Assembly (NCBI GenBank): GCA_001513145.1
Contig: LFSP01000028.1
Coordinates: forward strand, 143 to 38,573
Source of the DNA: Clostridia bacterium DTU025
GTDB taxonomy: Bacteria > Bacillota > DTU025
DNA length: 38,431 bases
Reading direction: 5' to 3'
Both the position numbers and the translations under genes were made by a program. Of this stretch, positions 1 to 38,431 are shown one piece after another (position 1 is the first letter of the stretch; the number at the start of each line of letters is the position of its first letter). Below the pieces are notes generated by a model. It had not been told where the DNA came from, made no database searches, and worked only from the letters and a program-made list of their open reading frames with translations.

Positions 1-189
1 GTAACGGGCGGCACCGACGCCGGGCGCATCGGCCTGACGGAGCATGGCATACCGGTGGCGACCATGTCGCTGCCGTGTAGGTTCATACACTCGCCTGTGA
101 GCGTCATCAATCGAAGCGATCTGGACAACTACATAAAGCTCACCGGGCTGTTCCTCGACAGCCTTGACGAAAGGGGTCTGCCTGTATGA
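1..189 (+). CDS. M42 family metallopeptidase, C-terminal fragment
   Basis: Only the last 62 residues are inside the window; the 5' end lies to the left. The fragment contains GGTDAG followed by PCRFIHSP, which is the C-terminal end of M42 (glutamyl/deblocking aminopeptidase, cellulase M type) enzymes, where the final His is a metal ligand. It is clearly paralogous to the C-terminus of the next gene (GGTDAG...PCRYVHTP). Its stop codon overlaps the next start in an ATGA arrangement, so the two are translationally coupled and probably act as related cytoplasmic aminopeptidases in peptide turnover. Substrate preference cannot be read from the fragment. Confidence 0.9.
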   Translation, partial: VTGGTDAGRIGLTEHGIPVATMSLPCRFIHSPVSVINRSDLDNYIKLTGLFLDSLDERGLPV

Positions 190-1214
190 AGGACTTGATC
201 AAACGACTGACCGAAGCCTACGGCCCGTCAGGCGCCGAGGAGCAGATAAGGGAGATCATCCGCGCTGAGGTGGAGCCGTACGCCAGCGAGGTCACCGTCG
301 ACACTCTGGGTAACCTCGTCTGCAAGGTGAAGCCTCTGAGCCCGCCTGAGGGCGCCGAGCCCAAGCGGATAATGGTGGCCGCGCACATGGACGAGATAGG
401 CGTGATGGTCTCCTACGTTGACGATAAGGGCTTCATAAGGTTCTCCACCGTGGGCGGGCTCAACCCATACGTGCTCATGGGGCAGAAGGTGGTGTTCGCC
501 AACGGTACGGTGGGCGTGTTCGGCGCTGAGCGGATTGAGGACATCAAGGACCTCAAGTTCGATAAGATGTTCATCGATATCGGCGCCACGTCGCGCGAGG
601 AGGCGCTGGCCAAGGTGTCCATTGGAGACGTCGCGGCCATGAAGCGGGAGTTTTCGGACCTCGACAACCGCGTGACGTGCAAGGCCATGGACGACAGGAT
701 AGGCTGTGCCGTGATCATCGAGGCCATGAAGCGCGCGAAGCCTCAGGTCCATGAGGTTTACTGGGTGTTCACCGTCCAGGAGGAGCTGGGCCTGAGGGGC
801 GCCCGCGTTGGGGCTTACTCCGTCAACCCGCACGTTGGGATCGCCGTGGACGTAACGGGATGGGGCGATACCCCCGAGTGCACCCCGTTCAACGTGGTGC
901 TGGGCGGTGGCGCCGCCGTAAAGGCCAAGGACTCAAGCCTGATAGCCCATCCCAGGTTGAAGCGGCTGATGGTGGATGTGGCCGAGCGCGAGGGCATCAA
1001 GTACCAGCTGGAGGTGTTGGAGCGCGGCGGCACCGACGCCGGGGCGATGCAGCTCACCAGGGAGGGCGTGCCCGCCGGAACCATCTCCATCCCGTGCCGC
1101 TACGTCCACACACCGTGCGAGATGGTGGACATCGGCGACGTGGAGGCCTGCGTGAGCCTGCTGGCCGCCGTGGTGGATGAGTTGGCATCGCCTTCTGGCG
1201 GTGGTATACTCTAG
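186..1214 (+). CDS. M42 family metallopeptidase (aminopeptidase)
   Basis: A complete 342-residue cytoplasmic zinc or cobalt aminopeptidase of family M42, the usual length. Visible motifs in order are AAHMDEIG (first metal-binding His and the Asp next to it), DDRIGC (bridging Asp), QEELGLRGA (catalytic Glu and metal Glu), AVDVT (metal Asp) and YVHTP (last metal His). All expected ligands are present, so it should be active, removing N-terminal residues from peptides, probably as a dodecameric tetrahedral particle as in the family. It starts inside the stop codon of an upstream M42 paralogue. Its 3' end carries the promoter of the SCIFF peptide gene. A role in trimming the SCIFF product is possible but is only a neighbourhood guess. 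Confidence 0.95.
   Translation: MKDLIKRLTEAYGPSGAEEQIREIIRAEVEPYASEVTVDTLGNLVCKVKPLSPPEGAEPKRIMVAAHMDEIGVMVSYVDDKGFIRFSTVGGLNPYVLMGQKVVFANGTVGVFGAERIEDIKDLKFDKMFIDIGATSREEALAKVSIGDVAAMKREFSDLDNRVTCKAMDDRIGCAVIIEAMKRAKPQVHEVYWVFTVQEELGLRGARVGAYSVNPHVGIAVDVTGWGDTPECTPFNVVLGGGAAVKAKDSSLIAHPRLKRLMVDVAEREGIKYQLEVLERGGTDAGAMQLTREGVPAGTISIPCRYVHTPCEMVDIGDVEACVSLLAAVVDELASPSGGGIL
1182..1210 (+). promoter_or_regulatory. Sigma-A type promoter of the SCIFF operon
   Basis: TTGGCA (1182-1187), a 17-base spacer and TATACT (1205-1210), with an extended -10 TG at 1202-1203. It lies in the last codons of the M42 gene, so transcription should start near 1217, about 30 bases before the SCIFF start. The ribosome-binding site GGAGG is at 1230-1234. 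Confidence 0.75.
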
Positions 1215-1246
1215 AAGTAAGCGCTTTTCGGAGGTTATCGTCTACC

Positions 1247-1399
1247 ATGAAGGAGAAGAACACAGTACACGTGAAGACCATCGTCGCCGGCAACCTCAGG
1301 GCTACGGCGTCTAGTGGCGGCTGCCGGGAGTGCCAGACCTCCTGCCAGTCGGCGTGCAAGACTTCGTGCACCCTTGGGAACCAGGCGTGCAAGAGGTAA
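1247..1399 (+). CDS. SCIFF ranthipeptide precursor (six cysteines in forty-five residues)
   Basis: A 50-residue peptide starting MKEKNTVHVKTI with Cys at 26, 29, 33, 37, 41 and 48. The segment CRECQTSCQSACKTSC is the signature of the SCIFF family found across Clostridia. In known members a radical SAM maturase joins Cys sulfurs to the beta or gamma carbons of acceptor residues, giving thioether (ranthipeptide) rings. The N-terminal 25 residues act as leader for recognition by the maturase, whose gene follows directly. It has its own promoter and a GGAGG site 12 bases upstream. The biological role of SCIFF peptides is unsettled; a signalling or regulatory role has been proposed. The gene is short enough to be missed by automatic annotation. 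Confidence 0.95.
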   Translation: MKEKNTVHVKTIVAGNLRATASSGGCRECQTSCQSACKTSCTLGNQACKR

Positions 1400-2838
1400 G
1401 AGCTGATCTAAGTCTGAAGCGAGGGCGTCCCTCCCGCACCGGCATCCAGCGCAACTGGCACCGGTTCGGAGATCCGGGCGCCCGCTTGCTCCTTGATGTG
1501 CAGACCGGCAGCTTGCACGCCATCGACGAGGCGGCGTGGGCCGTGCTGGAGGCGCTGGAGCAGGCCGACGGCGGACCCCTGAGCCTCGATTCCGTGGGTG
1601 CGGTGCGCCCGTTGCCCGCTGAGACGGCGGGTGGCCACCACAGCCTGGACCTCCAATGGGTGCAGGAGGTCCTGGACGATCTGGACCTGCTGATGGAGCA
1701 GGGAGTGCTGACTTACCCTGACGAGCCCGACACCGACGTCGGGGAGCTGGGCCCGGGCGTGCTGAAGGCCATGTGCCTTCACCTGGCGCATGACTGCGAT
1801 ATGAGGTGCGGCTATTGCTTCGCTGGCACCGGCGGCTTCGGGGGCGCTAGGGCGCTGATGCCTGCCAAGGTGGGCATGGCCGCCCTCGACCTGCTGGTCG
1901 AGGCCAGCGGGCACGTCAGGCACCTTGAGGTGGACTTCTTCGGCGGCGAGCCCCTCATGAACATGGAGGCGCTGTGCCGAATAGTCCAGCACGGGCAAGA
2001 GCTGGCCGAGAGCACGGGCAAGGTTCTGAAGTTCACGGTCACCACCAACGCTCTTGGGCTCACAGATGAGATCGGGCAGTTTCTGAACGACAACGGCATC
2101 GCGGCGGTGCTGAGCCTCGATGGCAGGGCCAGGGTGCACGATGCCGTGCGGCGGGGTGTTGACGGCAAGGGCACCTTCGCAGCGGCCGCAGCCAACGCGC
2201 TGAAGTTCGTTAATTCGCGCAAGGGCGGCGAGTACTACATCAGGGGCACCTACACCAGGCGCAACCTTGACTTCGTCGATGACGTGCTGTTCCTCGCCGA
2301 CATGGGCTTTGAGACCATATCCTTCGAGCCGGTGGTGGCCGAGGCGTCGTCGCCGTACTCCATCAGGGAAGAGGATCTTCCGGACGTGTTCGCGTCGTAC
2401 GACAGGCTGGTTGGGGCCATGGCCCAGCGCCATGCCGCCGGGCAGGGATTCCGCTTCTTCCATTTCGACCTTGACATCGCCCACGGGCCGTGCTTGGCCA
2501 AGAGGCTGATGGGGTGCGGGGCAGGCAGGGAGTACGCCGCAGTCACCCCCGACGGGAAGCTGTACCCCTGTCACCAGTTCGTGGGCAGGCCAGGGTTTGA
2601 GATGGGCGACGTGCACCGGGGCATCATACGGCCCGAGGTGGGGGAGCAGTTCGGCGCCGCCCACATCTACGCCAAGCCTGCGTGCAGGGAATGCTGGGCC
2701 AGGTTCATGTGCTCAGGCGGGTGCCACGCCAACGCCCACCAGATGGCCGGGAGCCTGCATCAGCCTTACGCCATCGGCTGCGCCATCACCAAGAAGAGGC
2801 TGGAGTCGGCGCTGGCGCTCAAGGCGCTCACATCGTGA
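1330..2838 (+). CDS. Radical SAM/SPASM SCIFF peptide maturase
   Basis: This enzyme should form thioether crosslinks in the SCIFF peptide. An N-terminal region typical of SCIFF maturases (NWHRFGDPGARLLLDV, then a PqqD-like leader-binding fold) precedes the radical SAM cluster motif CDMRCGYC (C156, C160, C163). The FFGGEP segment is the usual GGE motif for SAM binding. The SPASM region has C396, C414 and the cluster C452, C455, C461, C465, which bind auxiliary iron-sulfur clusters. The start is uncertain. The ATG at 1330 lies within the SCIFF gene in another frame. GTG at 1387 still overlaps it, and homologous sequence only begins near 1450, so a GTG or rare CTG start (1414) is possible. Residue numbers here use 1330. 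Confidence 0.93.
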   Translation: MPDLLPVGVQDFVHPWEPGVQEVRADLSLKRGRPSRTGIQRNWHRFGDPGARLLLDVQTGSLHAIDEAAWAVLEALEQADGGPLSLDSVGAVRPLPAETAGGHHSLDLQWVQEVLDDLDLLMEQGVLTYPDEPDTDVGELGPGVLKAMCLHLAHDCDMRCGYCFAGTGGFGGARALMPAKVGMAALDLLVEASGHVRHLEVDFFGGEPLMNMEALCRIVQHGQELAESTGKVLKFTVTTNALGLTDEIGQFLNDNGIAAVLSLDGRARVHDAVRRGVDGKGTFAAAAANALKFVNSRKGGEYYIRGTYTRRNLDFVDDVLFLADMGFETISFEPVVAEASSPYSIREEDLPDVFASYDRLVGAMAQRHAAGQGFRFFHFDLDIAHGPCLAKRLMGCGAGREYAAVTPDGKLYPCHQFVGRPGFEMGDVHRGIIRPEVGEQFGAAHIYAKPACRECWARFMCSGGCHANAHQMAGSLHQPYAIGCAITKKRLESALALKALTS

Positions 2839-2867
2839 CAAACACGTGACACTCGACAATGGTAGTA

Positions 2868-2901
2868 TGTTCTCAGCGGCAACGCTGAGAACATTTCTAT
2901 T
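2868..2901 (+). terminator. Perfect 11-bp palindrome with short T-rich tail (terminator or operator)
   Basis: Arms TGTTCTCAGCG (2868-2878) and CGCTGAGAACA (2883-2893) are exactly complementary around a GCAA loop and are followed by TTTCTATT. It can end the SCIFF operon transcript. However, a TGGTAGTAT extended -10-like sequence (2860-2868) abuts the left arm, so the palindrome would also cover the start site of the sigma factor gene and could be a repressor operator. Confidence 0.6.
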
Positions 2902-2918
2902 ACGGGGGTGCGTGGGCG

Positions 2919-3569
2919 GTGTCGAGCCTGAAGCGGTTGGACGACGCCGAACTGGCCCGCATCTACCAGCGGGAACGTTCGGACGCAGCGTATGAGGAGC
3001 TTAGAACCAGGTACTCTCGGGCGATAAGGAGATGGGCGCTGACGTTTTCCATGGCCTACCCCACCTTCGACGCGGAGGACCTCCACCAGGAGGCGGAGGT
3101 AGGGTTCCTCGGGGCGGTGCTGAGATTCGATCCCTCGAAATCCAACATGTATCGGTTCGCGGAGACCTGCGTCAGGAGGCGGCTGTGCACCGTGGCCAGG
3201 CAGTGCCGGAGGGTGCGCAGGATACCTCCGGATAAGGAGGTGCCGCTCATGGGAGATGCTGTGGGATCAGGCTCGGATGCCGATGATGACACACCCCTGA
3301 TCGGGCTCATAGCCGACGCCAACGCGGCGGACCCGGTGAGGGAGGCCCTCAACCGGGAAACCCACACGGAGCTTTGGCGCACAGTGAAGGCGGTTCTGTC
3401 GCCGAAGGAGTTTCAGGTGCTTCAGTGCTACTGTCAGGGAGGTACATATCATCAGCTGGCTGAGCAGCTGGGAATGTCGGTGAAGGCAGTTGACAACGCC
3501 TTAGCCAGAGGCAAGCGCAAGGTGCGGCAGTGCCTTCAGAGGCACTTGGGAAGGTATGACACGGCCTAA
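2919..3569 (+). CDS. RNA polymerase sigma factor, SigH-like
   Basis: A 216-residue sigma-70 family protein, the same size as Bacillus SigH. Region 2 is visible as AEDLHQEAEVGFLGAVLRFDP followed by RFAETCVRRRL, close to the SigH pattern. Region 4 is LSPKEFQVLQCY...YHQLAEQLGMSVKAVDNALARGKRKV, where VKAVDNAL matches the DNA-recognition helix of SigH. Start is GTG at 2919 behind a G-rich ribosome-binding site. The usual sigH neighbours (cysS, secE, nusG) are absent, so this may be a paralogue rather than the main transition-phase sigma factor. It sits alone behind a palindrome and before two WYL regulators. Target genes are unknown. Confidence 0.85.
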   Translation: MSSLKRLDDAELARIYQRERSDAAYEELRTRYSRAIRRWALTFSMAYPTFDAEDLHQEAEVGFLGAVLRFDPSKSNMYRFAETCVRRRLCTVARQCRRVRRIPPDKEVPLMGDAVGSGSDADDDTPLIGLIADANAADPVREALNRETHTELWRTVKAVLSPKEFQVLQCYCQGGTYHQLAEQLGMSVKAVDNALARGKRKVRQCLQRHLGRYDTA

Positions 3570-3597
3570 CGTCGAATCACGCGTTCGGTGATGAAAC

Positions 3598-4848
3598 ATG
3601 CCGAAACGCGGTGGGAAACGAGGCAAAGCTGAGAGGCTCCAGAGGTTGCTTCAGATGGCCAGGCAGTCAGAGAACGGCTGCAGCCTGGAGGAAGCAGCCC
3701 GGAGCCTCGGCGTTTCCAGGCGCACCATATGCAGGGATATCTACGAGCTCGCGATGATCGGCGTCGCCATCAGGATCTCCGGCGACCGGGTGGTCTGTGA
3801 GGGAGGCGAATACCAGGTTGAGGCTGACGCAGTCGCGATGAGGAGGCTCGCCATCCTCAGCCTGCTGGCCTCCGGGCCGCGCACGCTCTCCGACATCACC
3901 GCCTACGTATGCGATGAGCGGCGCGGATTCGACGTTGACGAGCGCACAGTCAGGCGTGACATCGAACACATGGTGTCGGCAGGCTATGTCGTGGAACGGG
4001 CCGACGAAGCGGAGGGCCCGAAGAGCTACGCGCTCTCAGAGCTGTTCATGCCCCGCTTTTCGCTGCCCTTCTCTCAGCTTGCGGCGGTCATGCGTGCGCT
4101 GGACACCAGTCCCGCTGCCCTGGCCGACCCGGTTACTGCCGCGTCCATCAAGGGCAAGCTGATGGCCGCTCTGATGCCCGACCCGTCCCCTGTGGACCGT
4201 GTCTGCCGGCGGCGACACATCGTGGGCCGGGCGCGCATCGCCAGCAGCTCGATGCTGAGCAAGGTGGACGCGCTGGAACTGGCCGCCATGGAGGGGCGCG
4301 TGGTGGAGATGGTCTACAGGGGCCCGAAAGCCCAGGGGGAGTCAAAGCACGCGCCCAGGGCCGTGGAGCCCCTTGGCGTCGTGTACTACTGGTTCCACGA
4401 CGCATGGTACCTGGTGGCGAGGTGCCGCCAGGCAGGCGACGTGCGGCACTTCCGCGTCGATCGCATACAGAGCTTTGCCCTCACAGATGAACTCTTCCAG
4501 CCCCCCAGCGGCTTCTCGCTGGAGGATTACATGCAGGGGCCGTGGGGCGTGTACCGGGGGGAGCCGGTGCGGATCAGGGTGAGGTTCTTCGACGAGTACA
4601 ACGTCATCGACAGGGTGAAGGCTGAAACCGCCCATCGCCGCCAGGCGAAGCTGGTGCCTGTGGCGCCTGGACAGTGGGAGTACACCGACATCGTGATGGG
4701 GCTGTCGGAGTTCAGGACGTGGCTGCGGTCATTCGGAAGCTCGGCGATGGTGCTGGAGCCAGAGAGCCTCCGCGACGAGTTGGTGGCCAGCGCCAGGCGG
4801 ATGAAGGAGATGTACTCGAGGCAGGTAAGCCCAGATGAAGTGCAGTGA
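3598..4848 (+). CDS. WYL-domain transcriptional regulator (first of pair)
   Basis: A 416-residue regulator. It has an N-terminal helix-turn-helix (residues about 12-50, with EAARSLGVSRRTICRDI), a second winged-helix region (about 80-140, with DERTVRRDIEHMVSAGY) and a C-terminal WYL domain (HDAWYLVARCRQ...RHFRVDRI) followed by the WCX extension ending near LEPESLRDEL. WYL proteins often sense single-stranded nucleic acid or other ligands and control DNA-damage or defence genes; PafBC of actinobacteria is a heterodimer of two such proteins. The gene overlaps the next WYL gene by 14 bases, so the pair probably works together. The two genes downstream encode an Mre11/Rad50-like pair. Confidence 0.88.
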   Translation: MPKRGGKRGKAERLQRLLQMARQSENGCSLEEAARSLGVSRRTICRDIYELAMIGVAIRISGDRVVCEGGEYQVEADAVAMRRLAILSLLASGPRTLSDITAYVCDERRGFDVDERTVRRDIEHMVSAGYVVERADEAEGPKSYALSELFMPRFSLPFSQLAAVMRALDTSPAALADPVTAASIKGKLMAALMPDPSPVDRVCRRRHIVGRARIASSSMLSKVDALELAAMEGRVVEMVYRGPKAQGESKHAPRAVEPLGVVYYWFHDAWYLVARCRQAGDVRHFRVDRIQSFALTDELFQPPSGFSLEDYMQGPWGVYRGEPVRIRVRFFDEYNVIDRVKAETAHRRQAKLVPVAPGQWEYTDIVMGLSEFRTWLRSFGSSAMVLEPESLRDELVASARRMKEMYSRQVSPDEVQ

Positions 4849-5854
4849 GGAACTGAAGGAGCAAGCGTTCCATCGGGTGATCCGGCTGGTCAACCTGCTC
4901 ATGGCGGCTGGTGCTGAAGGGATGAGCCTCGCGGAGCTGGCACAGAAGGCGGGCACCAGCCCCGAGATAGCCCGAGACGACCTCATCACCTTGAGCGAGT
5001 ACGGCAGGGTGCCGCTCTTCTGCTCCTCCGACGACGTCGACGACGATTTCGATTCCTCGCGCCCCGACGCCCCTGCGGCCCCTCCCGACCAGGAAGTGTG
5101 GACCCTGGCATCCCGGGATTTCGCCTTCCCGGTGACCTCTCTGACCCATCAGGAGAGCGCCATGCTCCTCCACATACTCGAGTCTCTCCAGGAATGCCGC
5201 ACCCTCGCCGCAATGCTGCGACGGAGCCTGAAGCGTCCCATGGAGCGCCGACGAGTGGCGATAACCGGGCGCACCATGTATGGCGAGGGCCAGAGCGAGG
5301 AGCGCATCGCCCAACTGGAGGAGTATCTGGCGCACCGAACGTGCCTGCACATCGTGTACCAGTCCGCCCGCGGCCAGCGCGTGTCGCGGCACATCTGCCC
5401 CGTGACGCTGGTCTATGACTGGCGGACGTGCGCGTGGTACCTGTACGGCTACACCCCTTCCCTGGGGATGAGGCACTACAGGGTGTCGCGGATGATCCAC
5501 GTCTCCGAGTCGTCCGAGGCGATCCAGCCCCCTGACGACGCCGAGGTTGAGGAGCACGTGCGCACCTGCTGGGGCGTGGAGTGGAGCCGCGACCCGGTGG
5601 AGGTGGTGGTGAGGTTCTCCGACGACTTCAACGTACTGACGCGGATGCTCTCCGATACCGCCGGCAGGCCCCACGCCACGTACACTTCCCAGCCTGACGG
5701 CTCAGTGATATACCGTGATATCATGCCAGGCTGGAATGAGTTTCGAACGTGGGTGGCGACCTTCGGCGAATCCGCCGAGATCCTGAAACCCGAGGACCTT
5801 CGTCGCAGCATGGCGCAGTCCGTCGACTTGGTTCTCGCCAGGTACGGCGAGTAG
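4835..5854 (+). CDS. WYL-domain transcriptional regulator (second of pair)
   Basis: A 339-residue partner of the preceding gene. It has an N-terminal helix-turn-helix (about residues 12-55, with LAELAQKAGTSPEIARDDLITL), an acidic linker (residues 67-75, DDVDDDFDS), then a WYL domain (RTCAWYLYGYTP...RHYRVSRM) and a C-terminal WCX segment (EFRTWVATFGESAEILKPEDL). The last part is nearly superposable on the first protein's EFRTWLRSFGSSAMVLEPESL, so the two arose by duplication. It lacks the second HTH of its partner. The start is ATG at 4835, inside the end of the upstream gene. A strong hairpin with a T tract follows the stop, so the two regulators end one transcription unit. Confidence 0.88.
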   Translation: MKCSEELKEQAFHRVIRLVNLLMAAGAEGMSLAELAQKAGTSPEIARDDLITLSEYGRVPLFCSSDDVDDDFDSSRPDAPAAPPDQEVWTLASRDFAFPVTSLTHQESAMLLHILESLQECRTLAAMLRRSLKRPMERRRVAITGRTMYGEGQSEERIAQLEEYLAHRTCLHIVYQSARGQRVSRHICPVTLVYDWRTCAWYLYGYTPSLGMRHYRVSRMIHVSESSEAIQPPDDAEVEEHVRTCWGVEWSRDPVEVVVRFSDDFNVLTRMLSDTAGRPHATYTSQPDGSVIYRDIMPGWNEFRTWVATFGESAEILKPEDLRRSMAQSVDLVLARYGE

Positions 5855-5893
5855 CGCGGGGAAGGGAAGCCGCCGGGCGCGAAGAACTATTCT

Positions 5894-5930
5894 GCGTCAG
5901 CCCAAATGCGTGGGCTGGCGCGTTTTCATT
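5894..5930 (+). terminator. Rho-independent terminator after the WYL pair
   Basis: Arms GCGTCAGCCC (5894-5903) and GGGCTGGCGC (5912-5921) form 10 pairs with one G-U, followed by TTTTCATT. It separates the WYL genes from the Mre11-like gene. Confidence 0.75.
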
Positions 5931-5971
5931 TCATGGGCACTTCGAGGTAATTCGATTCGGAGGAGCTTTCA

Positions 5972-7078
5972 GTGAAGCCAGTCCACTTGATGCACTTCGC
6001 AGACCTTCACCTGGACCACGTGCTCTCCGAATACGGGCCCGCCGCGCGCAGACAGCGCCGCGCCGAACTCCTTCAGTGTTTCGATTTCATCGTCGACAAG
6101 GCCCTGTCGTCAGGCGTCAGCATCCTGCTGGTGGCAGGCGACCTGCTCTGCGCACGCTCCGTGTCAAGCTCCACACTTGAGGCTGTGAAGCGCGGCTTCG
6201 CACGGCTGGGGGAGGCCGGCGTATTCGTGGCCCTGGTGCCCGGCGAGGCCGAGGAGCCCGACGGCCTGGAGGCGCTGCGGGAGGTGGCCAGCGGCAACAA
6301 CGTCCATCTGTTCATGGGAGACGAGTGGTCCAGGGTCGAACCGATCCCAGGCGTGAGCCTGTGGGGCCTGAGGACCACTGGACGCAACGCCAGCATCAGC
6401 GTGCTCGCTGGCCTCAGGGTAGACGGACCCGGCATACACATTGGGCTGATGCACGCCACCACCGAGGGCCAGGGGCCGGACGGCCGCGGCCTGTCCACGG
6501 TCACCGGCGCGGACCTGGCCGCTTCAGGCCTTCACTACCTGGCCCTGGGGCACTACCATTCCGTCCTCAACTGTTCGGTGGGGCCCTCCGCGTGCTGGTA
6601 TCCGGGGTCGCCGGCCCACCACGATTTCTCCACCAGAGGTGAGCGCCACGTGCTCAAGGTCACGCTTGGCGACGGCCCGGCTTCGGTATCGCGGATCACG
6701 GTACCGGCGCGCCCCCACCGCGTGGTGGTGGTGGACGTTTCGGGAAAGCCCGCCGACTACCTGCGACGACGCCTGGCGGACCTCGCCAACCTCGAGCTCT
6801 GCCTGCGGGCGGTGCTGGAGGGAGAGTTGTCAGCGGGCCTGGCATGGCTGCCTGCGCGGCTGGAGCGGGAGTTCGCGCAGAGCTTCTTTCACCTTGACAT
6901 TGTAGACAACACGCGCCCGGCCCGCCCGTCGCTTCCTGGCAACGGACCTGAGGCGCTGCTTTCGAAGGAACGGGGCTCCGGCGGCGACAGGCAGCGAGAC
7001 AGGGCCCTTGCCATCGCCCTGGCGGCGCTGGAGGAGGTGGGAGCCGTTGATCATCAGAAAGATGGCCGTGTGGGGTAG
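5972..7078 (+). CDS. Mre11/SbcD (YhaO-like) metallophosphoesterase, degenerate active site
   Basis: A 368-residue calcineurin-like phosphoesterase related to SbcD/YhaO DNA repair nucleases. Motif I is intact (D11 and H13 in FADLHLD), as are D57 in VAGD, H161 in LMHA, and H194 and H196 in ALGHYH. Two usual elements are lost. The second Asp of GDxxD is Cys60, and the GNHD motif, which supplies a metal-ligand Asn and the catalytic His, is GEAE at 91-94. Nuclease activity is therefore doubtful; a structural or DNA-binding role is more likely. Start is GTG at 5972 with GGAGGAG upstream. It overlaps the next gene, its Rad50/YhaN-like partner, by 32 bases. Confidence 0.85.
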   Translation: MKPVHLMHFADLHLDHVLSEYGPAARRQRRAELLQCFDFIVDKALSSGVSILLVAGDLLCARSVSSSTLEAVKRGFARLGEAGVFVALVPGEAEEPDGLEALREVASGNNVHLFMGDEWSRVEPIPGVSLWGLRTTGRNASISVLAGLRVDGPGIHIGLMHATTEGQGPDGRGLSTVTGADLAASGLHYLALGHYHSVLNCSVGPSACWYPGSPAHHDFSTRGERHVLKVTLGDGPASVSRITVPARPHRVVVVDVSGKPADYLRRRLADLANLELCLRAVLEGELSAGLAWLPARLEREFAQSFFHLDIVDNTRPARPSLPGNGPEALLSKERGSGGDRQRDRALAIALAALEEVGAVDHQKDGRVG

Positions 7079-9386
7079 AAGCGGCCGCTACAGGGCCAAC
7101 CTGGCCCCAGGCCCCGAGTTCAGCGCGGTGAGGCTGGGATCGGCGGAAGCCTGGGAGGCGGCGCGCGAGGCCCTGAGGCTCCTGGCATCCGACCAGCGGC
7201 GCGCGGGGCACCTGCCATATCGGATAGAGCTGACGCTCACTTGCGACGACGGCCGCCGGGCCACGGTGCGTTACGACGGCATGGGCGACGCCTCCGGGTT
7301 CACCGTGAAGGCCGGCGATCCCCCATGCCAACCGGGCCAGCCGCTCCTGGACTGCGTGGAGGTGGAATCGTCTGCGCACGGCACCGCCCTCCGCCTGGCG
7401 CCGCAGCGGGTGGCGGGAGCGGACGTTCGGCGCGTAGCCGCTGCAGTTCAGGCCCTCTCCGCCCACGGCGCCAGGCTCGCCGAGGCCAGGCTGGAGGCTG
7501 ACAGGTGCCGCGACCGCGCCGAGTCGGTGCGGCATATGGGTCGGCTCGCCAGGCAGCTTGAGGCGAGGATCGCATGGATCCGTGAGCGCCTGGCCTTCAT
7601 ATCAGAGCGCCTGTGGAGCTTCGACGCGGCCATGCGCGCGCGGGCCGCCGCGGCAGAGCTTGATGATTACGTCTCCCGGCTGAAGCGGGACTACGCTGCG
7701 GCCTGCGCTGCGCTGAGGTCCGTGGAGGAGGCGGAGGAGGTTGCCAGGCGCGCTGAGGCGGACCCCGCGCTCGCGAGCCCGGCGGCGCGGGTCGGGTGGG
7801 ACGTGGAGGAGGAGATCAGGGAGCTACTGGCGTGTTTGGCCGACGCCGACGCTCAGGCTGCGGAGGCCGAGGCGCGCCAGGCCAGGGCCCAGGCGAGGCT
7901 GGCTGCAGCCAAAGCGGCCCTGACCAGCATCGACCTGGAGCTGGGAGCGATGGACGCTCAGCGTTGCAGTAGGACCACGGCTGTGCAGGCGGCCAGCATC
8001 GCCCAGAGCATCGAGCTGAGGCAACAGAGGATCGAAAGCCTCAAGGCGGAGGTGCAGTCCATCCCCCTGCGTTCCGGATCCCACCGGCTGGGGAAGGCCC
8101 TCACCGTGACCGGGCTCTCTGCCTCCCTGGCATGCCTTGTCGCGCTGATACTTGCTCCCCGCGGGATCGTTCTGGAGGTAGGAGGGTTGGGCGTGCCTCT
8201 GCCTGCGGCGCTCCTCGGGGGGCTGGCTCTGGGGCTGCTCTGCGCCGTCTACGGGCTGTCCGAGGGCATGGAGGTGCAGGCGAGCCTGGAGAGGAGGATG
8301 CAGCTGGACGCCGAGCTGGTGAGCCTTGTCAGGCAGCAGTCGTGGGAGCAGCAGCAGCTCAGGACGTTGCTGGGAGGTAGGGACCTGGACGGTTACATGC
8401 AGGCGCTGGCGCACCAGGACGAGCTGGAGGCGGAGCGGCTGGAGAGGGCGAACGAGGTCGCGGCGGCCCTGGGGCAGGTGATGAACCTGCGAAACCAGGT
8501 GGATTACGTGAGGACCGTGATGACCCGGGCTCGAGAGCGGCTCACGGAGATCTGCGCTGCCATGGGCGTGGGCACTCCTGAGGCGTTCCTAACCCAGGCC
8601 CGCCACTGCACAGAGGCCATGAGGGCTCTGGAGTCCGCCTGGCGAGATGTGGATGCGGCGGCTCACGGATGGCCCACGACGGCGTTGGCCAGCATGCCCG
8701 ACCTCCTGCTGGAGGAGATCGCCGCCGCCGAGGCGGAGCGGGCGGGCTACGCGTGGCCTGGGGACGACTCCCGTTTCGCGGTCCTCTCTGAGGAGCACGG
8801 CATGCGCCTGGAGGAGCAGGAGGGTCTCAGGGATGAACTGGCGCTCCTTGAGGAGCAGCACCGCGCGGTCAAGGCCGAGCTGGAGAGCATCGACATGTGG
8901 GAGTGCGCGAGCCGTCAGGCGGCCGCGGAGGCCGAGGTGAGGAGGCTTGAGGCTGAGGCGCCGGCGGTGGAGATGGCCTGCAAGTGGCTGCGGTCCGTGG
9001 AGCGCAGGATGGTCGAGGCTGCCTGTAACGCCCTGCAGGAGCACGCCACGGAGGTGCTGCAGTTCATGTGCGACGACCGGGACATCGGCCTGGAGTTGGT
9101 TCCCTGCGGCGACCACGTGGAGCTCAAGGTGACGCACCGTGGCCTTGAGCCGGCCCGCCCCGATCATCTGGTGCTTGGGGTGCTGGCCCTGGATGTGGCC
9201 GCCGCGGAGATGCGGGCAGATGAGATCAGACCGCTGGCCGTTCTGGCCGGTGGGGAGGATCCGCCGGAGCTCAAGGCGGCTTTGAGCAGGCTAGCCATGA
9301 TGCGTCAGGTGATGCTGATGCTGCCACCCGAGGGCGCGAGCGCAGAAGCTGCGGACATGGCAGGGACAGGAATCAGCGCCAGGTGA
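7047..9386 (+). CDS. YhaN/Rad50-like coiled-coil protein lacking ATPase motifs
   Basis: A 779-residue partner of the upstream phosphoesterase, starting at TTG 7047 behind GGAGGTGGGAG. Layout follows YhaN: an N-terminal head piece, a long Ala/Glu/Arg-rich coiled coil, two membrane segments in the middle (about 351-372 and 385-405), a second coiled coil, and a C-terminal head piece. Where YhaN has a Walker A loop (GPNEAGKST) this protein has GSAEAWEAA. The expected ABC signature region reads LEPARPDHLVLG, and the Walker B region reads PLAVLAGGEDP, without the Asp-Glu pair. All three ATP-binding elements are gone while surrounding spacing is kept, so it looks like a pseudo-ATPase. Assignment rests on architecture and operon position, not on catalytic motifs. 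Confidence 0.8.
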   Translation: MIIRKMAVWGRSGRYRANLAPGPEFSAVRLGSAEAWEAAREALRLLASDQRRAGHLPYRIELTLTCDDGRRATVRYDGMGDASGFTVKAGDPPCQPGQPLLDCVEVESSAHGTALRLAPQRVAGADVRRVAAAVQALSAHGARLAEARLEADRCRDRAESVRHMGRLARQLEARIAWIRERLAFISERLWSFDAAMRARAAAAELDDYVSRLKRDYAAACAALRSVEEAEEVARRAEADPALASPAARVGWDVEEEIRELLACLADADAQAAEAEARQARAQARLAAAKAALTSIDLELGAMDAQRCSRTTAVQAASIAQSIELRQQRIESLKAEVQSIPLRSGSHRLGKALTVTGLSASLACLVALILAPRGIVLEVGGLGVPLPAALLGGLALGLLCAVYGLSEGMEVQASLERRMQLDAELVSLVRQQSWEQQQLRTLLGGRDLDGYMQALAHQDELEAERLERANEVAAALGQVMNLRNQVDYVRTVMTRARERLTEICAAMGVGTPEAFLTQARHCTEAMRALESAWRDVDAAAHGWPTTALASMPDLLLEEIAAAEAERAGYAWPGDDSRFAVLSEEHGMRLEEQEGLRDELALLEEQHRAVKAELESIDMWECASRQAAAEAEVRRLEAEAPAVEMACKWLRSVERRMVEAACNALQEHATEVLQFMCDDRDIGLELVPCGDHVELKVTHRGLEPARPDHLVLGVLALDVAAAEMRADEIRPLAVLAGGEDPPELKAALSRLAMMRQVMLMLPPEGASAEAADMAGTGISAR

Positions 9387-9403
9387 CGTCAGGCGTATTT
9401 CGC

Positions 9404-9437
9404 AGACAGGCCGCTATACCTTGTGTAGCGGCTGTCT
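9404..9437 (+). terminator. Stem-loop after the YhaN-like gene
   Basis: AGACAG plus CCGCTA (9404-9416, one-base bulge) pairs with TAGCGGCTGTCT (9426-9437). The downstream sequence TGTGTACAGG is not a clean T tract, so termination may be partial. Confidence 0.5.
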
Positions 9438-9475
9438 TGTGTACAGGAAGCGGAATACCAGGGGCTACGTGGGGC

Positions 9476-9504
9476 TTGACTGGCAAAGGATGGCATGATA
9501 TGCT
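9476..9504 (+). promoter_or_regulatory. Promoter of the LuxR-type regulator gene
   Basis: TTGACT (9476-9481), a 17-base spacer and TATGCT (9499-9504), with extended -10 TG at 9496-9497. This places the transcript start near 9511. It rules out an ATG at 9495 and supports the start at 9537 behind AGGGGAGGG. Confidence 0.75.
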
Positions 9505-9536
9505 TCATATGGTATTTCGCAGGGGAGGGAAGCCGC

Positions 9537-9989
9537 ATGTACGACTCAGGTGAGAGCGGAGCCGCAGGTGCGGCCGAGGCAGGCGGGGCCCTCAAGGCGG
9601 CAACCGTCCAGTGGCCGTCGGGGCAGGTGATCGTGTGTCCGATGTGGGCGGCGATGAGCAGGGTCACCGTGGGCAAGGGCAAGGCGCCCGCCGCAGCCCC
9701 TGATTTCACGGTGGCCAGGGAGAGCCCGCCGCCGAAGCTTACCGACACGGAACAGCGGGTGATCGAGCTGATGGCGCAGGGGCTGTCAAACGCAGCCATA
9801 GCATCGCGTCTGTACGTGTCGGTGAACACGGTGAAGACCCACGTCAGGTCCATCTTCCACAAGCTGGGCGTGCACAACAGGAGCATGGCAGTGGCCTATG
9901 CCCTGGCGTCAGGCATCATCGACATCTCCAGCTCCCTAATTCACCTCGTCGGTTCGCCCGTTCAGGCGGTCCACGAACGCCCCGAATGA
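9537..9989 (+). CDS. LuxR/GerE-type helix-turn-helix regulator
   Basis: A 150-residue protein whose C-terminal half (residues 68-128) is a LuxR/GerE DNA-binding domain: LTDTEQRVIELMAQGLSN, then AAIASRLYVSVNTVKTHV and RSIFHKLGVHNR. The N-terminal 65 residues are Ala/Gly-rich and carry no receiver or recognised ligand domain, so the mode of control is not evident; short GerE-like regulators often act alone. Start ATG 9537 is preceded by a strong AGGGGAGGG. It is the first gene of a cassette with a small peptide, a radical SAM enzyme and a CPBP protease, and probably activates them. The peptide gene starts 72 bases after its stop, with a -10 box but no good -35, as expected of an activator-dependent promoter. 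Confidence 0.85.
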   Translation: MYDSGESGAAGAAEAGGALKAATVQWPSGQVIVCPMWAAMSRVTVGKGKAPAAAPDFTVARESPPPKLTDTEQRVIELMAQGLSNAAIASRLYVSVNTVKTHVRSIFHKLGVHNRSMAVAYALASGIIDISSSLIHLVGSPVQAVHERPE

Positions 9990-9998
9990 TGGTAGCAT
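9990..9998 (+). promoter_or_regulatory. Extended -10 box before the small peptide gene
   Basis: TGGTAGCAT (9990-9998) is a TGn-extended -10. No good -35 hexamer lies 17 bases upstream (TCCACG). This would place the transcript start near 10005 and suggests help from an activator, plausibly the adjacent LuxR-type protein. Confidence 0.45.
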
Positions 9999-10061
9999 AT
10001 GGGTGCAAGCGCGACCGCGGCAACGGTGCGAACCATCTCGAAGGTGTCGGAGGTGAGTGTC

Positions 10062-10163
10062 ATGTTCAAGGTGATGGCCGGCCGTGGCCCTAGGGCGAAC
10101 GTGTCGATCAACGGCATCTGCATTTCCTTCCCGCTCTGGGGCTACATCATCACCATCGGCTGA
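10062..10163 (+). CDS. Candidate RiPP precursor peptide, 33 residues
   Basis: ATG at 10062 is preceded by GGAGG with an 8-base spacer, an ideal ribosome-binding site. The peptide begins MFKVMAGRGPRANVS and ends in a hydrophobic, aromatic stretch (INGICISFPLWGY, then IITIG). It has one Cys (residue 20), one Trp and one Tyr in a WGY motif. I match it to no named family; a loose echo of the mycofactocin tail (IDGMCGVY) is noted only as a resemblance. An in-frame ATG at 9999 would add 21 residues but overlaps the putative -10 box and has no ribosome site. The next gene is a radical SAM/SPASM enzyme with a leader-binding N-terminus, then a CPBP protease, so a modified-peptide precursor is the simplest reading. 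A hydrophobic pheromone or small membrane peptide is the alternative. Confidence 0.65.
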   Translation: MFKVMAGRGPRANVSINGICISFPLWGYIITIG

Positions 10164-10179
10164 TCCCGCCGAGAGCCTG

Positions 10180-10210
10180 GGGAACCGACCTCCCCGGCCG
10201 GTTGGTTCCC
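10180..10210 (+). promoter_or_regulatory. Stem-loop between peptide gene and radical SAM gene
   Basis: Arms GGGAACCGACC (10180-10190) and GGTTGGTTCCC (10200-10210) give 11 pairs including one G-U around a 9-base loop. No T tract follows. Such intercistronic hairpins in peptide clusters partly stop transcription or protect the precursor message, making peptide in excess over enzyme. Confidence 0.7.
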
Positions 10211-10230
10211 GCCCACCGTAGGAGGAGGCG

Positions 10231-11625
10231 ATGTCCGTGATGGACAGGTCTCGAGTGTACAAGCTTTCCCAGGGTACCCAGATGATCCAGGGAGCCCACG
10301 GCACCCTTCTCGTCAACGTCGAGCGGGGGTCGTGGGCCAAGCTGTCGCCTGAGGCCGGCGGATACCTCAGCGCTGTGCTGGGAGTAAGCGTGGGCAGCGT
10401 CTGCGACAAGCTGCTTGAGAGGCACGGTCCCTCTGCCGCAGCGGAATTCGTCTCCACGCTGGAAAACCTGACGCGAATGGGCCTGCTTGACCAGCACGTG
10501 GGCTTCGGTCACGTGCGTGAAGGACATCCGGTTGGGGGATGGGCTCAGACGTGGCGGATCAGGCGGCCGCAGCGTGCGTACTTCGTGGTCACAGAGAACT
10601 GCAATCTCCGCTGCTCAACGTGCTACCGCGGTTTTCAAGGGGTGGAAGCCTCGCCGGATGAGGCCCGGCGCTCCGCCCAGTGGATCGCACAGCTCGGGCC
10701 TGATGAAGTGGTGGTAACAGGGGGAGAGCCCGCCCTCAGGAACGACCTTTTCGACCTGATCGGCATCGTGTCGGCTGGCGCGAAACGCACCGTGCTGTCC
10801 ACCAACGCCACCATCATTGACACGGCCACAGCTCGGCGCATCGCACAGCTCGGCTGCGACGTGCAGGTGAGCGTCGAGTCGCCCGACCCCGACGTTCACG
10901 ATTCGGTGCGGGGCGAAGGTTCCCACATGGCTACGGTGCGCGGCGTAGAAAACCTGGTGGCCGCAGGCGTGCGCCGCCTGGAGCTGGTGACCACCGTGGG
11001 CAACCTGTCAGGCTTCAAACCCGACGCCATGGAGGATTTCAGCAGGAAGCTAGGCGCCACCTACCACGTTAGCCTCTTTCAGCCCGTGGGCAGAGGCTCG
11101 ACGAAAGCTCTTCCCCTGGAGGACGCGTTCACCTTCGCCGGCGCCCTCATCGATCACCTGGAGGCCTGCTGGCGTCGGGCCCGCGGGCCGGCACGCTCCA
11201 CTCTGGACCGAATGATGCATCCGGAGCCCCGCGCGCGCTGCGGCGCGGGGGAGAGGGTGATCGCCGTCTCGGCTCGCGGGATGGTGTACCCATGTCACCT
11301 CCTCTACAACCCCGAGATGGCCATAAGCTTGGATCACGCCGAGGAGCTCATGAGGGAGCGCGGTGAGATTCGGGCGTGGGTGCTGCCTGACGTCGATACC
11401 ATGCCAGGCTGCAGAAACTGCGATGTGAGGTACTTCTGCGGCGGAGGATGCAGGGCCGCGGCGTTGCAGGTGAGCAGCGATATCTCGGGGCAGGATCCTC
11501 GGTGTCACGGATACCGTGCGTTCTTCAGGAGCATGATGTGGGCGTGGCAGGATGGGCGCGCTGTCGGCGAGAACCTGAGGTCTGCGAGGGAGATGCTGCG
11601 ATGTCAGCGGGAACTGCGGCAGTGA
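10231..11625 (+). CDS. Radical SAM/SPASM peptide-modifying enzyme with PqqD-like N-terminus
   Basis: A 464-residue enzyme starting at ATG 10231 behind GGAGGAGG. Residues about 1-90 resemble a PqqD/RRE leader-binding domain (GTLLVNVERGSWAKLSPEAG, then a helical part). The radical SAM motif is CNLRCSTC (C124, C128, C131), followed by VVTGGEPALR. The C-terminal SPASM domain has C337, C355, C394, C397, C403, C407 and C425, the seven-Cys pattern that holds two auxiliary iron-sulfur clusters. Such enzymes crosslink or otherwise modify ribosomal peptides; the likely substrate is the 33-residue product encoded 67 bases upstream. It shares architecture, not close sequence, with the SCIFF maturase at 1330-2838. 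The reaction cannot be predicted; with a single Cys and several aromatics in the peptide, a C-C or one thioether link are both possible. Confidence 0.9.
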   Translation: MSVMDRSRVYKLSQGTQMIQGAHGTLLVNVERGSWAKLSPEAGGYLSAVLGVSVGSVCDKLLERHGPSAAAEFVSTLENLTRMGLLDQHVGFGHVREGHPVGGWAQTWRIRRPQRAYFVVTENCNLRCSTCYRGFQGVEASPDEARRSAQWIAQLGPDEVVVTGGEPALRNDLFDLIGIVSAGAKRTVLSTNATIIDTATARRIAQLGCDVQVSVESPDPDVHDSVRGEGSHMATVRGVENLVAAGVRRLELVTTVGNLSGFKPDAMEDFSRKLGATYHVSLFQPVGRGSTKALPLEDAFTFAGALIDHLEACWRRARGPARSTLDRMMHPEPRARCGAGERVIAVSARGMVYPCHLLYNPEMAISLDHAEELMRERGEIRAWVLPDVDTMPGCRNCDVRYFCGGGCRAAALQVSSDISGQDPRCHGYRAFFRSMMWAWQDGRAVGENLRSAREMLRCQRELRQ

Positions 11626-12287
11626 CCGCGATCGTTGTGGCGTCGGCGACGGCTCGGGCGTTGGCTTGGAGGAGGCTGGGCGTCTCCAGCATCGATATCG
11701 GGGACATGCTCCTTGTGGCGATGTTCGCAGTGGCCTTGCTTGGCAGGTGCGACCCGGCTGTGTCGTTCGGCATAATCGGCAGGTTGCGTTGGACCGCGGT
11801 GGCCGGAAGCGCCGCGCTGTTCTTGGCAGGCGCGGCCGTGGGCAGCGGCTGGCGCGATCGCCTGTGGGATAAGTGGCGCCGGTGGATGGAACGCGCAGGG
11901 GTGAACCCGGGTGGGGCCGCCATCGCCGTGGGGCTGGCGCCGGCGAGCTGGCGCATGGCGGCGGCTGCGGCGCTCACGGCGTCAGGGGCATTGCTCGAGG
12001 AGATGCTGTTCAGGGGGTTCCTTCTGAGGTGGGTGAGGGAGCTTGTGGGATTCTGGTGGGCCGTGGCGGCGCAGGCGGTGGCGTTCGGGCTGGTCCACGC
12101 GGTACCCATGGCGCGAGCCGGGGCGCCTGCGCCACTGGTGGCTTACTGCATGCTGATGCCCGCCGGAATCGGGCTCGGGCTGGGGGCGCTGGCCAGATGG
12201 GGGCTGGTCTACCCGTGGGCGGTGCACTGGGCGCTGAACTGGTGGGCGGCGGTGCGAGGCGGGGGCCGAGAGGATAACGGTAAGTAA
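11601..12287 (+). CDS. CPBP family intramembrane metalloprotease
   Basis: A 228-residue polytopic membrane protein of the CPBP (CAAX protease/bacteriocin-processing, Abi) family. The diagnostic motifs are present: E133-E134-x3-R138 in LLEEMLFRG, F162-x3-H166 in FGLVH, and H209-x3-N213 in HWALN, the glutamate-based catalytic and zinc site. Start ATG 11601 lies 25 bases inside the radical SAM gene with GAGGGAG upstream, so it is coupled to it. In known clusters CPBP proteins remove leaders, process peptide pheromones or give immunity. Here it would plausibly release or export-couple the modified peptide; there is no ABC exporter in the cassette. Function is inferred from motifs and context. Confidence 0.85.
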   Translation: MSAGTAAVTAIVVASATARALAWRRLGVSSIDIGDMLLVAMFAVALLGRCDPAVSFGIIGRLRWTAVAGSAALFLAGAAVGSGWRDRLWDKWRRWMERAGVNPGGAAIAVGLAPASWRMAAAAALTASGALLEEMLFRGFLLRWVRELVGFWWAVAAQAVAFGLVHAVPMARAGAPAPLVAYCMLMPAGIGLGLGALARWGLVYPWAVHWALNWWAAVRGGGREDNGK

Positions 12288-12357
12288 CAGTAGAATTAGA
12301 CGATAATACCACAGATACCACGCGGCGAACCGAGCCGCGGCATCGAGGAGCGCCATC

Positions 12358-13659
12358 ATGTTTGTTGACCAAGTTGAGGTATACGTGAAGGCTGGCGACG
12401 GCGGCAACGGAGCGGTCGCCTTCAGGCGTGAGAAGTACGTGCCCAGAGGAGGCCCTTCCGGCGGCGATGGAGGCCGCGGCGGCAGCGTGATAGCTGTGGC
12501 AGACGAGGCAGTCCATACGTTGATGGACTTCAGATACCAGAAGCACCTCAAGGCGAAGAACGGCCGGCCAGGAGGGAGCAGCAACAAGACTGGGGCGGAC
12601 GGGGAGGATCTCATCATCAAGGTGCCTGTGGGGACCATCGTCAGGGACCTTGGCACTTCCGAGGTCATCGCCGACCTGGCGGCGCCCGGCCAGAGGGCGG
12701 TGCTGGCGCGTGGAGGTGCCGGTGGGCGCGGAAACGCAAGGTTCGCGACGCCGGTGAGGCGCGCCCCCAAGTTCGCGGAGAAAGGCGAGCCCGGCCAGGC
12801 AAGGCAGATACTTCTGGAGCTCAGGCTCCTGGCTGACGTGGGGATCATAGGCTACCCCAACGCCGGAAAGTCGACGCTGCTGTCGAGGATCTCGGCCGCC
12901 CGGCCCAAGATCGCGGACTACCCCTTCACCACGCTCGCGCCGGTGCTGGGCGTGGTCCAGGTGGACCACGACAGCTTCGTGGCGGCGGATATTCCCGGCC
13001 TCATCGAGGGGGCGTCGCAGGGCCTCGGGCTTGGGCACCAGTTTCTCAGGCACATAATGCGAACCCGCCTTCTGGTGCACGTGGTGGACGTGTCGGAGCA
13101 CTCGGGCAGGGATCCGTTGTCGGACTGGGAGAACATCCGCGAGGAGCTCAGGCTCTACGATCCTTCCCTGGCAGACAGGCCCGAGATAGTGGCGGCGAAC
13201 AAGTGCGACCTTCCGGGGTCCTCCCAGCGGGCGGCGCTCCTTCGGGCGAGACTGGAACCTGCCGGCACGAAGGTGTTCGAGATCTCCGCGGTCACCGGGG
13301 AGGGGGTTGGGAAGCTGCTGTACGCCGTGCGGGAGGAACTGGCGAAGCTGCCGCCTCCTCAGCCCCTGGCGGAACCGGAGGCCGAGGTGGTGGAGTACGT
13401 GGCACGGGGCCCGCGCCTCAGGGAGGTCACCATCCATCGAGACGGCGACGTCTTCGTCGTCAGCGGCGAGGGCGTGGAGAGGTTGCTTGTCAGGACCGAC
13501 ATCGACAACGAGGCGGCGATGGCCAGGTTCTCAGGGATGCTGGAGAAGGCAGGCATATACCAGCTGCTGCGGGAGCATGGGATGAAGCCTGGCGACACCA
13601 TACGTATAGGCGACGAAGAGTTCATCTACGGCGATGAGTTCGACATCGACCGTGACTAG
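12358..13659 (+). CDS. obgE: GTPase ObgE/CgtA
   Basis: A 433-residue Obg GTPase with all three expected parts. The glycine-rich Obg fold (about 1-158) begins FVDQVEVYVKAGDGGNG. The G domain has GYPNAGKST as P loop, DIPG as G3 and NKCD as G4. The C-terminal OCT domain (about 345-433) ends near GDEEFIY. It acts in late assembly of the 50S ribosomal subunit and in stress and sporulation control. Start ATG is at 12358 with GAGGAG upstream. A 6-bp hairpin (CGCGGC 12321-12326 with GCCGCG 12334-12339) lies in the leader. It heads a housekeeping run obgE-nadD-(RRM)-yqeK-rsfS like that of other Firmicutes; the usual rpmA is not directly upstream. Confidence 0.97.
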   Translation: MFVDQVEVYVKAGDGGNGAVAFRREKYVPRGGPSGGDGGRGGSVIAVADEAVHTLMDFRYQKHLKAKNGRPGGSSNKTGADGEDLIIKVPVGTIVRDLGTSEVIADLAAPGQRAVLARGGAGGRGNARFATPVRRAPKFAEKGEPGQARQILLELRLLADVGIIGYPNAGKSTLLSRISAARPKIADYPFTTLAPVLGVVQVDHDSFVAADIPGLIEGASQGLGLGHQFLRHIMRTRLLVHVVDVSEHSGRDPLSDWENIREELRLYDPSLADRPEIVAANKCDLPGSSQRAALLRARLEPAGTKVFEISAVTGEGVGKLLYAVREELAKLPPPQPLAEPEAEVVEYVARGPRLREVTIHRDGDVFVVSGEGVERLLVRTDIDNEAAMARFSGMLEKAGIYQLLREHGMKPGDTIRIGDEEFIYGDEFDIDRD

Positions 13660-13677
13660 CAGCTGGGAGGGCATTCG

Positions 13678-14280
13678 ATGCTTCGAATAGGCATCATGGG
13701 CGGCACCTTCGACCCCGTTCACTACGGCCATCTGGTGGCGGCGGAGCAGGCTTGGTACAGGTTCGGCCTTGATAAGGTGGTGTTCGTGCCCACGGGCCGC
13801 CCGCCGCACAAGCCCGAAAGCCAGGTGAGCGATGCCCACCACAGGCTGCGGATGACGGTGCTGGCCACGCAGAGCAACGAACACTTTGAGGTGTCGTCTG
13901 TGGAGGTGGACAGGCCGGGGCCAACGTACGCCATCGACACCGTTCGGCAGTTCCGGGATGCTTACCCGCCTGGCACTGCCCTGTACTTCATAACTGGCGC
14001 CGACGCCATCCTGACCATGATGGAATGGAAGGATTCAGACACTTTGGTGCAGCTGTGCGAGTTCGTGGCGGCGACCCGCCCAGGCTACCAGCTGGCAGAT
14101 GAGCGAATTCGGGAAATCTTCGGCCCCGCGGCCCACAGGATCCACTTCTTCGAGGTGCCGGCGCTGGCCATCTCCTCCACTGACATCAGGGACAGGGTGA
14201 GGACTGGCAGGCCCATCAGGTACCTGCTGCCCGACGCGGTCATGGACTACATTGCCGGTGCCGGCCTCTACCGTGACTGA
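13678..14280 (+). CDS. nadD: Nicotinate-nucleotide adenylyltransferase
   Basis: A 200-residue nucleotidyltransferase that converts nicotinate mononucleotide and ATP to deamido-NAD in NAD synthesis. The N-terminal GGTFDPVHYGHL holds the HxGH-type nucleotide-binding site, and ISSTDIRDRVRTG near the C-terminus is the second nucleotidyltransferase signature. Start ATG 13678 has GGGAGGG upstream and lies 18 bases after obgE, so both share a transcript. The gene order nadD-yqeK-rsfS is the standard Firmicute one, apart from the RRM gene inserted next. Confidence 0.97.
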   Translation: MLRIGIMGGTFDPVHYGHLVAAEQAWYRFGLDKVVFVPTGRPPHKPESQVSDAHHRLRMTVLATQSNEHFEVSSVEVDRPGPTYAIDTVRQFRDAYPPGTALYFITGADAILTMMEWKDSDTLVQLCEFVAATRPGYQLADERIREIFGPAAHRIHFFEVPALAISSTDIRDRVRTGRPIRYLLPDAVMDYIAGAGLYRD

Positions 14281-14362
14281 GTTAGCCGGCCCTGACGCAT
14301 GACGCGCTATTGAGGCGGGGAGAATATGCCCACTAGCCACGGTACGAGGGGGAGGAGTGACG

Positions 14363-14638
14363 ATGCCTGGCGAGATCAGAAGCGAGCCCAGCGTGACCCT
14401 GTACGTGGGCAACCTGCCGTGGAGTGTGGATGACGCGCAGCTGAGACAGGTGTTTGAGGCGCACGCCGACGTGTTGGCAGCGCGCGTCATCACCGACAGG
14501 GAGACGGGCCGGTCCAGGGGCTACGGGTTCGTGGAAGTGCCGGCGCACAGTGCGCAGCCTGTCATCCAGTCGCTGAACGGAACGGTTCTTGGAGGCCGTG
14601 AGCTCACCGTCAACGAGGCCAAGAACGTTCGGCACTGA
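14363..14638 (+). CDS. RNA-binding protein with a single RRM domain
   Basis: A 91-residue protein that is essentially one RNA recognition motif. RNP2 is LYVGNLPW and RNP1 is RGYGFVEV, both with the aromatic residues that stack on RNA bases. Start is ATG 14363, seven bases after GGAGG; a GTG six bases upstream would overlap that site. Small RRM proteins of this kind are common in cyanobacteria and scattered elsewhere, often cold-induced, and bind single-stranded RNA. Here it interrupts the usual nadD-yqeK order and is followed by its own hairpin, so it may be an independently controlled insertion. There is no glycine-rich tail. Confidence 0.9.
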   Translation: MPGEIRSEPSVTLYVGNLPWSVDDAQLRQVFEAHADVLAARVITDRETGRSRGYGFVEVPAHSAQPVIQSLNGTVLGGRELTVNEAKNVRH

Positions 14639-14659
14639 AGCTGACGTGCGAGGGCCGAT

Positions 14660-14685
14660 GCCCCCGGTGTTTTCGACTCGGGGGC
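14660..14685 (+). terminator. Terminator-like hairpin after the RRM gene
   Basis: GCCCCCG (14660-14666) pairs with CGGGGGC (14679-14685) around a 12-base loop. It is followed by GTTGTG rather than a pure T tract, so strength is uncertain. Confidence 0.55.
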
Positions 14686-14689
14686 GTTG

Positions 14690-14698
14690 TGCTATCAT
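14690..14698 (+). promoter_or_regulatory. Extended -10 box before yqeK
   Basis: TGCTATCAT (14690-14698) is a TGn-extended -10. The best upstream hexamer is TTTCGA (14671-14676), with a 16-base spacer. It would start a yqeK-rsfS transcript near 14705. Confidence 0.45.
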
Positions 14699-14730
14699 GG
14701 GACTACAGAGCGCGTAGGGGGTGTGACCAG

Positions 14731-15345
14731 CTGCGGCCTGAGCAGGCAGAGGTGCTCCGGCGGCTCAGGGAGAGGCTCAAGACGTGCCTGCCAGAGGGCA
14801 GGTACCGGCACAGCCTGGGCGTGGAGATGGCCGCCACTATGCTGGCCAGAAGGCACGGCGCCGACGAGTTCGCATGTGCCTGTGCCGGGCTGCTCCACGA
14901 TGTCGCCAGGGACCTGGACGCCGAGAGCCTTCGCCGATTGGCGGAGGAGGTGGAAGGTGAGGAGGTGGAGGCCGCCGACGCGGTGCTCCTCCACGGGCCG
15001 GTCGGGGCCGTGCTGGCGGCGAGGGAGTTCGGCATCGACGACCCCCGCGTTCTGGAGGCCATAAGGTTCCACACCACCGGGGCGCCGGGGATGAGCCTTG
15101 AGGCCAAGGCGGTTTGCCTCGCGGACTTCATTGAGCCCGGGCGCAGCTTTCCAGGGGTCGACCGTATTCGGGAGCTTGCCGAGACTGACTTGGACTTGGC
15201 CCTGGCAGAGGCGCTGGAAGGTTCCATAAAATACGTCAGCTCCACAAAGGGTCCGACGGCGGATCAGGCGGCGCTGGCCAGGTCAAGGGCCCTGGTGGAC
15301 GAGATACGCAGTTCACGGGAGGTTGGTGAGTTCACTGCAGGTTAG
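14731..15345 (+). CDS. yqeK: HD-domain diadenosine tetraphosphatase-like hydrolase YqeK
   Basis: An HD-domain metal hydrolase of the YqeK family, which splits Ap4A symmetrically. Motifs are RYRHSLGVE (first His), GLLHDVARD (HD pair) and later IRFHTTGAPG, a family landmark. The start is unusual. GTG 14689 lies within the promoter -10 box. The next good choice is CTG 14731, nine bases after AGGGGG, giving 204 residues; GTG 14752 has a poor ribosome site but also gives a family-like length. I chose CTG on the ribosome site. The gene overlaps rsfS by 23 bases and sits in the normal nadD-yqeK-rsfS context. Confidence 0.88.
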   Translation: MRPEQAEVLRRLRERLKTCLPEGRYRHSLGVEMAATMLARRHGADEFACACAGLLHDVARDLDAESLRRLAEEVEGEEVEAADAVLLHGPVGAVLAAREFGIDDPRVLEAIRFHTTGAPGMSLEAKAVCLADFIEPGRSFPGVDRIRELAETDLDLALAEALEGSIKYVSSTKGPTADQAALARSRALVDEIRSSREVGEFTAG

Positions 15346-15739
15346 AGTCAGGACGTTCAATTCCGACCTGCCATCGCACTCGGCAGCGGTGAGCGCTGCC
15401 ATGGCCGCGCATGAGAACAAGGCCGAGGACATAGTGATCCTCGATATGTCCGGCATTTCCATCATGGCTGACTACTTCGTCATATGCACCGTCAACACCG
15501 ACACCCACGCTAGGGCGGTGAGGCAGGCGGTGGTGGAGGCCCTGGAGGGAACGGGCATGAACCTTAGGGGCAGGGAGGGGGCGGACGCCTCCGGATGGGT
15601 GCTGTTGGACTGGGGAGACGTCGTCGTGCACGTGTTCGAGAGGGAACAGCGGGACTACTACTGCCTTGACAAGCTGTGGGGGAACGCGCCCAGCCGAAGG
15701 CTGGTGGAATCAGAGTCAGGGGAGCCGATGTTGGTCTGA
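15323..15739 (+). CDS. rsfS: Ribosome silencing factor RsfS (Iojap family)
   Basis: A protein of up to 138 residues with the RsfS core KAEDIVILDMSGISIMADYF, then VICT and later DWGDVVVHVF. It binds ribosomal protein L14 and prevents joining of subunits when nutrients are scarce. The TTG at 15323 sits directly after GGGAGG and GTG 15326 is close behind it, both rather near the ribosome site; ATG 15401 would give the more usual short N-terminus but has no clear site. It overlaps yqeK, so translation is coupled. Confidence 0.93.
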   Translation: MVSSLQVRVRTFNSDLPSHSAAVSAAMAAHENKAEDIVILDMSGISIMADYFVICTVNTDTHARAVRQAVVEALEGTGMNLRGREGADASGWVLLDWGDVVVHVFEREQRDYYCLDKLWGNAPSRRLVESESGEPMLV

Positions 15740-15771
15740 ACACGTGGACGCGGCAAAACTCCAAACAGCGC

Positions 15772-15800
15772 TTGACTCGCGTTCGACGCCGAAGTATAAT
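15772..15800 (+). promoter_or_regulatory. Strong sigma-A promoter of the T-box/tRNA-Ala/leuS unit
   Basis: TTGACT (15772-15777), a 17-base spacer and consensus TATAAT (15795-15800). The transcript should start near 15807 and run into the T-box leader. Confidence 0.88.
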
Positions 15801-16003
15801 GAAACTTGCTTGACAACGGTATCGGCAAACGCGATGACGAGGAGCAGTAGATTCCGCAACGGCCCGAAGAGAGCCGGGGGTTGGTGCGACCTGGCGGCAC
15901 GGTGGTTTCGAACTCGCCTCCGAGCGGCGCAGGTGAAGCCAAGGGCGTAGTCTGCGACGGATGGCTCCGTTAACTGCCGAGAGGCGCATGTTAAGTATTG
16001 CGT

Positions 16004-16079
<76 letters not shown>

Positions 16080-16173
16080 TTCTCTTTATGTATGTGTGCG
16101 CGATGAAGCTTCAACCTTGCCTGGACCTTCATTGCGGCGTGCGCGCAAATGGGTGGTACCGCGAACCTTTTCG

Positions 16174-16204
16174 CCCCTGTCAGCTTCGGCTGTCAGGGGT
16201 TTTT
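16174..16204 (+). terminator. T-box controlled terminator before leuS
   Basis: CCCCTGTCAGC (16174-16184) and GCTGTCAGGGG (16189-16199) form an 11-position stem with one T-T mismatch around a TTCG loop, followed by TTTTT. Its left side is preceded directly by the T-box sequence, which forms the competing antiterminator. Confidence 0.92.
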
Positions 16205-16261
16205 GCTTATTGTCAGTCTCGTTGGGCGTAAGAACGTTGGAACGATCTTGGGGGGCGAGCC

Positions 16262-18736
16262 ATGCGCGACAAGTATTTCGCTCAAGAAGTCGAGGAGAAG
16301 TGGCAGAAGAAGTGGGAGGCTGACGGAGCCTACAGGGTGACCGAGGATCCCGCGAAGCCCAAGTACTATCTGCTGGAGATGCTGCCCTACCCTTCAGGGC
16401 GGATCCACATGGGGCATGTGCGCAACTACTCCATCGGTGACGTCATCGCCAGGTACAGGCGGATGTGCGGATGGAACGTGCTCCATCCCATGGGGTGGGA
16501 CGCTTTCGGGCTCCCGGCGGAGAACGCAGCCATCAAGCACGGCAGGGATCCGGAGGAGTGGACCAAGAGCAACATTCACTACATGAGGATCCAGCTGAAG
16601 CGCCTAGGCTACAGTTACGATTGGGACAGGGAGATAACCTCCTGCAACCCCGATTACTACCGCTGGACCCAGTGGTTGTTCCTGCAGTTCTACAAGAACG
16701 GTTTGGCCTACAAGAAGGCGCAGAAGGTGAACTGGTGCCCCTCGTGCATGACGGTGCTAGCCAACGAACAGGTTGTTAACGGGCACTGCGAGAGGTGCGA
16801 CGCCAGGGTCACCAAGCGCAACCTGGAGCAGTGGTTCTTCAGGATCACCGACTACGCTCAGCGCCTCCTGGACAACCTGGAGACTCTCACCGGCTGGCCT
16901 GAGCACGTGAAGACGATGCAGCATAACTGGATCGGCCGGAGCGAGGGCATGGACATCGAGTTCCCGTTGGCAGACATCCCGGGCTCGCTGAAGGTGTTCA
17001 CCACCCGTCACGACACGCTCTACGGCGTCACCTACGTGGTGATAGCGCCCGAGCACCCGGCGGTGGAGGCGCTGATCTCGGGCAAGCCCAACGAGGCGGA
17101 GCTGAGGGCCTTTGTCGCTGACGTCATCGCGCAGGAGGACATCGAGAGGACCAGCGAGGAGACTGAGAAGATCGGCATGTTCACAGGCTCCTACGCCATT
17201 AACCCTGTTAACGGCGAGAAGGTGCCGGTATGGATCGGCAACTACGTGCTAATGGAGTACGGCACCGGAGCCGTGATGGGAGTGCCCGCCCACGACCAGA
17301 GAGACTTCGAGCTGGCCAAGAAGTACGGCTTGCCCATACGGGTGGTGATAGTGCCCGAGGGCGGAAGCGCCGACATGGAGCTGGCGCAGGCCTACGAGGG
17401 GCCGGGCGTGCAGGTGAACTCCGGGCCGTTCGATGGGATGCATACCGACCAGTCCAGGCAGGCCATCGCCGACTACGTGGAGGCTAGGGGTCACGGCAGG
17501 AGGGCGGTGCATTACCGTCTGCGCGACTGGCTCATCTCCCGGCAGCGGTTCTGGGGCGCTCCGATCCCCATCGTCTACTGCGACGCATGCGGCGAGGTGC
17601 CGGTGCCCGAAAGCGACCTGCCGGTGCTGCTTCCCAGCGGGGTGAAGTTCATGCCCACTGGCCAGTCTCCACTTGTAGACTGTCCCGAGTTCGTGAACAC
17701 CGCCTGTCCGCGCTGCGGTGGCCGGGCGCGCCGCGAGACGGACACCATGGACACATTCGTGTGCTCGTCATGGTACTTCCTGAGGTACACGTCTCCGCAC
17801 AGTAAGGATGGCCCGTGGTCCAGGGCGGCTGCGGATTACTGGATGCCGGTGGACCAGTACATCGGCGGCGTGGAGCACGCCGTGATGCACCTGATGTACG
17901 CCAGGTTCTTCACAATGGCCCTTAAGGACATGGGCCTTGTGGGCGTGGAGGAGCCCTTCACCCGCCTTCTCACCCAGGGCATGGTGCTGATGGGCGGGTC
18001 CAAGATGTCGAAATCCAAGGGCAACATCGTGGATCCCGACGACATCGTGGCGAAGTACGGCGCCGACACCGCCAGGCTCTTCACGCTCTTCGCATCGCCT
18101 GTGGAGAGGGACATGGAGTGGAGCGACGAGGGCGTCGAGGGATGCTGGCGGTTCATGCAGCGAACCTGGCGCCTGGTGGGGCAGATCATGGAGGCGAAAC
18201 AGGTTGAGGCCGCCGCGGACGGGCCGGTTGAGGTGGCGCGCGAGGTGAGGCGCGCCGCTCACAGCGCGCTCAAGAAGGTCAGCGCGGATATCGCCGAGAG
18301 GTACGCGTTCAACACCGCCATAGCTGCCATCATGGAGTTCGTCAACGCCCTTTACGCCCTGAAGGACCAGGCCATGGCGAGCCAGTCCGGGCGGAAGGCT
18401 GTCGACGAGGCCCTAGAGCTGCTCATCCTCATGATGGCACCGTTCGCGCCGCACCTTGCGGAGGAGCTGTGGGAGGTCACCGGGCACGCAGGAAGTGTCC
18501 ACGACGCGGCTTGGCCTCAGGTGGACGAGTCAGCGCTGGAGGTCAGCTCCGTCGAGATCGCCGTGCAGGTCAACGGCAAGGTGCGCGACCGCATCGTCGT
18601 GCCGGCCGACGCCCACCAGGAGCAGGCTGTGGCTGCGGCCCTGGCCAGCGAGAGGGTGGCGGCTGCCGTCGCCGGCAAGGCCGTCAAGAAGACGGTGTAC
18701 GTGCCGGGCAAGCTGGTGAACATCGTCGTAGGATAG
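16262..18736 (+). CDS. leuS: Leucyl-tRNA synthetase
   Basis: An 824-residue class I synthetase, the normal bacterial length, that attaches Leu to tRNA-Leu. The HIGH motif appears as HMGH (49-52) in [14 protein letters not shown]. The editing domain includes [18 protein letters not shown] is at 581-585 in [11 protein letters not shown]. The C-terminal part ends with VNGKVRDR and the tRNA-binding tail. Start ATG 16262 is preceded by GGGGGGCGAG. Expression should be governed by the Leu-specific T-box leader upstream, which also encloses a tRNA-Ala gene, and the unit ends in a long hairpin about 100 bases after the stop. Confidence 0.98.
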
Positions 18737-18832
18737 ACGCGAGAGCTGCGCCGGGGGCAGACCCTGGCCGGGGGCCGGGGACGGTGGGCGCCCTGAGGAA
18801 TCCCCTGGTTAGCTAGGCATACCGGACGAAGC

Positions 18833-18885
18833 GCCGGGCATGTGAGGGATGGTAATATCACCTCACAGGGCCCGGCATTCTGTTT
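18833..18885 (+). terminator. Long hairpin terminator after leuS
   Basis: GCCGGGC and TGTGAGG (18833-18847, interrupted by one A) pair with CCTCACA (18861-18867) and GCCCGGC (18870-18876), followed by ATTCTGTTT. The loop includes TGGTAATAT, which resembles an extended -10, but no matching -35 is seen. Confidence 0.7.
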
Positions 18886-18936
18886 ACTCGAGCGCCGGGC
18901 ATAACGGGGCTGACCAGGGTGAAGGGGGAGCTTGGC

Positions 18937-19689
18937 ATGACCGGGGTGATACGAGCCAGGCTGTGGCTTCTCATCGCAGGGCTGGCCCTTCTGGGAATGG
19001 CAGTGATGGCGTTCAGAGGGGCGCAGGGCACGGTGGTAGTGTCTCTCACCGATGCGGCGGGAGCCGTTGAGCGGCCGGACGCTGCCGTGCAGGAGGCGGA
19101 AACGGCTGCTGTCAGTGCGTCGGGGCCCGTGGCTGCGGCCGGCGCGGAGCCAGCCCTCGATGGCCCGTCCCGTACGGTGCCGGCTCCCAGGATTCTGGTG
19201 CACGTGGCGGGCGCCGTGGCCCACCCGGGCCTCTACGAGCTTGACTTGGGCGCAAGGATAGCCCACGCCGTGGAGGCGGCCGGAGGGGCGCTGCCTGAGG
19301 CCGATCTCGACGGCGTGAATCTGGCGCTGCCCCTGCGCGACGGGCAGCAGGTGTTCATCCCGAGAAGGCCCCCTACCTCGGAGCCGGTGGGTGCTGTGGT
19401 CCCTCAGGCGCGGTCTGCCGGCGTCACGCCGCCTGGCAGGGTGGACGCGTCGGCCCGTCTGCCGGAGGACGATGGTGAGCCCGACGGCGGGAACCAGCTG
19501 GTGAACATCAACGTCGCGGGCATCGATGAGCTATGTGCTCTGCCGGGGATCGGGCCGGCGCTGGCAAGCAGAATAGTGGAGTACCGCCAGCTAAATGGCC
19601 CTTTTCAATCTGTCGAGCAGCTTCTTGAGGTGTCGGGCATCGGCCCTTCGAAGCTCAAGCAGATCGCCCCGTTGGCGACGGTAAGGTAG
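18937..19689 (+). CDS. comEA: Competence protein ComEA (DNA receptor)
   Basis: A 250-residue membrane-anchored DNA-binding protein of the transformation machinery. It has an N-terminal membrane segment (about 7-26), an Ala/Pro-rich linker, an SLBB domain (ILVHVAGAVAHPGLYEL), a second linker and a C-terminal helix-hairpin-helix pair (LVNINVAGIDELCALPGIG and LLEVSGIGPSKLKQI) that binds double-stranded DNA outside the membrane. Start ATG 18937 is six bases after GGGGGAG; an in-frame GTG at 18919 is less well placed. comEC follows after 7 bases. The comEB gene found between them in Bacillus is absent. Confidence 0.95.
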   Translation: MTGVIRARLWLLIAGLALLGMAVMAFRGAQGTVVVSLTDAAGAVERPDAAVQEAETAAVSASGPVAAAGAEPALDGPSRTVPAPRILVHVAGAVAHPGLYELDLGARIAHAVEAAGGALPEADLDGVNLALPLRDGQQVFIPRRPPTSEPVGAVVPQARSAGVTPPGRVDASARLPEDDGEPDGGNQLVNINVAGIDELCALPGIGPALASRIVEYRQLNGPFQSVEQLLEVSGIGPSKLKQIAPLATVR

Positions 19690-19696
19690 AGGCCGG

Positions 19697-22075
19697 ATGG
19701 CGGGGCTGGTGCTACCGGCATTCACGGCAGGCGTCATCGTCGGGGTGACGGCCGACTGCCACGGCGTGCCCCGGTACGCGTGGCTTGCGTGCGCGTCGGC
19801 GCTGTGCCTCGCCACATGGCGACGCGTTCCGCTGATGCTCTTCAGTCCAGGGACCAGGCGCAGGTGGGCGACGGCAGGGCTGGCGCTGGCGGGCGCGATC
19901 GCCGGCGCGGCCGCCGTGGCCAGGATTGACGCGATGGCCCCTCACTCCATCGCCCTGTATTCAGGGCAGGCCGTGGTCATCCAGGCAGACGTGGTGCGCG
20001 CCACGCCGAAGCAGCAGGGCTCGAGGCTGACTCTGGCCAGAGTGCAGGTGGCAGACGATGCAGGCCTGTACCAGGAGCGCTCGGGCCTTCTGGAGCTGGA
20101 TCTGCCGTCGTCCCTCGGGCAGGCGGTTGAAGGCACCAGGGTGCAGGTGGCGGCGGAGCTCTGGCCAGTGCCCAGGAGGATGAATCCGTCTGAGCTTGAC
20201 TGGAAGGTATCGATGCTCGCCAAAGGGGTTCACGCCTCCGGCAGGGCGGTGGGCGGACTTGTGGAGCTGGGAAAGGCGCGGCGGGGCCCTCTGTCAGTCG
20301 CCAGCCAGTGGCTGCGCTCCGCAGGGCTGCAGGCTGCGGAAACCCTGCCACCGGACGAGGCTAGCGTGCTCCGAGGCCTACTGCTCGGCGATTCCTCCCA
20401 GCTCTCGCCGGAGCTCAGAAGGAGCTTCTCAGCCGCGGGCGTATCCCACCTTCTGGCTGCATCCGGTCTCCACCTCGGGATAGTGTACGCCCTCGTGTGC
20501 GCGGCCACAGCGAGACCAGGCCTTCCGCCCTGGGCAGCGCCAGCGCTGGCCACGGTGGGAGGACTGGTGTATGCCGGAGCCGTGGGATTCAAAGCCTCCA
20601 TCGTTCGGGCGCTTCTGGTGCTGTGCGTCGCGAACGCAGCGGCCCTGGTGGGGCGGGTCCCGTCCCCCCTGCACACGGTGTGTCTGGCGGCATGTGTGCA
20701 GGTTCTGTGGCAGCCGGCGCTCCTGTGGGACCTAGGTTTCAGGTTGTCTTACGCGGCCTTCTGCGCGGTGGTGGTTATGTCAAGGACCGCAAGGGAGCGC
20801 AGGCTGAAGGGAACCGTGGCGGCGCTGGCCACGTCCGCTTCGGTATGCGCCGTAACGTGGCCCGTGGTGGCCGGAGTTGATGGCAGGGTAAGCCTCATCG
20901 GGCCGGTGGCGAACCTGGTGGCCATCCCTTTGGCATCGCTGGCACTGCTGGGCGGGATGGCCGGTGCCCTATTGGGAGCGGTGGTCCCCGCGGCGGGAGC
21001 CGTGATCGCACAGGGGGCAGGCTGCGCTCTCTCGGCTCTCATCGCGTGTGTCCGGCTCGCTGCGGCCGTGCCTTTCAGCGAGGTGCGGGTCGGCGCGCCC
21101 TCGGGCCTCTCGTGCGTTGCCTACTACTCGGCCCTGGCAGGCGCCTTCGCGGCATGGGAGGATCCGATTCGGGCGGCACGGCTTGTAAGGATCTTGCGAA
21201 GGCACAGGGCAGTGTGTGGCGTCGTGGCGCTGGCGGCCGTCCTCGTGGCCGCCGCGCCTGGCGGCTTTCGGCTCACGGCCTTGTACGTGGGGCAGGGAGA
21301 TGCGATCTTAATCAGGAGCCCTGCCGGTGCATGCGTTCTCGTGGATTCGGGGCCGCCGGCGTTCGGTGAAAGCCAGCTTGCGCCGTTCCTGGCACGTCAG
21401 GGCGTGCACCATCTGGACGTTGCCGTGATCACCCACGAGCACGCCGATCACGCAGGCGGGCTTCGGGCGGTGGCCGGGGTCGCATCCATCGGCGTCCTGG
21501 CGGTGGGCCAGGGCATGCCTGAGGACGAGGTCGATAGGCTGCTTGCGGCTGCAACCTCCGACGGGAGGCGCCCTGAGCTCCTGGTGATGCGCCGGGGCCA
21601 GGTGCTGCGCGTGGGCGACCTCACCTTCGAGGTGCTGCATCCTGACGGGCTCGAGGCGGCCACCCCCAACGCCAGGTCTGTGGTCCTGCGCCTCGCGTTC
21701 AGGGACTTCTCATGCCTGCTCTGCGCCGACGCCGGCGCAACCTTCGAGACGTGGGCAACGACGCAGACGCAGCTTCAGGCAGACCTGCTGAAAGTGGCCC
21801 ACCACGGGTCCAGCTCGGCGTCTTCCTGGGCATTCCTAAGTGCGGTGTCTCCGCGGTGGGCGGTGGTGTCGGTGGGGCCCAACCGCTACGGGCATCCGTC
21901 TCCAGAGGTGATGGAAAGGTTATCGTCGGCGGGAGCGGAAGCCTACAGGACCGATGTTTCGGGCGCCGTGGAAGTAAGGACAAACCGGCTGACAGGCGGC
22001 GCAAGGCTTGTGACCTTTGGAGAAAAGCGCAGCGTAGTGCCGATGTTCCGCCGTCTTCGAAGTATCACGAAATAG
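19697..22075 (+). CDS. comEC: DNA internalization channel ComEC/Rec2
   Basis: A 792-residue polytopic protein that carries single-stranded DNA across the membrane during transformation. In order it has an N-terminal membrane and OB-like (DUF4131) region, the Competence domain with many membrane helices (including LLAASGLHLGIVYALV), and a C-terminal metallo-beta-lactamase domain with H580-E-H582-A-D584-H585 (THEHADHAGG), which may degrade the non-entering strand. The family's full three-domain length is present with no break. It sits directly behind comEA, so natural transformation is plausible if pilus genes exist elsewhere. Confidence 0.96.
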   Translation: MAGLVLPAFTAGVIVGVTADCHGVPRYAWLACASALCLATWRRVPLMLFSPGTRRRWATAGLALAGAIAGAAAVARIDAMAPHSIALYSGQAVVIQADVVRATPKQQGSRLTLARVQVADDAGLYQERSGLLELDLPSSLGQAVEGTRVQVAAELWPVPRRMNPSELDWKVSMLAKGVHASGRAVGGLVELGKARRGPLSVASQWLRSAGLQAAETLPPDEASVLRGLLLGDSSQLSPELRRSFSAAGVSHLLAASGLHLGIVYALVCAATARPGLPPWAAPALATVGGLVYAGAVGFKASIVRALLVLCVANAAALVGRVPSPLHTVCLAACVQVLWQPALLWDLGFRLSYAAFCAVVVMSRTARERRLKGTVAALATSASVCAVTWPVVAGVDGRVSLIGPVANLVAIPLASLALLGGMAGALLGAVVPAAGAVIAQGAGCALSALIACVRLAAAVPFSEVRVGAPSGLSCVAYYSALAGAFAAWEDPIRAARLVRILRRHRAVCGVVALAAVLVAAAPGGFRLTALYVGQGDAILIRSPAGACVLVDSGPPAFGESQLAPFLARQGVHHLDVAVITHEHADHAGGLRAVAGVASIGVLAVGQGMPEDEVDRLLAAATSDGRRPELLVMRRGQVLRVGDLTFEVLHPDGLEAATPNARSVVLRLAFRDFSCLLCADAGATFETWATTQTQLQADLLKVAHHGSSSASSWAFLSAVSPRWAVVSVGPNRYGHPSPEVMERLSSAGAEAYRTDVSGAVEVRTNRLTGGARLVTFGEKRSVVPMFRRLRSITK

Positions 22076-22148
22076 GTCTTCAGGGGAAGGGATAGAATCC
22101 TGCCCGTCGAATAGGAGACTGCGAGGCCAAATCGGAAAGGGGGGTAGT

Positions 22149-22171
22149 CCCGCCTGCACCTGCAGAGCGGG
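22149..22171 (+). promoter_or_regulatory. Hairpin overlapping the ribosome site of the binding-protein gene
   Basis: CCCGC and CTGCA (22149-22158) pair with TGCAG, a bulged A and GCGGG (22161-22171). The right arm contains most of the G-rich ribosome-binding site 8 bases before the TTG start at 22180, so it could limit translation. Confidence 0.45.
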
Positions 22172-22179
22172 GGCACGAC

Positions 22180-23439
22180 TTGAAGAGGTTTGCGGTCCTA
22201 ACCCTGAGCCTGTTGCTTCTCGTGATCGTATCGTTAGGTTCGTCTGTGGCCGCCAAGAAGGTCGAGATAACCTTCTGGCATGCCATGGGCGCGCAGCTGG
22301 GAGATACCCTGGAGTCACTGGTGAGCGAGTTCAATGCCCAGAGCCCCGACGTGTTCGTGAGGGCGGAATACCAGGGCAACTACGGCGCTCTCAGCCAGAA
22401 GCTGGTTGGAGCCCTGGTGGCCCGCAAGCCTCCAACGATGGCCCAGGTATACGGCAACTGGGCAGCGGAGTACATAGACGGCAACGAGCTCGTGCCGGTG
22501 GAGAAGTTCGTCTACGGTCCCAATGGCCTGTCCACCCTGGAGATTGAGGACATCTGGGATGGTCTCAGGGCGGGCTGCATGTTTGACGGCGTATGGTATA
22601 CGATGCCCTTCAACAAGAGCGTATACGTGCTGGTGTACAACAAGGACGCCTTCGATGAGGCGGGCATCGCCAATCCCCCTGCCACGTGGCAGGAGCTCCT
22701 TGAGGCGGCTGAACGCCTGACCATACGCGATGGGGACAAGATCGTCAGGTACGGCATAGGTCTCAGGCCCAACGTCGACATCTTCGCGTGCTTCTTCTTC
22801 AACTCCGGCGGCGAGTGGCTGGATGCCGCGGGCAAGGTCAACGTGAACGGCCCTGCCGGCATCAGGGCGCTGCAGTTCATGACGGACCTGCTCCACAAGT
22901 ACAAGGTGGCGTACTACGTGCCCGGCTACCTCGATGCTGACTTCGGGGCCGAGAAGGTCGCGATGTACCTCACCACGTCCCCCGGCCTGAGCTACACGGA
23001 GGAGTCCGTGGCCGGCAAGTTCAACTGGACCGCCGCACCGCTTCCTTACGCCGATCCGGCGTTCAAGTCGACTCCTGTGGCCGGCACTGACCTGGCCATC
23101 TTCGCCAGGGCCAGCCAGGAAGAGCAGGAAGCTGCTTGGAAGTTCATCAAGTGGCTGATAGAGCCCAGGCAGACCGCCAAGTGGGCCATAGGCACCAGCT
23201 ACATCCCGATAAGGAAGTCCGCGATGCACCTGGAGATGATGCAGAAGTGGTTCGCGGAACATCCCAGGGATGAGCAGAGCCTGCAGCAGCTGAGGTACAT
23301 CAAGTACGATCCAAACATCGCCGCGTGGAGTACCATCCGCAACGACATCTCCGAGGCGGTGGAGAAGGTGTTCCTCGGCAGGGCCACCCCGAAGGAAGCC
23401 CTTGATGAGGCGGTTACCAAGGCCAACGCGAGGCTGTAA
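22180..23439 (+). CDS. ABC transporter substrate-binding protein, sugar or glycerol-phosphate type
   Basis: A 419-residue extracellular solute-binding protein of family 1 (MalE/UgpB fold). A signal sequence spans residues 1-25 (hydrophobic LSLLLLVIVSLGSSVA). There is no lipobox Cys, so it is probably tethered differently or released, unusual for a Gram-positive binding protein. The mature start VEITFWHAMG resembles UgpB-type glycerol-3-phosphate binders, but substrate cannot be assigned. The start is TTG 22180 under a hairpin. A strong stem-loop follows the gene, then a secreted phosphoesterase and two permeases in the same direction. No ATP-binding subunit is in the operon. Confidence 0.88.
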   Translation: MKRFAVLTLSLLLLVIVSLGSSVAAKKVEITFWHAMGAQLGDTLESLVSEFNAQSPDVFVRAEYQGNYGALSQKLVGALVARKPPTMAQVYGNWAAEYIDGNELVPVEKFVYGPNGLSTLEIEDIWDGLRAGCMFDGVWYTMPFNKSVYVLVYNKDAFDEAGIANPPATWQELLEAAERLTIRDGDKIVRYGIGLRPNVDIFACFFFNSGGEWLDAAGKVNVNGPAGIRALQFMTDLLHKYKVAYYVPGYLDADFGAEKVAMYLTTSPGLSYTEESVAGKFNWTAAPLPYADPAFKSTPVAGTDLAIFARASQEEQEAAWKFIKWLIEPRQTAKWAIGTSYIPIRKSAMHLEMMQKWFAEHPRDEQSLQQLRYIKYDPNIAAWSTIRNDISEAVEKVFLGRATPKEALDEAVTKANARL

Positions 23440-23472
23440 AGGTGAAATGCTTCGGCTAGGTTGACCAATTCT

Positions 23473-23512
23473 GCCCGGGGGATGCTTGGCGGCGAGCCTG
23501 GATTCCCCGGGC
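23473..23512 (+). promoter_or_regulatory. Intercistronic stem-loop after the binding-protein gene
   Basis: GCCCGGGGGA (23473-23482) pairs with TTCCCCGGGC (23503-23512), 10 pairs with one G-U. A stable hairpin here is typical of import operons where it raises binding-protein message over that of the permeases. Confidence 0.6.
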
Positions 23513-23535
23513 TTCCATTGCGCGGAGGGATGACC

Positions 23536-25629
23536 ATGAGCTTTCGCATGCGCGCCATGGGCAGCCTGGCGCTGGTAGGGGCCATCCTGGCTGTTTCCGC
23601 GCTGTGCGCCGGCGCCGGGCAGGTGGATCCGGATCCGTGGCAGGGCTACAGCTTCTTCTTTGGCAACCTGCACAGCCATACCTCGTACTCAGACGGGGTG
23701 CTGACGCCCACCGACGCCTTCATTGTGGCCAGGGACGCCGCCGACATGGATTTCCTCGCAGTGACCGATCACGGCTACTACATGCAGGAGTCCACCAACC
23801 TGCATCACTGGTACCAGGCGCTGGCTGAGGCCGACGCCATGTACGAGCCGGGGCGGTTCGTCACGCTCATCGGGTTCGAGTGGACGTTTACCGACGGGCA
23901 CATGAACGGCCTGGATACCCCCGTGGCCGCCTCGCGTGACACCCATCGGGACATGCAAGCTTTCATCGATTTCTTGATCGAGCACGACGGGATAGGCGTG
24001 TTCAATCACCCCAACTACGACATCCAGCCCAACTGGAACGACTTCGAATACAGGGGCGACGCCGACAGGCAAGTGGCGCTGCTGGAAGTGGGCTCCGGCC
24101 CCTACCGGCACAACATCACCAACGAGCGCGCCTACCAGCGAGCCTTGAACCGAGGTTGGCACGTGGGCGCCGCAAGCAACCAGGACAACCATCGCGCGGA
24201 CTGGGGAACGGCAACGCCCGCCAGGACGGGCGTAGTCGCTCCGGAGCTGACCAGGGAGAGCATACTTGCGGCCCTCAGGGCCATGAGGACGTACGCCACG
24301 GAGGACCGGAACGTCAGGGCCTTCCTGGCGTGCCAGGCTCAGCCCATGGGCTCGTCGGTGGAGGCCGTGAGGCGGGAGGACGGCGGCTTCGTTTCGCTTC
24401 AGTTCCGCGTGCTGGTGGACGACCCTGACGCCGACGACATACTGGCGTCGGTGGAGATAGTGTCAAACGCCGGCACGGTATGGCGTGATGAGCCCAACCG
24501 TCCGGGCGTCTACGACGCGGCCTTTGAGCTTCTGCCTTCCTCCAGCTACACCTGGTTCTACCTCAGGGCCAGGCAGGCCGATGGCGACCTCATAGTGTCA
24601 TCGCCCGTGTGGGCTACGTCAGGCAGCGGGCTGGCCGCGTGCGATCTCGAGGTCGTCGACAGGGTGCCGCAGGCCGGCAGGGAGCTGAAGGTGCGCGCGG
24701 AGATCGTCAACCGGAACGACGAGCCGGTCCGCGGCTGCCAGGCGTCGCTCTTCGTGGCGGACGATGCCGGACGCCGCCGCGTGGCCACGGCCACACTGGA
24801 CCTGCCGGCCGCGCGGGGAACGGAGGTCCTGTTCTCGTTCGTGCCCGAGCGGGAGGGGAAGTGCCGTCTGGAACTGCAGCTTGAGGCGGAAGGCTTCACC
24901 GGCGACGCCCCGGACGTGTTCGTTGGCGCCGCCGTGGAGGTGCGGAAGGCCGGTCTTCCGAAGATAATCATAGATGAGGGGCACAACAACAGGTACTCGG
25001 GATACATGAACAGGTTCGTGGCCCTTCTGGCTGACCTGGGGATGGAGCCTGTGGCGAGCAGGCGCGCCATCGATGGTGAGGTCCTGCGCGGAGCGCGGGT
25101 GTTGGTGGTGAACATGCCTGAGGAGGGGTTCGCGCTGACCCCTACGCGCTTTGCCGAGGCTGAGATCGACGCCCTGGCCGATTTCGTGCTGGGCGGAGGC
25201 TCGATCCTGATCTCGGGTTGGTCGGCGGCTGACGACGGATCCCGCGACCCCGGCGACCTCAACCGGCTGCTGGAGAAGCTGAGCGCGGCGATGAGGTTCG
25301 TCGAGAACCCTGAGCCGGGCGAGGAGGTTTCCGCCGCGGCACGCCACATGGGCGGCGTGGTGGAGGCGTCATGGGCCGGCGGCGCCATCAGGGCGGAGGA
25401 GGCCAGGCCCCTCCTGGTGGGAGAGGGGCCTGACGTGGTGGCGGTGGCATGTGGGACCGAGGTGGAACAGCCCTTCGCAGCGCTGCAAGAGACGGGGCAG
25501 GGGCGCGTCGCCGTGCTGGCGGCACCGACCTTCTCCGACTACGACCTGTTCAGGACGGGATACTCTAACGCCGAGTTCGTCGCGGCCATCATGGAATGGC
25601 TTTGCGGAGGGGGGTGGCCCGGAAGATGA
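23536..25629 (+). CDS. Secreted PHP-domain phosphoesterase (CehA/McbA-like) with C-terminal extension
   Basis: A 697-residue exported metallohydrolase. A signal peptide covers about residues 1-27. The PHP domain (about 35-280) has metal motifs NLHSHTSYSDG, TDHG, GFEWT, FNHPN and DNH, all intact, so it should hydrolyse a phosphate ester outside the cell. Residues about 280-460 look like Ig-like beta domains. Residues about 475-690 resemble a Rossmann or class I amidotransferase-like fold (LPKIIIDEGHNNRYSG, then VLVVNMPEEGF and GGSILISGWS) of unknown role. Start ATG 23536 is six bases after GGAGGG. Its stop overlaps the next permease start (ATGA), so substrate cleavage and uptake of the product are probably linked. 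Confidence 0.87.
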   Translation: MSFRMRAMGSLALVGAILAVSALCAGAGQVDPDPWQGYSFFFGNLHSHTSYSDGVLTPTDAFIVARDAADMDFLAVTDHGYYMQESTNLHHWYQALAEADAMYEPGRFVTLIGFEWTFTDGHMNGLDTPVAASRDTHRDMQAFIDFLIEHDGIGVFNHPNYDIQPNWNDFEYRGDADRQVALLEVGSGPYRHNITNERAYQRALNRGWHVGAASNQDNHRADWGTATPARTGVVAPELTRESILAALRAMRTYATEDRNVRAFLACQAQPMGSSVEAVRREDGGFVSLQFRVLVDDPDADDILASVEIVSNAGTVWRDEPNRPGVYDAAFELLPSSSYTWFYLRARQADGDLIVSSPVWATSGSGLAACDLEVVDRVPQAGRELKVRAEIVNRNDEPVRGCQASLFVADDAGRRRVATATLDLPAARGTEVLFSFVPEREGKCRLELQLEAEGFTGDAPDVFVGAAVEVRKAGLPKIIIDEGHNNRYSGYMNRFVALLADLGMEPVASRRAIDGEVLRGARVLVVNMPEEGFALTPTRFAEAEIDALADFVLGGGSILISGWSAADDGSRDPGDLNRLLEKLSAAMRFVENPEPGEEVSAAARHMGGVVEASWAGGAIRAEEARPLLVGEGPDVVAVACGTEVEQPFAALQETGQGRVAVLAAPTFSDYDLFRTGYSNAEFVAAIMEWLCGGGWPGR

Positions 25630-26531
25630 GCGCAAGGAGAGCCAGACGGAAGCTGGTGCGCGACACGCTGGAGGCGTACTTGTACCTGGCGCCGGCCCTG
25701 GCGATACTGTTGGTGTTTCACTTCTTCCCGGCGTTCTACGCAGCCTGGATAAGCTTCTTCAACACGAACCTGATATCCAGGTGGCGGTGGGTCGGGCTCG
25801 GCAACTACATGGAGCTCTTGAGAGACCGGGACTTCATGCAGAGCGTGCGGAACACCGTCATATACGTGTTGGGCACGGTGCCGGTGGGGATGGCCATCTC
25901 GCTGGCTGTGGCGATCCTGCTTAACCGTCCCCTTAGGGGAAGGGCGGCGCTGCGTACCGCGTACTTCATGCCTTACGTTACCCCCGTTGTGGCCATATCC
26001 ATCGTGTGGACGTGGATATACAAGGAGGACGCCACCGGCCTGCTCAACGCCATGCTGGCGTGGTTCGGCGTAAAGGAGCAGGCGTGGCGTCTGGATCCGA
26101 AGTGGGCGATGTTCGCGCTGTGCCTCATGAGCGTGTGGAAAAGCCTCGGCTACAACATGGTGATCTTCCTGGCGGGGCTGCAGAACATCCCGCAGGAGTA
26201 CTACGAGGCGGCGCTGATCGACGGGGCTCGGGGCTGGTCAATGTTCAGCAAGATCACGTGGCCTCTGCTCTCGCCCACCACTTACTTCGTGGGCATCATG
26301 TCGGTGATCGGGTCATTCCAGGTGTTCACCCAGGTGTACGTGCTGTGGCCGTCGTCGCTGGGCGGGCCGCTGGGCACGACGAAGGTCGTGGTCAGGTACC
26401 TCTACGAGATGGGCTGGAACTCCTTCAGGTTCGGATACGCTGCAGCCATAGGATACGCGTTGTTCGCCATCATCTTCGTCTTGACCCTGGTGCAGCGCAA
26501 GGTCGTGGGCAGCAGGGTACACTACCAGTAG
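25626..26531 (+). CDS. ABC transporter permease (MalF/UgpA type)
   Basis: A 301-residue inner-membrane permease with about six helices. The EAA loop that contacts the ATPase is visible as EYYEAALIDGARGWSMFSKITWPLL. Start ATG 25626 overlaps the stop of the phosphoesterase gene and lies ten bases after GGAGGGGGG. It forms the transmembrane channel with the next gene product, taking solute from the binding protein at 22180. Family 1 carbohydrate or glycerol-phosphate import is the likely class. Confidence 0.93.
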   Translation: MSARRARRKLVRDTLEAYLYLAPALAILLVFHFFPAFYAAWISFFNTNLISRWRWVGLGNYMELLRDRDFMQSVRNTVIYVLGTVPVGMAISLAVAILLNRPLRGRAALRTAYFMPYVTPVVAISIVWTWIYKEDATGLLNAMLAWFGVKEQAWRLDPKWAMFALCLMSVWKSLGYNMVIFLAGLQNIPQEYYEAALIDGARGWSMFSKITWPLLSPTTYFVGIMSVIGSFQVFTQVYVLWPSSLGGPLGTTKVVVRYLYEMGWNSFRFGYAAAIGYALFAIIFVLTLVQRKVVGSRVHYQ

Positions 26532-26547
26532 TCGGAGGTGCCCAAGC

Positions 26548-27378
26548 GTGCGCGTGAAGGACAGAACTGGCAAGGCCGTCATCTACCTGCTTCTGGTGTT
26601 GGGCGCCGTCCTGATGCTGATGCCCTTCTACTACATGATCAGCACGTCGCTGAAAGGGCCCGAAGATATCTACGTGAACAGGCTGGTGTGGATACCGTCC
26701 CGCCTGGTGTGGAAGAACTACGTCACCGCGTGGCGGTCTGAGCCGTACTTCGGGCGGTACTTCGTGAACTCGGCGTTCATCGCCACCGTCACCACGCTGG
26801 CCCAGCTCGCCACGTCGGCGCTGGCGGCTTACGCCTTCTCCAGCTTCAGCTTCTGGGGCAAGGAGACCCTCTTCATGCTGCTTCTGGGCACGATGATGAT
26901 CCCGAGCCAGGTGACGCTGGTGCCCAACTACGCCATCATCGCCAAGCTAGGATGGATCGACACGTACGCGGCGCTGATCGTTCCGTTCGCCGCCAGCGTT
27001 TTCGGGATATTCATCATGAGGCAGTTCTTTCAGACCATACCGCTGGAGCTATGGGACGCCGCGCAGATCGACGGATGCGGAAGGTTCAGATATCTTTGGA
27101 GCGTGATGGTGCCGCTGTCGAGGCCGGTGTTCATCACCAGCGGATTGTTCACGTTCATCGGAGGGTGGAACAGCTTCCTGTGGCCGCTGATAGTCACCAA
27201 CACGCCGAAGCTACGCACCATTCAGGTGGGGCTCTCCCAGTTCAACCAGGAGTTCGGCACCAAGCCCGACCTGTTGATGGCCGCTTCCACCGTGGCCATC
27301 GCGCCGCTGCTGGTGCTGTTCTTCGTGGCGCAGAAGCACCTGATCCAGGGTATCGCCCACACCGGGCTCAAGAGCTAG
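26548..27378 (+). CDS. ABC transporter permease (MalG/UgpE type)
   Basis: A 276-residue second permease subunit with six membrane helices. The EAA loop reads ELWDAAQIDGCGRFRYLWSVMVPL. Start GTG 26548 follows GGAGGTG. It ends the operon: no ATP-binding (MsmX/MalK type) gene follows, so the transporter must borrow an ATPase encoded elsewhere, as is common in Firmicute sugar importers. Its last codons run into a threefold 10-base repeat. Confidence 0.93.
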   Translation: MRVKDRTGKAVIYLLLVLGAVLMLMPFYYMISTSLKGPEDIYVNRLVWIPSRLVWKNYVTAWRSEPYFGRYFVNSAFIATVTTLAQLATSALAAYAFSSFSFWGKETLFMLLLGTMMIPSQVTLVPNYAIIAKLGWIDTYAALIVPFAASVFGIFIMRQFFQTIPLELWDAAQIDGCGRFRYLWSVMVPLSRPVFITSGLFTFIGGWNSFLWPLIVTNTPKLRTIQVGLSQFNQEFGTKPDLLMAASTVAIAPLLVLFFVAQKHLIQGIAHTGLKS

Positions 27379-27400
27379 GCAGAGCTAGGCACAGCTAGGC
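27371..27400 (+). repeat. Three tandem 10-base repeats at the end of the permease gene
   Basis: AGAGCTAGGC, AGAGCTAGGC and ACAGCTAGGC follow each other without gaps. The first copy contains the stop codon of the permease gene. Probably a slippage product; no function is evident. Confidence 0.9.
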
Positions 27401-27412
27401 CAGGATGCGAGG

Positions 27413-28435
27413 ATGATGAGAATGAGGTCAGACGTGGCCGCCGCCCTCAAGAGGGCACGCAGGCCTGTGATATACCTCCTGTACGGCGAGGACACGTACT
27501 CGCGCAACCGGTGTGTCCAGGAGCTTGAGCAGGCCCTGGCGTCGGCTTCCGGCGGCGCCGACCTGAACAGCTTCGACGCCGGGGCAGCCAGCTTCGAGGA
27601 CATGGCTTCCGCCGTGATGATGGCGCCGATGTTCGGAGGCTCCCGGGTGGTGACTGTGCGCAGGTTCGAGCTGATGCCCGGGGAAGACCAGGAACGCTTC
27701 CTGGCGCGCCTGGTACAGGGGCCGGGGCCTGAGGAACACGCCGTGGCTCCCGACACCGCCCTCATCATCAGCTCGGCATCGAAGACGATCCCTCGAGGGC
27801 TCGTGGTAGCTGGCGGAGCCAACGTGGCGGCTTTCGAGTTCAGGGCAGCGCGAGCCCGCGAGGCGCAGGAGTTCGTACGCTGGAAGGCCGCGGAGATGGG
27901 CCTCACCATCGACTTCAGGGCTGCACAGGCAATTCAGGAGATGATCGGGTCGGACTTAGAGGCACTGGCAGGCGAGGTCGAGAAGCTGGCGCTGTTTCTC
28001 GGGCCGGACCAGCGCAGGATCACGCTGGAGCACATAAAGGCCGCGGTGGGCATCAACCCCACGCTGACCGTGTTCAACCTGTTTGACTCCATCGTGGATG
28101 GCAACCCTGCGGCAGCATATGCCAGCCTGGCCGATGTGATGAAGTCCGGGCGGAACGCGGTGTGGGTCCAGTCTACATTGGCGGGTCTGCTGAGGACGCT
28201 GATGCGGGCACGGTCCGACATTGACAGGGGCATCAGGAAGGCGCCTGGTGACTGGCGCGTTGAGAAAGCCTTCAGCCAGGCCAGGAAGCTCAGCCAGGCC
28301 ACCTTGGCCAGGATGGTCTGCAGGGTGGCCCAGGCAGACAGGGACATCAAGACCGGCGCCATGGGCCAGGAGCTCTGCATGGACATGCTGGTGTCGGACT
28401 TGTGCGCCCTTGCAAAGCAAAAACCCCAGCGATGA
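27413..28435 (+). CDS. holA: DNA polymerase III subunit delta
   Basis: A 340-residue clamp-loader delta subunit, the normal length, which opens the beta sliding clamp. The N-terminal part reads PVIYLLYGEDTYSRNRCVQELEQ, the family's equivalent of the ATP-site region without a functional Walker loop, and the middle has IGSDLEALAGEVEKLALF, a hallmark of HolA. The C-terminal collar domain includes WVQSTLAGLLRTLMRAR. ATG 27413 is the first of three nearby Met codons. Its stop lies in the terminator of the convergent rpsT gene. The order holA-rpsT-gpr is the same as in Bacillus. Confidence 0.95.
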   Translation: MMRMRSDVAAALKRARRPVIYLLYGEDTYSRNRCVQELEQALASASGGADLNSFDAGAASFEDMASAVMMAPMFGGSRVVTVRRFELMPGEDQERFLARLVQGPGPEEHAVAPDTALIISSASKTIPRGLVVAGGANVAAFEFRAARAREAQEFVRWKAAEMGLTIDFRAAQAIQEMIGSDLEALAGEVEKLALFLGPDQRRITLEHIKAAVGINPTLTVFNLFDSIVDGNPAAAYASLADVMKSGRNAVWVQSTLAGLLRTLMRARSDIDRGIRKAPGDWRVEKAFSQARKLSQATLARMVCRVAQADRDIKTGAMGQELCMDMLVSDLCALAKQKPQR

Positions 28436-28447
28436 TCATCGCCGGGG
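28419..28447 (-). terminator. Rho-independent terminator of rpsT
   Basis: On the - strand CCCC-GGCGATGA pairs with TCATCGC-GGGG in a near-palindromic stem (28424-28447), followed by five T residues. It overlaps the 3' end of holA on the other strand. Confidence 0.85.
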
Positions 28448-28495
28448 CGTCATGCGCCCTGAACCCAAAGCCGAGGCTAGAGCCGAGTTAGATTG

Positions 28496-28768
28496 CTACA
28501 TTGCCGAAGTTGCTTTGTTGGCCTTCTTAGCCAGCCGCGACTTGCGCCTGGCCGCCGCGTTCCTGTGCAGCACGCCCTTCTTTACCGCCTTGTCGATGGC
28601 GCTGAAAGCACGGCTAAGTTCCTGCGTAGAGCCTTCTGCACCGACTCTCGCCAGTGCCTCATTGTACCTGCGGATCGCGGTCTTGACGGAGGACTTCACC
28701 GAAGCATTCCTGAGAGCGCGCTTCCTGCTGGTGAGCACTCTCTTCTTCGCTGACTTGATGTTTGGCAC
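28496..28768 (-). CDS. rpsT: 30S ribosomal protein S20
   Basis: A 90-residue basic protein starting PNIKSAKKRVLTSRKRALRN after the initiator, the typical S20 N-terminus that lines the 16S rRNA 5' domain. It is the only clear - strand gene here and lies convergent to holA. Start is GTG (28768-28766) with a very strong GGAGGAGGTGA upstream. A non-AUG start is known in S20 genes of other bacteria, where it allows feedback control of translation. Its own promoter and terminator are visible. Confidence 0.98.
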   Translation of the reverse strand: MPNIKSAKKRVLTSRKRALRNASVKSSVKTAIRRYNEALARVGAEGSTQELSRAFSAIDKAVKKGVLHRNAAARRKSRLAKKANKATSAM

Positions 28769-28807
28769 CCTGCGTCACCTCCTCCGCCTTCTCATTGCAC
28801 GTCTGAT

Positions 28808-28836
28808 ATTCTAACACGGGCATTTCTTCAATGCAA
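28808..28836 (-). promoter_or_regulatory. rpsT promoter
   Basis: On the - strand: TTGCAT (28836-28831), a 17-base spacer, and TAGAAT (28813-28808), with an extended -10 TG just upstream. The transcript should start about 35 bases before the rpsT start codon. Confidence 0.7.
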
Positions 28837-29132
28837 GACGATCCTCTCCAGTTACCCGTCGCGTCGCCGCAGCTGCCTGCGCCGACCCATGGGTGGGTCG
28901 TTGTGGCCGGAAAGCGACCCTCCGATGGATCACCCAGACGGTTCCTCGGCAGGAGAGCGCCAAGTCAACGCGAGAGAGCCCGCGCCTTGGCTTGGCGGGA
29001 CCCTCTCGTTCGCGTCCCCCTGCCTATTCTTCCTGCGCGAAAGGTGCCCACGTGTGGACACACTACCACAGGAAGCGGGAAGCGAGAAGCGCAAACCGGC
29101 AAGCACTTCAACGTTCTGGGGAGGTTACGCAC
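28837..29132 (+). other. Intergenic region before gpr, no gene assigned
   Basis: About 300 bases with no supported gene. It holds a short inverted repeat (CGACCC 28883-28888 and GGGTCG 28895-28900) around a CCATGG core, and purine-rich sequence near 29080. Readings that extend the gpr frame upstream to 28893 have no ribosome site and no homology I recognise. A forespore (SigG-type) promoter for gpr is expected here, but I cannot point to a convincing match. Confidence 0.5.
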
Positions 29133-30245
29133 TTGGGCAAGAGATCGAGGCGCGAATCAGACATGGGTTTCTCGCCTCCGGGCGGAGGCGCGCTCAGGAC
29201 CGACCTGGCTCTGGAAGCGCACCAGGCGGTTCAGCATGGGATAGGCCGGCCTATCCCAGGGGTGGTGTCGGAGGTAGCGGAGACTGAATGGGGTTCCATC
29301 ACTAGGGCGACGGTGAGCACGCCGCAGGCCGCCCGCGCACTTGGCAAGAGCATAGGCACATACGTCACCATCGAGGCTCCTGACCTGCCCGCCCGCGACA
29401 AGACGCTTTCTGAGGAGGTGGCCGAAGCCCTAGCAGGAGAGCTGGTAGCGATGATCATCCGCAACTTCGGCGGCGCGGACTACCGCACGGCGCCGAACTT
29501 CACGACGCTTGTGTGCGGGCTGGGCAACTGGAACGCCACTCCCGATGCCGTCGGGCCTATGGTTGCTGAGAAGGTGCTGGTCACCAGGCACATCCACTCC
29601 ATGACGCCGCCTGAGAAGCGCGGCGGGCTCCGGGCGGTGGCGGCGCTGTCCCCCGGGGTGCTGGGAACAACCGGGATAGAGACGGCTGAGATCATCGCAG
29701 GGGTCGTGGAGAGGCTCAAGCCCGACCTGATCATCGTCGCCGACGCGCTGGCGGCAAGGTCTGTGTCGAGGCTGGGCACCACCATCCAGCTGGGGGATTC
29801 GGGGATCCAGCCGGGCTCAGGCGTGGGCAACAGGCGATTCGGGATAACCCGCGATAGCATGGGGGTGCCGGTCATAGCGGTGGGAGTGCCCACGGTGGTC
29901 CACGCCATGACCATCGTTCAGGACGCGCTGGGCATCATGGGGCGGGCTGCGAGCGGCGCAGGCGCCCCCGGTGTTGCGGGCGCCCTGAATAGCGGGCCGC
30001 AGGGTGACGGGGCAGGCGCTCGTCCGGTGGGCCCTGGACCGATGGGGGCCGCGGTGGAGCCCGGGGAGCCGCCGCTGCCCCAGGCGGTGCAACAGATGCT
30101 CCAGCCGTACCTGGGCAGCCTGATCGTGACGCCCAAGGAGGTGGACGTCCTCAGCGAGGAGCTGGCCGAAGTGGTGGCAGGAGGCATTAATCTGGCCCTG
30201 CACCCTGCCATAGATGAGGAGGAGATCTATCAATACCTGCAGTAG
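29133..30245 (+). CDS. gpr: Spore germination protease GPR
   Basis: A 370-residue protease of family A25 that degrades small acid-soluble spore proteins at germination. Family landmarks are RTDLALEAHQ near the N-terminus, the conserved block VCGLGNWNATPDAVGP, then VADALAARSVSRLGTTIQL and SDSGIQPG-like GDSGIQPGSGVGN, and near the end LIVTPKEVD and GGINLALH. The enzyme is made as a zymogen. Start TTG 29133 is eight bases after GGGGAGG; 80 extra upstream residues are possible in frame but lack support. A Gly/Ala/Pro-rich segment (encoded at about 29945-30060) stands where other GPRs have a charged linker. spoIIP follows, as in Bacillus. Confidence 0.95.
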   Translation: MGKRSRRESDMGFSPPGGGALRTDLALEAHQAVQHGIGRPIPGVVSEVAETEWGSITRATVSTPQAARALGKSIGTYVTIEAPDLPARDKTLSEEVAEALAGELVAMIIRNFGGADYRTAPNFTTLVCGLGNWNATPDAVGPMVAEKVLVTRHIHSMTPPEKRGGLRAVAALSPGVLGTTGIETAEIIAGVVERLKPDLIIVADALAARSVSRLGTTIQLGDSGIQPGSGVGNRRFGITRDSMGVPVIAVGVPTVVHAMTIVQDALGIMGRAASGAGAPGVAGALNSGPQGDGAGARPVGPGPMGAAVEPGEPPLPQAVQQMLQPYLGSLIVTPKEVDVLSEELAEVVAGGINLALHPAIDEEEIYQYLQ

Positions 30246-30313
30246 CCTCGGCGACAATCGGACAGTAATAGACGAGGCGACGTCGGCATACGCTGCACGG
30301 AGAGGTGACTGCT

Positions 30314-31624
30314 GTGCAGCGAACGAGAAGGGCGAGGAGCCGGCGTCGCGGTGCAGGATCGGTGCTGGGCAGGCTCTTCGGCGTTTACCTGGTTCTCTGC
30401 GTCGTGGCGGCCGGCGCCGTATGGGTGCTCAGGCAGAGATCCGGCCTGACGGTGCCTGCCTCGGCGCCGGCTGAGCCGGGGCCCGCTTCCGCTCCCACCC
30501 TTGTGCAGAGGGTGGGGGACGCCCTGGAGCGCGTGTTGGATCTGGTGCGCCCTGCAGCCGCCAGGGGTCGGAACCTGCCGTCTGACGACGACAGGTTGCG
30601 TTCGTTCGGTGACAAGCTGCTGAGGGCCGTCCTTGACACCATGGGCGGCCTGGACCCCTCCGATCCCCGCACCATGCTACGTGCGGAGCTTCCGGTGCTG
30701 GTGCAGGCGAACATGCCGCAGCCTGCCTCCGATGCACCTGTCCTGGACGAGGCCGACCGCGTGGAACTTTCCGCCGCGGCGGTTCCGGTGGAACCGTGGA
30801 CAGCGGAGCGACAGCCCCTCGATAGCCCGGGCCAGCAGGATCAGCAGGATCAGCAGGATCAGGGCAGGGCCGTGCTGGCCATATCGTCAGGAAGGTCCGG
30901 CACGTCGCAGGCGGCGACGTCGGCAGCGGCAACCTTGCCCTCAACCTCGGCCTCGACCTCGGTGTCGTCGCCGCAGCGCCTAAGCGGCGGCGCGCCTGCC
31001 CCCAGGGCATCTGCTTCCCTGGCGCCCCGGGTGGCGGTGCTGCACACCCACAGTTCGGAGGCGTACCGAGCGTCGCAGGGTTCCGACTACAGGTGGGGCA
31101 AGACCGACGGAGTGGTGAGGATAGGCGCGGTGCTGGCGGAAGAGCTGGAGAAGGCGGGCATCAAGTGCGTGCACTCCACGAAGGTGCACGACTACCCCGA
31201 CTGGACCAAGAGCTACGCTCAGTCAGCCGCGACGCTCAGGAGCATCCTCGAGAAGAACCCTCAGATCGAGGCCGTAATCGACGTGCACCGCGACTCACTG
31301 CCTTCCGGCTCGGAGTCCCTCAGGGTGGCCACTGTGGCCGGGCAGAAGGTGGCCAGGGTCATGTTCGTGGTGGCCGACAACAGCTCCGGGCTGAGCCATC
31401 CCAACTGGCGGAACAACTACGCCTTCGCCCTGAAGGTCAGCGCGGCGCTGGACAAGATAGCCCCAGGCGTCAGTCGCGGCGTGGCCATACACAAGGGCGG
31501 CCGCTTCAACCAGCACATGCACGAGCACGCCATCATCGTGGAGATCGGGGGGACCACCAACACTCTTGAGGAGGCCACAAGAGCCGCGAAGCTGGTGGCA
31601 CAGGCCATCGCCATGGTTCTATAG
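30314..31624 (+). CDS. spoIIP: Stage II sporulation protein P
   Basis: A 436-residue membrane-anchored cell-wall hydrolase that, with SpoIID and SpoIIM, thins septal peptidoglycan during engulfment. A basic N-terminus and membrane segment (about 15-38) are followed by a long low-complexity linker with a QQD repeat (30838-30862) and Ser/Thr runs. The C-terminal amidase/endopeptidase domain (about 235-436) contains VLHTHSSEAY (zinc-ligand region), DVHRDS and EIGGTTNT. GTG 30314 is about eight bases after GGAGAGG; GTG 30305 overlaps that site. It lies between gpr and a small membrane protein gene, the Bacillus order. Confidence 0.93.
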   Translation: MQRTRRARSRRRGAGSVLGRLFGVYLVLCVVAAGAVWVLRQRSGLTVPASAPAEPGPASAPTLVQRVGDALERVLDLVRPAAARGRNLPSDDDRLRSFGDKLLRAVLDTMGGLDPSDPRTMLRAELPVLVQANMPQPASDAPVLDEADRVELSAAAVPVEPWTAERQPLDSPGQQDQQDQQDQGRAVLAISSGRSGTSQAATSAAATLPSTSASTSVSSPQRLSGGAPAPRASASLAPRVAVLHTHSSEAYRASQGSDYRWGKTDGVVRIGAVLAEELEKAGIKCVHSTKVHDYPDWTKSYAQSAATLRSILEKNPQIEAVIDVHRDSLPSGSESLRVATVAGQKVARVMFVVADNSSGLSHPNWRNNYAFALKVSAALDKIAPGVSRGVAIHKGGRFNQHMHEHAIIVEIGGTTNTLEEATRAAKLVAQAIAMVL

Positions 31625-31628
31625 AGGG

Positions 31629-31925
31629 ATGTGGGCGCTGGTAGCCGTGGCCCTGGCCGCAGTAGGGGTGGGGCTCCGGGCCGCCGACGCCAGGGTCACA
31701 TCGCTCCTAGGGCCGGACATAGCGTGGCGCCCAACCCGGCTGGCGCTCCTCCGCGCAGGTCCAGAGAAGGAGGAAGCCGGGCAGTCGCAACTGTCAGGGG
31801 GACTAGGGACGCCGGATGCAGCCCACGAAGCGTCGGGGGCGGGCGGCACCGTATTGAAATTGGAGATAGGCGACACCAGCATAGAGCTGCGCGTCAGCAC
31901 CGGACGGCGGAGAGGGCAGAGGTGA
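31629..31925 (+). CDS. Small membrane protein in the yqxA position
   Basis: A 98-residue reading frame with an N-terminal membrane segment (about 2-19, LVAVALAAVGVGL) and a short C-terminal strand region (LKLEIGDTSIELRVS). I do not recognise the sequence. In Bacillus the gene yqxA (DUF3679, small membrane protein) lies here between spoIIP and lepA, so this is probably its divergent counterpart. The ATG is five bases after the spoIIP stop, with GAGGG almost touching it, so initiation may rely on coupling. Its stop is in the loop of the terminator hairpin. Confidence 0.6.
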   Translation: MWALVAVALAAVGVGLRAADARVTSLLGPDIAWRPTRLALLRAGPEKEEAGQSQLSGGLGTPDAAHEASGAGGTVLKLEIGDTSIELRVSTGRRRGQR

Positions 31926-31935
31926 ACCTCTGCCC
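31914..31935 (+). terminator. Hairpin closing the gpr-spoIIP unit
   Basis: GGGCAGAGG (31914-31922) and CCTCTGCCC (31927-31935) are perfectly complementary around a TGAA loop. TTGTG follows, so the T tract is weak. Confidence 0.65.
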
Positions 31936-31938
31936 TTG

Positions 31939-31947
31939 TGCTATAAT
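31939..31947 (+). promoter_or_regulatory. Extended -10 promoter of lepA
   Basis: TGCTATAAT (31939-31947) combines a TGn extension with a consensus -10. The base of the preceding hairpin occupies the -35 position, which has no good hexamer. Confidence 0.6.
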
Positions 31948-31994
31948 AAAACGGTACCTAACAACGCGACACTATTCAAGTTCCTGAGGTGAAC

Positions 31995-33797
31995 ATGGAC
32001 ACTACCGCCATCCGAAACTTCTGCATCATCGCCCATGTGGACCACGGCAAGTCCACCCTTGCCGACAGGATCCTGGAGCTCACAGGGGCCATCGATCCGC
32101 GCGCCATGACCGAGCAGATGCTTGACCGCATGGACCTGGAAAGGGAACGGGGGATCACCATCAAGCTGAAACCGGTGAGGATCGACTACCGCCACACCGA
32201 CGGCAACGACTACATCCTCAACCTGATTGACACTCCGGGCCATGTGGACTTCACGTACGAGGTGTCTCGGTCCCTCGCGGCCTGTGAGGGCGCCGTGCTT
32301 GTGGTGGACGCCACCCAGGGGGTCCAGGCGCAGACCCTGGCCAACCTGTACCTCGCCATCGACCACGGCCTTGAGATCATCCCTGTAGTGAACAAGGTGG
32401 ATCTGCCCAACGCCGAGCCTGAGCGGGTCAGGGACGAGCTGGTGGACCTGCTCGGGATCAAGCCTGACGAGGTGCTCATGGTGAGCGCAAAGACCGGCGC
32501 TGGCGTCGACAGGGTGCTGAACGCAGTGGTGAACCTGGTGCCGCCTCCGTCCGGCAACCCCGATGCGCCCCTCAAGGCGCTGATCTTTGATTCGCATTTC
32601 GATCCGTACAGAGGGGTTATGGCCCACATCAGGGTGTTCAACGGGTCCCTCTCGGTGGGCGACGATATATTGATGATGAGCAGCGGCAAACGCTACACCC
32701 TCACGGAGCTGGGGGTGTTCCGCCCCGACATGCAGCCGGTATCGAACCTGGGCCCCGGCGAGGTCGGGTATCTCGCCGCCCAGATCAAGGAACTGGCCGA
32801 CGCCTCGGTGGGCGACACGGTCACCCGGGCCGCCAGCCCGGCCCGAGAGCCGCTGCCCGGCTACCGTCCCGCCAGGCCCATGGTGTACTGCGGTATGTAC
32901 CCTGTGGACACGGCGCAGTACCCTGCGCTTCGCGACGCCCTGGACAAGCTCAAGCTGAACGACGCGTCCATCTCCTATGAGCCGGAAACCTCGGCCGCGC
33001 TGGGCTTCGGCTTCCGATGCGGCTTTCTGGGCCTTCTTCACATGGAGATAGTCCAGGAGAGGCTGGAGCGCGAATATGGCCTCGAGCTCATAACCACCGC
33101 TCCATCGGTGGTGTACAAGGTGATCACCACCGCGCAGGACGAGCTTTACATCGACAACCCGGCTAACCTGCCGCCGGCGCACAAGATCGAAGAGATAGAG
33201 GAGCCTTACGTCCGCGCGACCATCTTCGTGCCCGCCGACTTGCTGGGGCCGGTGATGGACCTTGCCACCGAGCGCAGGGGATCCCTGCACGATCTGCACT
33301 TCGCCACCCCCACCAGGGTGCGGGCGACATACGACATCCCGCTTTCGGAGATACTCTTCGACTTCTTCGATAAGCTCAAGTCGCGCACCAGGGGCTACGC
33401 GTCGTTGGATTACGAGTTCCTGGAGTACCGCCAGTCCGACCTGGTGAAGCTGGACATCCTCGTAAGCGGCAAGCCCGTCGACGCCCTATCCTTCATAGTG
33501 CACCGCTCCTTTGCCGAGCGGCGGGGAAGGGCGTTGGTGGAGCGCCTGCGGAAGCTCATACCCAGGCAGCTCTACGATGTTCCCCTCCAGGCGGCCATAG
33601 GCTCCAGAGTCATCGCCCGCGAGACCATAAAGGCCCTGCGCAAGGATGTGCTGGCCAAGTGCTACGGCGGAGACGTCACCCGCAAACGCAAGCTCCTGGA
33701 GAAGCAGAAGGAAGGCAAACGCCGCATGAAGCAGTTCGGGTCCGTGGAGATACCTCAGGAGGCCTTCATGGCGGTGCTGGCGGCTGACGATGAGTAG
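31995..33797 (+). CDS. lepA: Elongation factor 4 (LepA)
   Basis: A 600-residue translational GTPase, the standard size, acting on stalled or assembling ribosomes. G1 is AHVDHGKST (13-21), G3 is DTPGHVDF, G4 is NKVD. The family-specific C-terminal domain is visible in [20 protein letters not shown] and later [19 protein letters not shown], which defines LepA. Start ATG 31995 is preceded by GAGGTG; an in-frame GTG overlaps that site. It shares an 8-base overlap with hemW. Confidence 0.98.
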
Positions 33798-34980
33798 CGG
33801 CGGATCCATCTACGTGCACGTGCCGTTCTGCGCGTCCAAGTGCTCGTACTGCGACTTCGTGTCGGTTCCTTTGGGTCAGGTGCGGCCCCTGGCCGCCTCT
33901 TACCTTGCGGCCTTGCGCACCGAGCTGCGCCCCTCCGTCAGGCTTCTCCGGCGCATAGCCCCCATACGCAGCATCTACATCGGCGGCGGCACGCCCACGG
34001 CCCTACCTGCCTCTGAGCTTGCACGGCTCGCCTCGGAGCTCCTGACTGCCGCCGTCAGCGCCGCGGCCGGCGACGATCCCGTCGACATCGAGTTCACCGT
34101 GGAGGCAAACCCCGCCACCATCGACACGGCCGGCCTCAGCCTTCTGCTCCGCGCCGGAGTCAACAGGCTTTCGCTGGGGGTCCAGAGCTTAGACCCTGCG
34201 GAGCTTGAGGCGCTGGGAAGGGCGCACGACGCTGCGCAGGCCCTCGCCGCCATCGACGACGCCCGAGCAGCCGGCTTCGAGAACCTCAACGTGGACCTGA
34301 TCATCGGCGCCCCGGGCCAAACCAGAGCCAGCCTCGAGTGCACCCTGGAGAGCATAGTCGCGCGCAGGCCCGACCATGTGAGCGCTTATTGTCTTCAACT
34401 GGAGACTGGAACCCCGCTGGAACGCGCCGTGGCGTCAGGCAAGGTACAGGTGCCGGATGCCGACGAGACCGCGGACCTGTACTGGACGGCGGTTCGCGCC
34501 CTATGTAGTGCGGGCTATCGCCGGTATGAGGTGTCAAACTTCGCTCTGCCCGGGCGCGAGTGCAGGCACAACTTGGGGTATTGGGAGTGCGGCATGTACT
34601 TGGGGCTCGGGGCGGCGGCCCACTCACACTATCCGTCTGAGGCAGGCGGCCCCGCGCGAAGGTGGGTGCGCTCCTGGAACACCAGCGATGTCGGCGAGTA
34701 CGTGCGCCTGGTGATGTCAGGGCATACCCCGGAGGCCGGCAGGGAGGAGCTGGACGCTGAACGTGAGGCCCGGGACCGCGTCATGCTTGGGCTCCGCACG
34801 GAGCGCGGAGTAGATCTGGCCGAGGTCGGCGCTGCCTACGGAGTCCGCATTTCCGATGCGCTTCTTCCCGTGCTCCGAAAGTGGAGCCTGAAACGTATGG
34901 TGGAGATGGAGGGCACGCGTGCGCGAATAGCGCCGCAAGCAGCACTTGTGGCAAACGTGGTATTGGCTGAGTGCGTCTGA
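33790..34980 (+). CDS. hemW: Heme chaperone/radical SAM protein HemW
   Basis: A 396-residue radical SAM protein with C14-x3-C18-x2-C21 ([12 protein letters not shown]), the motif shared by HemN and HemW. It is followed by [10 protein letters not shown] and, further on, GVQSLDP and [13 protein letters not shown]. HemW lacks the N-terminal extension that HemN (oxygen-independent coproporphyrinogen dehydrogenase) needs and instead binds and delivers heme. The sequence starts almost directly at the motif, as in HemW. It overlaps the end of lepA, and the lepA-hemW-hrcA order is the Bacillus one. Confidence 0.95.
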
Positions 34981-34985
34981 CTTCC

Positions 34986-35014
34986 TTGACAGCATGGGTG
35001 GGTAATGTTAGATT
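34986..35014 (+). promoter_or_regulatory. Heat-shock promoter of the hrcA operon
   Basis: TTGACA (34986-34991), a 17-base spacer and TAGATT (35009-35014), with an extended -10 TG at 35006-35007. The CIRCE operator begins five bases downstream and covers the transcript start. Confidence 0.9.
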
Positions 35015-35018
35015 CTGA

Positions 35019-35045
35019 TTAGCACTCCCGACGTGTGAGTGCTAA
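35019..35045 (+). promoter_or_regulatory. CIRCE operator (HrcA binding site)
   Basis: TTAGCACTC (35019-35027), nine bases, GAGTGCTAA (35037-35045): an exact match to the CIRCE consensus. HrcA bound here represses its own operon until heat titrates GroE. Confidence 0.98.
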
Positions 35046-35070
35046 CCAAACGGGAGGGTGAGGTGAGCCA

Positions 35071-36129
35071 ATGGCTGACGCGATGGGGCAGAGAAAGCAG
35101 GCGGTTCTTCGTGCCGTCACAGACGACTACATCTCCACCGCTGAGCCTGTAGGCTCCCGAACCATTGCGCGCAAGTACGGCCTGGGAGTCAGTCCTGCTA
35201 CCATCCGTAACGAGATGGCCGACCTTGAGGAAGAGGGCTACCTGGAGCAGCCTCACGCTTCGGCGGGGCGGATTCCGTCTGACAAGGGCTACAGGTTTTA
35301 CGTTGACAGCCTGATGCTGGAGAAGCCGATCAGCAAGTCTGAGGAGGTACGGATCCGGAAGGAGTACCAGCGCAGGCGCGACAGCATCATCTCGCTCATA
35401 CGCGCCACCGCGAGGGTGCTGGGGGAGATGAGCCAGTACGCGTCTGTGGTGATAGGCCCAACCGTAAAGGGCGCGGAGATACGACACATCCAGTTGGTGC
35501 CGCTCAGCTCGGACACCGTCCTCGTGGTGGTGGTGACCAACTCCGGCCTGGTGGAGCACAGGGTGCTCACCATAGAGCATGCGATGTCCCTGTCTGACCT
35601 TGACAGGATCTCGTGGGTCCTCAACAACAAACTGAGGGGAAGCACCCTGTCGGACATGCGCGGCCGGCTGCTGAAGGAGATCCAGGCTGAGGTCAGCGCC
35701 TACACATCGTTCCTGGAGAACATGTTCGAGCTGCTCATTGGGGCGATGCGTACGTCCGACACTGAGAAGGTGCACGTGGAAGGCGTCATGCAGCTTCTCG
35801 CGCAGCCTGAGTTCAGGGAGATAGAGAAGGCCCGCCCGGTCCTTGAGTTCCTCGAGTCTGACGAGCTGGTTCTGCGCGAACTCAGCGCGTCGGCGCGGGC
35901 GAGCCGAGGCACCGAAGTCACCATAGGTTCGGAACACGCCCTGGAGGAGCTGCGCAACTGCAGCATCGTGAGTGCCCCGTACGGGCCAGGTGGGCAGATG
36001 GTTGGAGCCGTGGCAGTCATAGGGCCTACGCGAATGGATTATGCCATGGCCACAGCCTTGGTGGGCTACATGGCGGAGCAGCTGTCGGAACTGCTTACCC
36101 GGCTCGATTGGTACAAATCTGCTGAATGA
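35071..36129 (+). CDS. hrcA: Heat-inducible transcription repressor HrcA
   Basis: A 352-residue repressor. The N-terminal winged helix (about 1-75) includes RKQAVLRAVTDDYISTAEPV and GVSPATIRNEMADLEEEGYL, the recognition part, followed by HASAGRIPSDKGYR. The C-terminal half has the GAF-like dimer domain, ending with IGPTRMDYA. It binds the perfect CIRCE site 26 bases upstream of its start, so it regulates itself and dnaJ. The start is ATG 35071 with GGGAGG upstream. The next gene is dnaJ; grpE and dnaK, which normally lie between, are absent here. Confidence 0.97.
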   Translation: MADAMGQRKQAVLRAVTDDYISTAEPVGSRTIARKYGLGVSPATIRNEMADLEEEGYLEQPHASAGRIPSDKGYRFYVDSLMLEKPISKSEEVRIRKEYQRRRDSIISLIRATARVLGEMSQYASVVIGPTVKGAEIRHIQLVPLSSDTVLVVVVTNSGLVEHRVLTIEHAMSLSDLDRISWVLNNKLRGSTLSDMRGRLLKEIQAEVSAYTSFLENMFELLIGAMRTSDTEKVHVEGVMQLLAQPEFREIEKARPVLEFLESDELVLRELSASARASRGTEVTIGSEHALEELRNCSIVSAPYGPGGQMVGAVAVIGPTRMDYAMATALVGYMAEQLSELLTRLDWYKSAE

Positions 36130-36139
36130 GGCGGTGTAG

Positions 36140-37327
36140 TTGACTTCACCCCGTGACTATTACGAGGTTCTGGGAGTAGACCGCGACGCCGACGAGGCCG
36201 AGATAAAGAAGGCGTACTGGAACCTTGCCCGCAAGTACCACCCCGACGTCAACCCCGGTGATACCGACGCGGAGGCCAAGTTCAAAGAGATAAACGAGGC
36301 GTATGAGGTGCTCTCCGACCCGGAGAAGCGTAGAAGGTACGACCTGTATGGAAGGAACGGCCAGGCCAGCGCAGACGGGGGATGGTCGCCCGACTTCGGC
36401 GGGTTCGACCCCTTCGGCGGCATCTTCGAGGCGTTCTTCGGTGACACAGTCTTCGGGCGCCAGCGCACCACTGCGGGTCCTGTGCGCGGAGACGACCTCA
36501 GGTACACACTCACCATCGACTTGGCGGAGGCGGCGTCAGGGACCACGCGAACCATCGAGTTCACGCGCGTGGGTATCTGCCGCCAGTGTTACGGGCATGG
36601 AACCGCCCCTGGCACATCCAGGATGAAATGCCCTGAGTGCGGGGGCACCGGCAGGGTGCAGTCTGTGAGCAGCACGCCGTTCGGCATGTTCACCAGGGTG
36701 ACCACGTGCTCCCGCTGCGGGGGGGACGGCACGATCATCGAGAAGCCGTGCCCGGGCTGCGGCGGCAGCGGACGCCAGAAGGAGCCAGCCCAGGTGGAGG
36801 TCACCGTACCCCCGGGCGTGGACACCGGCGCGAAGCTCAGGTTGAGGGGAGAGGGGGACGCCGGACTCAGAGGCGGCTCGTCCGGCGACCTCTTCGTGGA
36901 GATCATAGTCAGGCCGCATGATGCGTTCGTGAGGGATGGTGACGATCTGCGGGTGAAGGTTCCGATATCCTTCCCCCAGGCAGCGCTCGGCGCGGAGCTT
37001 GAGCTTACTGCCATCGATGGCTCGCGCGTGACGCTGAAGGTGAAGCCAGGCACCCAGAGCGGCCAGGAGATTCGGATAAAGGGCAAGGGCATGCCCAGCC
37101 TCCGGGGCTACGGCCGCGGGGACCTGGTGGCCGAGGTTGCGGTGGTCATCCCCACGTCGCTGAGCCGGCGCGAGAGGGAGCTCCTGGAGGAGTTGGCTGC
37201 CCTGCAGGGTGACAGTGGCGCAGGCATAGGCAAAGGCAAGGCAGGCAAGCGAGGCAAGAAGTCCAAACGCAGTCCGTTTGACGTGTTCAAATGGAACTCG
37301 GATGCGAGAAGCGATGGAATGGCTTGA
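36140..37327 (+). CDS. dnaJ: Chaperone protein DnaJ
   Basis: A 395-residue Hsp40 co-chaperone of DnaK. The J domain (about 1-72) has the HPD tripeptide in [11 protein letters not shown] Gly/Phe-rich segment follows ([15 protein letters not shown]). The zinc domain has four CxxCxGxG-type repeats ([32 protein letters not shown]), all with both Cys pairs. Substrate-binding beta domains follow, and the end is Lys/Gly-rich ([14 protein letters not shown]). Start TTG 36140 is behind GAGGCGG, 10 bases after hrcA. Its gene is directly joined to hrcA and overlaps prmA. Confidence 0.96.
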
Positions 37328-38258
37328 GTTATCTGCAGACGCCCCACCGGAGTTGGCCGAGAGCGTCGCCGACGTTTTCGCCAGCGTAGGGGCGTCTGGC
37401 GCTGTGTTCACAGGGCCCGCCATCACCCGGCAGGCCGCGGAGAACCGCGGAGAAGCCGGCGTGATCTTTCCCGATGTACTTAGCTCCGAAGGGCCGGTGA
37501 AGGTCTGCGCCTATCTTCCGCTCTGTGGCGAAGTTGAGGACAAGCTATCCCGGGTGCGTCGCCGCCTGCTCGAACCTCCTTTCAACGCCCGGGTGCAGCT
37601 GGGCGTCTCCACTGTGCAATCTGAAGACTGGGCCAGGGCGTGGAAGCGCCACTACCGCGTGGAGCGCGCGGGAAGCAGGATAGTGGTGGTGCCGTCGTGG
37701 ATCGATTATCATCCGTGTGCAGACGAGGTCATCATCAGGCTCGATCCCGGCGAGGCCTTCGGCACCGGCCAGCATGAGACAACCCGCACTTGCCTGCAGG
37801 CTCTTGAGGAGTTCGTGTTCCCCGGCTGCCGCGTTCTGGACGTGGGGACCGGTTCCGGCGTACTGGCCATCGCCGCGGCCAAGCTGGGGGCAGGGTTCGT
37901 GAAGGCCGTCGACATCGACCCCGTGGCCGTGGAGGTGGCCAGGGCCAACGTTGAGCGGAACGGCGTGGATGGCAGTGTGCATGTGGCCGGAGGCAACCTG
38001 GCGTCTGGGGTTGTGGGGCGGTTCGATGTGGTGGTCGCGAACATCCTGGCGGAGGTGGTCTGCGTTCTCTCACAGGACGTTCCTGCGCTCTTGGCGCCTG
38101 GCGGCGCCTTCATCAGCTCGGGATACGTCAAGGCCAGCGTGCCGCAGGTGGTAGGGGCGCTGGAGTCCGCGGGCCACGAGGTGGTGCGGCGCGTGCAGGA
38201 AGGAGATTGGGTCACTCTGATCTCCAGGAGCAGGGGAGGGCCTGCAGCAGGTGCGTAG
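37314..38258 (+). CDS. prmA: Ribosomal protein L11 methyltransferase
   Basis: A 314-residue SAM-dependent enzyme that trimethylates ribosomal protein L11. Start ATG 37314 gives MEWLELS, matching the family N-terminus; upstream in-frame Met codons at 37302 and 37278 lie deeper in dnaJ. Landmarks are [10 protein letters not shown], the SAM-binding [19 protein letters not shown], and [10 protein letters not shown], where NILA is the active-site motif of the family. It overlaps dnaJ by 14 bases and rsmE by 8, the Bacillus dnaJ-prmA-rsmE order. Confidence 0.96.
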
Positions 38259-38431
38259 GTTCTTCGTGGAATCCCAGGACATCCAGGACGGGTGCGTCAC
38301 CATCTGTGGCGGCGATGCCCGGCATATCGCCAAGGTGCTAAGGCTGGGCGCGGGCAGCATCATCCGCGTGGTGGACAGTGCCGGGCGCGAGCTTGAGGTG
38401 GCGCTGACCACCGTGGCGGACACGTGCGTGA
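38251..38431 (+). CDS. rsmE: 16S rRNA m3U1498 methyltransferase RsmE, N-terminal fragment
   Basis: The first 60 residues of an RsmE-type methyltransferase; the 3' part is beyond the window. It begins MRRFFVE and has GDARHIAKVLRLGAGSIIRVVD, the N-terminal PUA-like domain characteristic of the family. GTG start at 38251 is ten bases after GGGGAGGG and overlaps the end of prmA, so it belongs to the same operon. It methylates U1498 of 16S rRNA in the decoding region. Confidence 0.93.
   Translation, partial: MRRFFVESQDIQDGCVTICGGDARHIAKVLRLGAGSIIRVVDSAGRELEVALTTVADTCV

Follow-up and report, generated by a model that had tools for sequence, protein, structure and literature searches.

What does a frame of 33 codons do directly in front of a gene for a radical-SAM enzyme: is it a gene at all, would its product be the substrate of that enzyme, and what would the cell use the product for? 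Radical-SAM peptides mostly differ between strains and have the look of weapons. A few (SCIFF, PQQ and mycofactocin) change little across whole clades and mark needed cell functions. The frame lies in a stretch of 38,431 nucleotides from Clostridia bacterium DTU025, the whole of which is called the window here. Very probably it encodes the precursor of a radical-SAM-modified peptide (RiPP) that belongs to a new family, and we infer that the neighbouring enzyme modifies this precursor. The features of the locus are as follows.

9409..9433, plus strand: terminator-like stem before the operon and after an SbcC-like gene (one found, against an expectation of 0.2 from shuffled sequence; by consensus match only)
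9476..9504, plus strand: promoter-like site before the LuxR-type gene, likely the operon promoter (9/12, with TG ahead of the second hexamer; chance would give 0.5; weak, consensus only)
9537..9989, plus strand: LuxR-type (GerE) HTH regulator gene (PF00196, E 1.8e-17)
10049..10053, plus strand: Shine-Dalgarno GGAGG of the peptide gene, 8 bases upstream of ATG 10062
10062..10163, plus strand: gene of the 33-residue putative precursor peptide, start ATG, stop TGA
10180..10210, plus strand: 11-bp inverted repeat between the peptide and enzyme genes, arms 10180-10190 and 10200-10210
10231..11625, plus strand: radical-SAM/SPASM peptide maturase, 464 residues, with an RRE-like N-terminal domain (about residues 5-90), CX3CX2C and seven SPASM cysteines
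11601..12287, plus strand: CPBP/Rce1-like intramembrane protease, 228 residues (PF02517, E 1.4e-11)

A conserved gene of 33 codons

A search for the 33 residues in related genomes, as proposed in an earlier reading of the sequence alone, finds homologues in 28 of the 29 genomes that represent two classes. They are present in 11 of the 12 genomes of the window's own class (the same 12 represent the whole order as sampled) and in all 17 of the second class, with one match each, and the single genome lacking a match is 72% complete and has its enzyme gene cut at a contig edge. Of 41 genomes searched for the enzyme gene, thirteen (G000-G012) hold close relatives (E 1.3e-29 or better); a homologous 33-residue frame stands directly before the enzyme in 12 of the 12 with upstream DNA, G007 being left out because its enzyme copy is cut at the contig start. 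A profile of these 12 homologues matched 20 of 299 genomes sampled across the phylum, all confined to the two classes and nine of them outside the profile-building set (families f51 and f116), and a 21-row profile matched all seven second-class genomes outside its own building set (E 1.9e-17 or better). The contig scan for further loci used two enzyme patterns and is non-exhaustive. A six-frame search near other radical-SAM relatives (L048-L070, L015-L025 and L038, among them Omnitrophota, Acidobacteriota, Anaerolineae and Olsenella) gave no peptide match below E 1 except copies of the same Bacillota genomes. Pfam and NCBIfam place the window peptide in no family, and among the 28 peptides yield only stray single-member matches.

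The alignment of the 28 peptides is gapless, every one being 33 residues long. Six residues never vary (G7, C20, F23, W26, T31, G33), and three positions take one of two residues (F/Y at 2, K/R at 8, I/V at 16); position 11 is usually basic. A second cysteine (C25) appears in 2 of the 28, and this fits the earlier argument from a single cysteine against a multi-ring thioether peptide. A dN/dS comparison across homologues had also been suggested: in the 22 closest pairs (from 21 of the later 28 sequences) dN is far below dS, at 0.03-0.15 against 0.20-1.48, with 0.13 and 0.55 for G000 and G004. Divergence by codon position in the 21 sequences is 0.38/0.26/0.58. Four of the other five frames contain stops in 8 to 21 of the 21 sequences, and none of the five has a synonymous excess as strong as that of the peptide frame. 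Judged by these substitutions the frame is under purifying selection, and its homologues mark it as a genuine gene that has been conserved. The sequence-only reading had staked its case on amino-acid conservation, which is found: the frame is ungapped in 28 genomes, selected for its protein sequence and always flanked by LuxR-type and radical-SAM genes.

The translation of 10062-10163 is MFKVMAGRGPRANVSINGICISFPLWGYIITIG. The 33-residue frame with its near-ideal GGAGG at 8-base spacing, and the 67 bases from its stop to the radical-SAM ATG at 10231, had been described before and hold on the window sequence. Which start is used, 10062 or an in-frame ATG at 9999, had been left to further work, and the comparison favours 10062. 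All 28 homologues have a ribosome site (GGAGG or GGGGG) 7-10 bases before the equivalent codon, and that codon is ATG or GTG in 27 of them; in the last (G161) the first of the 33 codons is ATC, so that a GTG three codons earlier may be the real start. In G008 an in-frame stop just upstream of the equivalent codon leaves no room for a 54-residue form. Together, the ribosome sites, the start codons and the closed frame of G008 argue for 33 residues, not 54, and on this comparative evidence the true start is 10062. The longer start at 9999 was considered and rejected on the G008 stop, the position of the ribosome site and the little extension sequence that is shared, a short ASAT stretch common only to the closest pair, G000 and G004. 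A -10 box said to overlap ATG 9999 did not hold up: the only promoter-like site that the consensus scan gives is that at 9476-9504, ahead of the LuxR-type gene.

The operon and its enzyme

The terminator-like stem and the promoter-like site bracket the start of the operon. The LuxR-type gene begins at ATG 9537 with a GGGAGG site, an earlier in-frame ATG (9495) lying inside the promoter-like site. This gene is upstream of the peptide in 28 of 28 loci and the radical-SAM gene downstream in as many. The CPBP gene, whose first 25 bases are shared with the end of the enzyme gene, follows the enzyme in all 26 loci that reach so far, the other two ending at contig ends. By sequence its product has the marks of a CPBP intramembrane protease (EExxxR, FxxxH and HxxxN with PF02517), and in the 28 loci the motifs EExxFR, FxxxH and HxxxN are present in 24 of the 25 open reading frames found by pattern, the 25th being truncated where its contig ends. 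The pattern gave nothing at the other three loci; two of these stop short of the gene, and in G008 tblastn does give a match. An ABC-transporter ATPase gene follows the CPBP gene in 11 of the 28 loci, all of the second class; in the window's own class no exporter was found beside the cassette, and Obg is downstream in the window and seven relatives.

The enzyme is of the peptide-modifying kind, as had been claimed from the sequence. It combines an RRE-like domain, a radical-SAM core (CX3CX2C at C124, C128 and C131) and seven SPASM cysteines, the last kept in 19 of 19 aligned enzymes. Its closest solved structure is CteB, with SkfB the second-best relative (profile matches at 1.4e-33 and 1e-30, then PqqE at 1.9e-24), and the CteB and SkfB alignments both extend into the N-terminal region. 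The AlphaFold2 model of the enzyme (pLDDT 88.4) has strands and helices at residues 8-82; VIA-align superposes residues 15-447 on CteB (Z 24.5, rmsd 6.0, 384 aligned) and residues 5-443 on TigE (Z 20.2, rmsd 4.8, 376 aligned). In the model the N-terminal domain qualifies as RRE-like (PqqD-like), aligning with the RREs of CteB and TigE, with residues outside 105-429 barely tested by most rows. A short conserved reading frame adjoining a SPASM radical-SAM enzyme with a recognition domain is the general hallmark of a radical-SAM RiPP, and it is what the locus contains.

Among the NCBIfam matches listed, neither this enzyme nor any of four homologues reaches an equivalog cut-off. The best of those listed for the window enzyme is StsB (NF045574), at 126.3 bits against a cut-off of 625; it scores 99.1 against 265 for the mycofactocin maturase MftC (TIGR03962), a model that is among the better matches and gives 48-142 bits over five enzymes, and 42.8 against 425 for the SCIFF maturase ScfB (TIGR03974). 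SkfB (TIGR04403, cut-off 300) gives 64.8 bits for one homologue and is not among the matches listed for the window enzyme. With every equivalog cut-off out of reach, the type of bond is not readable from family membership. In a tree with several long branches and unsure outer placements, the 19 new enzymes group in a single branch, separated from the nearest outsiders with support 91/71; it adjoins one enzyme of Omnitrophota and one of Olsenella (joint branch 98/97), and two MftC sequences lie apart from it. In front of the closest of the outside enzymes, that of an Omnitrophota genome, three small frames follow one another (L048:10-523); they start MFEILY, MFEILY and MFDVLY, have GGAGG-like sites, cysteines and IGV...C...IG-type tails, and are perhaps a divergent, three-precursor version of the same system.

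The inverted repeat between peptide and enzyme has the arms GGGAACCGACC and GGTTGGTTCCC, and could possibly be an RNA processing or attenuation element. Related arms, with changes that look compensating, follow the peptide in most relatives of the same family. In most homologues the peptide gene is followed by a stable hairpin; across the 28 loci, no more than 101 of 1028 control stretches are as stable. In the window itself the intergenic RNA is no more stable than shuffled sequence (z -0.20), the consensus scan gives no canonical terminator between the two genes, and no named RNA family was found in 9380-10300.

Two explanations would deny the peptide any role as a substrate. A frame of only 33 codons may be open by chance, and its length is what speaks for this; with 28 ungapped homologues, purifying selection and a ribosome site that is kept, the probability is vanishingly small. 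The frame could otherwise encode a regulatory leader peptide, causing ribosome arrest or attenuation ahead of the enzyme and protease genes. Its shortness, its conservation up to the last residue and the strong hairpin behind it in most homologues would fit such a part. Against it, the distance from stop to hairpin ranges from below 10 to above 60 bases, that from stop to enzyme start varies widely, the window hairpin is not followed by a T-run of the terminator type, and every homologue is coupled to an enzyme of the peptide-modifying type, which makes a leader peptide very improbable, though less remote than chance.

Proposed modification and use of the product

If the peptide is a substrate, its basic N-terminal part (G7, K/R8 and the usually basic position 11) would be held by the RRE-like domain, and the lone Cys20 would enter the active site. 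In CteB, according to part of the text of PMC6231123, auxiliary cluster I has an open site that is occupied by the substrate cysteine; by analogy, the seven SPASM cysteines of the window enzyme may leave such a site for Cys20. Radical chemistry would then join Cys20 to a residue across a C-terminal beta-hairpin with its turn at W26-G27, T31 and G33 being the likeliest partners. The peptide model has strands at 20-25 and 28-32 around that turn and is poor (mean pLDDT 58, pTM 0.23), so that the register of the hairpin is a guess. Ideal pairing in this weak model sets C20 opposite G33 and residue 22 opposite T31, and a Cys20 thioether to T31 or G33 is therefore rated highest, at somewhat under an even chance. 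Some other crosslink of Cys20 is appreciably less probable, and the same small share goes to a carbon-carbon crosslink of F23 and W26, whose conservation would suit such a bond equally; other chemistry takes what is left. We would guess that the CPBP protein trims the peptide, perhaps at the junction of small residues, Gly7 and basic residues, or frees it from the membrane.

A signal or cofactor that serves the producing cell and its kin is a likelier use than an antibiotic, given how little the core varies and that one copy is present in nearly every genome of two classes. A signal is our best guess, with a cofactor in second place. Spo0A is over the cut-off in 24 of the 29 genomes. Two of the five below it (G006 and G257) have fragments of it cut at contig edges; the remaining three make up family f3 (G009, G010 and G011, with loci L036, L037 and L035), which keeps the cassette with no Spo0A over the cut-off, one of its genomes being 98% complete. 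Sister families do have Spo0A, and f3 has probably lost sporulation and kept the peptide cassette, which makes sporulation unlikely as the sole use. For comparison, SCIFF peptides, whose retention is similar, are reported, in the portion of a review that bears on them (PMC8102284), to affect the expression of Agr and sporulation genes in C. beijerinckii.

Two known kinds of product offer other readings. The cassette has a gene order of the same type as skfA-skfB-skfC-skfEF (given in a section of PMC8172795), and could encode a toxin or bacteriocin like the sporulation killing factor, with an SkfB-like enzyme, an SkfC-like protease or immunity protein and an exporter; SkfB as second-best solved relative, the transporter genes behind the cassette in 11 of 28 loci and the Spo0A count are in keeping with this. 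It is nevertheless an unlikely reading, since bacteriocins are expected to change fast and to be patchy and this core is near-invariant over two classes with one match per genome, the cassette persists in f3, the window's own class has no exporter beside it, and the enzyme has a seven-cysteine SPASM domain where SkfB has a Twitch domain (as worded in part of PMC6231123). Slightly less unlikely is a precursor that, like those of mycofactocin or PQQ, yields a cofactor, the modified residues being excised as a small redox molecule. The strict conservation of the peptide and its retention in so many genomes would suit this, the motif around I-[DN]-G-x-C resembles an MftA tail (LAIDGICGVY) from two genomes of the same phylum, and the model for the mycofactocin maturase ranks with the enzymes' better NCBIfam matches. 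However, the peptide profile gives MftA 6-7 bits (E about 1-2, with 2 of 4000 shuffled sequences scoring higher), the MftC sequences stay outside the new clade, no mycofactocin accessory genes were noticed in the operon, and the peptide ends in Gly, MftA in Val-Tyr.

The boldest reading is a second SCIFF-like system, near-universal and nearly invariant in two bacterial classes, in which a single crosslink from Cys20 to the tail (T31 or the C-terminal G33) would lock a beta-hairpin and an intramembrane protease would crop it. The product would belong to the core genome and act as a signal or cofactor that LuxR-type regulation controls and that does not depend on sporulation. In all its parts together we hold it tentatively, as possible rather than probable.

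Comparison with known systems

The window contains a genuine SCIFF pair as a separate locus.

1247-1399: SCIFF precursor ScfA, 50 residues, six cysteines (70.3 bits, cut-off 50)
within 1330-2838: SCIFF maturase ScfB (518.8 bits, cut-off 425), its true start probably after 1399
2919-3569: SigH-like sigma factor gene near ScfB (90 bits, where the cut-off for spore SigH is 294.8)

Between the two loci, behind a gene for a WYL regulator, 5972-9386 encodes an SbcD/Mre11-like nuclease and a large SbcC-like protein for which Pfam has no match; G004 conserves the whole block and G003 part of it.

The window thus holds two uncharacterised conserved systems, SCIFF and the new peptide, which are adjacent in one family (in f3 a ScfB relative lies directly upstream of the peptide cassette), and having the two together makes the role of core RiPPs testable by comparison. 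The new system adds a further case of clade-wide conservation with a minimal precursor, 33 residues and one cysteine, small enough for direct synthesis and assay. If the product is indeed a signal or cofactor, it would join the few clade-wide RiPP systems that serve needed cell functions. The system is apparently unnamed: in the open-licence literature no paper was found that joins a radical-SAM precursor peptide (RiPP) with CPBP/CAAX and LuxR proteins, and none on a radical-SAM RiPP in Limnochordia, although the system may be described elsewhere.

With SCIFF (ScfA/ScfB; CteA/CteB, Tte1186) it shares a small precursor widely kept in its clade and a SPASM enzyme with an RRE. SCIFF peptides, however, have six cysteines in 45 residues, and the window peptide, with one (two in 2 of the 28 homologues), has no match to the ScfA model (TIGR03973; six cysteines in the C-terminal 45 residues), just as its enzyme is far below the ScfB cut-off. 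A Cys-Thr thioether is reported for SCIFF, and a Cys-to-Gly thioether is known for streptosactin (both in a section of PMC8172795). The streptosactin/StsB sactipeptides also have a short precursor, and StsB is the best NCBIfam match of the enzyme among those listed; at 126 bits against 625 the enzyme differs from them, and the peptide has no match.

Mycofactocin (MftA/MftB/MftC) is alike in an IDGxC-like peptide motif, a conserved precursor and an enzyme of the same broad SPASM group. The motif match is not significant, the enzyme is on a separate branch, and the recognition domain, fused in the window enzyme, is a separate protein in mycofactocin; a search with the MftA model (TIGR03969, cut-off 25 bits) gives no match in G000 and matches none of the 28 peptides. 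MftA copies ending LAIDGICGVY occur at L103:3851 and at L104, minus strand, 6176, with MftC-like genes nearby. Kinship with MftA (LAIDGIC against INGIC or IDGYC) was considered, rejected on the profile scores, the shuffles and the separate branch, and kept only as a lead.

The sporulation killing factor (SkfA-SkfB-SkfC-SkfEF) likewise joins a peptide with few cysteines to an RRE-bearing radical-SAM enzyme, a putative protease and an ABC transporter, and SkfC is a CPBP protein. Unlike it, the window system has a full SPASM domain, a LuxR-type regulator and a nearly invariant core, and is present without Spo0A in one family. By analogy, then, the gene layout recalls the sporulation killing factor, and the near-universal, near-invariant retention recalls SCIFF, PQQ or mycofactocin.
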